Shown here piece after piece: positions 1-64,000 of a stretch of DNA of 64,000 nt (positions within the stretch are counted from its first letter, which is position 1; every line of letters begins with the position of its first letter). The translations under genes and the position numbers were made by a program. Origin of the DNA: Gemmatimonadota bacterium (GTDB taxonomy: Bacteria > Gemmatimonadota > Gemmatimonadetes > Gemmatimonadales > Gemmatimonadaceae); NCBI GenBank assembly GCA_023249305.1, contig JAHFCU010000006.1, forward strand, positions 1-64,000, written 5' to 3'. Under the pieces are notes generated by a model. It did not search any database, was not told the origin of the DNA, and saw only the letters and a program-made list of their open reading frames with translations.

Positions 1-2811
<2,811 letters not shown>

Positions 2812-2936
2812 AGCTTTGTAAAATGGCGCGTGGAACCCGAAGATGGGAGCCGGGCCTAGTGGAAGGGTCCGGTTGGCCCCCCAAGCGGCGGGCGGGCTAG
2901 ATTGATCCTGCCCTTCCTTTTCCCCCCGAGAGGCTC

Positions 2937-3995
2937 GTGTCGTCGCGCGACCCATTCCGCACTCCCCCGTTCAGCCCCGGATTCGATCCCGCCCAACTCT
3001 CGTTTGGCGATGTCGCGGCCGTGCCGCAGTTGCGAGTGGATCAGCAGGCGAACGCGCCGGGTGATGCGTCCGAGTCGGCCGCGGTCACCTTTCGCGAGCC
3101 GCCGGTCTGCGGGGAGTCGTCGTACGACGATGTCGAGGATGCCGGCCCAAGCTGGTCGGTGCGCATCGTGCAGGAAGCGGAGGCGTCGCCCGGATCGGCG
3201 CGCGGGCGGAACGCGCCACAGCGCATGGGCGGCGCCGCGCCCAACCCGACGGCACGGCCGGGAGCGACGTGGACCGCCGCCTCATCGTCCAAGCCTTCCG
3301 CCGGTTCACCGGCGACGGGAGATGCTACGCGATCGGTCGGGGCGCGGCCGGCGGCCTCGTCGCGCGCGATGGGCGCGCATCCAGCGCCGGACGCCTCGTT
3401 GCCGCCGATGCGCAAGGCCGCGGAGCCGATGCCGACCGCGGCGCTCGCGCCGCTGCGGCGTTCGACGGAAATGTCACCGCGTGACGCGGACGCGGCGATC
3501 GCGTACGCGCACGCGCTCGAGAAGCACGGCGACGCGAGCGCGTCGCTGGCGGCGCTCGACGAGTGTCTCGCCGCCGGCGGCGATGAAGTGAAGCTGATCT
3601 GCGCCCGCGCGTATCTGCTGGGCGGGCGCCTGAGGTACGATCAGGCTGAGGCCGAACTGCGGCGGGCGGCGAAGCTGCGCGCGGATGATACCGCGGTGCA
3701 GCTGCAGGTGGGAATCCTCGCGTGCCGCCGTGCCCGCTGGCGTGACGCGGTGGAGCCGCTGCAGAAGGCCGCATCGCAGCGCACCGACGACGCGCTCGCA
3801 CACTTCTATCTTGGCGAAGCGCTGAACCACGTGGACCAGTTGGCGGCGGCGCTCACCGCATACGAACGGGCGACGCGGCTCGATCCCGGCAACTGGCGCG
3901 CATTCAAGGGCGTGGGCATCGTGCTCGATCGCCTGGGCCGGCCGAGTGACGCGGCGGTGGCTTACCGCCACATGCGTGAGGCGCAGGGACGGTAG
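2937..3995 (+). CDS. TPR-repeat protein with low-complexity N-terminus
   Basis: A 352-residue protein starting at GTG 2937, with a GAGAGG-like ribosome site just upstream. Residues 1-180 are Pro/Ala/Ser-rich, without a signal peptide or recognisable domain. Residues 180-350 form tandem TPR helices, with repeats such as [20 protein letters not shown] followed by [20 protein letters not shown]. TPRs are protein-protein interaction scaffolds. Its stop shares one base with the start of the transglutaminase-like gene (TAGTG), so the two are probably co-translated. No specific function can be given. Confidence 0.85.
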
Positions 3996-5587
3996 TGGGT
4001 CGCATCGCGGGCGGACCGGAAGTCGGCATGCGGCACGCGGGGCGCGGGCGCTTGCGTGTGATCGTCGCGCTGGTGCTCCTCGCCACGTGGGGCGGCGGGC
4101 TCGCGTTCCTCGTGCGCCGCGAGTTCTTCCAGGGACGCGCCGAGCGCCTCGCCGAGGCGGCGATGCGTCTGAGCCCGGGCGCCACGTTCTACGCGGTGGA
4201 GCAGAACGGCACGCGCATCGGCTTCGCGTCGACCACCATTGATACGCTGGAACACGGTATCGAGGTCACCGACTACTTCGTCGCCGATCTGCCGCTCGCC
4301 GGGCGCGTGCACCGCGCCTCTGCACGGTCGGTCGTCATGCTCTCGCGCGCGCTCGCGCTACGCACGTTCGACGTGCAAGCGGAGGCGGCGGAAACGCCGA
4401 TGCGCGTCGCGGGGCGCATCGAAGGCGACAGCGTCGTGATCTTCGCGATGGACGTGCCTGGGCAGCCGGCGGACACGCAGCGGATCGCCGTGCGCGGCCC
4501 GGTGCTGGTGCCAACGCTCGCGCCGCTCGCGGTCGCGCTGGGCGAGACGCCGAAGCGGGGCAAGACCTACCGCATGCCGACCTTCGATCCGCAGCAGATG
4601 CAGTCGCGCGACGTGGCGCTGACGGTGGCCGCCGAGAGCCTCTTCGTCGTGGACGATTCCGCGCGCTTCGACGCGGCGACCAAAGCTTGGAAGAGCGCGT
4701 TGACCGACACTGTGCGTGCTTGGCACGTGGTGGGCGAGAGCGGTGGCTTCGACGGTTGGGTGGATGCGCAGGGACGCGTGATCCTCGCAACCCAAGCCGC
4801 GGGCATCACGTTGCGCCGCATGGCGTACGAACTCGCGTTCGAGAACTGGCGGATCGCGCGCGCGGCTGCGACGGACAGCGGCCCGGCACGCGACATCTTC
4901 GAGAGCACCGCCATCTCAGCCGGCGTGGCGCTGAGCGCGTCGTCGCTGCCGCGCCTCCGCGTGCGGTTGAGCGGCGTTCAACTGGCCGGTTACGACCTCG
5001 ACGGCGGGCGGCAGTCGCTGCGCGGCGACACGCTGCGCATCGAGCGGCGGCCGGTGCCCGCGACGTCGTTCTCGCTCACGACGCGTGCCCCGGCGTTCAT
5101 TTCGAGGTTCAAGAGCGAGCTCGCGACCGAGCCAATGCTGCAGAGCAATGACATCGCGATCGTGCAGAAGTCCATCGCCATCACCGGCCTCGAGCGCGAC
5201 GCCCGTCGCGTCGCGGAGAAGCTCACCCGGTGGGTGCACGATTCGCTCGCGAAGGAAGTGACGTTTAGCGTGCCCAATGCGGTGCAGGTGCTGCGTACTC
5301 GGCGCGGCGACTGCAACGAGCACACGCAACTCTACGTGGCGCTCGCCCGTGCAGTCGGCATCCCGGCTCGCATCGCCACGGGGCTCGCCTACGTGCGCGG
5401 CAAGTTCTATTACCATGCGTGGCCCGAAGTCTGGCTCGACGACTGGGTGCCGGTGGACCCGACGTTCGGTCAGTTCCCCGCCGACGCCGCTCACCTGCGA
5501 TTCGTCGTCGGCGGTCTCGGCCGTCAGACGGAGTTGCTGCGCCTCATCGGCAATCTCCAGATCACGGTGCTCGACGGGGCCCGCTAG
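3995..5587 (+). CDS. Membrane-anchored transglutaminase-like (cysteine protease fold) protein
   Basis: 530 residues from GTG 3995; an alternative ATG start lies at 4028. One hydrophobic segment at about residues 22-40 suggests an N-terminal membrane anchor with the rest in the periplasm. A transglutaminase-core domain lies at the C-terminus. The catalytic triad is visible: Cys in RRGDCNEH (about residue 440), His in YYHAWPEVW (about 474) and Asp in VPVDPTFG (about 488). Bacterial members of this family act as proteases or amidases, and the substrate cannot be read from sequence. The middle of the protein has no family I recognise. It is coupled to the upstream TPR gene and followed by an ABC exporter. 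Confidence 0.85.
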   Translation: MGRIAGGPEVGMRHAGRGRLRVIVALVLLATWGGGLAFLVRREFFQGRAERLAEAAMRLSPGATFYAVEQNGTRIGFASTTIDTLEHGIEVTDYFVADLPLAGRVHRASARSVVMLSRALALRTFDVQAEAAETPMRVAGRIEGDSVVIFAMDVPGQPADTQRIAVRGPVLVPTLAPLAVALGETPKRGKTYRMPTFDPQQMQSRDVALTVAAESLFVVDDSARFDAATKAWKSALTDTVRAWHVVGESGGFDGWVDAQGRVILATQAAGITLRRMAYELAFENWRIARAAATDSGPARDIFESTAISAGVALSASSLPRLRVRLSGVQLAGYDLDGGRQSLRGDTLRIERRPVPATSFSLTTRAPAFISRFKSELATEPMLQSNDIAIVQKSIAITGLERDARRVAEKLTRWVHDSLAKEVTFSVPNAVQVLRTRRGDCNEHTQLYVALARAVGIPARIATGLAYVRGKFYYHAWPEVWLDDWVPVDPTFGQFPADAAHLRFVVGGLGRQTELLRLIGNLQITVLDGAR

Positions 5588-5622
5588 CCATCGACATCCG
5601 TATTCCCTTTGCCTGTCACGCC

Positions 5623-6381
5623 ATGATCCGCCTCACCGGCCTCACCAAACACTACGGCTCGTTCGTCGCCGTTGACGGACTCGACCTGCACGTGCCGCAG
5701 GGCGAGCTGTTCGGCTTCCTCGGGCCCAACGGTGCCGGCAAGACGACGACACTGCGCATGATCGCGGGCATCCTGAAGCCGACGGCCGGACGCGTGGAGA
5801 TCGGCGGCCTGGATATCGCGACCGACCCGATTGAGGCCAAGGCCAAGTTGGGCTTCATTCCCGACCGCCCGTTCATCTACGAGAAGCTGACCGGCGGCGA
5901 GTTCCTGCGGTTCGTCGCCGGCCTGTACGACCAGCACGGACCGCACGTCGAGCACCGCGCGCGCGAGCTGCTCGCGCTGTTCGACCTCGAAGAGTGGCGC
6001 GACGAGCTGGTGGAGAGCTACAGCCACGGCATGCGGCAGAAGCTGATCATCGCCAGCGCGTTCGTGCACCGCCCAGAGGTGATCGTCGTGGACGAACCGC
6101 ACGTGGGCCTCGATCCGAAGGCGATCAAGATCCTGCGTGACCTGTTTCGTGAGTATGCCGCGCGAGGGCATACGATCATGATGAGCACACACACGCTGGC
6201 GACCGCCGAATCGCTGTGCGACCGCATCGGAATCATCGTGAACGGCCGGATGCACGCGCTCGGCACCATGGAAGAGCTGCGCAACTCGGCGACGTTCGGC
6301 GGAAGCGGACTGGAGGAAATCTTCCTGCGGCTGACCGGTGAGAACGCCGCACGGAACCTGATGGATGTGTTGGATGCGTAG
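5623..6381 (+). CDS. ABC transporter ATP-binding protein
   Basis: A 252-residue nucleotide-binding subunit. Walker A is GPNGAGKTTT (residues 34-43), the signature is SYSHGMRQK, and Walker B is VIVVDEPHVGLDP. The usual Thr after DEP is His here. The H-loop is MMSTHTLAT. The frame is open back to 5419, but ATG 5623 gives the normal family N-terminus (MIRLTGLTKHYGSF). It resembles CcmA/YhaQ-type exporters. It pairs with the large membrane protein at 6469, and together they are probably an ABC-2 type exporter of unknown substrate. Confidence 0.93.
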   Translation: MIRLTGLTKHYGSFVAVDGLDLHVPQGELFGFLGPNGAGKTTTLRMIAGILKPTAGRVEIGGLDIATDPIEAKAKLGFIPDRPFIYEKLTGGEFLRFVAGLYDQHGPHVEHRARELLALFDLEEWRDELVESYSHGMRQKLIIASAFVHRPEVIVVDEPHVGLDPKAIKILRDLFREYAARGHTIMMSTHTLATAESLCDRIGIIVNGRMHALGTMEELRNSATFGGSGLEEIFLRLTGENAARNLMDVLDA

Positions 6382-6387
6382 AGACAG

Positions 6388-6455
6388 ATGGGAGATGGGA
6401 GATGGGAGATGGGAGATGGGAGACGGGAGACGGTGGATGGCAGACGGCAGACCGA
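6388..6455 (+). repeat. Tandem 7-bp repeat (ATGGGAG), intergenic
   Basis: Five exact copies of ATGGGAG occupy 6388-6422. They are followed by degenerate ACGGGAG, ACGGTGG and CAGACGG-type units to about 6455. The block lies between the ABC ATPase stop and the permease start. It can be translated as an extension of the permease (MGDGRWEMGDGRR...), but this is not protein-like. Similar units recur near 39905-39945 and 61956-61988. Confidence 0.85.
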
Positions 6456-6468
6456 AAGACGAGGTCGG

Positions 6469-8247
6469 ATGACGGAGCGCGCAGCGCAGACGAGAGCAAC
6501 TCCCGGGTCCGGAGTGTACGCGACCGACGTGCACACCACCGGTGCGCATGTCGCCGTCGCGCAGCCCGACGCGCCGCTGCTGTGGATTCTGCGGCCCAAG
6601 GTGCTCACGGCGCGCGCCCGAGCATTCGCCGAGGAGCGCGGACGGGGTGCGCGCATCACCATCCTCACCACCGTCGGCTTGCTCTTCTGGGCCTTCATAT
6701 TCGGCCTGCTCTACCGTCTGCTCTCGTACTTCAAGGGTGTGCCGGAGATCGGGGAACTGCTGGCCGGCAAGCTGCTCGGGCTGATGCTGGTAAGCTTCTT
6801 CTCGCTGCTGCTGCTGTCGAACGTCATCACCGCGCTCTCGTCGTTCTTCCTCGCGAAAGACCTCGACCTGCTCGTTTCGGCACCGGTGGACTGGCTGCGC
6901 GTCTACTCGGCGAAGCTCATGGAGACCACGCTCTTCTCGAGCTGGATGGTCGTGCTGATGGCGATTCCGATGTTCACGGCGTACGGCATCGCCTACCAGG
7001 GCGGCTGGGGGTTCGGCTTCTTCGTCGCCTTCACGTTGCTACCGTTCCTCGTGATTCCCTCTGTGCTCGGCAGCGCCACAACGCTGCTGCTCGTGAATAT
7101 CTTCCCGGCACGGCGCACGCGCGACATTCTCAGCGTCATCGCGGTGATGACGGCGGGAGGCATCGTCCTGCTCTTCCGGTTGGTGCGCCCCGAGAAGCTG
7201 GCTCGCCCCGAGGGATTCCGGTCGCTCGTGGATTTCATCGCGGTGCTGCGCGGCCCGACATCACCGCTCCTGCCGAGTGAGTGGTTCCAGAAGGCGGTGA
7301 TGGGCTATCTGGCGCACAAGCCGGACTGGCTGTCGCTCTACATGCTCTGGGCGACCGCCGCTGCGTTCGTCGTCCTCGGCGCGATGCTGCACCGCGCGCT
7401 CTACGCGGCGGGCTTCAGCAAGGCGCAGGAAAGCGCCGAGCGTTGGGCGCGCGCCGGACTGCTGCAGCGGGTGGCGATGAAAGTGCTCGCGCCCGTGGGC
7501 ACGCTGAAGCGCGAGCTGGTGATGAAGGAGGTGCGGGTCTTCTTTCGCGACACGACCCAGTGGAGCCAGTTGATCCTGCTCGCGGTGCTCGTCGTCGTGT
7601 ACGTGTTCAACATCAAGTACCTGCCGCTCCGGGGCGAGGGCATCACGTTCTTCCTCATTAACGTCGTGCCGTTCCTCAACCTCGTGCTGGCGGGCTTCGT
7701 GCTAGCCTCGATTGCCGCGCGCTTCATCTTCCCCGGCGTCTCGCTCGAGGGGCGCACGCTGTGGCTGCTGCGGTCGAGTCCGCTGGAGATGCGCGACCTG
7801 CTGTGGGCGAAGTTCTGGGTGGGCACTCTGCCATTGCTCATGCTCGCACTCGGCATCGTGGGGGTGACCGACTACCTGCTGCAGGTGTCGACATTCATGT
7901 TCCTGGTCTCTGTGTTCACGATCACGTTCATGACCTTCGCCATCGCCGGGCTCGCTATCGGCTTCGGGACGCTGTTCCCGCAGTTCGAGACGGAAAACGC
8001 CGCGCAGATCCCGACATCGTTCGGGGGGCTGCTGTTCATGATGGCGTCCATCTGTGTGATCGGGGGCACCATCGTCCTCGAGGCACGGCCGGTGTACGGT
8101 TATCTTGCGGCGCGCGCGTTCAACCAGGTCGCAAATCCGCTCGAGATGATCGTCGGATTCGGTGCGGCGACCTTGCTGTGCGCGGCGGCGACAGTAATTC
8201 CCATACGCGTGGCGCTGCGGCGCCTCGAAGCCACGGAGCGCGGATGA
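6469..8247 (+). CDS. ABC-2 type exporter membrane protein
   Basis: A polytopic membrane protein of 592 residues. ATG 6469 (MTERAAQTRATPG) is preferred over an ATG at 6388 because the extra 27 residues are only translated tandem repeat. Hydrophobic segments are dense from residue 70 to the end, including LFWAFIFGLLYRLL and LMLVSFFSLLLLSNVITAL. There is a soluble stretch around residues 310-370. It follows an ABC ATPase in the same direction, so the two likely form one exporter. No substrate-specific motif was recognised. It overlaps the next gene by ATGA. Confidence 0.85.
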   Translation: MTERAAQTRATPGSGVYATDVHTTGAHVAVAQPDAPLLWILRPKVLTARARAFAEERGRGARITILTTVGLLFWAFIFGLLYRLLSYFKGVPEIGELLAGKLLGLMLVSFFSLLLLSNVITALSSFFLAKDLDLLVSAPVDWLRVYSAKLMETTLFSSWMVVLMAIPMFTAYGIAYQGGWGFGFFVAFTLLPFLVIPSVLGSATTLLLVNIFPARRTRDILSVIAVMTAGGIVLLFRLVRPEKLARPEGFRSLVDFIAVLRGPTSPLLPSEWFQKAVMGYLAHKPDWLSLYMLWATAAAFVVLGAMLHRALYAAGFSKAQESAERWARAGLLQRVAMKVLAPVGTLKRELVMKEVRVFFRDTTQWSQLILLAVLVVVYVFNIKYLPLRGEGITFFLINVVPFLNLVLAGFVLASIAARFIFPGVSLEGRTLWLLRSSPLEMRDLLWAKFWVGTLPLLMLALGIVGVTDYLLQVSTFMFLVSVFTITFMTFAIAGLAIGFGTLFPQFETENAAQIPTSFGGLLFMMASICVIGGTIVLEARPVYGYLAARAFNQVANPLEMIVGFGAATLLCAAATVIPIRVALRRLEATERG

Positions 8248-8723
8248 TCAGCCGACCCACCGAACGCGACGTCGCGGCAATCGCCGCGCTGAACAACATG
8301 TTCGCACCCGAGGGCAAGACGCTGCGCCGGACGAAACAGTTCGTCGAGGAGCACCTCGCGGATTACCGCGTGATCCGCGGCGAGCACGGCCGCATCGTCG
8401 GCATCGTCGCGATTGACGAGTATTCGCCGTCGCTGGCCGAGCTCGTCGGACTGGCCGTACACCCATCGGCGCGCGGCCGCGGCTACGGCGTGGCACTCAT
8501 CGAGGAGATCGCCGATCTCGCTCGGCGGCGCGGCTTCGACGAACTGTTCGCGACGTCGTTCTCAGAGAAGATCTTCGAGGCGTGCGGGTTCAAGAAGGTG
8601 ACCCTCGACCATTTCCCGGAGAAGGTGCTGCGCTACACGAAGATCGACCGCACCGAGGTGGAGATGGCCGAGAAGCACTGTTTCACGCGCGTGCTTCGCG
8701 AGGCACGGCCCGCCGCGGCGTAG
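8244..8723 (+). CDS. GNAT-family N-acetyltransferase
   Basis: 159 residues from ATG 8244, overlapping the permease stop by four bases. The acetyl-CoA loop is visible as VHPSARGRGYGVAL (R-x-x-G-x-G/A), followed by the family's C-terminal strand ATSFSEKIFEACGFKKV. The FFEKLGF-like segment and the following FPEKVL resemble GNAT-type N-acetylglutamate synthases, so an ArgA-like role is possible but unproven. It is convergent with the minus-strand cytochrome-biogenesis-like genes. Confidence 0.85.
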   Translation: MISRPTERDVAAIAALNNMFAPEGKTLRRTKQFVEEHLADYRVIRGEHGRIVGIVAIDEYSPSLAELVGLAVHPSARGRGYGVALIEEIADLARRRGFDELFATSFSEKIFEACGFKKVTLDHFPEKVLRYTKIDRTEVEMAEKHCFTRVLREARPAAA

Positions 8724-8755
8724 ATCGCTGGCGGCTGTGCCGACCGTCATCCAGT

Positions 8756-8899
8756 TCAGGATGCGGGTGAATCGCGCGCGGCTTGGGCGCCGGTGTCCGC
8801 GTCCGCACTTGAACGACGCGCGGGCCGCAGCAGCGGCCAGAGCACGTAAGCGACGGCGAGCGCACCGAGCGCGACGCCGATAAGCAGCGCGCGGTTCAC
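8756..8899 (-). CDS. CcmI N-terminus-like single-TM microprotein
   Basis: A 47-residue protein starting at GTG 8899, overlapping the CcmF-like stop by GTGA. It has one transmembrane helix (RALLIGVALGALAVAYVLWP) and then a basic, polar tail (LLRPARRSSAD). Helix plus WPLLR resembles the very N-terminus of the cytochrome c biogenesis protein CcmI, but no CcmI body follows before the stop. It could be a degraded CcmI or a genuine small partner of the CcmF-like protein. Confidence 0.6.
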   Translation of the reverse strand: MNRALLIGVALGALAVAYVLWPLLRPARRSSADADTGAQAARDSPAS

Positions 8900-10380
8900 G
8901 CGACCTCCGAGGAGAGTGACGCCGCATCCAGTGATGCATTCGGTGCCGCATTTGCCGGCGCATCCGGCGCGTCGCCACGCGACGGCATGAACGCCGCGAC
9001 CAGCGCCCCAAGCACCGCCGCGACGCCGGCGATCCATAGCCAACTCGCGAGCGGGACAAAGTGCACCGACAGCGTCGCGTCGGCCGTGTTCGCCTCGCGC
9101 ACGTCCACGCGAAGATCCTGCACGAGGCCCGCGGCGATTCCGGACAACTCCAGTTGATCCACGGGCTGCTGGCCTTCACCCGCGTACCGCGAGCGTACTT
9201 CCGCCGTCACGAAGGCTCGCGTGCGACCCCCAGCGGCGGCGCGCACCGCGATGACATTGCTCACCACGTCCTCGCGGCCAACGGTGGAAATGCCCTCGAG
9301 CGATAGCGTCCACGGCGTGCCGAAGCGATCAGCCACGCGCGTACGTTCGCCTTCGCGCAGCGTGGCGTCGCCACCGCCGGCAAACCTCGCCGCAACGAGC
9401 GCGACAGAGGCAACGAGCACCGCCCCATACGCAACGCGCATCGCCGCGGCGGCGCCCGTGCGGACGCCGTGCAGCGCGCGAAGCGCTTCAACGGCGCCCG
9501 CCATCACCACCGCGAGCGCCAGCCAGGCCGACGCGCGGCCGACCGCCGACGCGGCGACATCGTGCACGCCGTCCCATCCGAGCGCGCGCCGCATCGTGAG
9601 GCCGCCCAACGAGAGCGTAAACGCCGCAAATGCGGCAATGAGCACGGCGTTCGATCGCCAGCGTCGTTTCGTCGCAACCAACAGCAGTGATGCGCCAATC
9701 CACGCGAACGCGGTGCCGGTCTGCACGGGCGCCCAACGCCAGTCGTCGCGCCACACCGCGTCGCCGTAGCGGCGTCGCCAGTCGAGCAGCATCGCGGCGC
9801 CAACGAGCGCCCAGCACGCAACCGCCCAACGGTGCGCGGTCTGCTGCCACGGCGAGCGGCCCACCGCACCCATGACCGTCATGACCGAAGGCACGGCGAC
9901 GAGCGCCATGGCGACGTAGCCGAGCGGCACCTGCAGGAGCGCGATCGGGCGCATCCACTCAAGTGGCAGGCCGCGGCCGTCGTCGGGCGGAAACGGGAGG
10001 CGCACGAACGGATTCGTGTCGAGGCAGGCCATCGCGAGCACTGCTACGAGAAGCAGGGCGAGCAAGGCCGCCGTCCACGCGCGGAGCACACTGCCGCGGC
10101 GCAGCGTGGCCGACGCGACCGATGCCCCCAGCCCGAGGGCAACCCCCCAGAGCAGCAGCGCGCCCGACGGCCCTGCCCATGCGGCGCCGATGCGATACGG
10201 CAACGGGGTGAACGATGACGCCCAACTCGCAACGTAGCGGTACGTGAGGTCGCCGGCTGCAAGCGCCCAGGCGAGACCCGTCAACGAGAGCACCGCAAAG
10301 GTCGTGGCGGCATGCACGCCCCGCTCACCACTCTCCGTCAGGTCGCGACGACCGGTTAGCGCACCCCAGCCGCCGAGCAC
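8896..10380 (-). CDS. CcmF/NrfE-like membrane protein (divergent haem-lyase family)
   Basis: At least 494 residues with about 12 hydrophobic segments, in the CcmF/CycK/NrfE family that attaches haem to c-type cytochromes. Family-like blocks are GPSGALLLWG (in place of HEGSLLLW) and ALGWDGVHDVA, which aligns with the conserved SGVL-VHAFA block and keeps the His. The WWD signature W-x-W-DPVEN appears eroded to WRWAPVQTG. GTG 10380 is the first standard start. The frame stays open upstream, though, and codons 10440-10381 (LIQLGDLSLWLALLFGAWGA) look like the normal first CcmF helix. The true start may therefore be ATT 10437 or CTG 10440, overlapping the previous stop. At 494-514 residues it is shorter than typical CcmF (about 650). 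No ccmA, B, C, E or H is visible nearby. Confidence 0.75.
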   Translation of the reverse strand: MLGGWGALTGRRDLTESGERGVHAATTFAVLSLTGLAWALAAGDLTYRYVASWASSFTPLPYRIGAAWAGPSGALLLWGVALGLGASVASATLRRGSVLRAWTAALLALLLVAVLAMACLDTNPFVRLPFPPDDGRGLPLEWMRPIALLQVPLGYVAMALVAVPSVMTVMGAVGRSPWQQTAHRWAVACWALVGAAMLLDWRRRYGDAVWRDDWRWAPVQTGTAFAWIGASLLLVATKRRWRSNAVLIAAFAAFTLSLGGLTMRRALGWDGVHDVAASAVGRASAWLALAVVMAGAVEALRALHGVRTGAAAAMRVAYGAVLVASVALVAARFAGGGDATLREGERTRVADRFGTPWTLSLEGISTVGREDVVSNVIAVRAAAGGRTRAFVTAEVRSRYAGEGQQPVDQLELSGIAAGLVQDLRVDVREANTADATLSVHFVPLASWLWIAGVAAVLGALVAAFMPSRGDAPDAPANAAPNASLDAASLSSEVA

Positions 10381-10436
10381 CGCGCCCCACGCACCGAAGA
10401 GCAGCGCTAGCCAGAGCGACAGGTCGCCGAGCTGAA

Positions 10437-10649
10437 TCAGGCGACGGGTCCTTTCATCGCGGCGCGCCGCACGCGTCCCATCAACTCATCGAGCGCCTGC
10501 TCGGCGCGCGCCCTCTCCTCTTCCGCCATGCGCGCGGAGTGGCGATCGAGCGCGCGCACCTGATCGAGCATTTCGTCAATGAGCGCACGCAACACGAAGT
10601 TGCTGCGGCGATGGGCGTACGGTGAGGCCTGCGGCGTTTGGTCGGTCAT
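10437..10649 (-). CDS. Small charged helical protein, unknown
   Basis: 70 residues from ATG 10649. The protein is hydrophilic and helical, with RALIDEMLDQVRALDRHSAR followed by EEERARAEQALDELM, which could form a short coiled coil. I do not recognise a family. It lies just upstream of the CcmF-like gene, and its TGA overlaps the probable start of that gene, suggesting translational coupling. Homologues upstream of other ccmF genes would confirm it is real. Confidence 0.6.
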   Translation of the reverse strand: MTDQTPQASPYAHRRSNFVLRALIDEMLDQVRALDRHSARMAEEERARAEQALDELMGRVRRAAMKGPVA

Positions 10650-10710
10650 GCCGTCGGGAGAAGGTGCTTCGAATTTGCCCGCACGCGGCCGGAATTCCAA
10701 CCCGCGTCGG

Positions 10711-11031
10711 TCAACGATCAACCTGCTTGGCCGCCACGCTGGCGGTGACGCCACCGAGTCCGTCCCACGCGAGGTCGCGCCAGCTCGCCTGATTTCGAGC
10801 TGGATGGCGCCAGTCATACAACTCCTTGCTCACGCCCGCGGCGACCGTCACGAGCGACGCACGCTGGATCGCCACGGTGTAGCGCGCCCCGCGATGGAAG
10901 AGCGAGTACGCCGCACCCTGAATCAGGGCTGACGCGGTGAAGTGCACGAACTTGTCCCTCCCCAGCCACGGATCATTGTGACTCCGCGGTGGACTGCCGG
11001 TGAACAGAAGGAAAGCGAGGGTCAGGTTCAC
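10711..11031 (-). CDS. YfiM/DUF2279-like small membrane-associated protein
   Basis: 106 residues from GTG 11031. It has a hydrophobic N-terminus (NLTLAFLLF) and then DKFVHFTASALIQGAAYSLF, the D-K-x-x-H-F block of YfiM-like putative lipoproteins. GVSKELYDWRH and DLAWDGLGG are the other two conserved blocks. The function of the family is unknown. No lipobox Cys is visible. It starts eight bases after the mtnA stop and is probably in the same transcript. Confidence 0.75.
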   Translation of the reverse strand: MNLTLAFLLFTGSPPRSHNDPWLGRDKFVHFTASALIQGAAYSLFHRGARYTVAIQRASLVTVAAGVSKELYDWRHPARNQASWRDLAWDGLGGVTASVAAKQVDR

Positions 11032-11038
11032 GGGACTT

Positions 11039-12130
11039 TTAGCGTGCGAACCGAAACGGCGGCCGCTCGATGCCTCGGTCAGTGATGATCGCCGTCACCA
11101 GCGCCGCTGGCGTCACATCGAAGGCGGGGTTGAAGACTGCGACGTCCGGCGGTGCGAGCAGCTGCTCGCCAACGCGCCGCACCTCGTCGGCCGCGCGCTG
11201 TTCAATGGGGATCGCCGCGCCGTCGGGCGCGGCCGGATCGATGGAACTCGATGGCGCAGCCGCGTAGAAAGGAATTCCATGGTGCCGCGCGGCGACGGCG
11301 AGCGCGTATGTGCCGATCTTGTTGGCCACGTCGCCGTTCGCGGCGATGCGGTCGGCGCCGACGATCACGAGATCCACGCGTCCAGCCTGCATGAGCGACG
11401 CCGCCATCCCGTCGGTGCAGAGGGTCACCGGAATACCGGCGCGCGAGAGTTCCCACGCGGTGATGCGGCTCCCCTGCAGCAGCGGACGCGTCTCGCAAGC
11501 GACGACCTCCACGCGACGCCCCGCCGCGACGGCGGTGTACACCGGCGCGAGGGCCGTGCCGATGCCTGTCGTCGCCAGCGCTCCCGCATTGCAGTGGGTG
11601 AGCACGCGCGCACCGTCGGCGATAAGCGTCGCCCCATGGCGCCCGATGGCATCGCACATCGCTTCATCATTCGCGAGCAGTCGCTCCGCGACGGCCGCCA
11701 GCGCGTCGAGCAGCGCCGCCCCGTCAGAGGGCGCGCTGGCCACCACGCTCTGCATCTGCGCCATCGCCCACGGCAGGTTCACGGCCGTGGGCCGCGCCGT
11801 GGCAAGGCGTTCGATGCCGGCCTGCACCGCCGCCCGCGACACCTGCGGCATCCGCGCGAAGGACGCGACGAGCCCGAGCGCCGCTGCGACGCCAATGGCG
11901 GGGGCACCGCGCACCGCGAGCGACCGAATGGCATCGTCCACCTCATCGAGCGTGCGAAGCTCGCGCTCGATGACTTCGCGCGGCAGGAAGCGCTGATCAA
12001 GGATGCGAAGCGTGCGGGCGGCGGAGTCCCAGCGAAGGGCGCGAACGGCAGGAGGCACAGAGGAGGAACGGGGAGGGGTGCGGGGGTTTGGTGCGGAGTG
12101 GAGAGTGTAGCGAGCAGTGAGAAGAAACAT
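11039..12130 (-). CDS. mtnA: S-methyl-5-thioribose-1-phosphate isomerase
   Basis: MtnA converts methylthioribose-1-phosphate to methylthioribulose-1-phosphate in methionine salvage. Family blocks are RGAPAIGVAAALG, LTHCNAGALATTG (active-site Cys), ETRPLLQGSRITAWEL and GADRIAANGDVANKIGTY (active-site Asp). The start is uncertain. ATG 12130 has a GAGGG about nine bases upstream. TTG 12154 and ATG 12139 are alternatives, and the conserved domain begins only around GTG 12058 (VPPAVRALRW). No mtnK, mtnP or other salvage gene is nearby. It is first in a minus-strand run with the YfiM-like and CcmF-like genes, which is an odd association. Confidence 0.93.
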   Translation of the reverse strand: MFLLTARYTLHSAPNPRTPPRSSSVPPAVRALRWDSAARTLRILDQRFLPREVIERELRTLDEVDDAIRSLAVRGAPAIGVAAALGLVASFARMPQVSRAAVQAGIERLATARPTAVNLPWAMAQMQSVVASAPSDGAALLDALAAVAERLLANDEAMCDAIGRHGATLIADGARVLTHCNAGALATTGIGTALAPVYTAVAAGRRVEVVACETRPLLQGSRITAWELSRAGIPVTLCTDGMAASLMQAGRVDLVIVGADRIAANGDVANKIGTYALAVAARHHGIPFYAAAPSSSIDPAAPDGAAIPIEQRAADEVRRVGEQLLAPPDVAVFNPAFDVTPAALVTAIITDRGIERPPFRFAR

Positions 12131-12317
12131 GGGGAACATCCCTCGTGGAGCCAATGTGGTGACGAGTGCCGACGTCGTTCCCGTTCTCCTCGCCGCACTC
12201 GTTCCCCTTCACCAAGCCTCGGCACACCGCACTCGTCCCTCGTCCCTCGCACACCTCACCCTGCCCCCGTCCCTCGTACAGCCGTAACTTTCCTTGTCTC
12301 CATTCGGTGCGCCCGCC

Positions 12318-13097
12318 ATGCCCTACGAGTTCCTCACGGTTGAAGTCGCCGACCGCATCGCCACGGTGACAATCAACCGCCCTGACAAGCTGAACGCCCT
12401 CAACGCACGCGTCCTCGAGGAACTGGACGTCGTCTTCACGGCCTTCGCGACCGACCCGCTCGTTGCCGCCGTGATTGTCACCGGCGCCGGACGTGCATTC
12501 GTTGCGGGCGCCGACATCGCCGAAATCGCCGGTCACGATGCGGCCGGCCTCGAGCAGATGTCGGCCAAGGGACAGGCGATCTTCAACAGGATCGAACGCC
12601 TCACCAAGCCGGTCATCGCTGCCGTCAACGGCTTTGCGCTCGGCGGTGGCTGCGAACTTGCCCTCGCCTGTCATATTCGCGTGGCATCAGAGCACGCGAA
12701 GTTCGGCCTGCCCGAGGTGAAGCTCGGTTTGATGCCGGGCTATGGCGGCACGCAGCGCCTGCCGCGCCTCGTGGGCAAGGGGCGGGCGCTGCGGCTCATC
12801 CTGAGCGGCGAGCAGATTGATGCCACTGAGGCGTATCGCATCGGCCTCGTGGACGTCCTGGCAACGGCGAAGACCCTGCACGAGGAAGCGAAGTCCCTCG
12901 CGCTGCAGTTCGCGAAGAACGGACCCGTCGCCGTGGCGCGCACCATCGAGGCGGTGAATGACGGCTTCGACCGGCTCGCCGACGACGCATTGGCGCTCGA
13001 GGCGCGGCTATTCGGCTCGCTGGGGTCGACCAAGGACATGGCCGAGGGAACGGCGGCGTTTCTCGCCAAGCGCCCCGCGCAGTTTACGGGCGAGTAA
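12318..13097 (+). CDS. Enoyl-CoA hydratase / crotonase-family protein
   Basis: 259 residues from ATG 12318 (MPYEFLTVEVADRIA). It has the crotonase fold: oxyanion-hole segments AFVAGADIAEI and ALGGGCELALAC, and both general acid/base Glu residues, in GGGCELA and GLPEVKLG. This pattern fits hydration of short- or medium-chain enoyl-CoA (FadB-like or Crt-like). The acyl-CoA ligase at 30239 is far away, so no beta-oxidation operon is implied. It is divergent from mtnA and immediately precedes recF. Confidence 0.92.
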   Translation: MPYEFLTVEVADRIATVTINRPDKLNALNARVLEELDVVFTAFATDPLVAAVIVTGAGRAFVAGADIAEIAGHDAAGLEQMSAKGQAIFNRIERLTKPVIAAVNGFALGGGCELALACHIRVASEHAKFGLPEVKLGLMPGYGGTQRLPRLVGKGRALRLILSGEQIDATEAYRIGLVDVLATAKTLHEEAKSLALQFAKNGPVAVARTIEAVNDGFDRLADDALALEARLFGSLGSTKDMAEGTAAFLAKRPAQFTGE

Positions 13098-13098
13098 G

Positions 13099-14373
13099 GT
13101 GAAGGCCAGGCGCGCGACCAGCGCGACGGCGCCCGCCACGGCGCCCACCACGGCGCCCACCACGGCGCCCACCACGGCGCCCACCACGGCGCCCACCACG
13201 GCGCCCACCACGGCGACCGTAGATGTGCCCGGCATCGCGTTCGACGTGACGGCGCCGGATCACGGTCGTACGCGCGTCGCCGAGTTCACCGTGCGCGACT
13301 TCCGCAACCTCGCGCAAGTTGACGTAACGCTGCCCAGCGAGGGAATCGCGCTCGTCGGAGAGAACGGCCAAGGGAAGACGAGTTTCCTCGAAGCGCTCGC
13401 CTACGTGGAGCAACTCCGGTCGGTGCGCGGCGCGCGCGACCGCGACCTCGTGCGGTTCGACCAGCCGGCCTTTCACGTGCATGCGACTGTGCACGGCCCC
13501 GACGGCGTGCGGCGCCTCGGCGCGGGCGCCGACCGCGCCGGGCGCAAGAAGGTCACGCGCGACGGAGTGGAATTGCCGCGCATCACCGACGCGCTCGGCG
13601 CGCTCCCGTCAGTGCTGCTCGCGCCGCGCGACGTCACCCTTGTCAGCGACGGTCCCGCCGAGCGCCGCCGGTTCCTCGACATCACCCTGGCGCTCACGTC
13701 GCCGCGCTACCTGCGCGCTCTGCGCCACTATCGCGCGGCACTCGACCGGCGCAATGCCGCATTGCGCGACGCGGCCCGCCACCGGCGCGGGACGGACGGG
13801 GTGGCGGCGTGGGAGCCCGCGCTGGCCGAGCACGGTGCTGTGCTGGTGGCAGAACGGCGCGCATGGGTGCGGCACCACGCGGACGAGTTCACGCGGCTGT
13901 CGTATGCCATCGGAGAACCCGGGGAGTCCGCGATGGCGTACGCGACGCCGCTGCCGACCGAGGGCAATGGCGAAGCCGCGCTGCGCGATGCTTTCGAGCG
14001 CGCGCGGGAGCATGACCTCCGGCGCGGCAGCACGCACGCCGGTCCGCACCGCGACGACCTCGCGTTGACGCTCGACGGCCGTGACTTGCGCGTCGTCGGC
14101 TCGGCTGGCCAGCAGCGCACGGGGGCGATCGCGCTTCGATTGCTCGAAGCGGCGACGCTCCGCGAGCGGCGAGAGACGCTCCCCGTCCTGCTGCTCGACG
14201 ACCCGTTCGCCGAACTCGACAACCGCCGCGCTGCGCGGGTGCTCGACCTTTTGCTTGAGGCCGGCGTCGGACAGGTCGTGCTGTGCGTGCCGCGCCGCGA
14301 GGAGATTCCGGATCGCTTCACGCGCCTCTCACGCTATCGAATCGCTGATGGTGCGCTGTCGGAGGGTGAATGA
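13099..14373 (+). CDS. recF: DNA replication and repair protein RecF
   Basis: RecF is an SMC-like ATPase that loads RecA at gapped DNA. The core runs from EFTVRDFRNLAQVDV, with Walker A GENGQGKTS, through LLAPRDVTLVSDGPAERRRF, signature-like VGSAGQQRTGA and Walker B LLLDDPFAELD. From GTG 13099 it is 424 residues, but the first 40 or so are Ala-Pro-Thr-Thr repeats encoded by a 12-bp tandem array, which no RecF needs. GTG 13225 or 13246 would remove them. DUF721 overlaps the stop by ATGA and gyrB follows, as in the classical dnaA-dnaN-recF-gyrB block, but dnaA and dnaN are absent upstream. Confidence 0.93.
   Translation: MKARRATSATAPATAPTTAPTTAPTTAPTTAPTTAPTTATVDVPGIAFDVTAPDHGRTRVAEFTVRDFRNLAQVDVTLPSEGIALVGENGQGKTSFLEALAYVEQLRSVRGARDRDLVRFDQPAFHVHATVHGPDGVRRLGAGADRAGRKKVTRDGVELPRITDALGALPSVLLAPRDVTLVSDGPAERRRFLDITLALTSPRYLRALRHYRAALDRRNAALRDAARHRRGTDGVAAWEPALAEHGAVLVAERRAWVRHHADEFTRLSYAIGEPGESAMAYATPLPTEGNGEAALRDAFERAREHDLRRGSTHAGPHRDDLALTLDGRDLRVVGSAGQQRTGAIALRLLEAATLRERRETLPVLLLDDPFAELDNRRAARVLDLLLEAGVGQVVLCVPRREEIPDRFTRLSRYRIADGALSEGE
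13129..13212 (+). repeat. 12-bp minisatellite at the 5' end of recF
   Basis: Six exact copies of GCGCCCACCACG (13141-13212) are preceded by one copy with a single change (13129-13140). In the recF frame each unit reads Ala-Pro-Thr-Thr. The unit is a multiple of three, so changes in copy number would not break the frame. Confidence 0.97.
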
Positions 14374-14678
14374 GCGAGCGGCGACGCGGCCCCGCGAAAG
14401 TCGGCGAAGCACTGGCCGATCTCCTGGCCGGCAGTGCGCTTGGCGCGCGCATCGCGCGCGCGGAGGTGCTGGGATACTGGGCGAGCGCCGTTGGGCCTCA
14501 GATCGCTGCGGTAACGCAGGCGCGGGCTATCGCCGAGAATGGCACGCTGACCGTTGGTGTAAGGACGCACGCGTGGCTCCAGGAACTCTCGCTAATGGAG
14601 CGCTCGCTGGTCGAGAAAGTGAACAAACAGACCGGAAAGAGCGTGGTGAAGAAGATTCGCTGGGAGCTTCTTCGCTAA
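14370..14678 (+). CDS. DUF721 protein (DciA-like)
   Basis: 102 residues starting at ATG 14370, overlapping recF by ATGA. It has the DUF721 pattern: a helical N-terminus, then VLGYWASAVGPQIAAVTQAR, LTVGVRTHAWLQELSLM and the C-terminal VVKKIRWEL. Some members of this family (DciA) act as loaders of the replicative helicase in bacteria lacking DnaC. Its place between recF and gyrB supports a replication-linked role. Confidence 0.88.
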   Translation: MSERRRGPAKVGEALADLLAGSALGARIARAEVLGYWASAVGPQIAAVTQARAIAENGTLTVGVRTHAWLQELSLMERSLVEKVNKQTGKSVVKKIRWELLR

Positions 14679-14716
14679 GATATTACCATACAATCACTTA
14701 CGAAGCTACTCCCCGG

Positions 14717-16769
<2,053 letters not shown>

Positions 16770-16836
16770 TCCCCGGTTTCCCGTTCTACGCCGCGCCCGG
16801 CGCATCCCGTCGGGTGCCTGAAGACCGATCCCGACG

Positions 16837-17961
16837 ATGATTCAGACTCCCCCGGCCGTTCCCGGAGTGCGAGAGGATGAGATCGACACGCCGGCGCTGT
16901 TGATCGACCTGGACGCGTTCGAATACAACCTGGATCGTATGGCGACCCTGCTGGCGCCCACGGGCGTGAAGCTCCGCGCGCACGCCAAGACACACAAATC
17001 CCCGGTCATTGCGAAGCTGCAAATGGCGCGCGGCGCCGTCGGCCAGTGCGTGCAGAAAGTTGCGGAGGCCGAGGTGTTCGCGTGGGGCGGAATTCCGGAC
17101 ATCCTCGTCAGCAATGAGATCGTCGGTGCGTCAAAGCTGGCGCGGCTCTGTGCGCTGTCCGCGATCGCGAAGACCGCGGTCTGCGTGGATGACGCCTCGC
17201 ACATTGACGCGATTGAGCGCGCATCGGCGGCGGCCGGGCGGCGTATGACGGTGCTCGTCGAGATTGATGTGGGGGCGGCGCGTTGCGGCATCGCTGCGGG
17301 GCCCGCGGCGGCCGCGCTCGCGGAACGGATCGCCGCATCGAAGCATCTCGTCTTCGGCGGACTGCAAGCCTATCAGGGGAGCGCGCAGCACCGGCGCACC
17401 GTGGACGAACGTCAGGCGCTGATTGGCATCGCCACGGAGGCCGTGCGCCGCACGGTCGCACTGCTCGGCCAGCGCGGCATTGCCTGCCCGATCGTCGGTG
17501 GCGCAGGGACTGGCACGTTCGAGATCGAGGCGGCGTCCGGCGTCTACACAGAGGTTCAGGCCGGCAGCTACATCTTCATGGATGCCGACTACGCGCAGAA
17601 TCTTGACGCGTCGGGAAAGCCGGTCAGCACGTTCCGGCACGCGTTGTTCGTGTTGGCAACAGTGATGAGCGCGGCGCATCGCGGCATCGCTGTGTTGGAT
17701 GCGGGGGCGAAGGCGGTGGCGATGGACTCCGGAATGCCGACCGTGTGGGGCAAGCCGGATATCCGCTACGCCAGCGTGTCGGACGAGCACGGCAAGCTGG
17801 ACATCGGCAGTGAATCCACGATGCCGATGATCGGGGAGAAGCTGCGGCTCGTCCCCGGCCACTGCGATCCGACGGTTGACTTGTACGACTGGTATGTCGG
17901 CGTGCGCGGCGGACGCGTGGAGTGCCTGTGGCCGGTCACGGCGCGCGGCGGAACGGCCTGA
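16837..17961 (+). CDS. DSD1-family PLP enzyme (D-serine dehydratase / D-threonine aldolase-like)
   Basis: 374 residues with an alanine-racemase-type TIM barrel and a C-terminal metal site. The PLP-binding Lys is in RAHAKTHKSP (about residue 50), and the barrel phosphate loop is GGAGTGTFE. The C-terminal PGHCDPTVDLYDW carries the His and Cys expected to bind a divalent metal in eukaryotic-type D-serine dehydratase and D-threonine aldolase. It probably cleaves or dehydrates a beta-hydroxy D-amino acid. The exact substrate is not visible. Confidence 0.85.
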   Translation: MIQTPPAVPGVREDEIDTPALLIDLDAFEYNLDRMATLLAPTGVKLRAHAKTHKSPVIAKLQMARGAVGQCVQKVAEAEVFAWGGIPDILVSNEIVGASKLARLCALSAIAKTAVCVDDASHIDAIERASAAAGRRMTVLVEIDVGAARCGIAAGPAAAALAERIAASKHLVFGGLQAYQGSAQHRRTVDERQALIGIATEAVRRTVALLGQRGIACPIVGGAGTGTFEIEAASGVYTEVQAGSYIFMDADYAQNLDASGKPVSTFRHALFVLATVMSAAHRGIAVLDAGAKAVAMDSGMPTVWGKPDIRYASVSDEHGKLDIGSESTMPMIGEKLRLVPGHCDPTVDLYDWYVGVRGGRVECLWPVTARGGTA

Positions 17962-18052
17962 GCTGTCGCGCGGTCACGGCGGGGGCCGCCCGGACTTTCC
18001 GTAGCCGACCTTCGCCACTGCTCATGGCATCCGTTCACGCTGCAGTCCGTTC

Positions 18053-18081
18053 TTGCCGACGCTCCAAAGCCGTCGTAGACT
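18053..18081 (+). promoter_or_regulatory. Candidate promoter of the dipeptide epimerase gene
   Basis: TTGCCG (18053-18058), a 17-base spacer, then TAGACT (18076-18081), about 90 bases before the GTG at 18173. The -10 matches four of six consensus bases. No other element was found in the 211-base gap after the DSD1 gene. Confidence 0.45.
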
Positions 18082-18172
18082 GACCGTTGCACCGCGCGAT
18101 TGACGGGCAGCGTACGACTTCTAAACCTGCCCGCCTGCGATCGAACTTCCTCTACCGCCCCAGGCCTTTCCG

Positions 18173-19321
18173 GTGACACACAATCGTCGTGACTTCCTCA
18201 AGCACTCGTCCGCGCTCGCCGGCACGGCGGTCGCTTCGTCGCTCATCGCACCGCTTGCCGCATCGGCTGCCCCCGCGCAGACACCGCGCGCTAAGAGCCG
18301 CATGAAGCTCCGCTTCCGTCCGTACACGCTACAACTGAAGCATGTCTTTACGATCGCCACCTCGTCGCGCACGACCACACCAGTCGTCCTGACGGAGATC
18401 GAGTACGACGGCATCACGGGCTTTGGCGAAGCGTCAATGCCGCCCTATCTCGGCGAATCGCACGAGTCGGCCACGGCGTTTCTGTCGAAGGTTGATCTCT
18501 CGAAGTACGAGAATCCGTTCGAACTCGAGACGATTCTGCGCGACATCGATGCGCTGGCGCCGGGCAACCCGGCGGCCAAGGCGTCGGTAGACATCGCGTT
18601 GCATGACGTGGTGGGGCGCCTGATGCGCCAGCCGTGGTACAACATCTGGGGGTTCGATCCGCGCAAGACGCCGTACACGTCGTTCACCATTGGCATCGAC
18701 ACGCAGGATGTCGTGCGGCAGAAGACCAAGGAAGCGGCCGAATACAAGGTCTTGAAGGTGAAGCTCGGCCGCGACACCGACAAGATGATCATCGAGACTA
18801 TCCGCACGGTGACGGACAAGCCGATCACGGCGGACGTCAATCAGGGGTGGAAGGACCGGGCGGCCGCGCTCAACATGTTGCACTGGCTCAAGGAGAAGGG
18901 CGTCGAGATGGTCGAGCAGCCGCTTCCAAAGGAGCAGGTTGACGACCTCGCGTGGCTAACCGAGCGCAGCCCGGTGCCGATCATCGGCGACGAAGGCGTG
19001 CAGCGCCTCGCCGACATCAAGAAGGCCGTCGGCGTCTATAGCGGTATCAACATCAAGCTGATGAAGTGCACCGGCATGCGCGAAGCTCACAAGATGATCG
19101 TGCTCGCGCGCGCGCTGGGCCTGAAGGTCATGCTCGGCTGCATGACGGAAACCTCGTGCGGCATTTCCGCCGCTTCGCACCTGTCGCCGATGGTTGACTG
19201 GGCCGACCTCGACGGGGCGCTCCTGATCAGCAACGACGTGTATGACGGTACGCGGATCGTGGACGGCAAGGTCACGCTGTCCCATCGGCCCGGGATCGGC
19301 GTCAGGAAGCTGAAGGGCTGA
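18173..19321 (+). CDS. Tat-exported dipeptide epimerase (enolase superfamily)
   Basis: 382 residues from GTG 18173. The N-terminus is a twin-arginine signal (NRRDFLKHSSALAG, hydrophobic stretch, then Ala-rich cleavage region near 35). The mature part is a muconate-lactonizing subgroup enolase fold. It shows the K-x-K base (VLKVKLGRD), metal ligands in ADVNQGW, VEQPLP and GDEG, and the opposite Lys in INIKLMKC. This fits L-Ala-D/L-Glu or related dipeptide epimerases that process murein peptides, which are usually cytoplasmic, so the Tat signal is notable. It is convergent, seven bases apart, with an NlpC/P60 peptidase. Confidence 0.87.
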   Translation: MTHNRRDFLKHSSALAGTAVASSLIAPLAASAAPAQTPRAKSRMKLRFRPYTLQLKHVFTIATSSRTTTPVVLTEIEYDGITGFGEASMPPYLGESHESATAFLSKVDLSKYENPFELETILRDIDALAPGNPAAKASVDIALHDVVGRLMRQPWYNIWGFDPRKTPYTSFTIGIDTQDVVRQKTKEAAEYKVLKVKLGRDTDKMIIETIRTVTDKPITADVNQGWKDRAAALNMLHWLKEKGVEMVEQPLPKEQVDDLAWLTERSPVPIIGDEGVQRLADIKKAVGVYSGINIKLMKCTGMREAHKMIVLARALGLKVMLGCMTETSCGISAASHLSPMVDWADLDGALLISNDVYDGTRIVDGKVTLSHRPGIGVRKLKG

Positions 19322-19328
19322 GCGAGTG

Positions 19329-20510
19329 CTACGGCTGCACCGGGGTCGGCGCGGGACCGAAGACGCGCCGCGCGCGGACCAGGCTCTTCAGCAGGCCTTC
19401 GTTGAAGTTCGGCGCCAAGGGATCGAAGCTGTCAATACGCACGCCTGACCCGCCGGGCGTGTGGATGATCTGCTTGTCCTGCAAATAGATCCCCACATGC
19501 GTGATGCGCTCGGCGCGCTCGGCTGAGGCCTGCTGGCCGAAGAAGAGCAGATCGCCCTTCGTGAGCTGCCGCATGTCGTCGCCGACGGAGACGTCGGTGC
19601 CCATCTGCGCCTGCTGGTTGGCATCGCGATTCAACTCCATGCCGTTCAGGCGGAAGACGGTCTTCGTGAATCCGGAGCAGTCCATCCCCTTCGGCGACGT
19701 GCCTCCCCAGAGATACGGCACTCCGATGAACCGCTTCGCGGTTAGCTCGACGGATACGGCGGTGAGCTTGCGTGTCGCTTTCCATCTTGCGTAGTCGGCG
19801 ACGAGCCGGTTCTCGATGAAGCCCCTGCGCCCGTCGGGCGTCTCGACAGCGCGCCACTTGCCACGCACACCGTCGTCCTTGAACAACACCAGGGGCACTG
19901 CATCGCTGACGGGGAGCGACGCCGTGTCGCGCTTGGCGCGGACGACGCCGAAGTACGCGGTCACGATGACGCGGGGACCGTTCTGCCACGCATCAACGCC
20001 AGCCTGCTTCGTCAGATGCATGGCGGCGCCCTCGAGCCAGCCGAGGTACTTGTCGGGACACTGGATGTAGTACCAGTCGCCCTGCTTCTTGAGCAGCGTC
20101 ACGACCATTCCCATCATCACTTGCGTGGCCAGCTCGGCGGAATGCGCGGGATTCGAGCGCACGTTGCCGACACTCACCTTGACGATGCCGAACGGCACTT
20201 GAGCAAGTGCCGGATCGGGGAGAATGCGGATGCTGTCAACGAGTGTGCCGAGCTTGGCCGCTTCCATCGCCGTGATGACGTCGCGGCGCGCGTTGTCCTG
20301 GTCAACGTCTCCCTTCACGACGAGCTGCGTGCCTTGTCGCGCGCAGGAGATATCAAAGACCGCCACACGGCGGTCCGGCGCGTAGCGCGCGCGCAATGGC
20401 GCGAGCACCGCCTTGCAGGGATCATCTTGCGCCGTGGCGGGCGCGGATGCGAAGACTGGCGCGAGCAGAACGAGCCCCAAGAGCGCCGGGGACTTGATGC
20501 GAAATGACAT
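19329..20510 (-). CDS. Exported NlpC/P60 cell-wall peptidase
   Basis: 393 residues with a signal peptide (LLGLVLLAPVFASAPATAQ). Residues 110-250 carry SH3-like blocks typical of YkfC-type enzymes, for example GDWYYIQCPDKYLGWLEG. The C-terminal NlpC/P60 domain has the catalytic Cys in PKGMDCSGFTKT and His in RITHVGIYL, with a further His in IIHTPGGSG. Relatives cleave gamma-D-Glu-diamino acid bonds in murein peptides. Its neighbour, the dipeptide epimerase, acts on the L-Ala-D-Glu product in the YkfB-YkfC pathway of Bacillus, so the two probably serve one route. Confidence 0.9.
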   Translation of the reverse strand: MSFRIKSPALLGLVLLAPVFASAPATAQDDPCKAVLAPLRARYAPDRRVAVFDISCARQGTQLVVKGDVDQDNARRDVITAMEAAKLGTLVDSIRILPDPALAQVPFGIVKVSVGNVRSNPAHSAELATQVMMGMVVTLLKKQGDWYYIQCPDKYLGWLEGAAMHLTKQAGVDAWQNGPRVIVTAYFGVVRAKRDTASLPVSDAVPLVLFKDDGVRGKWRAVETPDGRRGFIENRLVADYARWKATRKLTAVSVELTAKRFIGVPYLWGGTSPKGMDCSGFTKTVFRLNGMELNRDANQQAQMGTDVSVGDDMRQLTKGDLLFFGQQASAERAERITHVGIYLQDKQIIHTPGGSGVRIDSFDPLAPNFNEGLLKSLVRARRVFGPAPTPVQP

Positions 20511-20597
20511 GGCGGGATCCAGAGATGCTGACTGTGAAAATTGTCCGTTGCGCGACGTCGCCGCCAGACGATGGCCCCGCGTGCCGAAATCCGCGAT

Positions 20598-21962
20598 CTA
20601 CTTCTTCTTCGCGGGCATATGGCCGCCGTTTTGGTGCAGCACCAGACCGCTCACGGCGCCCGTGGAGTCCTTGGTGAACGTGACCTGCGCATCCACGACC
20701 TTGAGGAAGAACGCGTCTTCCTTTTCGGCAAAGAGGGGGAAGCGCGGTTGATCCGTGGCCTGCAGGAACAACTGCGTCGCTTCGCGCGTGATGACAATCG
20801 AAAACGCAGGCGTCATCGTGAACGTGCCGACGTAGCGGTCGAGCACCTCGGCGGGCAGCGTGATTTCCGTGCGAGGCTTGGGGAGCGGCGGCAGAGGAAG
20901 CGTTGCATCGAGCAGATGCATACCAATGTCGTCCACGCTGTTCGATGTGTTCGCCAGTACCGCCACGCCCTCGCCGGTGGCCTCGCTGTAGCCGGTGAAG
21001 GTGCGATAGCCGCCGGTGCCGCCGTTGTGCCAGACGAGCGTGTTGCCGTTGGGTCCCTTGAGACGGTGCCAGTTAAGGCCGATCGTCATCACCGGTGAGC
21101 CGGCCGAGCGGCGCAGGCCATGCGTCATCGCCAGCGTGGCGCCAAGCGGTTTCGACGTGGAGTCAGCGTTGGCGTGAATGTACGTCAGCATGTCGTTGAC
21201 CGTGGACCGCAGCGCGCCAGCTCCGGCAAACGTCGGCAGGTCCCAGTTCCTCGCGGCCGCGCCTGATGGGGAGTGCCCCGGCGCGAGCCGATTCTGCAGC
21301 GAAGGCGTCAGCGTGATGTGCGTGTCCTTCATGCCGAGCGGCTTGAGCACGCGTTTGGTGACGAGCGTCTCGTAATCGGTGCCCGCGCGGAAGGCGAGCG
21401 CCTGGCCGAGCAGCCCCACGCCAAGATTGGAGTACTCGTACTTCTCGCCGATGGCGCGCGTCAATGTGTATCCCTTGAGGAAGTCCCTCAGCTGCTGTGG
21501 CGTGTAATCGGCGTAGGGATTCTCGCGGTCTTTCGGCGCGAAGTTCGATGGGAGGCTGGGCAGGCCGGACGACTGCGTTGCGAGGTCGAGCAGCGTGATC
21601 TTCTTGCCGTCGCGCTCCGGGACGATCGTGCCGGATGGCAGGTACTTCGCGACGGGATCGTCGAGCGACACTTCGCCCTTCTTCACCATGTCAGCGAGAA
21701 TGGCCGCGGTGAAGGTCTTGGTGATGGAGCCGATCTCGAAGACCGACTTGCCGTCGAAGGGTTGCACGCCGGCGTTGGGCCCGTAGGCGATGACGCGGCG
21801 CGCGCCGTCGCGCGATACAAGGCCCACGACCACGCCGGCGAAACGGCCGGCGTCAACGCGCTCCTTGAGGATGGCGCGCACCACCGAGTCGCTCGGCGAT
21901 TGCGCCAGGAGTGGAGTGGCGAGCAGAAACATCAGCGCGAGTGACGAACGGGACGCGAGCAT
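20598..21962 (-). CDS. Serine hydrolase, beta-lactamase class C / PBP4* family
   Basis: 454 residues from ATG 21962, with AGAGAGG five bases upstream. It has a signal peptide (LALMFLLATPLLA). Active-site motifs are SITK (S-x-x-K), YSN (Y-x-N) and WHNGGTGG (H-x-G). A C-terminal beta-sheet extension follows at about residues 350-454 (DRYVGTFTM...), as in many exported esterases or D-Ala-D-Ala peptidases of this superfamily. The substrate is unknown. It is a predicted periplasmic enzyme next to the NlpC/P60 peptidase in the same orientation. Confidence 0.88.
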   Translation of the reverse strand: MLASRSSLALMFLLATPLLAQSPSDSVVRAILKERVDAGRFAGVVVGLVSRDGARRVIAYGPNAGVQPFDGKSVFEIGSITKTFTAAILADMVKKGEVSLDDPVAKYLPSGTIVPERDGKKITLLDLATQSSGLPSLPSNFAPKDRENPYADYTPQQLRDFLKGYTLTRAIGEKYEYSNLGVGLLGQALAFRAGTDYETLVTKRVLKPLGMKDTHITLTPSLQNRLAPGHSPSGAAARNWDLPTFAGAGALRSTVNDMLTYIHANADSTSKPLGATLAMTHGLRRSAGSPVMTIGLNWHRLKGPNGNTLVWHNGGTGGYRTFTGYSEATGEGVAVLANTSNSVDDIGMHLLDATLPLPPLPKPRTEITLPAEVLDRYVGTFTMTPAFSIVITREATQLFLQATDQPRFPLFAEKEDAFFLKVVDAQVTFTKDSTGAVSGLVLHQNGGHMPAKKK

Positions 21963-21994
21963 GGAGCCTCTCTTGAAGACCGGGACCGCGGACG

Positions 21995-23332
21995 TCAGGC
22001 CGCATCCAGCGCATGCACTCCCGCCGCGGTCACGCGATGCGAAATCAGCGGCTGCGGTGTCACGTCGCCTTCGCCGATGATAACGGCCTCGCGGACGCAA
22101 GCGCTGCCAATCTCGAGGCCCGCCGAATCTCGCGCCAGCACTCCCGCCAACGGCGTCCCGGCTTTCACATGGGTACCCGGGCGCACGAGGATGCGGAAAC
22201 CCACCGACGGGTCCACCGCGTCCTCCATCGTCAGGCGGCCGCCGCCGAGCGCGATGATCCCGCGTCCGATGACGCGCGGCTCGACGCGGTGCACCACGCC
22301 CGCATGTGATGCGACGACCAGCGTCTGTTCCTTGGCGCGCGGCAGTATGCGTTCGGGGTCGTCCACCACACGTGGATCGCCGCCCTGCGCCGCGACGATC
22401 TCGCGGAATTTCTCGAGTGCCTTGCCGGAGGCGAGCGCGTCCTCGAGCTGGCTGCGCGCCGCTCCTTGGTCGGCCGCCATGCCGGCGAGCACCAGCATCT
22501 GCTCGCCGAGCGCGATTGTGACTTCGCGAGTGTCGGCGGGCCCGCCGCCGCGGAGGATGTCGAGACTCTCCTCAATTTCGAGCGCGTTGCCGCACGCGAC
22601 GCCGAGGGGATGATCCATGTTGGTCATGAGCACGACCGTGGGGCAGCCGCACTGCTCGCCGATGGCGACCATCGTCTTTGCCAGCGTGAGCGCGCGGTCC
22701 AGCTCGGGCATGAAGGCACCTGCGCCGGTTTTCACATCGAGCACGAGGCCGTTGAGCCCTTCCGCCAGTTTCTTGCTCATGATGGACGCGGCGATGAGCG
22801 GGATGGCCTCGACCGTTCCGGTGGCGTCGCGCAGGGCGTAGAGCTTCTTGTCGGCGGGCGCGATCTCGCCCGTTTGCCCGATGAGCACACACCCGATGCG
22901 CTCTACCTGCGCCTTGGCCTCGGCGAGCGAAAGCTGCGTATTGAAGCCCGGGATAGACTCGAGCTTGTCGAGCGTGCCGCCGGTGTGACCGAGGCCGCGG
23001 CCGCTCATCATCGGGACGGCAACGCCGCACGCGGCGACGAGGGGCGCGAGCGGGATGGAGACCTTATCGCCGACGCCGCCGGTGGAATGCTTGTCAACCA
23101 CCGGCTTGCCGAGCCCGGTGAAGTCGAGGCGCCCGCCGCTCTCGAGCATGCCCTGCAGCAGGGCGAAGCCTTCCTCGTCATCGAGGCCACGGAAGTAGAT
23201 GGCCATCAGCAGCGCTGCCACCTGGTAGTCCGGATAGCGGTCGGCGGCGTATTCGGCGGCGAAGGCGCGCCATTCGGCGGTGGTAAGCCGGCCTCCGTCA
23301 CGCTTACGGGTTATGAGATCGATGAGATGCAT
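21995..23332 (-). CDS. pdp: Pyrimidine-nucleoside phosphorylase
   Basis: 445 residues of the thymidine/pyrimidine nucleoside phosphorylase family, which splits uridine or thymidine with phosphate into base plus (deoxy)ribose-1-phosphate. Signature blocks are VDKHSTGGVGDK, MSGRGLGHTGGTLDKLE, PADKKLYALRD, SIMSKKLAEG and LDVKTGAGAFM. Length and the QGGDPRVVDDP segment resemble Bacillus Pdp more than E. coli DeoA. The start ATG 23332 gives the expected MHLIDLITRKRDG. It lies 32 bases upstream of the serine hydrolase gene. Confidence 0.93.
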   Translation of the reverse strand: MHLIDLITRKRDGGRLTTAEWRAFAAEYAADRYPDYQVAALLMAIYFRGLDDEEGFALLQGMLESGGRLDFTGLGKPVVDKHSTGGVGDKVSIPLAPLVAACGVAVPMMSGRGLGHTGGTLDKLESIPGFNTQLSLAEAKAQVERIGCVLIGQTGEIAPADKKLYALRDATGTVEAIPLIAASIMSKKLAEGLNGLVLDVKTGAGAFMPELDRALTLAKTMVAIGEQCGCPTVVLMTNMDHPLGVACGNALEIEESLDILRGGGPADTREVTIALGEQMLVLAGMAADQGAARSQLEDALASGKALEKFREIVAAQGGDPRVVDDPERILPRAKEQTLVVASHAGVVHRVEPRVIGRGIIALGGGRLTMEDAVDPSVGFRILVRPGTHVKAGTPLAGVLARDSAGLEIGSACVREAVIIGEGDVTPQPLISHRVTAAGVHALDAA

Positions 23333-23461
23333 TGACCGTGTGGCAACGCGCCCCGTACGTTCCCTCGTGGGCCGGAAACGGGCGCACGCCCCCGGTCATA
23401 CGCACTACGACGCACCGCGTGAAATGTCACGGGCCAATCGCCCACACGAGGGGAGGATGGA

Positions 23462-24253
23462 GTGAGCAGTCCCACCGCGAGCCCGGTTGATGCCGGCGAG
23501 GAAATCACCCGCTTGCAGACGCGCGTGCGCGAACTCACGCGTGAGAAGGAGCACCTGCTGGCCATCGTGGACATTTTGCAGGAGATCTCCGCGTCCCTGC
23601 ATTTCGTGGACATCCTGCAGACCATCGCGGGCAAGCTGGGGCAGACGTTTGGCCTCGATCGCTGCTCGATCTTCCTTGCCGGCGAACGAGAGGGCGTGCG
23701 GTTGGTGGCGAGCTACGAGGACCCGTCCATCCGTAACCTGGTCGTGGACCTCGACCGCTACCCCGAACTCAAGCGGGCGTTCGACAGCGGTGAAACGGTC
23801 TTCATTCCGGACGCGGTGAACGACCCCGCGTATCGCAGCGTTCGCTCCGCACTGGACGCCCGGAACGTTCGCTCGATCGTCGTCGTTCCCATTCGATGGC
23901 GGCAGGACGTGATCGGGGCGATTTTTCTTCGGACGGAGCGCGAAGCCATGCCGTTCTCCGACGCCGATGTGCGGTTCACGCAGGTCGTCGCCGAACTCAC
24001 GGCGAAGGCGCTCCGCAACGCGCACCGATTCGAGGCGCTGCTGCGGTCCACAGAGGACAACAAGGCAGAGTCGCGACAGGCCGACCTGGAACGCATCGCG
24101 CTCGTGGCATTCCTGCGACGTCTGCTCGACCGGTACGCGGGAACGCAGGACCACATGTGGGCCGAGACGCTGCTGCCGAAGGCGTCGGACGAGGAGTTGG
24201 AGCGCCTCGTGGAAGTCGCACTCAACGTCGTGGCTGAGGAAGCCAAGGGCTAA
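23462..24253 (+). CDS. GAF-domain sensor-like protein
   Basis: 263 residues from GTG 23462 with GGAGG upstream. Residues 12-35 form a short coiled coil, and 45-195 a GAF domain (LDRCSIFLAGEREGVRLVAS ... VPIRWRQDVIGAIFLRT). A helical tail of about 60 residues has no kinase, cyclase or DNA-binding domain. It may bind a small ligand or cyclic nucleotide and act through a partner. It is followed at 21 bases by ferritin. Confidence 0.82.
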   Translation: MSSPTASPVDAGEEITRLQTRVRELTREKEHLLAIVDILQEISASLHFVDILQTIAGKLGQTFGLDRCSIFLAGEREGVRLVASYEDPSIRNLVVDLDRYPELKRAFDSGETVFIPDAVNDPAYRSVRSALDARNVRSIVVVPIRWRQDVIGAIFLRTEREAMPFSDADVRFTQVVAELTAKALRNAHRFEALLRSTEDNKAESRQADLERIALVAFLRRLLDRYAGTQDHMWAETLLPKASDEELERLVEVALNVVAEEAKG

Positions 24254-24273
24254 CCGGGAGAGGAACAGGACTT

Positions 24274-24795
24274 ATGATGATCAGCAAGAAACTCAACACG
24301 CTATTGAACGAGCAGATCGGCCACGAACTGGCCGCGTCGCATCAGTACGTTGCGATCGCAACGTACTTCGACCAGGCCGCGCTGCCGGTGATGGCGAAGC
24401 ACTACTACGCGCAGGCGCTGGAAGAGCGCGACCACGCGATGCGCTTGGTGAAGCTCGTCCTCGACTCAGACGGCGACTTGAAGATTCCAGCCGTGCCGGC
24501 GCCGAAGATGGAATTCAAGAACTCGCTCGAAGCGGTGCAACTGGCCCTCGCGAGCGAACTGAAGGTCACGGCGCAGATCAGCGCGCTGGTGGACCAGGCG
24601 ATCGCCGACAAGGACCACTTGAGCAAGAATGCGCTCGAGTGGTTCGTGAACGAACAGCGCGAGGAAGTGACTTCGGCCACCACGCTGGTGCAGATGACGA
24701 AGCGCGCCGGCGAGAGCGGGATGTTCTTCGTGGAGAACTTCCTGCAGTCGGGCGGACTGGCCGAGGGCGAAGGCGGCGAGGCAGGAGCCGAGTAG
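24274..24795 (+). CDS. Non-haem bacterial ferritin
   Basis: 173 residues, a four-helix ferritin that oxidises and stores iron. The ferroxidase-type residues are in IGHELAASHQY (Glu, Tyr), ALEERDHAM (Glu and His) and EWFVNEQREEV (Glu, Gln). The start is ATG 24274 with GGGAGAGG upstream; the second ATG at 24277 is equally possible. The C-terminal Glu/Gly-rich tail (AEGEGGEAGAE) is longer than in E. coli FtnA. ligA follows five bases after the stop, so the genes are probably co-transcribed. Confidence 0.92.
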   Translation: MMISKKLNTLLNEQIGHELAASHQYVAIATYFDQAALPVMAKHYYAQALEERDHAMRLVKLVLDSDGDLKIPAVPAPKMEFKNSLEAVQLALASELKVTAQISALVDQAIADKDHLSKNALEWFVNEQREEVTSATTLVQMTKRAGESGMFFVENFLQSGGLAEGEGGEAGAE

Positions 24796-24799
24796 CCTG

Positions 24800-26821
24800 A
24801 TGTCAGCCGCGCGCGCCGCGTGGCTGCGTGAGGCGCTCGAACGGGCGTCGCGCGAGTACTATGTGCTCGACCGTCCAGTGCTCAGCGACGCCGAATACGA
24901 CAAGCTGTTCCGCGAGCTGCGCGACCTCGAACGAGCGCATCCGGAGCTGCGCACCGCCGACTCGCCCACACTGCGCGTCGGCGCCGAGGTGGGAGCGACC
25001 CATCTCGCGAAGCACGCGCATCTCGTGCCGATGGGGTCGCTCAATAACGCGTTCAGCGACGAGGAACTCGAAGACTGGGCGTCGTCGGGCCGTGATGTTG
25101 CCGGCAGTGACTTCGACCGCTCGGGCTTCTGCTGCGAACTGAAGATCGACGGCGCGGCGATCAGCCTGACGTACAAGGATGGCGTCCTCGTCACGGGTGC
25201 CACACGGGGCAATGGCACGGTCGGCGAGGACGTCACCGCCAACGTGCGAACCATCCGCGATATCCCGCTGAAGCTCGCCGGCGCGCGCTGGCCATCGCTC
25301 ATCGAAATCCGCGGCGAGGTTTACATGACCTTCGACGGGTTCGAGAAGATGAACGTTGAGCGCGTGAAGCTCGGTGAGCCGGTCTTCGCGAACCCGCGCA
25401 ACTCGGCGGCCGGTGCGCTCCGGCAGAAGGACCCCTTGGTGACCGCGAAGCGGCCGCTTCGTTTCTTCGGTTACGCGTACGCAGTGCCAGGGACCACCAC
25501 GCTCCCCTTCACCACGCAGTGGGAACTGCTCGAGACGCTTGCCGGGTGGTGCATTCCCGTGGCGCCGCACCGCGCGCTGTGCACGTCGCTGCCCGACGTC
25601 CACGCGTGGGCGCACGCGCTCGAGACGGCGCATCGCGCCAAGCTGGCCTTCGCGATTGACGGCGGTGTGGTGAAAGTGAATGTGCTGGCGACGCAGGATG
25701 AGCTCGGCTCCACGGCCGGAGGGCGCGAGCCGCGCTGGGCCATCGCACGCAAGTTCGTGCCGGACGTGGCCGAGACGCGGCTCGTGGACATCGAGATCCA
25801 AGTCGGGCGCACCGGCGTGCTGACGCCGCGCGCGGTGCTCGACCCTGTGGAGATCGGTGGCACGACGGTGACGTACGCGACGCTGCACAACTTCGACCTC
25901 ATCGCCGAGAAGGACCTGCGCATCGGCGATTTCGTACAGGTGAAGCGGGCCGGTGAGGTGATTCCGCAAGTGCTCGGACCGGTCCCGGAGAAGCGTGACA
26001 AGGAGGATTCGCCGAAGCCGTTCCGCGCGCCGACGAAGTGCCCGGAATGCGGCACGCCCGTGGTACGCGCCGAGGGTGAGGTCGCGGTGCGGTGCCCCAA
26101 CGAACTTTGTCCCGCGCGGCACCTCGAGGAGTTGATCCACTTCACGGCGCGCGGGGCGATGGACATTCGCGGTCTTTCCGAGCAGCGCGTGCGGCAGCTG
26201 CTCGAGGCCGGGCTCATCAGCGATCCGGCGACCCTGTGCGACCTGACGGAAGACGTGCTCGCCGCGATGCCGCGCCTCGTTGACAAAAGCGCGCAGCAAC
26301 TGGTGGAGGCCATCGAGACCTCAAAGTCGCAGCCCTTGTCGCGGCTGCTCTTCGGGCTCGGCGTTCCTGATGTCGGCGAGGAAACCGCGAAGCTGCTGGC
26401 ACGGCGGTTCGGGACCATGCAGGCGCTGAAAGCGGCGTCCACGGAGGAGATCGAGGGGATTCACGGAGTCGGCCCGTCCATCGCCGCGTCGGTGAGCGCG
26501 TGGTTTGCGTCTGTTGAGAACCGTGCACTGGTGAAGGCTCTCGTGAAGCGCGGCGTGAACACCACGGAACCGCAGCGCGCCGAGGCCGAGGGTGCCCTGC
26601 TCGGCAAGAAGATCGTCATCACGGGAACACTGCCCACGCTGGGGCGCAGCGAAGCTAAAGATCTGGTGGAGGGCGCCGGCGGCAAGGTGACCGACTCGGT
26701 GTCGAAGAACACCGACTTCCTGGTGGTCGGCGCCGAGGCAGGGAGCAAGCTCGACAAGGCGAAGGCGCTCGGCGTCGACGTGATTGATGAGGCCGAGCTC
26801 TTGCGCCGCATTGGCCGCTGA
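24800..26821 (+). CDS. ligA: NAD-dependent DNA ligase
   Basis: 673 residues; seals nicks in DNA replication and repair using NAD. Domains in order: Ia (YYVLDRPVLSDAEYD), adenylation domain with catalytic Lys in CELKIDGAA (about residue 115), OB fold, four-Cys zinc finger (CPECG ... CPNELCP), helix-hairpin-helix region, and C-terminal BRCT (GKKIVITGTLPTLGRSEA). All family motifs look intact, and the length is normal. Confidence 0.97.
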   Translation: MSAARAAWLREALERASREYYVLDRPVLSDAEYDKLFRELRDLERAHPELRTADSPTLRVGAEVGATHLAKHAHLVPMGSLNNAFSDEELEDWASSGRDVAGSDFDRSGFCCELKIDGAAISLTYKDGVLVTGATRGNGTVGEDVTANVRTIRDIPLKLAGARWPSLIEIRGEVYMTFDGFEKMNVERVKLGEPVFANPRNSAAGALRQKDPLVTAKRPLRFFGYAYAVPGTTTLPFTTQWELLETLAGWCIPVAPHRALCTSLPDVHAWAHALETAHRAKLAFAIDGGVVKVNVLATQDELGSTAGGREPRWAIARKFVPDVAETRLVDIEIQVGRTGVLTPRAVLDPVEIGGTTVTYATLHNFDLIAEKDLRIGDFVQVKRAGEVIPQVLGPVPEKRDKEDSPKPFRAPTKCPECGTPVVRAEGEVAVRCPNELCPARHLEELIHFTARGAMDIRGLSEQRVRQLLEAGLISDPATLCDLTEDVLAAMPRLVDKSAQQLVEAIETSKSQPLSRLLFGLGVPDVGEETAKLLARRFGTMQALKAASTEEIEGIHGVGPSIAASVSAWFASVENRALVKALVKRGVNTTEPQRAEAEGALLGKKIVITGTLPTLGRSEAKDLVEGAGGKVTDSVSKNTDFLVVGAEAGSKLDKAKALGVDVIDEAELLRRIGR

Positions 26822-26838
26822 CCCCTTCTTTGACGCAT

Positions 26839-27396
26839 ATGGCCACCAACTTTGCGCTCGCCTCAACGTCGCTCGTCGCGCTCCCTCGCCGGTCCCTGGC
26901 CGCGCTGCGCTCCGCACTCATGCGCGACCTCGGCGGCAACTTCGCCACGTACCTGCAGGAAGCCGGCTACGCGGGCGGCGACGCCGTCTTCGCGTCGTTC
27001 CGCGAGTGGCTCGCGGCGCGCGGCGGCAACGCCGACGCCGTGGGCTTCGCCGAGTTTCAGGGGCTGGCCTCCGAGTTCTTCCGCGACACCGGCTGGGGTA
27101 CGCTCGAGATCGGCCAGTTGAATGACGTCGTCATTACGCTCGATTCCACGGACTGGGCCGAGGCCGATCCGACGCTGAACATCGGATTTCCCGCGTGCTA
27201 TTACTCGATGGGCCTGCTCGGGGACTTCTTCGGACGCGTGGGCGGTTCGCAGCTCGCGTGCTACGAGGTCGAGTGCAGGTCGAACGGGGCCACGAGGTGC
27301 CGGTTCCTGCTCGGCAGCAGCGAGGTTATCGGGCAGGTGTACCAGCGGATGAGCGAGGGAGCGGATTATCTGACGGCAGTGCAGGAGATGGCGTAG
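26839..27396 (+). CDS. Stand-alone V4R-domain protein
   Basis: 185 residues from ATG 26839; an upstream in-frame TTG at 26830 is less likely. The C-terminal half is a V4R domain, known as a small-molecule binding fold in XylR/DmpR-type activators. Its Cys motif is visible (ACYEVECRS ... ATRCRF), and these Cys residues probably bind zinc. No HTH, AAA+ or other output domain is attached. It may be a ligand-binding partner. It follows ligA closely. Confidence 0.78.
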   Translation: MATNFALASTSLVALPRRSLAALRSALMRDLGGNFATYLQEAGYAGGDAVFASFREWLAARGGNADAVGFAEFQGLASEFFRDTGWGTLEIGQLNDVVITLDSTDWAEADPTLNIGFPACYYSMGLLGDFFGRVGGSQLACYEVECRSNGATRCRFLLGSSEVIGQVYQRMSEGADYLTAVQEMA

Positions 27397-27413
27397 ACCA
27401 TGCAGACGGCAGT

Positions 27414-27956
27414 TCAGTACCCGCCTGGATCATCGAGGTACACCGCCTCGTACTTCGGGTTTGGCACGAGGTCGCCGTTGAGCAGGATTTCGCGATCCCA
27501 GGGCAGGACGATCGTGCTTTCGGTGGAGAGCGCGCAGAAATCGGGTTCGTACGGGCCACAGCGAAAGCTGACCGCGGTGCGCACGTCACTCGCGCCAGCG
27601 TTGATCAGCGCGGACTTCGCCAGGCGCATCGTCTCGCCGCTGTCGCACGTTTCGTCAACGACGAGCACGCGCTTGCCACGCACCTGTCCGGGCGCGCCGC
27701 CGAGCACGGCCGGCGTTTCGCGGACGTGCGACGCGCCGAAGCGCCGGCTGATCATGATCGAGTGAAACTCGCAGTCGAGGATGGCCGCCACCACGCAGCC
27801 GGGGACGACGCCGGCGGTGGCCACGCCGACGACGACTTCAGGGATGAAATCGCGGGCGACCTTCAGGGCGAGGGCGCGCGACAGTTCTCCGAAGAGCGGC
27901 CACTCGACATGCAGGACGCCCTTGGTGGGATCGACGGCGGTCTTGCGGGGTGACAT
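27414..27956 (-). CDS. Phosphoribosyltransferase-family protein
   Basis: 180 residues from ATG 27956. It has a type I PRTase fold with PRPP-binding motif RVLVVDETCDSGETMRLA, where the usual D-D/E-x-x-x-T-G becomes DETCDSGET. VVGVATAGVVPGCVVAAIL is the PPi loop region. Similar proteins are annotated as hypoxanthine/xanthine phosphoribosyltransferases in purine salvage. The substrate is not certain. The frame is open further upstream, but the longer N-terminus is not protein-like. It is convergent with the V4R gene, 17 bases apart. Confidence 0.82.
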   Translation of the reverse strand: MSPRKTAVDPTKGVLHVEWPLFGELSRALALKVARDFIPEVVVGVATAGVVPGCVVAAILDCEFHSIMISRRFGASHVRETPAVLGGAPGQVRGKRVLVVDETCDSGETMRLAKSALINAGASDVRTAVSFRCGPYEPDFCALSTESTIVLPWDREILLNGDLVPNPKYEAVYLDDPGGY

Positions 27957-28062
27957 GGCGGCTCCGGAGGAGGGGTGGAGGCTCCGGGGGTGAAGGTACC
28001 CGTCGTCCCAGCGGGGCGGAAGCGTGGTTGCTCGCCCTGTGAGGGGCGCGTAGGTTGTGCCG

Positions 28063-28090
28063 TTAGACCCCTTCTGCGCGTCTCTATAGT
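28063..28090 (+). promoter_or_regulatory. Candidate promoter of the TPR-ParA operon
   Basis: TTAGAC (28063-28068), 16 bases, then TATAGT (28085-28090). The -10 matches five of six consensus bases and is the same hexamer as at gyrB. It lies about 65 bases before the ATG at 28156. Confidence 0.45.
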
Positions 28091-28155
28091 TGGTTCCGCC
28101 AGCCGTGGCAGCGCTGGCGGACGCAGTGTTTTTCCCCCGCGAACCCGCCGCGCCT

Positions 28156-28617
28156 ATGTCTTGGTGGAACCGCCTCTTTGGCGGCAAGTCAGACAGCGAC
28201 GCCCGACCGCAGCGACTCGACTACCTGAACGAGGCGCTGCTGCTGGAGCGTCAGGGCGACTATGACGCGGCCATCACGTCATATCGGCTCGCCCTGCGCG
28301 ACCATCCGGACGATCTGCGCGTGCTGCAGAACATGGCCATCGCGTACTCGCGCACGGGACGAATCGAAGAGGCCATCCGCGCGTATCGCAAGGCGCTGGA
28401 GCTCGACCCGTCGCTCTCTGGCGCGCACTACGGACTTGCGTTCTTGCTGATCAAGCGCGGCGACGCGGTGGCGGCGGTGAAGCACCTCGATGCGTTCCTC
28501 GCGGAACCGCCCGCGGGCGCCGAGTCGGAGCGCTGGGTGCGGCACGCGGAGGCGACGCTCGAGTCGCTGCGCAATCCAGCATCTGGCGAGGCGCCCGCCG
28601 GACCGAGCGAGGGGTAG
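28156..28617 (+). CDS. TPR-repeat protein upstream of ParA
   Basis: 153 residues from ATG 28156 (MSWWNRLFGGKS). Three TPR motifs cover about residues 22-125, including QNMAIAYSRTGRIEEAIRAY and HYGLAFLLIKRGDAVAAVKH. The tail is Pro/Ala/Ser-rich. The N-terminal WWNRLFGGK could be a weak membrane-binding amphipathic segment. The stop shares a base with the ParA start (TAGTG), so it probably works with ParA as an interaction partner. Confidence 0.85.
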   Translation: MSWWNRLFGGKSDSDARPQRLDYLNEALLLERQGDYDAAITSYRLALRDHPDDLRVLQNMAIAYSRTGRIEEAIRAYRKALELDPSLSGAHYGLAFLLIKRGDAVAAVKHLDAFLAEPPAGAESERWVRHAEATLESLRNPASGEAPAGPSEG

Positions 28618-29396
28618 TGGGCAAGGTTCTCTCCATCGTCAGCCAGAAGGGCGGCGTCGGCAAGACAACGACCGCGGTCAACCTCGCGGCAGCCTTCGCG
28701 CGTCGTGGCATGAAGACCCTACTCGTGGACGTGGACCCTCAGGGCTCCGTGCGTTTCGGCATCGGCCTGCGACAGGGCGTCGACACGCGCGGCTTTGCCG
28801 ACTACCTGCGTGGCGCGCGTACGTTGCGCGAGGTGATCCTGCCGACCGCACTGCCCTGGCTGCGCGTGATGCTCGTCGGCACGGTCACGGATGGCGCCGA
28901 CCACACGGACTATCAGGCGCGGGTTGCGGCCAGCGACCTCTTGCCGCGCATGCTGCAAGCTGCGCGCGAACGCTGCGACGTGGTCGTGGTGGACACGCCG
29001 CCGGGCCTCGGACCGATCGCGCGGCGCGTGCTCGAGAGCACCGACCGGGTGATGGTGCCGCTGCAGACCGAGCCGCTGGCACTGCAGACCACGCCGCAGA
29101 TCCTGCGCAGCATTCAGGACGTGGTGGCGGCGAATCCGGCGCTGACGCTGGATGGCATCTTGCTCACCATGTATGAAGCCGGCAATCCAGCGTGCGAGCG
29201 CACCGTGAAGTACATCCGGGAACACTTGCCGGCCGCGATGGTATGCGACGTGATGATCCCGCGCTCCGTCGCCCTCGCCGAGGCGTTCGCCGCCGGTCAG
29301 CCGGCCGTGGTGCGCGACCCGGCTGACGCCGCGAGCCAGGCCTATGTGAACCTCGCGGTGCGCGTCGCCGAACGGCTCTCCGCGGACAGCGAATGA
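28617..29396 (+). CDS. ParA/MinD-family ATPase
   Basis: 259 residues from GTG 28617. Deviant Walker A KGGVGKTTT at residues 11-19, followed by VDVDPQG and VVVVDTPPGLGP. These ATPases position chromosomes, plasmids or protein clusters by ATP-driven gradients. No parB or parS-like site is adjacent, and the operon partners are a TPR protein and a lipoprotein. An orphan positioning role is therefore as likely as chromosome partition. It overlaps the next gene by ATGA. Confidence 0.9.
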   Translation: MGKVLSIVSQKGGVGKTTTAVNLAAAFARRGMKTLLVDVDPQGSVRFGIGLRQGVDTRGFADYLRGARTLREVILPTALPWLRVMLVGTVTDGADHTDYQARVAASDLLPRMLQAARERCDVVVVDTPPGLGPIARRVLESTDRVMVPLQTEPLALQTTPQILRSIQDVVAANPALTLDGILLTMYEAGNPACERTVKYIREHLPAAMVCDVMIPRSVALAEAFAAGQPAVVRDPADAASQAYVNLAVRVAERLSADSE

Positions 29397-30187
29397 CGCG
29401 CGCGCCGCGCTGGGTGGCGGCGGCGTTCGTGGTCGCCGCCGGCATCGGAGCCTGCACCGACGTGGGCACTTCGCCGGATGCGATCGTCGCCATCGCCTTC
29501 GACACGCTGCCATATCCCTCGGTTGTCGCGGGTGACACGATGCGCGACTCGCTGGGCCACGCCGCGCCGCTGAGCGCGGTGGCGTACAATGCCGCCGGTG
29601 ACGTGATCGCGAACCCCGCGGTGCGCTACCTCGCCCTCGACACGGGAGTGGACATCAGCGCCAAGGGCTACCTCGTGGCCACCACGCGCACGAGCGGCAC
29701 GGTGCGCGTAGTAGCGACCGCGGCCGCGCTGCAGTCGCTGCAGAAGACGGTGACGGTCACCCACGTACCCTCAAAGCTCGCCGTGAGCGGCGCCGCGGCT
29801 GACACGCTCAAGTACGCGCTCCCCGATGCGAGCAGCAACGTCAGCAAGGTGATGACGGTGAAGCTGACACGCGACAGCGCGGGGACAGCGATCGGCGTGC
29901 CTGGCTTCCTCGTGAGCTGGTACGCGACGTTTCGCGGACAGACGATCAACATGAGCGACACGACCCTCGCCTCACTCTGGGACGACGCGAGCAGCCGGCA
30001 CGCGAGCATCGTGGACACGACCTCCACGGATGGCAGCGCGTCTCGCGTGCTGCGCATCCGCTCGAACTCGCTCCCGGCGTCGGCCGACTCGTTCATGGTC
30101 TATGCGACGGCGCGGTACCGGGGGGTGGCAGTGGCGGGAAGTCCCGTGAAGTTCGTAATTCACTTCCGTCCAAAGACGGCACGCTGA
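29393..30187 (+). CDS. Lipoprotein with Ig-like (Big) domains, unknown
   Basis: 264 residues with a lipoprotein signal ending in GIGAC (Cys21). The remainder is beta-rich, Thr/Ser/Ala-rich and Ig-like: PLSAVAYNAAGDVIANPAV, TTRTSGTVRVVATAAAL and a second unit near 190-260. It resembles bacterial Big-type domains of surface lipoproteins. It is translationally coupled to the ParA gene, an unusual neighbour. No enzymatic motif seen. Confidence 0.75.
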   Translation: MTRAPRWVAAAFVVAAGIGACTDVGTSPDAIVAIAFDTLPYPSVVAGDTMRDSLGHAAPLSAVAYNAAGDVIANPAVRYLALDTGVDISAKGYLVATTRTSGTVRVVATAAALQSLQKTVTVTHVPSKLAVSGAAADTLKYALPDASSNVSKVMTVKLTRDSAGTAIGVPGFLVSWYATFRGQTINMSDTTLASLWDDASSRHASIVDTTSTDGSASRVLRIRSNSLPASADSFMVYATARYRGVAVAGSPVKFVIHFRPKTAR

Positions 30188-30238
30188 TCCGGCCTCGGCC
30201 GCTCGGCGTGCCCCACTTCGCGCCGAAAGGAGCCGACG

Positions 30239-32071
30239 ATGCTCGCACAGGGAGGCCCCCGCCCCGCCCCGGGGACGCTGAACCGCCTGTTCTTCGACGC
30301 GATGGCGTCGTACGACCGGCCCGACGCCATGAGCGTGCGCGTTGGACCTGGCCAGTGGCAGGCGATCTCGCACCGCGAGACGGAGCGCCGCGTGCGTCAT
30401 CTCGCGCTCGGCCTCGCGGAGCTGGGCTTCCGTCCGGGCGACCGCATCGCCCTCATCTCCGAGAACCGTCCCGAATGGGCGCTCGCCGACTGGGCGTGCC
30501 TGACGGCGCGCCTCGCCGACGTCCCGATCTATCCGTCACTGCCGGCCGAGCAGGTGGTGCACCCGATCAACGACTCGGGAGCGACCGCGGTATTTGTCTC
30601 GGGCGAGACGCACGGTGCGAAGATCGAGGCGATTCGCGCGCAGTGCCCGACGCTCAGACAAGTGATCACGTTCGGCGGCGAACTGTGTAAGGGCGCCGAC
30701 CTCACGCTGGCCGACGTGGAAGCGCGCGGCGCCGCGGTGGATTCGCCGTCGCGCGCAGCGCAGTGGAAGGCCGATGCGCTCTCGACGCAGCCGGGGGACC
30801 TCGCGACACTGATCTACACCTCGGGCACGACCGGGCTGCCCAAGGGCGTGATGCTGTCGCACGACAACATCTACTCCAACGTGCAGGCGACGATCCAACG
30901 GATCCCGTTCCAGGTCGGCAGAGAGGTCTCGATCAGCGTCCTCCCGCTGTGCCACATCTTCGAGCGGATGGGAGACTATTCCTACTGGGCGATCGGAGCG
31001 GCCATCCACTACGTTGAGAGCTTCGACCTTATGCCCATCGCGCTGCAGGAGGTGCGGCCGACCTTCGCGATGTCGGTGCCGCGCCTGTACGAGAAGATGT
31101 ATGCGCGCGCCTTCGAGAACGCCCTGGCGAGCGGCGCCTTCGCCAAGCGCATTTTCTTCTGGGCGCGGGCGGTGTCCGGCCGCTGGGCCGACGAGAAGCT
31201 CGCGGGGCGCACACCGCGCGGCCTATTGGCCATGAAATACGCGCTCGCACAGAAGCTCGTCTTCAGCAAGCTGCACGCCCGAACCGGCGGCCGAGTGCGG
31301 TTCTTCATGTCGGGCGGTGCGCCGCTCTCGCCCGAGATCAACAAGTTCTTCTTCGCGGCCGGATTGACGATCCTCGAGGGGTACGGCCTCACCGAGACGT
31401 CGCCGGTGATCGGCGTCAACACGCCCGACGAGTTTCGGATCGGAACCATTGGCCGCCCCGTGCCGGGCGTGGACGTGCGCATCGCGAGCGACGGTGAAAT
31501 CCTGACGCGCGGGCCGCACGTCATGCAGGGTTACTGGAACCGCGCGGACGCTACAGCCGAGGCGATTGATGCAGAGGGGTGGTTCCACACGGGGGACATC
31601 GGCGTCCTCGAAGACGGCTTCCTGCGCATCACGGACCGTAAGAAGGACATCATCGTGACCGCGGGCGGAAAGAACATCGCGCCGCAGCCCATCGAAAACG
31701 GCTTCAAGACCAATAAGTACGTGTCGCAGGCCGTGATGATCGGCGACAAGCGCAAGTACCCGGTCGTCCTGATCGTACCGGAGTTCGCCGCGCTCGAGCG
31801 GTGGGCGGCGCTGCACAACATCCTCTGGAGCGAGCGGGCGCAGCTGCTGCAGATGCCGACCATCCAGCAGAAGATGGAGAAGGAAATCGCCGAGGAGTGC
31901 GAGAAGATGAAGCTCGCCAACTTCGAGACGCCGCGAAAAGTGGCGCTGCTCGAGCACGACTTCACCGTGGAGCGGGGCGAGATGACGCCGACGCTCAAGG
32001 TGAAGCGGCGGGTGATTGACAAGACGTACGCAGCGGTGATCGAGAAGCTATACGAGCCGGGCAGCGCGTAG
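30239..32071 (+). CDS. Long-chain acyl-CoA synthetase (AMP-forming)
   Basis: 610 residues of the ANL superfamily; activates fatty acids to acyl-CoA through an acyl-AMP. Motifs: P-loop YTSGTTGLPKG, GYGLTETSPVIG, GWFHTGDIG, RKKDIIVTAGGKNIAP and the C-terminal catalytic Lys in MTPTLKVKRRVI. Size and the ILWSERAQLLQMP insertion fit the FadD15/long-chain type. The start is ATG 30239, after AGGAG at 30229. The gene ends 12 bases before a 30-bp hairpin. Confidence 0.94.
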   Translation: MLAQGGPRPAPGTLNRLFFDAMASYDRPDAMSVRVGPGQWQAISHRETERRVRHLALGLAELGFRPGDRIALISENRPEWALADWACLTARLADVPIYPSLPAEQVVHPINDSGATAVFVSGETHGAKIEAIRAQCPTLRQVITFGGELCKGADLTLADVEARGAAVDSPSRAAQWKADALSTQPGDLATLIYTSGTTGLPKGVMLSHDNIYSNVQATIQRIPFQVGREVSISVLPLCHIFERMGDYSYWAIGAAIHYVESFDLMPIALQEVRPTFAMSVPRLYEKMYARAFENALASGAFAKRIFFWARAVSGRWADEKLAGRTPRGLLAMKYALAQKLVFSKLHARTGGRVRFFMSGGAPLSPEINKFFFAAGLTILEGYGLTETSPVIGVNTPDEFRIGTIGRPVPGVDVRIASDGEILTRGPHVMQGYWNRADATAEAIDAEGWFHTGDIGVLEDGFLRITDRKKDIIVTAGGKNIAPQPIENGFKTNKYVSQAVMIGDKRKYPVVLIVPEFAALERWAALHNILWSERAQLLQMPTIQQKMEKEIAEECEKMKLANFETPRKVALLEHDFTVERGEMTPTLKVKRRVIDKTYAAVIEKLYEPGSA

Positions 32072-32082
32072 GGTTGCGCTCT

Positions 32083-32153
32083 GCGGAATGACGATGGGGC
32101 CTGCCACGGCGTCCATGACCCATACGCCGTGGCAGGCCCCACCGTCATTCCGC
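32083..32153. terminator. 30-bp stem hairpin between convergent genes (bidirectional terminator)
   Basis: Arms 32083-32112 and 32124-32153 are complementary over 30 bases with a single A:C mismatch, around an 11-base loop. The acyl-CoA synthetase ends at 32071 and the Trm112-like gene ends at 32145, so the right arm covers the last three codons including the stop of the minus gene. There is no T-run on either strand. Confidence 0.85.
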
Positions 32154-32795
32154 CCGCCATTTCGCGCGCCTCAAGCCGACGACATTGCCGACCGTCTCCG
32201 CCACCCAGTGTCGGTCGTCGCGCGCGAGCTCACGGACGCCAGCGGGTAGCGCAACGCGTGCTGGCGCGACAAGACGTCCACCCGCGCGGAGCAGTCGCAC
32301 GGCGTCGGCCGTGCGCTCTGGCGTGGCGCGGTCGAGCGCGAGGCCGTGGAGTGAGGCTGACGCGATCGGCCAGCGATTACCGATGCCGAGCAGCGTACCC
32401 TGTCCCGCACTCAGCGCGGGCGCGCTGCCGCTCGCCGATTCGCTCGCGACTGCCGATGGCGGGTCAGCGAGGATCACGTCGGCGTCGACAATTTCCCGCA
32501 GCGCGCCCGCGAGGCTTCCCCACCCTCCGTCGAGCAGGTAGAGCCCGCGCTCCTCAAGCTTGAGCAGTGCGGCCGCGCGCATTGCTGTCAGTTCTGTTGC
32601 CGGCATCGCGACGCACTCAACGCGTGCGCCGAACCAGACCTCGCCGTCGCGGATCTCGAACTCGGCGCCGCATTCGGGACAACCCAGCGTCGCCTCGATC
32701 AAATGGCGGTGCGCGGTGCGCGTCGCCGCCGCGACAAGCCACGTGTCGGCGTGGGCGTGCGGACAGCGCAGGCGGTCTATCAGTTCGACAAACAC
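32145..32795 (-). CDS. Trm112-like zinc-binding protein with degenerate methyltransferase-like C-terminus
   Basis: 216 residues. The N-terminus resembles Trm112/YcaR-type small zinc proteins: ELIDRLRCPH, then LGCPECGAEFEIRDGEVWF. The C-terminal part (about 115-215) has LRAGGRLVAPARVALPAG, similar to the late strands of class I methyltransferases, but no clear SAM-binding GxGxG was found. It starts five bases after the reductase stop and is last in the four-gene pterin operon. The role is unknown. Confidence 0.68.
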   Translation of the reverse strand: MFVELIDRLRCPHAHADTWLVAAATRTAHRHLIEATLGCPECGAEFEIRDGEVWFGARVECVAMPATELTAMRAAALLKLEERGLYLLDGGWGSLAGALREIVDADVILADPPSAVASESASGSAPALSAGQGTLLGIGNRWPIASASLHGLALDRATPERTADAVRLLRAGGRLVAPARVALPAGVRELARDDRHWVAETVGNVVGLRRAKWRAE

Positions 32796-32800
32796 GACGA

Positions 32801-33526
32801 TTACGCGGGCGAGAGGCGCAGTTCGTACACCGTCATGTGGGTCGGCTGCGTGACCGCGTACAGCACCGCGCGCGCGACGTCGTCAGGACGCAGCATGCGC
32901 TCGCGAGGCGACAGGGTCTTGCCTAGTTCCGCGTCGTGCGAGCGCCAGATGTCGGTATCCACCGGGCCCGGGGATATGAGCGTGGCCTGCACGCCCGAGC
33001 CGCGCGACTCGGCGAAGAGCACTTCGTGCAACGCGCGGAGGCCGAACTTCGACGCGCTGTACGCACCATTCATCGGCCAGATCGTGCGGTCAGCGACCGA
33101 ACCGACGGAGACCACGTGGCCGCTCTTGCGTGTGCGCATCGCCGGGAGAAAGGCGTGGAGCACGCGGAAGGGCGCGGCGACATTGACGTCAAGCGTCGCG
33201 ACGAACTCGTCGGGGTCCTGCTCGTGCAGCCTGGCGCGCGGGTAGATGCCAGCGTTGTTCACGAGAATATCGGGCGCGCCCGCCGCCCAGGTGCTCACCT
33301 CGGCGGCCAAACGCGCGACGTCGGCCGTCTGAGTGCAGTCAGCGACGACAACGAGGTGACCGTCGCCGAGTTCGCGCTCGAGCGCGCGCAGCGCATCAAC
33401 GCCCCGCGCCACCAGGGCAACTCGGGCGCCGGCCGCGGAGAGCGCACGCGCCGTCGCCGCTCCGATGCCCCGCGATGCGCCGGTGATGAGCGCCGTGCGA
33501 TCAGCAAGCGGCCTGCCGATCATCAT
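32801..33526 (-). CDS. Short-chain dehydrogenase/reductase (sepiapterin reductase candidate)
   Basis: 241 residues of a classical SDR. The NADP-binding [10 protein letters not shown] (about residue 17), structural NNAG, catalytic Ser in SVGSVAD and YSASK (Tyr/Lys) are all present. The arginine in ASRG favours NADPH. SDR substrates cannot be read from sequence. Coupling by ATGA to folE, and through it to a PTPS-type gene, makes sepiapterin or dihydropterin reduction the attractive hypothesis. 3-oxoacyl or sugar reductases are alternatives. Confidence 0.88.
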
Positions 33527-34185
33527 CGGAGCGGATTCGACGGGCCGTGCGCCAGGCGCAGAAACTCGTCGCGCGTTTTCGCGTCGTCGCGGAACGCGCC
33601 GCGAAGCGCCGACGTGATGGTCTTGGAGTTCTGCTTCTCCACGCCACGCATCATCATGCAGAGATGGTACGCCTCAATGACGACGCCAACGCCGCGCGGT
33701 TTCAGCACGTCCTCGATGGCGCCGGCGATCTGCTCGGTGAGCCGTTCCTGCACCTGCAGGCGGCGCGCGAAGACCTCGACGACACGCGGCAACTTGGAGA
33801 GGCCGACGATCTTGCGGTCGGGGATGTAGGCGATGTGCGCCTTGCCGAAGAACGGAAGCATGTGATGCTCGCACATCGAGTACAGCTCGATGTCGCGCAC
33901 CATCACCATGGACTCGTGCTCTTCCTCGAAGACCGCGTCACCGACGACATCCGCCACGTCCATCTGGTAGCCGCGGGTGAGCCAGGTGAGAGACTTCGCG
34001 ACGCGGCTGGGCGTCTTCGCGAGCCCGTCGCGCCCCGGCTCCTCGCCGAGGAGTTCCAGTTGGCGTCGCACGAGGTTCTCGAACTCCAGCGAACGGTCGC
34101 CGCCAATGTCGGCGACATCGTCGAAGGCATCACCGGTGGCGTCGAGGCGCGCAGAGCGCAGGGAACGAGGCGTGTCAGCGGCCAT
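33523..34185 (-). CDS. folE: GTP cyclohydrolase I
   Basis: 220 residues from ATG 34185. FolE makes 7,8-dihydroneopterin triphosphate from GTP, the first step of folate, queuosine or biopterin routes. The zinc Cys and His are in [11 protein letters not shown], with the second Cys in [31 protein letters not shown] and RLTEQIA are the family core. It overlaps the upstream PTPS gene by 11 bases and the downstream reductase by four, so the three are tightly coupled. Confidence 0.96.
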
Positions 34186-34588
34186 CGTATTCAACCCAGT
34201 TGTTTTCCGTTTCCCAGAGCCGGAGGCGCGACAGCGTGCGCGGCTTGAGGGCCGGATCGAGGACGCGCCAAAACATGAGAATAATGTTCTCGGCGGTCGG
34301 ATTTGTTTCCGCCATCTCCGGGACGTCGAGATTGAAGTTGTGGTGATCCACTTGGTCGAGCAGCACGCGCTCAACGAGCAACTTGAGCTCGGCGAGGTCC
34401 ATCACGTACCCGGAGACCGGGTCTGGCTGTCCGGTGACCGAAACTTCAAGCGTGTAGTTGTGGCCGTGCCAGTTCGGCGAGTTGCACTTGCCGAACAGAC
34501 GGCGGTTCTCGTCGTCGCTCAGCGCCGGGTTGTGGATGCGGTGCGCGGCGTTGAAGGTGAGGCGACGCGTGACGGTGAGGAGGGGCAT
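34175..34588 (-). CDS. 6-pyruvoyl-tetrahydropterin synthase / QueD family protein (PTPS-II-like motif)
   Basis: 137 residues. Zinc His residues lie in FNAAHRIHN and in WHGHNY, and the catalytic Cys in [13 protein letters not shown]. The Cys is followed by five residues before HGH (C-x5-HGH), as I recall for 6-pyruvoyl-tetrahydropterin synthases of animals and some bacteria, whereas QueD usually has C-x3-HGH. ETENN at the C-terminus is the pterin-anchoring Glu. The predicted reaction is dihydroneopterin triphosphate to 6-pyruvoyl-tetrahydropterin, with 6-carboxy-tetrahydropterin (QueD) as the alternative. folE and an SDR follow in the same operon. Confidence 0.88.
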
Positions 34589-34647
34589 GCTCGCAATCTA
34601 ACGCCCGCCGGAAGCGGGCGGTTCGCAGCCCAACGCGTGGAACGCAC

Positions 34648-34679
34648 AACGCCCCGCTCACCGAAATGAACGGGGCGCT
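34648..34679 (-). terminator. GC-rich hairpin upstream of the pterin operon
   Basis: ACGCCCCGCTCA (34649-34660) is nearly complementary to TGAACGGGGCGC (34668-34679) around a seven-base loop. There is no T-run. On the minus strand it follows the doubtful small reading frame whose stop lies inside the stem. It could be a terminator or a 5'-UTR structure of the PTPS gene. Confidence 0.5.
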
Positions 34680-34858
34680 GCGTCGAGACGGAACGAAACG
34701 GGGTTTTTGAAGCCCTGTCGAATGATGAGCCCCTCACCCGGCCTTCCGTCTTCCCCCAGTGAGGGCATGACGTCAACTGAGATGTCGGGAGCCACTCGGA
34801 GGACTTGTTGGCTCAAAAAAGATGTCCGCTTCGTCCCTTCTGGTCTCCACAATAGCAC
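34658..34858 (-). CDS. Doubtful 66-residue reading frame
   Basis: It starts at GTG 34858 (MLLWRPEGTKRTSF) and stops inside the hairpin at 34648-34679. No domain, signal peptide or family is recognised. Its stop overlapping the stem resembles the arrangement at 32145, the only reason to keep it. It may be a leader or a chance reading frame. Confidence 0.2.
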   Translation of the reverse strand: MLLWRPEGTKRTSFLSQQVLRVAPDISVDVMPSLGEDGRPGEGLIIRQGFKNPVSFRLDAAPRSFR

Positions 34859-34964
34859 TGGGGCACGGGACCGGAAAGAGCAACAACGAGCTGACGGCGC
34901 GTTCCACGCCGCCGGTTGTCAACCGCCTTCCGCCCGCGGTCATCATTGCCTTAGTTTCGAGTCT

Positions 34965-35120
34965 ATGCCCTACACGCTCGCCGCTCTCGCCCTGCTCGTC
35001 GTCTGGGGCATCGCCACCGTGTTCTATCAGGCACCGGGGTGGATCCACCTGCTCCTGACCGCCGGCGTGGCACTGTGGGTGTACGGCGTCGCGAAGCCAA
35101 AGGTGACAGAGAAGAAGTAG
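34965..35120 (+). CDS. DUF5670/lmo0937-like small membrane protein
   Basis: 51 residues from ATG 34965. Two hydrophobic segments (LAALALLVVWGIATVFY and WIHLLLTAGVALWVYGV) and a short lysine-rich tail (KPKVTEKK). The pattern of an N-terminal helix, a turn and IHLLL fits the lmo0937 family of tiny membrane proteins of unknown function. A longer in-frame start at 34707 would add non-protein-like sequence. Confidence 0.8.
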   Translation: MPYTLAALALLVVWGIATVFYQAPGWIHLLLTAGVALWVYGVAKPKVTEKK

Positions 35121-35174
35121 CGCGCGGCACGGTGCGCGATTCGTTGCGACGGCCGCGACGCACGGTGCCCCCGC

Positions 35175-36137
35175 TCAGATCTCCCAGTTCGACAAGACCA
35201 CGCCGCACTCCGGCACGCGCTCCGCGCAGCCGGTGAGCGTCATGCGCAGGTCCGTCCACCTCACGCGGGCGCCGGCGGCGATCAGCGTCCGATAGGCCTC
35301 GGGATACTCGCCCTGCACCCGCACGGTGGCGCGCGCCGTGCCGCCGTCGCGCGCATGGCCGCCGACGGCGGCGAGCAGCGGCGCCAGCAACGCCACATCT
35401 GCCGCGGCAAGTTTGAGCACGCGCAGCTCGTCGCGCTGGCGGCCCTCGATGAGCGGCGCCTCATGGCAGAGGGCGAAACCCTCCACGCCGTCCACGCCCA
35501 CGAGCAGCACGGTGTCGCCGATGCCGAGTGTTCGCGTCAGCCGCAGCTCACGCGTGAAGTCCACGCCGGGTTGTAGGCGGTGGACGAGCTGCGCGCACGA
35601 TCGCAGCGCCGACTCGGTGTCGCCTGCGCCCAGCCGCGAGAGCAGTTCGCAGCGCGCGGGCTTCGCCTCCAATGCGCACGTCACCGTCATGTGCGCCGGC
35701 ACGAAACCGAGGCGCGAGTAGAAGCCGATGTTGTCCATCGTGCGCGGCATCGTCTCGAGGCCGATCACCGCGCAACCGCGCGCACGCAGGAACTCGGTGC
35801 CCCACGTGACAATGCGCTTGCCAAGGCCGGTTCCCTGCCACTCGGGCCGCACGGCGAGCGGCCCCATCCAACCTTCGACGCCCGACTGGTGCGCGATGTT
35901 GAAGGCGACGAGGCGGTCGTCGGCGTCTACCCAGCACATCGCACCCTCGCCCGCATCGTCGAGCGCGTAGCGCCAGATCATGGGATTGAGCGGCGGCACG
36001 CGCGCGCCGGTGAGCCCATCACGGCGGTAGCGGTCGGAGAACGCGTTGGCGAACAGTAGGTTGAGCGGCCCGATGTCCGACGGCGCAAGCCGCCGCATCT
36101 GGAGGCCGTGCAGACTGGGCTTGGCCGTGGCGCTCAT
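35175..36137 (-). CDS. GNAT acetyltransferase with extra C-terminal domain
   Basis: 320 residues. The N-terminal GNAT domain (about 1-160) has LAVRPEWQGTGLGKRIV (acetyl-CoA loop) and DNIGFYSRLGFVPA. The C-terminal 150 residues look like a second, degenerate GNAT-like half: GFALCHEAPLIE and VQGEYPEAYRTLIAAGARV. The start ATGA overlaps the stop of sbcC, so it belongs to the sbcD-sbcC operon. The substrate is unknown. Confidence 0.82.
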   Translation of the reverse strand: MSATAKPSLHGLQMRRLAPSDIGPLNLLFANAFSDRYRRDGLTGARVPPLNPMIWRYALDDAGEGAMCWVDADDRLVAFNIAHQSGVEGWMGPLAVRPEWQGTGLGKRIVTWGTEFLRARGCAVIGLETMPRTMDNIGFYSRLGFVPAHMTVTCALEAKPARCELLSRLGAGDTESALRSCAQLVHRLQPGVDFTRELRLTRTLGIGDTVLLVGVDGVEGFALCHEAPLIEGRQRDELRVLKLAAADVALLAPLLAAVGGHARDGGTARATVRVQGEYPEAYRTLIAAGARVRWTDLRMTLTGCAERVPECGVVLSNWEI

Positions 36138-38598
36138 GCCGCGCCTCCGCTCTCATCAGCGCCCGCCGCGACAAGCATCTCGTCGGCGGCGGGCACCTCG
36201 GCGTCACCGCGCGTCACGAGGGACGCTCCCGACTTCTCGTCGTTGCCGACCACGAAGACCTGGTCGAGCCCGTCGCGCACGTCGTCAATGTGCGTGATCA
36301 CGATGACCTGGTCGAAGCGGTCGCGCAGCGCGCGCAGCAGGCCGATGACGTTGTGGCGGTGCGTCTCGTCGAGCGAGCCGAAGACCTCGTCCAGGATGAG
36401 CAGCGAGAACGGCTGCCCGCTGCGCTCGGCGATCATCTGCGAGATGGCCAGGCGCAGGACGAGATTCGCCAGGTCTTCTTCACCCCCTGAGATGACGGGG
36501 AGCGGCACGCCATCCTCGAGGATCGAGATGCGGTATCTCTCGTCGAGGTCGAGCTCGTTGTAGCGCGCGTCGGTGAGGGCGGCGAGGAAGCCGCTCGCCA
36601 ACTCCGAAATCTCGGGGCGCATCTGGTAGTTCAAGTCGGTGCGCAGGTCGGAGTAGGCGCGATACAGCTCGTCGTGCAGCCGCTTCTCGGCTTCCACCTG
36701 TTCGAGGCGATCGCGCCGCTCCGCGAGGTCACGCTGCGCACCCACGGCGCGGTCGCGGTCAGATATGGCGAGGCGCGCCTCAGCTTCGGCGTTCAGCACG
36801 GCGACCGACGCCGTCTGCACCCCGCTCGTCGCACGGGCATGCGACTCGCCCAGCACTGCATACTCCTCCTCGGAGTGAGCGATCGTCCCGAGGCGCGCCG
36901 CAATCTCCTGGCGCTTCTCGGTGGCAGCGGCGATGGCGCGCTGCGCCGAGTCGAGTTCTCGCCGCAGGGCGGGCTCGCGTTCTACCTGCGTCGTCAGCCG
37001 GTTGGCTTGCGTGCTCAGCGCCGCGAGGTTCTCGAATTGCGCCTCGAGCGCGTGATGGTGCTCGCGGTTGTATCCGCCGGGGAGCGCGGCGAGTTCGGCC
37101 GTTAGCGCCGCGTACCGCTGCTCCTTGTACGCCAGGTCATGCGCCACCTGTTCCAGCTGGCCGACCGCGACCTGCGTGCGCGCAAGCCGGCGCTCGAGGG
37201 CGCTCGCCTCCTGCATGGCCTGCTGGCGTTCTTCGTCGAGCGCGACGATGTCCTCGGGCATTCCCTCGAGCTGCTCGAGCCGTTGACGGAAGTACAGCCC
37301 GTCCGCGCTGATCGCCTCGATCTGCGTCTCGAGGAAGTCCATCACGCTATGGTAGTGATCGCCGAGCGGCCGGCTGCAGGTCGGACACTTCCCTTCCTCG
37401 CCTGCGGTCTTGAGCTTTTCCTTCTGCTCGCGCAGTTCCTGGTACTGCGTACGCAGCGCGTTGCGCCGCGTCTCCGCCTCCTGCCGGTCGCGCACCCACT
37501 CCGTGCGCCGCAGCTCGAGGCGGCCGTGCAGCTCTTCGAGGCGCCGGCGTTTCTGCTCCATTTCCACCGTGAGCTGCTCTTCCATCGCGGGCGCATTCTC
37601 GAGCCGCGAGCGGCCTTCGCGCAGGCGCTGCAGTTCGGTGGAGAGCGCGAGCGCCTCCTCCTGCCGCGCCTGCCGCCGCCCATCCGAGACGGCAAGTTCG
37701 CGCTGACGGCCTAACTCTTCGCCCACCTCGTGAAATGGGAGAAGCTGTTCCGCGAGCGGCACGAGCTGTGCGCGCGCCTCAGCCACGTGCAGCAGCTCGG
37801 CGTCCATGCGTTCGACCGTGCGCGCGAGGCCTGCCACCTCGGCCTCGAGGACGCGCCGTTCTGCGTCGAGGCCCTGTAGCTCGTCGCGCGCACGCTGGGC
37901 GTCGGCCCACCGCGGCTGCAACGCGGCCAGTTCATGCTGTGCTCGCGCCTGCTCGACGGCCGCCGCTGCCGCGTGCGCCTGCGCCTCGCGCAGCCGCGCC
38001 TCCGCGTCCGCGAGCTCGCGGGCCAGCACATCGGGATCAGGCATCCGGCGCGCATGCCGTTGCTCTCGTTGCGCAGCGCCTTGCGGCGCTCATCGCACAA
38101 ATCCTGCGCCGAGCGCAGCTTCTCGTAGCCCAGCACGCGCGAGAGGAACTGCGCCCGTGCGGCCGCCGTGAGCGTCGCCATCACCGCGAGCTGCTTCTGG
38201 GCCGTGAAGTACGTGTTGTCGAACTCGTCCAACGACATACCGAGCTTGCGCCGCACCACGTCGGTGACCGACGACGAACCCGTGGCGATCGGGCGGTCGC
38301 CGCCGTCTACGAAGAGGTCGGCCGTGGTCAGCGCGCGCACGAGGTGGAAGCGATGCCCGGCGAGTTCGAAATCGAGCTCGATGCGCACCGGTGAGCGCGC
38401 ACTGGCGCGCGCAAACCGGATGGAATCCACGGTGCCGCGCGTCGCGTCTCCGCCGTACAGCGCCCATTTGATCGCCTCGAGGATCGTCGTCTTGCCCGAA
38501 CCGTTGGGTCCGATGATCCCCGTCAACCCGCTGTCAAAGAGCAGCGTGTTGTCCGCGTGCTGGCGGAAGTTCACGAGACGCAAGCGCGACAGCCTCAT
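36134..38598 (-). pseudogene. sbcC: SbcC/Rad50-type ATPase, split by a frameshift
   Basis: SbcC is the SMC-like subunit of the SbcCD nuclease that cleaves hairpins and double-strand ends. The N-terminal ATPase part (from ATG 38598: MRLSRLRLVNFRQHADNT, Walker A GPNGSGKTT) reads to about 38045. The coiled coils, zinc hook (GKCPTCSRPLG) and C-terminal ATPase half (ISGGEEDLANLVLRLAISQM, LLILDEVFGSLDE) read in another frame from 38044. Adding one base near 38042-38044 would join ...GMRAG to LPDPDVLARELA. So one base is missing: a mutation, an assembly error or, less likely, programmed frameshifting. The overlap with sbcD is ATGA. Confidence 0.88.
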
Positions 38599-39797
38599 GC
38601 GGCTCCCGGGTCGTCCACGCCGCGCACCGCCATGTCCTGCTCGGCGTCGCGCAGGTAGTGCTCGCCGAGTTGAACCAGATGGTCGCGGTCAATGTCGCTC
38701 GTCAGGACTCGGCTGCGCAGCGCCTCGCGCAACGTGTCGGCGAGCGACGGCCGCTTGCCCGGCGCGCCGCTTTCGGCCACCGACGTGCGCACGGCCGTCG
38801 GACGGCGCGCGTCGAGCATGAAGTGCAGCGCGCGCCGCTGGAACTCGCGCAAGCGCTGGTGGTCGAGTTCGCGCACGACGTGGCGCGGCACATCACGTAC
38901 GACGAGGCGCACCACCTTACCGTCAATGCCGCCCTCGGGGCACTTCTCCACGGCAGAGGCGATGGCCAAATCGAGATCCGCCGCCGACAGGCCGCGGCCA
39001 GCGATGAACGGCAGGTCAATGATCTTGCGCGTGACCGGCAGTGCGTGGAATGTCTGCTTGCCCGTGGAGAGGTCGCGTTCGATCAGCCCCTTGCCCGGGA
39101 GCTTCACCGACTTTTCCTCGGCGTATTCGCCCCACGCATTTGTGCTCGTGTAGTCGAGCGAGCCGCAGTAGAAGGCGTTGGGGCCTACCTTGCGGTAGAC
39201 GTGGTAGTGGCCGAGCGCGACGTAGTCCCAACGTTCGTGCGCGATCACCGACGCGGGAATCGGCATCGAAGCGCGCTCGTCTTCGCGTGCGCCCTCGGGG
39301 AGCGCCCCCTCGACCTCGCCGTGCAGCAGCAGCACGTTGTGCTTCACCGCGAGGTCGGGCGACAGGTCCACGCTCCCGGGCGGCAAGTCTGGGACGGCGA
39401 GGATGGCGAGCTCGTGTTCGGGGAACTGCAGTCGGCGCGGTTCGACGTCGACGATGTGGAAGTTCAATGGCTCGAACAGGCGCAGAATGCACGTCGTCTC
39501 GCTCGAGCGCGGCATGTCGTGGTTGCCCGCGACGATGACCACGATGGCATTGGGAAGCGCCGCGCGTAGGCGCGAGAACTGGCGGAAGGCGTGCAAGATC
39601 GCCGGGTTCGTCGGCCGCACCGTGTGGAAGACGTCGCCGCCGATGAGCACGAAGTCGGGCGCGAGTGCAATCGCCTTGTCGATCGCCCGCGTGAATGACT
39701 GCTCCACGTCCGCCTCACGCTGGTTCTTCCCAGTGGGCGTGACGCGCTGAAACTGGCGAAAGCCGAGGTGAAGGTCGGAGAGGTGGACGAGTCGCAC
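38595..39797 (-). CDS. sbcD: SbcD/Mre11-type exonuclease subunit
   Basis: 400 residues from GTG 39797. A calcineurin-like phosphoesterase that supplies the nuclease of SbcCD. Metal motifs: HLSDLHLGF, IGGDVFHTVRP, VAGNHDMPR, LLLHGEVEG and LGHYHVYRKV. The C-terminal region (about 260-400) binds SbcC. It is first in a minus-strand operon with sbcC and the GNAT gene. The 5' region carries a 10-bp tandem repeat that might affect its expression. Confidence 0.94.
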   Translation of the reverse strand: MRLVHLSDLHLGFRQFQRVTPTGKNQREADVEQSFTRAIDKAIALAPDFVLIGGDVFHTVRPTNPAILHAFRQFSRLRAALPNAIVVIVAGNHDMPRSSETTCILRLFEPLNFHIVDVEPRRLQFPEHELAILAVPDLPPGSVDLSPDLAVKHNVLLLHGEVEGALPEGAREDERASMPIPASVIAHERWDYVALGHYHVYRKVGPNAFYCGSLDYTSTNAWGEYAEEKSVKLPGKGLIERDLSTGKQTFHALPVTRKIIDLPFIAGRGLSAADLDLAIASAVEKCPEGGIDGKVVRLVVRDVPRHVVRELDHQRLREFQRRALHFMLDARRPTAVRTSVAESGAPGKRPSLADTLREALRSRVLTSDIDRDHLVQLGEHYLRDAEQDMAVRGVDDPGAA

Positions 39798-39840
39798 GGG
39801 GCGCGGGCGCAGAGTGGAGAAATCTACGCGCGGGAGTGCG

Positions 39841-39900
39841 GCGGCGCAGGGCGGCGCAGGGCGGCGCAGGGCGGCGCAGGGCGGCGCAGGGCGGCGCAGG
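39841..39900. repeat. 10-bp tandem repeat, six exact copies
   Basis: GCGGCGCAGG is repeated six times without change from 39841 to 39900, between the divergent sbcD and lipoprotein genes, 44 bases upstream of the sbcD start. Confidence 0.97.
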
Positions 39901-39903
39901 GCG

Positions 39904-39945
39904 GCGGAACGGCAGACGGTAGACGGTGGACGATAGACGGTAGGC
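39904..39945. repeat. AGACGGT-type short repeats
   Basis: Units AGACGGT, AGACGGTGG and a diverged ATAGACGGT follow the 10-bp array. They match the units seen at 6425-6455 and, on the other strand, at 61956-61988, and are not part of a coding frame I accept. Confidence 0.75.
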
Positions 39946-40013
39946 CGTCATCCACCGGCCGCAGCGCGTCGCGCACGCTTGCGGCCCCCTTCAATGGCGG
40001 GTACGTTGGCCCA

Positions 40014-40958
40014 ATGCGCCGTTCCGCACTCATGCTGAGCATCGTCGCCCTCGCGGCGGGATGCAACAAGACGAAGAAGACGGCCGATGAGGACCGGCCG
40101 CCGCCGCCCTCCTTCGACGTGGCCACGAAGCCGACGCTCGTGTTTCAGGCGTTCGGCAACGTGGACTCCACGCGTCTCGTGCCGATCGCCGCGATCGTCA
40201 GTGGCACGCTCAAGCCCATTGTGCTGCCGGAGGCCGACTGGCGGCGCCTCGACTCGGCGTATTTCCAGGCGGGGACCGAGTATCCCGTGTATCGCGATGG
40301 TCAGGCGGCCGGCACGGTGACCGTGATGCGCCGAATGTGGGAACCGGACAGCGAGCCCCTGTACGCGCTGCCGGGTTGCCGCGATGTCCGCCCGATGGCG
40401 GCCGTGCGACTGAAGACGACCGTCACGCTCGATCCCGCGTTCGAGTTCCTGTCGCTGAGCACGCCGCTGAAGAACACGCCGCCCCGAACGCAGGAGCTGC
40501 GCGATCTCGGCGCCGCCGTGCGCGCCGTGGCGCTTCAGGCGCTGAAAGCGGAGCAGCTCGACACCGCCGACATCGACACGGCGTCGTTCAGCGCGCGCGC
40601 GATTCACATGGCCGGAGGGAGCAGGGCGACGCTCGTCGCGAGCCAGATTGACGCGAATGCCGGCGACACCGGCCCGGGCGCGGGGCATACGACGCACTTC
40701 TTGATCTTCGGCGACGATCTCGACGGCAAGGGGTACCAAGTCAGCTATCGCCATCTCGAGAGCGGCGAGGCGCGGACCGTGGAGTTCCAGCGCCTGCTCG
40801 ACCATCTCGACCTCACCGGCGACGGCACTGACGAGGTCTTCCTGGAATCCTGGCGCTATGCGGGCACAAACGATCTCGTGGTGCTTTCGCGCGCCAGCGG
40901 CAAGTGGCACGAGACGCTGCGCGTACCGCAGGCGTGGTGCGTGCGGAAGAGTAGATAG
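40014..40958 (+). CDS. Lipoprotein, unknown, with DxTGDG motif
   Basis: 314 residues from ATG 40014 with a lipoprotein signal (ALMLSIVALAAGC, Cys17). No family is recognised. Near the C-terminus HLDLTGDGTDEVFLES resembles the calcium-binding loop of FG-GAP/VCBS-type repeats, but only one copy is present. It was not extended to upstream in-frame starts because those bases are the tandem repeats. It is convergent with the RAM-domain gene. Confidence 0.82.
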   Translation: MRRSALMLSIVALAAGCNKTKKTADEDRPPPPSFDVATKPTLVFQAFGNVDSTRLVPIAAIVSGTLKPIVLPEADWRRLDSAYFQAGTEYPVYRDGQAAGTVTVMRRMWEPDSEPLYALPGCRDVRPMAAVRLKTTVTLDPAFEFLSLSTPLKNTPPRTQELRDLGAAVRAVALQALKAEQLDTADIDTASFSARAIHMAGGSRATLVASQIDANAGDTGPGAGHTTHFLIFGDDLDGKGYQVSYRHLESGEARTVEFQRLLDHLDLTGDGTDEVFLESWRYAGTNDLVVLSRASGKWHETLRVPQAWCVRKSR

Positions 40959-41060
40959 CAACAGAGAACAACTGAGCAGAACAGAGAACAACAGAGGGGC
41001 GCTGATTGTCGAAGCGCCCCTCGCCTGTTGTCTCTCTGTTCTACTCTGTTCTACTCTGTT
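40959..41060. terminator. Long imperfect inverted repeat of AACAGAG units between convergent genes
   Basis: The whole gap between two stop codons is an inverted repeat. The core stem is GAGGGGCGC (40994-41002) with GCGCCCCTC (41014-41022), nine perfect pairs around an 11-base loop. It extends outward through ACAACA/TGTTGT and repeated ACAGAGAACA against TGTTCTACTCTG units for about 45 bases per arm. A related element lies at 52638-52764. Confidence 0.85.
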
Positions 41061-41339
41061 TCACTCTACTCCGATGTTGAACGCCTGCTCGACGTCCTGC
41101 TTTGAGTAGGCCCGGAATGCGGTGAGCGTCATGGTGCGCTGAAGCCCCGGCACCTTGGGGAACTCTTCCGTGACAACGTGGGCGATCTCGTCGTACTCGC
41201 CAACCTTGATGATGCACACGAGATCCCACTCGCCCGACACGGAGTAGACGTCGGTGACTCCCGCGATGCCGGCGAGCGCCGCGGCGCAATTCGGTATCAG
41301 CGCTGGTTCGGCCCGAACGAGAACGATGGTCGTGATCAT
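41061..41339 (-). CDS. Stand-alone Lrp/AsnC ligand-binding (RAM) domain protein
   Basis: 92 residues equal to the C-terminal ligand-binding domain of Lrp/AsnC regulators, without the HTH. It starts MITTIVLVRAEPALI and contains VYSVSGEWDLVCIIKVGEYDE and FPKVPGLQRTMTLTAF. Such proteins assemble into rings and bind amino acids. It lies just downstream of an aspartate-aminotransferase-type gene in the same orientation, so an amino-acid sensing role is plausible. Confidence 0.9.
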   Translation of the reverse strand: MITTIVLVRAEPALIPNCAAALAGIAGVTDVYSVSGEWDLVCIIKVGEYDEIAHVVTEEFPKVPGLQRTMTLTAFRAYSKQDVEQAFNIGVE

Positions 41340-41407
41340 GGGAGCACGGGTGAAGGGGGAGAGGCGGGGAACGGCAGCTTCGTTAACCTAGCGCGCGCTG
41401 CCGCCGG

Positions 41408-42589
41408 TCACGCCGACCACGAGCGCACGATGCGATGCATGGCGTCTTCGACGTCGGCCCGCGCCGCGGCGTACGACACGCGCACCCAGTCGGGCGTGCC
41501 GAAGGCCGCGCCGGGCACGACCGCGATGCCCTCGTCCTCGAGCAGCCGCGTGGCGTAGGCCGTGCCATCGCCACCGGGCGCGCGGAAGTAGAGGTAGAAC
41601 GCGCCGTCAGGCTTCACGAGATCAAGCCCGGGGATGGCCGTGAGAATCCCGAGCGCCGCGTCGCGCCGCGCTTTGAATTCGCCCACCATGTCGCGCACGG
41701 CGGCATCGGCCTCGGTCGTGCGCGTCAGCGCGGCAAGCGCAGCGTACTGCGACTCGGTGGCCGCGTTCGACGTGGTATGCGACTGGAGCGCGGTCATCGT
41801 CTGCGCCACTGCTCGTGGCGCGACCGCCCAACCGATGCGAAACCCCGTCATCGCGTACGCCTTCGCGACGCCGTTGATGCACACGACGTTCTCGCGGTGC
41901 GACGCGACATCGAAGACGGACGGCGCCTCAGCCATGGAGTACGTGATGCGCGCGTAGATCTCGTCGCTGACGAGCCACCAGCCGCGCGCCGCGGCGAGAT
42001 CCACGATGGCGCGCAGCTCGTCGGCATCATACACCGCGCCGGTGGGATTCGACGGGGAGTTGAGCATGAGGCCGCGCGTGCGCGGTGTCGCGTAGCGCTC
42101 GAGCAGCGCGGGCGTGACCTTGAGGCCGCGCGCGGGATCGCCGGGCACCTCGATCGCGTTCGCGCGGGCGAGCCCCACCATCTCGAAGTAGCTCACCCAG
42201 CTCGGCACCGGCAGCAGCACTTCGTCGCCCGGGCCGAAGAGCGAGAACGTGGCATTGTGCAGCGCCTGCTTGGACCCCGTGGACACGACCACCTCGCCGG
42301 CGGTGACCGGCGCGTCGCGGCCGGCGCGGCGCCGCGTCGCGTCGGCGGCGATCGCCTCGCGCAACGGGAGGATGCCGTCGACCGCGGTGTAGCGCGTCGC
42401 CCCATCGTCGAGCGCCTGCTTGGTGGCGTCGCGGATGAACGCTGGCGTGTCGAAGTCGGGTTCGCCGGCGCCGAGATCGATGATGGCGCGGCCCACGGCG
42501 CGCAGCGCCTTGGCCCGCTGCGAAACGGCAATGGTCGCCGACTCCTTGATGGAAGCGACGTTAGGCGAAGGCACGAAGGGTCGTGACAT
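41408..42589 (-). CDS. Class I aspartate/aromatic aminotransferase
   Basis: 393 residues, fold type I PLP enzyme. The Schiff-base Lys is in GVAKAYAMTGFRIGW, with NSPSNPTGAVY, VSDEIYARITY and the substrate-carboxylate Arg near WVRVSYA. It fits the Ib subgroup of aspartate aminotransferases that can also be glutamate-prephenate aminotransferases, and the exact substrate is unresolved. It is divergent from the DEAD-box-like gene; the two possible starts abut at 42589/42590. Confidence 0.93.
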   Translation of the reverse strand: MSRPFVPSPNVASIKESATIAVSQRAKALRAVGRAIIDLGAGEPDFDTPAFIRDATKQALDDGATRYTAVDGILPLREAIAADATRRRAGRDAPVTAGEVVVSTGSKQALHNATFSLFGPGDEVLLPVPSWVSYFEMVGLARANAIEVPGDPARGLKVTPALLERYATPRTRGLMLNSPSNPTGAVYDADELRAIVDLAAARGWWLVSDEIYARITYSMAEAPSVFDVASHRENVVCINGVAKAYAMTGFRIGWAVAPRAVAQTMTALQSHTTSNAATESQYAALAALTRTTEADAAVRDMVGEFKARRDAALGILTAIPGLDLVKPDGAFYLYFRAPGGDGTAYATRLLEDEGIAVVPGAAFGTPDWVRVSYAAARADVEDAMHRIVRSWSA

Positions 42590-44227
42590 ATGAGGTGCCG
42601 GCTCGGAATTCGAGAGCCGGAATCCGATGCAATTGGTTACGTTACAGGGTGCGACGAAGTTAGCGTCACGCTGGCGCTGACGCCATTGACAATCGAGGAT
42701 GCAGTGAGCGCGTTAGAACCCACTGGCAGCGCCGGCCGCAGCACGTCCGTTGCCCATTTCATCGCCCCGCATTGGGGACGCATCGCCGATCGGCTCGCGC
42801 CGATCATTGACCGCAACGGAGACGGTGAAGGCGGCGAGCCCGGCGCTTCGCCGGCCACGCTCATCTTCGTACCCGACACGGGGGCCGCCGTCGAGCTCGC
42901 CGCCGCGCTGCGCAGCGCGCGCGGCGGCATCGCGCGCATCCTTCCCGTCACCGACGCACTGCGCGCCGCGCGCGTGCTCAAGACGTACGGCGCACCGATC
43001 CTCATCGCGACTCCGGCGGACACCGAGCGGCTCCTCAAGGCGTCGGCGCTGCCGCTCGACGGCGTGCAATCCGTCGCCCTGGTCGCCGCCGACGAGTTCG
43101 ACGCCGACCAACTGGCGCACGTCATGTCGTCCGTGCCCAAGGATGCGCGCCGCATGCTCATCGCCTCCGAGGCGACGCCCGTCGTCGAGCTGCTGCTCGA
43201 GCGCTACTTCCACAAGGCGCATCGCCTGGCCGACGACGACGCGGGCGACACCGCGCCGGCGCCGGTGCAGTATCTGTGCGTGCGCGGTAGCAGCGCCGCG
43301 GCAGCCATCCCCGCCCTGCTCGACGATCTCGATCCGCCCTCGGCGGCGATCGTCACGACGGACGACGATGCAGTGCACGCGGCGCTCGTCGAGCGCGGAT
43401 ATCCCGCCGACGCGCCCATGGTGCAAGTCACCGATGGAACGGCGCCGCAGAACGTCGCGCTGGTCGTGTTCGTGGGGTTGCCGTCGAGCGCGGCCTTCGA
43501 GGCCGCGATGGCCTCGCAGCCTGGCCGCGCGATCGCACTGATCGCGCCACGTCAGCTCGCGGCGCTGCGCCGCCTGGCTGGCAGCGCGGGCGTGACGCCG
43601 TACACCACTCGGCGTGCCACGAGCGCGGCGAGGGCGCACGAGGAGCGGGTGCGAAGCGAACTCAAGGCCGTGCTCGCCGCGTCGTACCCGGCGCGGGAGA
43701 TCCTCGCGCTCGAGCCAATGCTCGCGGAGTACGACGGCGTAGAGTTGGCGGGTGCGGCGCTGCGGCTGCTCGAGATCGCACGCGTCGCCGCGGCGCCGAG
43801 CGTGCCGGCGACCGCTGCGTCGGCGGCGGGAGGGATGGCGGAACGCGCGCCGAGGTCCGCGCCGCGCGCCGACCGGCCGCCGCGCGCCGACTTTCCGCTG
43901 CGCGACCCCGTGGAACGCGCGAAGCCGCGCTTCGTGGACCGCACGATCCGCCGCGACCGCGACGATCGCCCGCCGCGGCGCGGGGCAGGTGCGGGTGATC
44001 GCGACGCCCGGCCGCGCCGGAGTTTTGGCGACAAGCCGCGCTCATTCGGCGACAAGCCGCGCTCATTCGGCGACAAGCCGCGCTCATTCGGCGACAAGCC
44101 GCGCGCGTTCGGTGATAAGCCACGTTCGTTCGGCGACAAGCCGCGCGGTGGCGCGGGCGACAAGCGTGGCAGCTTCCGTGACAAGCCGCGGGGCGGAGGC
44201 CCGCGCCGGCCGCGGGGTGAACCGTGA
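42590..44227 (+). CDS. Degenerate DEAD-box-helicase-like protein with FGDKPRS-repeat tail
   Basis: Up to 545 residues. ATG 42590 is the first start, but TTG 42686 or GTG 42701 would match the first conserved-looking block (TIEDAVSALEPTG). Two RecA-like halves are suggested. ILIATPADTERLLKA resembles motif Ib, VALVAADEFDADQL sits where DEAD should be, and LIASEAT sits where SAT should be. No Walker A GxGKT exists. REILALEPMLAEYDGVELAGAAL matches the region after the second domain of DEAD-box proteins. The tail is Arg/Gly-rich with six RSFGDKP units. It is probably an RNA-binding helicase relative without ATPase activity. It overlaps tdk by GTGA. Confidence 0.72.
   Translation: MRCRLGIREPESDAIGYVTGCDEVSVTLALTPLTIEDAVSALEPTGSAGRSTSVAHFIAPHWGRIADRLAPIIDRNGDGEGGEPGASPATLIFVPDTGAAVELAAALRSARGGIARILPVTDALRAARVLKTYGAPILIATPADTERLLKASALPLDGVQSVALVAADEFDADQLAHVMSSVPKDARRMLIASEATPVVELLLERYFHKAHRLADDDAGDTAPAPVQYLCVRGSSAAAAIPALLDDLDPPSAAIVTTDDDAVHAALVERGYPADAPMVQVTDGTAPQNVALVVFVGLPSSAAFEAAMASQPGRAIALIAPRQLAALRRLAGSAGVTPYTTRRATSAARAHEERVRSELKAVLAASYPAREILALEPMLAEYDGVELAGAALRLLEIARVAAAPSVPATAASAAGGMAERAPRSAPRADRPPRADFPLRDPVERAKPRFVDRTIRRDRDDRPPRRGAGAGDRDARPRRSFGDKPRSFGDKPRSFGDKPRSFGDKPRAFGDKPRSFGDKPRGGAGDKRGSFRDKPRGGGPRRPRGEP
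44018..44143 (+). repeat. 21-bp coding repeat, six copies
   Basis: Six in-frame units of 21 bases encode R-S/A-F-G-D-K-P. Units two to four are nearly identical in DNA sequence, and the fifth and sixth have diverged. They form the basic tail of the DEAD-box-like protein. Confidence 0.93.
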
Positions 44228-44829
44228 GTCAGCAATTCGAGATGTCCGGCGGCTGGGTGGAGGTGATCGCTGGATCAATGTTCAGCGGCAAGAGCGAGGA
44301 GCTCATTCGCCGCGTGCGCCGCGCGATGATCGCCAAGAAGCGCGTGCAGGTGTTCAAGTCGCACCTCGACAACCGCTACACCGGCGTCTTTGCCGTCGGC
44401 TCGCACGACGGCCGCACGGTCGAGGCGGTGCCCGTGGATTCCGCGGCGCAGGTGGCGACGCGCCTCGATCCCGAAGCACAGGTCATCGCGATAGACGAGG
44501 TGCAGTTCCTCGACGACGGCATCGTGGCGTTCGCGAGCGACCTGGCCGACCGCGGCCGCCGGGTGATCCTCGCCGGCATTGACACCGATTTCCGCGGCGA
44601 GCCGTTCGGCCCAATGCCTAAACTGCTGTGCCTCGCCGAGGTGGTGGACAAGCTGCACGCGATCTGCGTGCTCTGCGGCGCGCCCGCGACGCGCAATCAG
44701 CGCCTGGTGGACGGCAAGCCGGCGCATTGGGATTCACCGCTGATCATGGTGGGCGGCACGGAGAGCTATGAGGCGCGGTGCCGCGCGTGCCATACGGTGC
44801 TGAAGGGAGATCAGCCGAGTTTGCTGTAG
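44224..44829 (+). CDS. tdk: Thymidine kinase (TK1 type)
   Basis: 201 residues from GTG 44224. It phosphorylates thymidine in salvage. Walker A is GSMFSGKSEELIRR, the Mg-binding segment AIDEVQFLDD, the zinc site CVLCGA ... CRACH, and the lasso TRNQRLVDGKPA. YEARCRACHTV ends the family domain. Together with the pyrimidine-nucleoside phosphorylase at 22 kb it indicates pyrimidine salvage. Confidence 0.96.
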   Translation: MSQQFEMSGGWVEVIAGSMFSGKSEELIRRVRRAMIAKKRVQVFKSHLDNRYTGVFAVGSHDGRTVEAVPVDSAAQVATRLDPEAQVIAIDEVQFLDDGIVAFASDLADRGRRVILAGIDTDFRGEPFGPMPKLLCLAEVVDKLHAICVLCGAPATRNQRLVDGKPAHWDSPLIMVGGTESYEARCRACHTVLKGDQPSLL

Positions 44830-47049
44830 CTACGGCGCCGCCCGCGCCCCGCGTAGTCGATTGAAGTACGCCGTGAGCAGCGCCGCCGAGTTCACCTGGC
44901 GCGCGTCCACCTCGAACGAGCGCAGTGTGCGCACCCGGGTGCGGGCGAGCGGGAAGTACGGCGGGCGCCGGTTCTGCATCTGGCACGGATCAAGCTCGCG
45001 CAGCGGTCGCAGGCCTGAACCGGCGGTAACGGAGTTGTACGGCGCGGCGTACGTCTTCATGATGAGCCCGCCGACCGTCTGCATGCAGCCGCCCGCTGCC
45101 GTGAAGCTGCTCCCCGTCGGGCAGGTGAACGTCGGTGTGGTACGCGTGCTTCCGCTCGGGTTGAAGGCACTCACCGAACCGCCTAGCGTCATCATGGTGC
45201 CGTGGAAGATGAAGTCGCGGTTGCCGCCCTGCATCGAGGTGTCGCCAGGGACCGTGTTGGTACGGTAGATGCGCGGGCGATTGATGGCGTTGTCCGCCAC
45301 CATGATCGAATCGCTTGAGATCAGGCCGAAGTTGTTGCGGCAGAGATTGGCAGTGTCGGCGGGCGGCTGGTCATACATGACGTCGTCAATGAGCGACACC
45401 GGGCCGTTTACGTAGAGGGTGGCGCGGCCCCTGATGGTCCCCGACACGAACAGGCGACCGCCTGCGTAGATGACGCCGCGGTAGTTCGGGTTGTACGTCA
45501 TGTTCATCGGCCAGAGGTACGAGCGTTCCGCCGTCTGCCGCACGGGTGAGAGATCGGCCGGGAGGTTGTTGGTCCCTCCGTACGCGCGCCAACCGCCGAG
45601 TTCTACTGGAGTCGAGCCGCATTCCCCGGTGTGTAGATTGAACGTGACCTGGCAGGTGAAGGCACGCGCGGTGAAGGTAGTATCTTGGCCGCCGTGCTGG
45701 TCCGACGCCGTGCACGAGGGCGCGGAGCCCCACGTATACGAGGTGCCGCCGAAGCTGCCGTAGCGCGGCAAGCATGCGCCAGCATTCGTGAATCGCTCGA
45801 CGTTCATCAGATACGGACTGCCGAACGGAAAGCAGCGCGACGTCGGCTGCTGCATGATGTTCCGGTAGGCCGTGGACGAGCTGTCGCCCATTGCGGTCGC
45901 CTGCGCCGCGGTCACCGCCGGGTACGTGCCGGGGGTCTGAATGAGCGCCTGCACCCACGCCACGGAGTGCATGGCTACGGGGAAGAACTGGCGCACGCCA
46001 TTGATTGTGTAGAACGCCCCACACTGGGTGTTCCAGATGTCGACGTACCGGTAGACCATCTGCCCTGTGCCATGTGGCGACGGAAAATTCGTCGCCAGCC
46101 GGATGGTGTCAGCGCCATTCTGGAGGTCGAAGACGCGAAAGAAGCCCTCCGTGGAGTCAACGGCACCGCTGTTGTCGACATCGAAGGCGACGAACTCGAT
46201 GCGGCTGCCGGCCGCCACCGTGCATAACGGGTTACAGTCACGCCCCGAGATATCAACCCACCCAAGGCTGGCGCTCCAGTAGTAGGCATCCCACGACGAG
46301 CCGCTCACCGGGGTGAACGACGTGTTCCCCGCGGTCGCAAGCGCTGAGAAACGCGTCGCCATGCCCGTAGCTGATGGCCAGAGCGCCGTCGTCGTCGTCG
46401 GATACGGGATGGCCGTCGTGCCGCCCGTCGAACTCACGGTGTCGGACCACTGACCTGCGCCGCTGATCGTGCCGGCCGCGCTCACGGTGTCGCTGAAGAC
46501 GGGATTCGGCGATCCCGAACTCGCGGCGATGAAGCGGTTGTTCGCGTGGGCGCGCCCCGGGATGTTCTCGCCGGCGCCGATGCTCGCCGCTGCCGGGAAG
46601 TTGTCGGCGAAAAACGAATACCGGGCATACGACTGGGCGTAGAGATCCATGCGCCGCGCCTGTCGGATACCGCCGGCGTCGCTGACGGTCGCGAGCAGCG
46701 TGATGTACGGGACGTACACGCCCGTCGTGTCGCCGGTGTAGCCGGCATAAAGGTTCACCGTCAAACCGGTCAGCGCCGTGCCGCTGCTGTTGTACACGGC
46801 CTGGCTCGTGAGCAGCTGCTTGTACCCGGTGTCATAGAGTGCCAGCGTGGTGTCGCGTCGAAGGCGCGACCGCCCCAGCTCGAGCGCCGTCTCGACGGCG
46901 AAGGCGAGGTCGCGCTCCTTGTCGTGGTACCGGCTAAGCAGCCCCGAACTCCCGGTCATGTAGATGGCCGACGCTGCGAGCGCCGCGAGCGACAGCATCA
47001 TGATCAGCACGAGCACCAGCGCCGATCCGCGACGCACGCTCCCGTTCAT
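44830..47049 (-). CDS. PilX-like large type IV pilus minor pilin / assembly protein
   Basis: 739 residues from ATG 47049. The N-terminus MNGSVRRGSALVLVLIMMLSLAALAASAIYM is split here as SVRRGSALVLV, a long hydrophobic helix, then DKERDLAFAVETALELGRS, the pattern of PilX/PilX_N proteins. The large beta-rich C-terminal region is Thr/Ser/Gly-rich with many Cys. A perfect EF-hand-type loop D-V-D-N-S-G-A-V-D-S-T-E lies at about residues 290-301. It ends the minor pilin operon and overlaps the PilW-like gene by ATGA. Confidence 0.8.
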   Translation of the reverse strand: MNGSVRRGSALVLVLIMMLSLAALAASAIYMTGSSGLLSRYHDKERDLAFAVETALELGRSRLRRDTTLALYDTGYKQLLTSQAVYNSSGTALTGLTVNLYAGYTGDTTGVYVPYITLLATVSDAGGIRQARRMDLYAQSYARYSFFADNFPAAASIGAGENIPGRAHANNRFIAASSGSPNPVFSDTVSAAGTISGAGQWSDTVSSTGGTTAIPYPTTTTALWPSATGMATRFSALATAGNTSFTPVSGSSWDAYYWSASLGWVDISGRDCNPLCTVAAGSRIEFVAFDVDNSGAVDSTEGFFRVFDLQNGADTIRLATNFPSPHGTGQMVYRYVDIWNTQCGAFYTINGVRQFFPVAMHSVAWVQALIQTPGTYPAVTAAQATAMGDSSSTAYRNIMQQPTSRCFPFGSPYLMNVERFTNAGACLPRYGSFGGTSYTWGSAPSCTASDQHGGQDTTFTARAFTCQVTFNLHTGECGSTPVELGGWRAYGGTNNLPADLSPVRQTAERSYLWPMNMTYNPNYRGVIYAGGRLFVSGTIRGRATLYVNGPVSLIDDVMYDQPPADTANLCRNNFGLISSDSIMVADNAINRPRIYRTNTVPGDTSMQGGNRDFIFHGTMMTLGGSVSAFNPSGSTRTTPTFTCPTGSSFTAAGGCMQTVGGLIMKTYAAPYNSVTAGSGLRPLRELDPCQMQNRRPPYFPLARTRVRTLRSFEVDARQVNSAALLTAYFNRLRGARAAP

Positions 47050-48197
47050 GGGATTGCCACGGAAGCAGTCCCTGTGCGCACCGCCGACTGGCTGGAGCAG
47101 TCGCGCGCCACGAGGCCCCACTGGTACGTCCCGGCGGCGACCGGCATAGCGAAGTCCTGATACCGGTAGTTCGATGACCCGCGCGCCGGCTTTGATCCGA
47201 TGCGCGTCCAGATGGAGTCGGTGCTCAGCTTGCGGTAGAGCACGTAGTCGCGCACGTCGCGCGGCGTCGTGGAGTCACCGGCCACCGCGCTCCAGTCGAG
47301 GCGGATGTCGACTTTCTGCCCCGCTGCGGACCGTCCCGCGGGAACGTTCTCCACAGTGACGCCGAGCGAGTCGGGGGTTGGCGGTGCGTTGCCGCACCGC
47401 CGCGGCAGAGTCTGGAACGCGTTCCGGAGCTTGACCATCACATACAAGTTGCGGTACACGTTTGCGCGGTTGCGCGCGTCCCAGTAGCGCCCCGTCGCGC
47501 GCACCTCCACCGCCGTGATGGAGTCGGCGCGCGACAGTGAGTCGTCCCAGTAGACGGGAAGCGAGGTGCTGGCCAAGGCCGCGGTCACGCCCGTGGCGCC
47601 GGTCGTGTAATAGCGGAAGAAGAAGTTGGAGTCGCTCGGCACGTACAGGTCGCGAGTCACCAGTGTGCTGTCGCGATCGTTCACCCGACGGTAGAGCACG
47701 TAGAGATTAGCGTTGCCGCCGGCCGTGTCGGCATGCAGAAAATACTGGATCGTCTCGGACTTGCTCGTCGCGCCACTCGGGTCCGTGTACGCGGCGGTCG
47801 GATACATCTTGCTGGACTTCCGCAGGGTCGTGGCGCGTGAGACCATCCAACTCTGCGTGGTCAGCGTGTCGAGCGTCGCGTCGTAGAACGACGCATTCGG
47901 ATCGGTCGTCGTCGTTCGCCCTTGCCGGTTCGCGTTGAAGGCGATGGCAAACGGCGCGGCCTGCACGATCAGCGGCTGACCCACGTCGCCCGCCGCCATG
48001 CGCAGGTCGGCCTGGATGCGCCACACGGCGTACCGCGCGCTCTGAAATGCGTCGAGGCGCCCAGCGCCGGCGTCCATGGCGCGCGTCTGTGCGCGGAAGA
48101 ACGGGATGGCGATCGCGAAGACGAGCACCGTGATCGAGACGGCGAAAATCATCTCGATCATGCTGAAGCCGGAACGCGGGCGATGCGACCGGTACAT
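47046..48197 (-). CDS. PilW-like minor pilin
   Basis: 383 residues with a class III signal: RPRSGFSMIEMIFAVSITV, cleavage after Gly10 predicted, and the +5 Glu conserved. A long N-terminal helix is followed by a beta-rich pilin domain. Residues 295-375 look like a fibronectin type III unit (VDIRLDWSAVAGDSTTPRDV, DYVLYRKLS). It shares one base with the stop of the PilV-like gene (TGATG). Confidence 0.85.
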   Translation of the reverse strand: MYRSHRPRSGFSMIEMIFAVSITVLVFAIAIPFFRAQTRAMDAGAGRLDAFQSARYAVWRIQADLRMAAGDVGQPLIVQAAPFAIAFNANRQGRTTTTDPNASFYDATLDTLTTQSWMVSRATTLRKSSKMYPTAAYTDPSGATSKSETIQYFLHADTAGGNANLYVLYRRVNDRDSTLVTRDLYVPSDSNFFFRYYTTGATGVTAALASTSLPVYWDDSLSRADSITAVEVRATGRYWDARNRANVYRNLYVMVKLRNAFQTLPRRCGNAPPTPDSLGVTVENVPAGRSAAGQKVDIRLDWSAVAGDSTTPRDVRDYVLYRKLSTDSIWTRIGSKPARGSSNYRYQDFAMPVAAGTYQWGLVARDCSSQSAVRTGTASVAIP

Positions 48198-48625
48198 CAG
48201 AACGCGGCGATCACCAGCGATTTGCTCACTGTCGTGCTCGTCGCCGTGTTGGTGACCGTGACCGTCACGGTCACGTAGTCTGCCGTCGAGGACGGCCCGG
48301 TGCGCACCGCCGCCGTGGTGCGGGTGTAGCCCGGAAACTGGCTCATCGACGGGTTCGCGGCGGTGCTGCTGGTCTCAGTCGTCCCGTCAAACGCGGACAC
48401 GAGCGTGGAGTAGGTGCGGTGCAGCTTCAACACTTCCATGCGTCCGGTCGCCAGTTCGCTCGCGATCGCCAGCGCGTCGTGGTTGTTCGTGAGATGCTGG
48501 AATCGGCGCGTGAAGTTGGATAGGCCGATCAGTGTGCCGCTGAGGATCATCACGGCAATGATGACCTCGATCAGCGTCATGCCCGAACGGCCGCCCGACG
48601 CGCGCACAACAGAGTTAGTCTGCAT
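48197..48625 (-). CDS. PilV-like minor pilin
   Basis: 142 residues with a class III signal GRSGMTLIEVIIAVMILSG (cleavage after Gly, +5 Glu). It is small, with a C-terminal VTVTVTVTNT beta stretch. It is the first gene of the pilV-pilW-pilX-like run. Divergent from the AraC gene at 48739. Confidence 0.87.
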   Translation of the reverse strand: MQTNSVVRASGGRSGMTLIEVIIAVMILSGTLIGLSNFTRRFQHLTNNHDALAIASELATGRMEVLKLHRTYSTLVSAFDGTTETSSTAANPSMSQFPGYTRTTAAVRTGPSSTADYVTVTVTVTNTATSTTVSKSLVIAAF

Positions 48626-48738
48626 TCCATCGGAATGTGGCCACCGCGACGGGGCCCACGCCAGCCCTTTTGCCGCGGGGACCGGGCGTATGGTAAGTTC
48701 CTCGTGCCGCCCTGACGGCGGCCCGCACCCATCTCCCT

Positions 48739-49542
48739 ATGGGCGTCATTGCCACGTTGCTCCCGCTCGATCGTTGTCTTCAGCGCGTCCACGGCGCCGT
48801 CCGCGGCCAGCACACGGTGGCCCCGTGCCACAGCTGGGACGAGCTGATCTCGGCGTGCGCCACGGAGCCTGTGCACCTAGCCGTCGTTGACTTGTTCGCC
48901 GACGGCATCGCCAGTTTCGAGCGCATTCGCCAGCTACGCACGCGGTTCCCGCGGCTCACGCTCATCGCCTACGTCACGGCCACACCACAGCGAGCGCGTG
49001 ACCTCTTCGACGCCGGCCGCGCGGGGCTCGACGGCTTGCTGCTCGTCGACCTCGACGATTCGCCGCAGGCGGTGCGCACGGTCGTCGAGCAGGCCGAAGC
49101 CCGCGGTGTCGCCGCCCTTCTGCGCCATCGACTTGCGTCTATGGACACGGTGGCACGTGACGCCATCCTCATCGTCGTCACGCGCGCCCACATGCGGCTC
49201 ACCTCCCATCGCTTGGCCGAGACGCTCTCGATCAACAAGGCGACGCTGCTCGACAAGCTGCGTAAGGAACAGCTCCCCGCCCCGCAGAAGCTCATCGGCT
49301 GGGGTCGTCTGATCGTCGCCGGTCAGATGCTCGACGACCCCAAGCGCAGCGCCGACGGCATCGCCCGCGCGCTCGACTTCCCGTCCGGTTCGGCCTTCCG
49401 AAACATGTGCCAGCGTTACGTGGGGGCCACGCCGCTCGAAATCCGTGAACGCGGGGGCGCGCGCCACGTCGCCGCGCAGTTCCTGCGCGCCATCGGACGC
49501 CCGGCGCTGGCGGCGGGCCTCGAGGAGCCGCGCGGCACGTGA
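48739..49542 (+). CDS. AraC-family regulator with receiver-like N-terminus
   Basis: 267 residues. Residues 1-125 resemble a response-regulator fold (VHLAVVDLFADG, TLIAYVTATPQRARDLFDAG), but the phosphoacceptor pocket is not clearly preserved. Residues 150-245 are an AraC-type double HTH: RLAETLSINKATLLDKLRKE, DGIARALDFPSGSAFRNMCQ, then RYVGATPLEIRERG. It overlaps the tryptophanase start by GTGA, so regulator and enzyme are coupled. Confidence 0.83.
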   Translation: MGVIATLLPLDRCLQRVHGAVRGQHTVAPCHSWDELISACATEPVHLAVVDLFADGIASFERIRQLRTRFPRLTLIAYVTATPQRARDLFDAGRAGLDGLLLVDLDDSPQAVRTVVEQAEARGVAALLRHRLASMDTVARDAILIVVTRAHMRLTSHRLAETLSINKATLLDKLRKEQLPAPQKLIGWGRLIVAGQMLDDPKRSADGIARALDFPSGSAFRNMCQRYVGATPLEIRERGGARHVAAQFLRAIGRPALAAGLEEPRGT

Positions 49543-50927
49543 CGTACAAGACCATCATCGAGCCGTTCCGCATCAAGACGGTCGAGCCGATCCGCCAATC
49601 CACGGAGGCGGAACGAGCCGCCGCGCTCGCCGCCGCGCACTACAATCCGTTCCTGCTCCACGGCGACGACGTCCTTATTGACCTGCTCACAGACTCGGGG
49701 ACGGGTGCGATGTCCGTCTACCAGTGGGCCGGGATGATGCGAGGCGACGAGACCTACGCCGGGGCGCGCTCCTTCTATGCGTTCGAGCGCGCGGTACGCG
49801 ACATCACGGGCTTCACGCATGTAATCCCCACGCACCAGGGCCGCGCCGCGGAGCACATCCTCACCGGCGCGACGCTCAAGCCGGGTGACATCGTCCCGAA
49901 TAACCGGCATTTCGACACCACGCGCGCCAACGTCGAACACCGGCAAGCGGTCGCGCTCGACATTCCCATCGCCGAAGGGCACGACCCGCAGACGCTCCAC
50001 CCGTTCAAGGGCAACATGGACCTCGCGGCGCTCGAGCGCGTGCTGCGGGAGAATCCCGGCCGCGTGCCGCTGGTGATGATCACGGTCACGAACAACTCGG
50101 GCGGCGGCCAGCCAGTGAGCATGGAGAACATCCGTGGCGCGTCGGCGCTCGCCCGCGCCCACAGCGTGCCGTTCTTCATTGACGCCTGCCGCTTCGCCGA
50201 AAACGCGTGGTTCGTGCACACGCGGGAAGAGGGCTACGCCGACCGCGAGCCCATCGAGATCGCGCGCGAGATGTTCGCGATGGCCGACGGCTGCACGATG
50301 AGCGCCAAGAAGGACGGCATGGCGAACATCGGGGGGTTCCTCGCGATGAACGACGAGGCGCTCGCCGCGCGCTGCCGCAACACGCTGATCCTCACCGAGG
50401 GGTTTCCGACGTACGGCGGGCTGGCTGGCTACGACCTCGAGGCGATCGCCGTCGGCCTCTACGAGGCGCTCGACCCTGACTACCTGCGCTACCGCATTCG
50501 CATGGTCGAGTACATGGCCGAGAAGATGGCCACGGCGGGCATCCCGATCGTGCGCCCGGCGGGCGGGCATGCCCTTTATCTCGACGCCAAGCAGTGGCTG
50601 TCGCACATCCCGCCGTCCGCGTACCCGGGATGGGCGTTGTCGCTGGTGCTCTATCTCGAGGGCGGCATCCGCGCCGTTGAGATCGGCTCCGTGATGTTCG
50701 GACAGCAGCCGGACGGCAGCGAGCGGGCGTCGGACCTCGAGCTCGTGCGCCTCGCGTTTCCGCGCCGCGTTTACACGCAGAGCCATATGGACTACGTGTG
50801 CGAGGTGCTCGCCCACGTGAACACGCTCGCGCCGCGGATTCGCGGCGTGCGGATCGTCGAGCAGCCGCCGGCCCTGCGGCACTTCACGGCGAAGTTCGCG
50901 CCACTCGTCCCGGGCGTGATCGCGTAG
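49539..50927 (+). CDS. tnaA: Tryptophanase (beta-eliminating lyase)
   Basis: 462 residues from GTG 49539. A PLP beta-eliminating lyase; Schiff-base Lys in MSAKKDGMANIGGF. Two specificity positions favour tryptophanase over tyrosine phenol-lyase: RAVEIGS (Ile, where phenol-lyase has Arg) and LRHFTAKF (His, where phenol-lyase has Phe). The reaction would give indole, pyruvate and ammonia from tryptophan. It is coupled to an AraC regulator, with no tryptophan permease adjacent. The surrounding minus-strand genes are minor pilins. Confidence 0.88.
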   Translation: MTYKTIIEPFRIKTVEPIRQSTEAERAAALAAAHYNPFLLHGDDVLIDLLTDSGTGAMSVYQWAGMMRGDETYAGARSFYAFERAVRDITGFTHVIPTHQGRAAEHILTGATLKPGDIVPNNRHFDTTRANVEHRQAVALDIPIAEGHDPQTLHPFKGNMDLAALERVLRENPGRVPLVMITVTNNSGGGQPVSMENIRGASALARAHSVPFFIDACRFAENAWFVHTREEGYADREPIEIAREMFAMADGCTMSAKKDGMANIGGFLAMNDEALAARCRNTLILTEGFPTYGGLAGYDLEAIAVGLYEALDPDYLRYRIRMVEYMAEKMATAGIPIVRPAGGHALYLDAKQWLSHIPPSAYPGWALSLVLYLEGGIRAVEIGSVMFGQQPDGSERASDLELVRLAFPRRVYTQSHMDYVCEVLAHVNTLAPRIRGVRIVEQPPALRHFTAKFAPLVPGVIA

Positions 50928-50932
50928 TCCGC

Positions 50933-50957
50933 GCGCGGCGTGCTCCAAGCGCCGCGT
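50933..50957. terminator. Hairpin between convergent tnaA and fimT-like genes
   Basis: CGCGGCG (50934-50940) pairs with CGCCGCG (50950-50956) around a nine-base loop, extended by a G:T pair. There is no T-run. It sits in the 42-base gap between two stop codons. Confidence 0.5.
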
Positions 50958-50969
50958 CGCCGCCAGTCG

Positions 50970-51524
50970 CTAAAGCGAGTCGCGATTCCAGCCGCCGTTG
51001 AGGTAGCGCCACAGCCGTGAGCGGCCGGTGGCGCCCGTGAACTCAATGGCGCGCAACGCATCGGTGCGGCCGCTCGAGACGCCGAGATAGAGGAACGCAT
51101 CGCCGCTCGCCGACCCGTTCGGGTAGAACGTGATCGTCGGCCCAGCGGAGGTCGTCGAGATTCCCGGTCCGGTGGCGTAGTACGACGTCGCGCCGTCCGC
51201 CGTTACCGAGGGGATGGCAAACGTCGAGCCGTACGGAAGAACCCACGAGACCCACCGTTCACTCGCGTCGGCGGCGCCGTTGGAGTTCGTGTCTTGCACC
51301 ACCCGCATGCGTGACGCCGCGTAGTCAATCACGAACAGCACGTTCGTGTTCTTCTGCATCGCCGTCTGCTGGGCGCCGATCAGGGTGCGTTGGACCTGGC
51401 GGCCCGATGCGTCCTGCCGGTAGCGCAGGAACGAGACCTTGGGCATCGCCATGGCCGCCATGATGGCGATCAGGGCAAGCACCAGCATGATTTCGATGAT
51501 CGTGTAGCCGCGGCGTCGCATCAC
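50970..51524 (-). CDS. GspH/FimT-type pseudopilin
   Basis: 184 residues with a prepilin signal RRRGYTIIEIMLVLALIAIM (cleavage after Gly, +5 Glu). The C-terminal GspH/FimT domain contains D-T-N-S-N-G-A-A-D-A-S-E at residues 78-89, an EF-hand-like loop often seen in this family. It lies 2.4 kb upstream of the PilV gene on the same strand, separated by the plus-strand araC-tnaA pair. Confidence 0.88.
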   Translation of the reverse strand: MMRRRGYTIIEIMLVLALIAIMAAMAMPKVSFLRYRQDASGRQVQRTLIGAQQTAMQKNTNVLFVIDYAASRMRVVQDTNSNGAADASERWVSWVLPYGSTFAIPSVTADGATSYYATGPGISTTSAGPTITFYPNGSASGDAFLYLGVSSGRTDALRAIEFTGATGRSRLWRYLNGGWNRDSL

Positions 51525-51551
51525 CGGGTGGAAGTTGCACGGGACACGCCG

Positions 51552-52178
51552 ATGGCGCCATCGTTCGGCATGCTCGTCGTCGGATTGACTGGAAATATCG
51601 GGGCCGGCAAGTCGTCGGTGGCCCGGCTGTTCGCGTCGTGGGGCGCCACGGTCGTGGACGCCGACGTGCTCGCCCGTGCGGCGGTGGCGCCCGGCACCGA
51701 CGCGCTACGCGCCATCAGCGTGCGATGGGGCAAGAACGTGGTCATGGGGGATGGAGCACTCGACCGCGCCGCGCTGCGCCGCGTGGTCTTTACTGACCCC
51801 GCGGAGCGTGTCGCGCTCGAAGCAATAGTGCATCCGGAAGTCGCCCGGCTGCGCGCCGACGCGGTGGCCGCGGCGCGCAACCGGGGCGATCGGTTGGTGG
51901 TGTGCGACATCCCGCTGCTCTTCGAGGCGGCCCTCACCGGCACCGTGGATGCGATCGTGCTGGTGGATGCGCCGCGCGACCAGCGCCTTCAGCGCCTCAT
52001 CCGCGACCGCGGGCTCAGTGCCAACGAGGCCGCGACCATGATCGACGTGCAGTGGCCGCCTGACCGGAAGCGGCCGCTGGCCGATTGGATCGTTGAGAAC
52101 GACGCCACGCCGGCCGAGCTCGCGGCGCGCTCGCGCGCCGTATTCGACGCGCTCTCGGCGCGTGCCGCGTCAACTTGA
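51552..52178 (+). CDS. coaE: Dephospho-CoA kinase
   Basis: 208 residues from ATG 51552; ATG 51570 (MLVVGLTGN) is equally good. CoaE phosphorylates dephospho-CoA in the last step of CoA synthesis. Walker A is GLTGNIGAGKSS, with VVDADVLAR, HPEVARL and VVCDIPLLFEA typical of the family. It is followed by gcvH. Confidence 0.95.
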   Translation: MAPSFGMLVVGLTGNIGAGKSSVARLFASWGATVVDADVLARAAVAPGTDALRAISVRWGKNVVMGDGALDRAALRRVVFTDPAERVALEAIVHPEVARLRADAVAAARNRGDRLVVCDIPLLFEAALTGTVDAIVLVDAPRDQRLQRLIRDRGLSANEAATMIDVQWPPDRKRPLADWIVENDATPAELAARSRAVFDALSARAAST

Positions 52179-52235
52179 ACCCGCCGCGCGCGTCCGGTAG
52201 AATTCGCACACACCTTGCAACACCCGGAGCCATCC

Positions 52236-52637
52236 GTGCCCTCGATTCCTGCTGACCTGCGGTATACGCACGACCATGAGTACCTGAAGTCCACCGACGA
52301 CCCGTCCGTCGTGTTCGTCGGCATCACCGACTTCGCCCAGGGTGAGCTGGGTGACGTCGTCTACCTCGATCTTCCCAAGCCCGGCGCGAAGTTCGGCGCG
52401 CACGACACGTTCGGTACCATCGAAGCGGTGAAAGCCGTGTCGGATCTGTACTGCCCTGTCGCCGGCGAAGTCCTCGCGGTGAATCCGCGCCTCGACGGTG
52501 AGCCGTCCATCGTCAACAGCGACCCCTACGGCGACGGCTGGATGATCAAGATGAAGGTCGCCCCGGCGGATGTAGCGGGCCTGATGGACGCCGCCGCGTA
52601 CGAGAAGCTCCTGGCGGCGGGCGGCGGAGCGCATTAG
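52236..52637 (+). CDS. gcvH: Glycine cleavage system H protein
   Basis: 133 residues from GTG 52236, preceded by GGAG at six bases; the TTG at 52215 lacks such a site. GcvH carries the lipoyl arm that shuttles aminomethyl groups between GcvP and GcvT. The lipoylated Lys is in GTIEAVKAVSDLYCPV. The start matches the family N-terminus (IPADLRYTHDHEY). gcvP is convergent across the inverted repeat, and a lipoyl-transferase gene lies beyond gcvP. Confidence 0.96.
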   Translation: MPSIPADLRYTHDHEYLKSTDDPSVVFVGITDFAQGELGDVVYLDLPKPGAKFGAHDTFGTIEAVKAVSDLYCPVAGEVLAVNPRLDGEPSIVNSDPYGDGWMIKMKVAPADVAGLMDAAAYEKLLAAGGGAH

Positions 52638-52764
52638 CTGCGCAGAGAACAACAGAGAACACAGAACACAATAGAGTGAAACAGACAGGGGTCCGGAGCC
52701 ATCGCCCCGGACCTCTGTTGTCTTCTGTTCGACTCCGTTGTTCTCTGTTGTTCTCTGTTGCCCG
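52638..52764. terminator. Long imperfect inverted repeat of AACAACAGAG units between gcvH and gcvP
   Basis: It fills the whole gap between the two stop codons. The core is GGTCCGG (52690-52696) with CCGGACC (52707-52713) around a ten-base loop. The flanks are repeated AGAGAACAACAGAG units on the left and CTCTGTTGTTCTCTGTTG on the right, about 50 bases per arm, imperfectly complementary. It has the same composition as the element at 40959-41060, but with a different core stem. Confidence 0.85.
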
Positions 52765-55611
<2,847 letters not shown>

Positions 55612-55851
55612 GGTGTTCGCTTCTCCAGTGCGGCGCGAGCGCGGCGCTCCCGGTGCGGGTGCGATGCGGCGCGCGACATCCAACAAAATAACCACGCGGT
55701 CGCGCTGATGGCACGCTCGATGCACTCGGGGAATGCCTTGCAGTTCGCGGGGCGGATCACCACACGGCGCGGCCACCGGGATCACCGCGTGAGCCAATGC
55801 ACGGGCTAGCTGCGACTGGTATCTTCCGCCATCCACCGCACGGAGGCCGCA

Positions 55852-56007
55852 GTGTCCGCTCGTCAGGAAGCCACACGCGCCGGAATCAGCTTCGGCTCGG
55901 CGCTTGCCATCGCGATCTCGTGGAGCGTCAATCGCTCGATCTTGTGGGCCATTCTCCATGGCATCCTGTCGTGGCTGTACGTGATCTACTTCGCCGTGAC
56001 CCGCTGA
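55852..56007 (+). CDS. Small [16 protein letters not shown]-type membrane protein
   Basis: 51 residues from GTG 55852 to TGA 56007, ending one base before the LipM-like gene. [16 protein letters not shown] is followed by [18 protein letters not shown] and [17 protein letters not shown]. This pattern ([11 protein letters not shown]...WAILHGxLSWxYVIY) recurs in tiny membrane proteins of many bacteria as I recall, but I know no function. It was found by reading the intergenic sequence directly. Confidence 0.75.
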
Positions 56008-56008
56008 C

Positions 56009-56794
56009 GTGACGCGCTGGCGGCTGCTCGACACTGGTCCGCGCGACGGTGCGTGGAACATGGCCTGCGACGTGGCGCTGATGGAGCGCGCCCGGCGCAC
56101 GGGGGAGTCCGTGTTTCGCGTGTATGCGTGGGAGCGGCCGACGCTCTCGTTCGGCCGGCACGAGGCGGCGCGACGCCAGTACGATGCCGCGGCGATCGCT
56201 GCGGCGGGCGTGGATCTCGTGCGTCGTCCGACCGGCGGCCGTGCGCTGTTGCATCACCGTGAGGTCACCTACTCAATCAGTGCGCCGAGTGCGCCGGGGG
56301 AGTCGCTTGCCGCGAGCGTGCGGCGGTTCAACCAGCTGTTGCTGCGTGCGCTGGCGCAGCTTGGCGTGAACGCCATCGAGGCGCGGAACCCGCGCGCCCT
56401 GCGCCCCGAGGGCGCGGCGTGCTTCGCCGTGCCGAGCGCGGGTGAGCTGACGCTCAACGGCCGCAAGCTCGTTGGCAGCGCGCAGGTGCGGCAGGACGGC
56501 GCACTGCTCCAGCACGGTTCCATCCTGCTCGACGACGACCAGCGCCGCATCGCCGACTTCGTCACCGGGCCGTTCCTGCCGAGTGCTCCCGCCGCGTCGT
56601 TGCGCGAAGCGCTCGGACCGCGTGCATCGTATGACGCGGTGCGTGACGCACTGATGCGCGTCGTGGCCGTCGATGCCGATGCTGCGAACCCGGAGTCGCT
56701 CGCACTTGCGAGTGATGACGCGTTGCGCGGCAATCCCGCGTTCGACGACGCCCTGTTGAGGTTCCGCGACGCGAACTGGACGTGGCGGCGTTGA
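56009..56794 (+). CDS. lipM: LipM-type octanoyltransferase (lipoate-protein ligase A fold)
   Basis: 261 residues from GTG 56009. The family motif [18 protein letters not shown] is present. The putative thiol-acyl Cys is in [11 protein letters not shown], and [20 protein letters not shown] carries the Lys, the arrangement of LipM-type octanoyl-ACP:GcvH transferases. It would attach octanoyl to GcvH, whose gene lies 3 kb upstream. A lipoate ligase (LplA) is the alternative. Confidence 0.85.
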
Positions 56795-56819
56795 CCGATA
56801 CCTCCTATTGTTTTCCTCC

Positions 56820-58481
56820 GTGACCCGCATTTTCCTGGGCCGTCTCGCCCTCGTGCTCTGTCTCGCCGCCGCCTGTGGTGGTCGCGACCGCGGACCAACG
56901 GGCGGCATCGTCGTCGTCTCTGCTGGCGCTGACGCCGAGACGCTGTTCCCGCCGCTGGTAGTGACCAACCAGGGGCGCGCCGTCACCGAACTCATCTACG
57001 ACAAGCTCGCCGACATCGGCCCCGGTCTGAACACGATCGGCGACGCGGGCTTCGTGCCGAAGCTCGCCAGCACGTGGGAGTGGTCGCGCGATTCGCTCAC
57101 CATCACGTTCCACATGAATCCGAACGCCCGCTGGCATGACGGCCGACCGGTGACGGCGCGCGACGTGCAGTATGCGTTCAAGGTCTGGACCGACAGCGCC
57201 GTGGGTGCGGTGCAGCGCAGCGCACTGGCGAGCGTCGATTCCATCGCAACGCCGGACGCGCTGACGGCGCGCGTCCACTTTCGCGAACGCGCTCCCGAGC
57301 AGTTCTTCGCGTTCGTCTATACGCTGATTCCGCTGCCGGCCCACCGGCTCGCCGCGATTGCCGACACCGCGCTGCACGACGCCGCAGAGGTTCGCGCGCC
57401 GGTTGGCAACGGGCCGTTCCGATTTGTTTCGTGGATGCCACGCGTTCGACTGGAGCTTGCGGCGAACGCCGCGTACTACGCGGGCCGTCCGCGGCTTGAC
57501 GGGGTCGTCTATGTCGTCGCCGCGCAGGGCGCGACGGTCGCGGCGCGACTGCTGGCCGGCGAGGCCGATTTTCTCGAGCAGCTCGCGCCGCCTGACTTCG
57601 CGCAGCTGCCCGCGGATCACTCGGTGCGCGCGCAAGCCTACGGCGGCTTCGACTATTTGTTCGTGCAATTCAATTTGCGCGATCCAGCCGCCACCGAGCG
57701 GGCGCATCCCATCTTCGGTGATGTCGCCCTGCGCCGCGCGCTGACCTTGGGTGTCAATCGCACCGCGATCGTGCGCAGCATCTTCGACACGCTGGCGCGC
57801 CCCGCTATCGGCCCGTTCTCGCGGACGCAGTGGACGGCCGACACCACCTTGCGCGGCATTCCCTTCGACAGCGCACTCGCCGCGCGCGCGCTCGACTCGC
57901 TCGGATGGCACGACACGAACGGCGACGGCGTGCGTGAGCGCGGCGGACGTCCCTTGGCGTTCTCGCTCCTCGTGCCCGCGTCGAGCCGCGCGCGCCAGGC
58001 CGCCGCCGTTCTGCTGCAGGCGCAGCTCAAGACCATTGGCGTGCGCGTCACGATCGAGCAGGCCGACTTCAATGCCTTCCTCGACCGCGCGCATCGCGCC
58101 GCGTTCGATGCGTTGGTCGGCGGCGTGCGCACGAGCCCGAGTCCACGCGGCGTGCGCGACGTCTGGAGCACGCCGGGCCCTGCGGCCGGCACGCAGAACT
58201 TCGGACGGTGGAGCAACACAACGTTCGACGCGCACGTGGACAGCGCGCTCGCGGCGACCAGCGCCGGCGCCGTGCGCGCTCATGTCCGCACCGCGTACCA
58301 AGCTGCCATTGATGACGCGCCTGCCATCTGGCTCTATGAACCGCGCCTCTTCGCGGGCGTGCACCGGCGTCTCACCGTCGGCGCGCTCCGCCCAGACGCG
58401 TGGTGGGCCAACGTGGCGAGCTGGTCCATTGACCCGGCCCAGCGGCTGCCGCGCGACCGCCGTGCGTCCCCCACGCCCTGA
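56820..58481 (+). CDS. Peptide/oligopeptide ABC transporter substrate-binding lipoprotein
   Basis: 553 residues from GTG 56820; TTG 56808 is an alternative. Lipobox LAAAC (Cys19). SBP family 5 (OppA/DppA): TFHMNPNARWHDGRPVTARD, NGPFRFVSW and ALTLGVNRTAIVRSIFD are typical. It captures peptides or similar ligands in the periplasm and hands them to the permeases that follow. It is the first gene of the five-gene transporter. Confidence 0.92.
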   Translation: MTRIFLGRLALVLCLAAACGGRDRGPTGGIVVVSAGADAETLFPPLVVTNQGRAVTELIYDKLADIGPGLNTIGDAGFVPKLASTWEWSRDSLTITFHMNPNARWHDGRPVTARDVQYAFKVWTDSAVGAVQRSALASVDSIATPDALTARVHFRERAPEQFFAFVYTLIPLPAHRLAAIADTALHDAAEVRAPVGNGPFRFVSWMPRVRLELAANAAYYAGRPRLDGVVYVVAAQGATVAARLLAGEADFLEQLAPPDFAQLPADHSVRAQAYGGFDYLFVQFNLRDPAATERAHPIFGDVALRRALTLGVNRTAIVRSIFDTLARPAIGPFSRTQWTADTTLRGIPFDSALAARALDSLGWHDTNGDGVRERGGRPLAFSLLVPASSRARQAAAVLLQAQLKTIGVRVTIEQADFNAFLDRAHRAAFDALVGGVRTSPSPRGVRDVWSTPGPAAGTQNFGRWSNTTFDAHVDSALAATSAGAVRAHVRTAYQAAIDDAPAIWLYEPRLFAGVHRRLTVGALRPDAWWANVASWSIDPAQRLPRDRRASPTP

Positions 58482-58484
58482 GGC

Positions 58485-59459
58485 GTGACGCGCCTCGTCG
58501 TCACCCGCGCGCTGCACGCCGCCGCCGTCTGCGCGGTGGTCGCAACGTCGGTCTTCGTGCTGCTGCAGTTCGCGCCCGGTGATCCCTTTGCCACGTCGCT
58601 CGACGGCGCCGACATCCCACCCGGCGTGCGCGCGGAGTGGCGCGCGCGATACGGCTTCGACCGCCCACCCACCGAGCGCTTCGTGCGCTGGGCCGGCGCG
58701 CTCGCGCGGGGTGAACTCGGCTACTCCGCGTCGCGGCACCAGACGGTCGCCGCCGTGGTGTCCGATGCGGTGCCCCGCACGCTCCTGCTCGTGGGCGTCG
58801 CGCTGGTGATCGGCTTCGCGGCGGGCGTCGGCATCGCAGTGCTGCAGGCGCGCCATCATCGCCGCTGGCCGGACCGAGTGCTCGGGGCGCTCACGCTTGG
58901 CGGCGTGGCCGTCCCCGAGTTCCTGCTCGCACTGCTCGCGATGACCTGGCTCGGTGTGCGATGGCGACTGTTCCCGGTAGCGGGCATCGGTAGCCTCGGC
59001 GACACCGCCGCCTGGCCGCTCTGGGAACAGGTGGCGGATCTCGTGTGGCACCTCGCGCTCCCCGCCATCGTCCTCGCGATCGCGGTGGCCTCGCGCGTCG
59101 CGCGCCATCAGCGGGCGGCGTTGCTCGGCGTGCTGGACGAGGACTTCATCCGCACGGCTCGCGCGAAGGGACTTGGCGAGTGGGACGTGCTCTGGCGACA
59201 CGCGCTGCCCAATGCCATCGGACCGGTCATCGCACTGCTCGGCCTCGCGCTCCCGTCGCTCGTCGGCGGTGCGGTGCTCATCGAGCGCATCTTCGGCTGG
59301 CCTGGCATGGGACTCACGCTCTTCGACGCGCTGCTCGCGCGCGATTACCCGCTCGTGCTCGCCGCGGTCCTGCTCGCCACTGTGCTCGCCGTCCTTGCGC
59401 GCACGCTGACCGATGTCATCGCCGAACTCGTCGCGCCGCGGCGCACGCGGGAGCCGTAA
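58485..59459 (+). CDS. Peptide ABC transporter permease, OppB/DppB type
   Basis: 324 residues from GTG 58485, with six predicted membrane helices. The coupling EAA-like loop is EDFIRTARAKGLGEWDVLWR, followed by HALPNAIGPV. The stop shares a base with the next permease start (TAATG). Confidence 0.93.
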   Translation: MTRLVVTRALHAAAVCAVVATSVFVLLQFAPGDPFATSLDGADIPPGVRAEWRARYGFDRPPTERFVRWAGALARGELGYSASRHQTVAAVVSDAVPRTLLLVGVALVIGFAAGVGIAVLQARHHRRWPDRVLGALTLGGVAVPEFLLALLAMTWLGVRWRLFPVAGIGSLGDTAAWPLWEQVADLVWHLALPAIVLAIAVASRVARHQRAALLGVLDEDFIRTARAKGLGEWDVLWRHALPNAIGPVIALLGLALPSLVGGAVLIERIFGWPGMGLTLFDALLARDYPLVLAAVLLATVLAVLARTLTDVIAELVAPRRTREP

Positions 59460-60304
59460 TGGCCACGAACACCTGGCGACGGTTGATGCACGACCGACCG
59501 GCCCGTATCGCGGCGGCAGTGTTGGGCACGGCGGCGCTTGTCGCCTTCTTCGCACCCTGGCTCGCACGATACGACCCGACGCTGCAACCCGATCCCGTCA
59601 CCCTGCGCTTGCTGGCGCCCTCGTGGCAGCATTGGTTCGGCACGGATCCCTTCTCGCGCGATGTGTTGAGCCGCGTGCTGCACGGCGCGCGTGTCTCGCT
59701 CGGCGTAGCCGCCGGCGCGATGCTGCTCGCCGTCACGCTTGGCGCGGCGCTCGGTGCGCTCGCCGCCGTCTTCGGCGGATGGGTGGACGCCGCGGTCGGC
59801 GCTCTGGTCGACGTCCTCATCGCCATGCCGCGCCTGCTCGTTGTCATCGCGCTGGTCGCCACGTTTGGCGCGCTGTCGCCGTGGTGGCTCATCGCGCTCA
59901 TCGGCGGCAGTGGATGGCTTGCCACCGCGCGCATCGTCCGCGCCGAGTTCCGCGATCACCTCCAGCGTGACTACGTGCTCGCCGCGCGCGCGCTGGGCGC
60001 CTCGCGTTGGCGCATTGTCTGGCAGCACCTGCTGCCGGCCGTGGCTCCGCAGATCGCGGTGGCCGCTGCGCTGGCGCTTGCGGCGGTCATCCCGCTCGAG
60101 GCCGCGCTCAGTTTCGTCGGACTCGGCATTCAGCCGCCGCTCCCGAGTTGGGGCAACATCCTGCTGGACGGCACTGACTACCTCACCACGGCGTGGTGGC
60201 TCGTCGTCTTTCCCCTCGGTGCGGTGACGCTCACAGTCGGGTCGGCGCTCGTGCTCGCCGACCGCCTGCGCGCCGCGATCGCGGGCGAGGAGCATCGCCG
60301 ATGA
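59459..60304 (+). CDS. Peptide ABC transporter permease, OppC/DppC type
   Basis: 281 residues from ATG 59459. FGTDPFSRDVLSRVLHGARV is the diagnostic OppC/DppC N-terminal block. The EAA loop is RDYVLAARALGASRWRIVWQ. The ATGA overlap with the ATPase gene shows co-translation. Confidence 0.94.
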   Translation: MATNTWRRLMHDRPARIAAAVLGTAALVAFFAPWLARYDPTLQPDPVTLRLLAPSWQHWFGTDPFSRDVLSRVLHGARVSLGVAAGAMLLAVTLGAALGALAAVFGGWVDAAVGALVDVLIAMPRLLVVIALVATFGALSPWWLIALIGGSGWLATARIVRAEFRDHLQRDYVLAARALGASRWRIVWQHLLPAVAPQIAVAAALALAAVIPLEAALSFVGLGIQPPLPSWGNILLDGTDYLTTAWWLVVFPLGAVTLTVGSALVLADRLRAAIAGEEHRR

Positions 60305-61101
60305 CCCCGCTGCTCTCCGTCGAGGGGCTGCACGTGGGCGTTGCGGCCTCGCGCGAGACCGCCGCGACCACCATCCTCCGCGACGTCTCGTTCATGATCA
60401 ATGCGGGCGAGACGGTTGGACTCCTCGGCGCGAGCGGAAGTGGCAAGACGTCGCTCGCCCTCGCGCTGCTCGGCCTGCTGCCGCCGGCGCTGAACGTGCG
60501 CGGGCAGGTGCTCTTCGACGGCCTTGACGTTGTATCCGCATCAGAGGGCGCGCGGCGCGCACTGCGCGGCCGCCGACTCTCGATGGTTTTTCAGGAGCCG
60601 TTGACCGCACTGAACCCGCGCCTGCGTGTCGGCGCGCAGGTGGCTGAGGTGGCGTGCGCGCACGGCGAGCGTGATGCAGGGCGTGCAACGCGCACCGCGG
60701 TCGATATGCTTGGCCGCGCCGGATTGCCCGAACCGGACGAGCGCGCGCGGCGATTCCCGCACGAACTCTCCGGAGGCGAGCGCCAGCGCGTGCTGCTGGC
60801 GATGGCGCTCCTGCTCGACCCCGCGCTGCTCATCGCCGACGAGCCGACGTCGGCGCTCGACGTCGAGGTGCAGGCGCAGGTTCTTACGCTTCTGCGCACG
60901 CAGCAGCGCGAACGCGGCATGGCACTGTTACTCGTGAGCCACGACCTCGGCGTCATCGCCACCACTTGCGCGCGGACAATGGTGCTGCACGACGCGCGCG
61001 TCGTGGAGGACGCGCCAACGCGCCAGCTCCTCGCGACTCCCGAGCATCCGCAGTCGCGCGCGCTCGTGGCTGCAGTACGTCCCGGAGCGCAGAGCGCATG
61101 A
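60301..61101 (+). CDS. Peptide ABC transporter ATPase, OppD-like (short)
   Basis: 266 residues from ATG 60301. Walker A is GASGSGKTSL, the signature LSGGERQRVLLA and Walker B LLIADEPTSALD. At 266 residues it lacks the C-terminal oligopeptide/dipeptide region with its Cys-rich motif that gives full-length OppD about 330 residues. It overlaps the OppF-like gene by ATGA. Confidence 0.92.
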   Translation: MTPLLSVEGLHVGVAASRETAATTILRDVSFMINAGETVGLLGASGSGKTSLALALLGLLPPALNVRGQVLFDGLDVVSASEGARRALRGRRLSMVFQEPLTALNPRLRVGAQVAEVACAHGERDAGRATRTAVDMLGRAGLPEPDERARRFPHELSGGERQRVLLAMALLLDPALLIADEPTSALDVEVQAQVLTLLRTQQRERGMALLLVSHDLGVIATTCARTMVLHDARVVEDAPTRQLLATPEHPQSRALVAAVRPGAQSA

Positions 61102-61883
61102 GCGCCCTGCTCGAAGTGCGCGACCTCGTGGTCGACTACGCGCCGCACGCAACGGCGGCGCGCGACCCACACCGCCGCGCCGTGGACGGCGTCTCGCTGG
61201 ACGTCATGCGCGGCGAGACGCTCGCGCTCGTCGGCGAGTCGGGCAGCGGCAAGACCAGCCTCGGCCGCGCCGTCCTTCGACTCATCGAACCTGCGTCGGG
61301 GAGCGTGCGCTTCGACGGCACCGATGTGCGCGCGCTACGCGGCGTTGGCCTCACGCGGTTCCGCCGGCGCGCGCAGGTCGTTTTCCAGGACCCCAAGGCG
61401 TCGCTCGATCCGCGCATGCGCGTCGGCGACATCGTGCGTGAGGGAATCGACATCCACGCGCTCGCGCCGCGCGCCGCAGCCGACCGACGTGTCGTGCGTC
61501 TCCTCGAGGAAGTCGGACTCAGCGCGGCTGACGCCGTGCGGGTCCCGCACGAGTTCTCGGGCGGCGAGCGTCAGCGCATTGCCATCGCGCGCGCGCTGGC
61601 GGTGGAGCCTGAGTTCCTCGTGCTCGATGAGGCCGTCTCCGCCCTCGACGTTCTCGTCCGCCGGCAGGTGCTGGACCTGCTCGCCGCGTTGCAGGCTTCG
61701 CGCGGCCTGACGTACCTCTTCATCGCCCACGACCTCGCGCTGGTGGAGCGCATCGCCACGCGCGTCGCGGTGATGCAGCAGGGCCGCATCGTCGAATGCG
61801 CGCCGAGTGCCACGCTGTTCGGCGCGCCGTCATCAGACGCCGCGCGCGCGCTCCTCGCCGCCATCCCGCGCTTTCCCTGGTAG
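61098..61883 (+). CDS. Peptide ABC transporter ATPase, OppF-like (short)
   Basis: 261 residues from ATG 61098. Walker A is GESGSGKTSL, VVFQDPKASLDPRM is the OppF Q-loop block, the signature FSGGERQRIAIA, and Walker B FLVLDEAVSALDV. It also lacks the long C-terminal extension. It completes the A-B-C-D-F operon. Confidence 0.92.
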   Translation: MSALLEVRDLVVDYAPHATAARDPHRRAVDGVSLDVMRGETLALVGESGSGKTSLGRAVLRLIEPASGSVRFDGTDVRALRGVGLTRFRRRAQVVFQDPKASLDPRMRVGDIVREGIDIHALAPRAAADRRVVRLLEEVGLSAADAVRVPHEFSGGERQRIAIARALAVEPEFLVLDEAVSALDVLVRRQVLDLLAALQASRGLTYLFIAHDLALVERIATRVAVMQQGRIVECAPSATLFGAPSSDAARALLAAIPRFPW

Positions 61884-61926
61884 CCGCACGCGATTCCGCG
61901 CGCACTGCACGACGCCATAAGACGAA

Positions 61927-61946
61927 CGGCGGCCCGAAGGCCGCCG
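61927..61946. terminator. Bidirectional hairpin between OppF and POT genes
   Basis: Perfect eight-pair stem CGGCGGCC/GGCCGCCG with a CGAA tetraloop, in the gap between the convergent OppF-like and POT genes. No T-run. Confidence 0.7.
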
Positions 61947-61955
61947 CTCGCGTTC

Positions 61956-61988
61956 TCCCACCACCCGTCTCCCATCTCCCGTCTGCCT
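61956..61988 (-). repeat. GGGAGATGGGAG-type repeats
   Basis: On the minus strand this reads AGACGGGAGATGGGAGACGG and a few variants, similar to 6388-6455. It lies between the hairpin and the POT gene stop. Confidence 0.7.
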
Positions 61989-63497
61989 CTACTTCACTCC
62001 GTGCATCAGCTTCTGCACCCGCGGCGCGGCGAGGAACAGCACCAGTCCCGCCGCCGTCAGTGCCCAGAAGCCAAACGTGTAGCCGCCCAGCGCCGAGGCG
62101 GTGGTCATTCCTTCCTTGCCGCTCACCTCGCTGGCAAAGATGCCCGATAGGTTGTTGCCGATACCCGTCGAGAGGAACCAACCGCCCATGCCAAGCCCCA
62201 CGAGGCGGATCGGCGCGAGCTTCGTCACCATGGAGAGTCCGATCGGCGACAGGCAGAGCTCGCCCACCGACTGGATCAGATAAACGGCAACCAACGTCCA
62301 GAACGGAATCTTGCCCGCGGCGCTCACCAGGCTCGACAGCGTGTACATGAGCAGTAGGAATGCGAGGCCGTTGAAAAGCAGGCCGAGCCCGAACTTGCGC
62401 GGGATCGACGGGTTCATGTTCTTCTTCGCGAGCGCCACCCACACCCATGCCACAATTGGCGCAAAGGCGATGATTGCCACCGCGTTCACGCTCTGGAACC
62501 AGCCCGTCGGGAAGGTCCAGCCGCCGAGATCGCGGTTCACGATGTTCTCGGCGAGGAAGGTGAACGAACTCCCCGCCTGCTCGAAGAACATCCAGAACAT
62601 GATGTTGAACACGAAGATCAGCAGCATCGCGATCGTCTTGTCGCGCGCCACTGCGCCCTCGCGCACGCCCTCGGCTAGCAGCATGATCGACAGGCCGACG
62701 AACATCGCCGAGAGCACCCACTGCAGGTTCTTGCCGCCGACGGCGAGCAGCGTGTAGATGATCGGCACGGCAATGATACCGCCGATTGCCACGTAGATCA
62801 CGCGCAGCCGGTTCTGCTGGTCCGCCTGCGGTGCGCCGATGCCCTGCAGGCGCCGGCGGCCGACGTAGAACCAGATCAGGCTGATGAGCATGCCGACGCT
62901 GGCCGTGAGGAACACGACCTTGTACGCGGGCATCGCCTCCGTGCCAAATACGCGGTTGGCCAGCCAGCTCGTGATGAGCGGCGACAGGAACGCGCCCGCG
63001 TTGATGCCCATGTAGAAGATCGTGAAGCCCGAGTCGCGGCGTTCATCGCCCGCGGCGTAGCACTTGCCGACAATCGTCGAGATGTTCGGCTTGAACAGCC
63101 CGTTGCCGACGACGATGGTGGACAGGCCGAGCTTGAACAGCATCGGGTCGGGGAGCGTGATCATGAACAGGCCGCACGCCATGAATACGGCGCCGGTCAG
63201 GATTGATCGCTGGTACCCGATCACCTTGTCGGCGACATAACCGCCGAAGATCGCCACGGCGTACACAAGCGCGAGATACGACCCATACGTCAGGTTCGCC
63301 TCCGCCTGCCCCGTGGCCGAACCACCGTGGAACTGTGCCACGATGTACAAGACGAGCGCCCACCGGATACCGTAGAAGGCGAAGCGCTCCCAGAACTCCG
63401 ACATGAAGAGCATCCACAGGGGCTGGGGATGCCCCATGACCTGCTTGAACTCGGGGATCGCTGTACCGTCCCGGTTCAGTTCGGCTGCACCGCTCAT
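61989..63497 (-). CDS. POT-family proton-coupled di/tripeptide transporter
   Basis: 502 residues from ATG 63497, preceded by GGAG at six bases. MFS fold with 12-14 helices. SEFWERFAFYGIRW is the E-x-x-E-R-F signature of POT/PTR peptide transporters, and YMGINAGAFLSPLI and FEQAGSSFTFLA are further family blocks. It is convergent with the oligopeptide ABC operon, so two peptide uptake systems lie together. A promoter candidate is at 63582-63610. Confidence 0.93.
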   Translation of the reverse strand: MSGAAELNRDGTAIPEFKQVMGHPQPLWMLFMSEFWERFAFYGIRWALVLYIVAQFHGGSATGQAEANLTYGSYLALVYAVAIFGGYVADKVIGYQRSILTGAVFMACGLFMITLPDPMLFKLGLSTIVVGNGLFKPNISTIVGKCYAAGDERRDSGFTIFYMGINAGAFLSPLITSWLANRVFGTEAMPAYKVVFLTASVGMLISLIWFYVGRRRLQGIGAPQADQQNRLRVIYVAIGGIIAVPIIYTLLAVGGKNLQWVLSAMFVGLSIMLLAEGVREGAVARDKTIAMLLIFVFNIMFWMFFEQAGSSFTFLAENIVNRDLGGWTFPTGWFQSVNAVAIIAFAPIVAWVWVALAKKNMNPSIPRKFGLGLLFNGLAFLLLMYTLSSLVSAAGKIPFWTLVAVYLIQSVGELCLSPIGLSMVTKLAPIRLVGLGMGGWFLSTGIGNNLSGIFASEVSGKEGMTTASALGGYTFGFWALTAAGLVLFLAAPRVQKLMHGVK

Positions 63498-63581
63498 GCG
63501 TCTTCTCCAGGATTTGGAAAGGGCGTTGATTCGTGAGATCGCCGCGCGCCCGCTGAGCATCGGGGCCTGCGCGGATGGTTT

Positions 63582-63610
63582 TATGTAGCCGTTGGAGCGC
63601 CGTTCGTCAA
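63582..63610 (-). promoter_or_regulatory. Candidate promoter of the POT gene
   Basis: On the minus strand TTGACG (63610-63605), 17 bases, then TACATA (63587-63582), about 85 bases before the ATG. The -35 matches five of six consensus bases and the -10 three. Confidence 0.5.
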
Positions 63611-63625
63611 ACGTTGTGGGGACGT

Positions 63626-64000
63626 CTACTCCTTCCCCATCCGGCGCTTGAGCTCCTCCAACCGCGCCGCGGCGTCGGCGTCCTTTGCCTCGCGCGTACG
63701 CTGGCGATGCATCGAATCGAGTTCCGCGTTCAGCGCGCCGTCGTCGCTCAGGCCGAGCTCGGCGTCGCTCGGCATGCGCGACGCGCTGGATGGTGCACCG
63801 CCCGTGCCCACGCTGCCCGCCCCGGCTGAGGCGGCCTTCAGCTGCGTCAGCATCTCGTCGTAGTCGCGCCGCGCGAGCGCCGCCTCGGCTTCCTGCGCCT
63901 CGAGCTTGCGCTCGAGCACGGCGATGCGCTCACGGTGCTGTGATTCGAACTTCTCGGCGATCGTCACCGTTTCGGCGTCGCTGATGCCGGCGGCGAGTCC
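63626..64000 (-). CDS. Hypothetical coiled-coil protein (5' end beyond window)
   Basis: The frame is open to the window edge: 124 residues and a stop at 63626. GTG 63967 could start it, but upstream codons (LAAGISDAETVTIAEKF) look coding, so the true start is probably outside. Residues from the GTG on are charged and helical (RIAVLERKLEAQEAEAALAR), then Gly/Ser-rich, then RTREAKDADAAARLEELKR. No family recognised. Confidence 0.65.
   Translation of the reverse strand, partial: GLAAGISDAETVTIAEKFESQHRERIAVLERKLEAQEAEAALARRDYDEMLTQLKAASAGAGSVGTGGAPSSASRMPSDAELGLSDDGALNAELDSMHRQRTREAKDADAAARLEELKRRMGKE

Follow-up and report, generated by a model that had tools for sequence, protein, structure and literature searches.

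The recF gene of a Gemmatimonadota bacterium opens with a tandem array of 12-bp units. We think it likely that this array is a recent in-frame expansion within a translated, weakly constrained and disordered N-terminal tail of RecF, with the start codon at GTG 13099 and with no specific function. The window, that is, the whole stretch of 64,000 nucleotides analysed here, is contig C60 of a metagenome assembly of 2.51 Mb, which comprises 83 contigs and is 78.6% complete. Read directly, the stretch 13129-13212 consists of one variant unit GCGCCCGCCACG, then six identical units GCGCCCACCACG, and is followed by GCGACC; in the RecF frame these seven copies of four codons give APAT(APTT)6. An earlier note on this DNA had described seven 12-bp copies in frame at the start of recF, which holds, more precisely as six identical copies and one variant. 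The features of the locus are listed in Table 1.

Table 1. Features of the recF locus, in coordinates of the window
Feature	Position	Strand	Basis
Enoyl-CoA hydratase/isomerase gene on the 5' side of recF, with its stop at 13095-13097	12318..13097	+	ECH_1, E 7.5e-66 for 12321-13097; ATG 12318 picked by a home-made gene caller
recF, probable start GTG 13099, one base past the hydratase stop	13099..14373	+	Open frame, TIGR00611, junction starts in relatives
Predicted disordered N-terminal RecF leader, residues 1-56	13099..13266	+	AlphaFold pLDDT
Seven 12-bp units, GCGCCCGCCACG and six of GCGCCCACCACG, APAT(APTT)6	13129..13212	+	Direct read, TRF, translation
Alternative GTG start, 3' of the repeats	13225..13227	+	Direct read; anti-Shine-Dalgarno energy -2.1
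Alternative GTG start in GACGTGACGGCG, context repeated at the apparent start of congener G004	13246..13248	+	Direct read; anti-Shine-Dalgarno energy -1.7
dciA, 4-base overlap with the end of recF	14370..14678	+	DciA, E 4.3e-19

Judged by its sequence, the gene is a true RecF, as the earlier note had it. The frame is open over 12958-14373, and from GTG 13099 it runs to the stop ending at 14373. The translation scores 289.9 bits against TIGR00611, whose curated equivalog cut-off is 172, with residues 62-396 aligned to positions 3-338 of the 339 in the model. It contains GENGQGKTS, SAGQQR and LLLDDPFAELD, which we take to be the Walker A, signature and Walker B motifs, and many of their residues are invariant among 56 aligned rows. 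The gene order is hydratase, recF, dciA and gyrB. Among the best 80 of 137 confirmed loci, nine public loci match the RecF of the window at 81-89% identity.

Tandem Repeats Finder (TRF) delimits the array as 13126-13215, with a period of 12, 7.5 copies, 98% matches and a score of 173. When the 64-kb window was dinucleotide-shuffled 60 times, the best score was 84, and chance is therefore a poor explanation of the array. It ranks second by TRF score in the window, after 44027-44146 with a score of 191. The period is divisible by three and the frame is open throughout, as in coding in-frame tandem repeats of the aaTR kind. Elsewhere in the same genome (G000:C43), a 37-bp stretch is 86% identical to part of the array. 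When folded as DNA, the array has a z of -1.92, with 7 of 200 shuffles equally stable, and the hydratase-recF junction folded as RNA has a z of -1.78, with 8 of 200 shuffles equally stable; a structural role was set aside, the stability being only slightly above that of shuffles and too weak to argue it. The whole window gave no tRNA in a tRNA scan and no Rfam match at gathering thresholds.

Where does the translation of RecF start? Comparison of relatives points very probably to GTG 13099. For this comparison the best 80 of 137 confirmed loci were kept. In total, 103 loci were loaded, of which 12 were set aside (window copies, fragments and unrelated hits); L099-L101 (no hydratase hit, contig end) and L056 (no anchor motif) were also dropped, leaving 87 loci, 77 of them distinct, and three of the latter were left out for spacers longer than 210 nt, which gives 74 distinct loci with the window included. 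The hydratase gene lies upstream of recF in 88 of the 91 loci that remain once copies and fragments are dropped, the other three being cut off at this point by a contig end. At -3 to +4 of the hydratase stop, 48 of the 74 distinct loci have an open start codon in frame, 22 of them at -3, that is, with a four-base overlap, although related loci are not independent and such counts are inflated by relatedness. Within the same interval of the 74 loci, 49 start codons are in the RecF frame, versus 4 and 6 in the other two frames. For 23 of the 48 loci the junction start is the only start in the RecF frame before the conserved RN, and the pattern extends to RecFs of about 52% identity. Among the congeners, the junction start is kept in seven of 10, two have an ATG at +8 with short leaders, and G004 has a GTG at +82; L033, L043 and L041, which the tree places as outgroups to the genus, also have a junction start. 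Furthermore, the leaders of 46 relatives have a GC content that varies periodically with codon position when read in the RecF frame (0.789/0.671/0.821), and the gap between the third and second positions was matched by none of 20,000 random-frame trials; inside the array itself, the frame cannot be told from composition.

Then, could the array be a non-coding spacer, with RecF starting 3' of it at GTG 13225 or 13246? With such a downstream start, changes in copy number would only move the recF start nearer to or farther from the hydratase stop. We consider this rather unlikely, although several observations speak for it: both GTG codons named by the earlier note are present, 26 of the 74 distinct loci have no in-frame start at -3 to +4, known RecFs begin close to the domain, and G004 apparently starts at +82, its junction GTG being out of frame, in a context around GACGTGACGGCG that the window shares at 13246. 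The in-frame junction starts in the congeners, outgroups and wider loci counted above, the only RecF-frame start in 23 of them, argue against the spacer, as does the finding, described below, that all three leader arrays have periods divisible by three. Neither downstream GTG has a recognisable Shine-Dalgarno sequence (Table 1), which is a weak test here. At 13099 the energy is -3.4, the same as the median over called starts, and it decides nothing since it hardly differs from that of random places (-3.1); Shine-Dalgarno pairing was accordingly discarded as a start test, being uninformative in the genus. As a separate observation, G004 has an extra base beside the hydratase stop (L012:1395-1560), which puts the junction GTG out of the RecF frame, and at its apparent recF start, about 80 nt downstream, the anti-Shine-Dalgarno pairing is stronger (-6.8).

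Given the in-frame junction starts of the relatives, the leader with its repeats is probably translated, and an annotation of RecF here should probably place the start upstream of the repeats. Against a repeat-bearing leader, the earlier note would have set a start mapped downstream together with repeats absent from all relatives. The 12-bp array was indeed not found in the recF of any of the 10 congeners, whereas for the start the comparative evidence favours translation through the repeats.

Read from GTG 13099, the leader is VKARRATSAT-APAT-(APTT)6-..., about 56 residues that span KARRATSATAPATAPTT. The structure was predicted with AlphaFold from an alignment (A1) of 56 of the 77 distinct loci, in which the row of L013 was entered by hand, beginning six codons before its apparent start. 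The model has a mean pLDDT of 90.1 and a pTM of 0.84; the block means of pLDDT are 42-49 over residues 1-50 and 79 over residues 51-60, and residue 57 is the first in a strand. In alignments to solved RecF chains, the match opens at query residue 56-61 and chain residue 2-12, and part of those few preceding residues may be tag. The statement of the earlier note that RecF normally begins at its ATPase domain is borne out, since the solved chains and TIGR00611 both begin within a few residues of it, so that the Ala-Pro-Thr-Thr leader is an addition. With a start at 13099 the ATPase domain is not at the N-terminus, whereas with a start at 13246 it nearly is. The low pLDDT over residues 1-50 and the point at which the solved chains begin to align place the repeats in a predicted disordered tail outside the known fold.

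The leader varies widely among relatives. Two repeat units, searched with no more than two mismatches in 179 genomes of the family, matched in 14, including that of the window, and the only match in another congener (G002:C12) lies away from its recF (G002:C21). Two congeners carry different in-frame arrays at the same position of the leader: in G008 the unit is GCCGGCATC, of 9 bp in 5.6 copies (Ala-Ser-Pro), and in G001 it is a 24-bp unit in 2.6 copies. All three periods (12, 9 and 24) are divisible by three. In a tree of hydratase and RecF, with 4 of the 11 inner branches open, the three carriers fall on different branches, and the array of G001 is missing from its well-supported sister, G003. 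The leader before RN measures 10 to 68 codons across the 48 loci that have a junction start, that of the window being the longest, and it is only about 15 codons in the congeners L007, L009 and L010, as well as in L012 if this starts at +82. The arrays of two further congeners among the 10 would suggest a hot spot in this leader; the claim was dropped because the array density of the genus is high and the arrays themselves lengthen leaders.

The earlier note had seen in the copy number a means to lengthen or shorten the leader. A length dial, or contingency locus, by which the copy number would tune the activity, amount or partners of RecF, appears very improbable to us. The unit keeps the frame and is nearly perfect, different in-frame arrays have arisen in this leader in two congeners, and the number of in-frame repeats in E. 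coli tolA has measured effects (PMC3477136). However, the length and sequence of the leader vary widely and freely among relatives, some of which manage with the leaders of about 15 codons given above, and similar arrays occur near many gene ends of the genus, so that a reason specific to RecF is unnecessary. A special role for the copy number is unsupported.

Assembly errors are known to arise at repeats (PMC6868369), and the genome of the window is both fragmented and incomplete. That the copy number is an artefact of this metagenome contig is nevertheless hardly credible, as the outer units of the array are not identical to the central ones and, in two congeners, arrays built from other units occupy the corresponding position. 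An array of 84-90 bp is, moreover, shorter than common short reads.

How unusual is such an array in the genus? Arrays with a TRF score of at least 75 were surveyed in 850.9 kb, made up of 41 stretches from seven genomes of the genus, including the window. Genes were called by a simple home-made codon-usage script, and some N-terminal cases hinge on its choice of start. Of the 71 arrays, 22 are coding and 49 intergenic. The period is a multiple of three in 21 of the 22 coding arrays versus 15 of the 49 intergenic ones (Fisher p 2.3e-7); in a smaller first survey of 464 kb, which is contained in the larger one, the figures were 12 of 13 and 11 of 34. The one coding array that departs from the rule has a period of 26. 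In addition, 17 of the 22 coding arrays are located no more than 35 codons from a predicted gene end, a zone that holds 20% of the codons (binomial p 1.2e-8), and seven of the 17 are at C-terminal ends, independent of the choice of start; the other five lie mid-gene. The coding arrays are not all independent, since several look like one gene family, with a GDKPR-type tail, across genomes. The array density is 8.3 per 100 kb in the genus, about three times the 2.9 sampled in other genera of its family (699 kb), while for arrays scoring at least 150 it is 1.5 versus 1.3 per 100 kb. There are 13 arrays of this strength class in the 850.9 kb, that of recF among them, and the recF array is therefore a strong but normal case for the genus. 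Our reading is that repeats arise often in this genus, and that those in genes nearly all keep the frame and mostly lie in tolerant tails.

Some other arrays may be described here. Arrays based on ACAACAGAG, with a unit of about 11 bp, occur in the window at 52643-52760 and at L119:16739-16876, L123:16085-16170, L124:3716-3837 and L140:13511-13587, where they come after stop codons and are oriented along the gene. Among intergenic clusters of ACAACAGAG in one orientation, 22 of 25 are no more than 35 bp past the stop of a same-strand gene; all five clusters with both orientations lie between convergent genes, as inverted arrays, convergent gaps being 49 of 325 gaps longer than 60 bp. In the genus, ACAACAGAG thus has the look of a terminator-like repeat at 3' ends. 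The array at 40959-41067 of the window resembles a ACAACAGAG array in the TRF output, and only one copy of the motif was counted in it. At 44027-44146 the window has a 21-bp array of 5.7 copies (SFGDKPR) near the C-terminus of the ORF 42590-44227, whose product has no Pfam match at 0.001 and a weak resemblance to the CshA helicase, far below the cut-off. Units similar in appearance, with periods of 45, 21 and 72, are found at C-terminal ends in G002, G001 and G009. Finally, a perfect 10-bp array of 6.7 copies, GGCGGCGCAG, is located at 39840-39906, in an intergenic region according to the home-made gene caller.

The in-frame expansion that we prefer would have come about as follows. A 12-bp unit would have expanded by slippage or unequal recombination, and recently, we infer, because the units are identical. 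Translation would begin at GTG 13099, in probable coupling with the 3' end of the hydratase gene; ribosomes starting here would translate the repeats, and RecF would gain about 56 residues before its ATPase domain. Units of four codons could be gained or lost with no change of frame, while genic arrays with periods not divisible by three would mostly be removed by selection, and the leader repeats would serve no specific function. According to the title of a 1997 paper, tandem-repeat deletion in uvrD mutants of E. coli involves the RecF pathway. One may imagine a feedback loop, in which a change of the recF repeat would remodel the leader of a protein that itself has a part in changing repeats, so that repeat stability could drift or be tuned in the genus; we give this idea almost no credence. 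The locus does not point to a new DNA repair mechanism. Its interest is rather as a compact case of repeats making new disordered protein tails, with three unrelated in-frame arrays in one RecF leader of three species, in a genus where almost every array in the sampled genes follows the multiple-of-three rule and most such arrays lie near gene ends. Among the papers listed on RecF N-terminal extensions, RecF minisatellites and Gemmatimonadetes tandem repeats, no title or abstract opening describes such an array.

Among known systems, the family score, the motifs and the confidently predicted domain are those of RecF (TIGR00611; PDB 5z67, 5z68, 5z69, 8a8j, 5zwu and 2o5v), while, unlike the proteins in these structures, the present one would have about 56 more N-terminal residues, with (APTT)6. 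Like the tract of E. coli tolA, the array is a coding repeat whose copy number can change with no frameshift (PMC3477136). However, for tolA that paper describes measured variation within a population, RecA-dependent contraction and phenotypes, whereas the recF array, which lies in a terminal leader, is described here from its sequence; by analogy, an adaptive role as for tolA is possible in principle, and nothing here asks for it. The multiple-of-three rule seen in the genus is already published for Borg elements: according to PMC9879509, all ORF repeats there have unit lengths divisible by three, versus 14-38% of the intergenic ones. These aaTRs are of recent and independent origin, with different repeats possible in homologous proteins, and they commonly make disordered regions, always N-terminal in one family. 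Here, in contrast, the case concerns a bacterial chromosome, a housekeeping protein of DNA repair and GC-rich units, together with a genus-wide survey by a simpler method.
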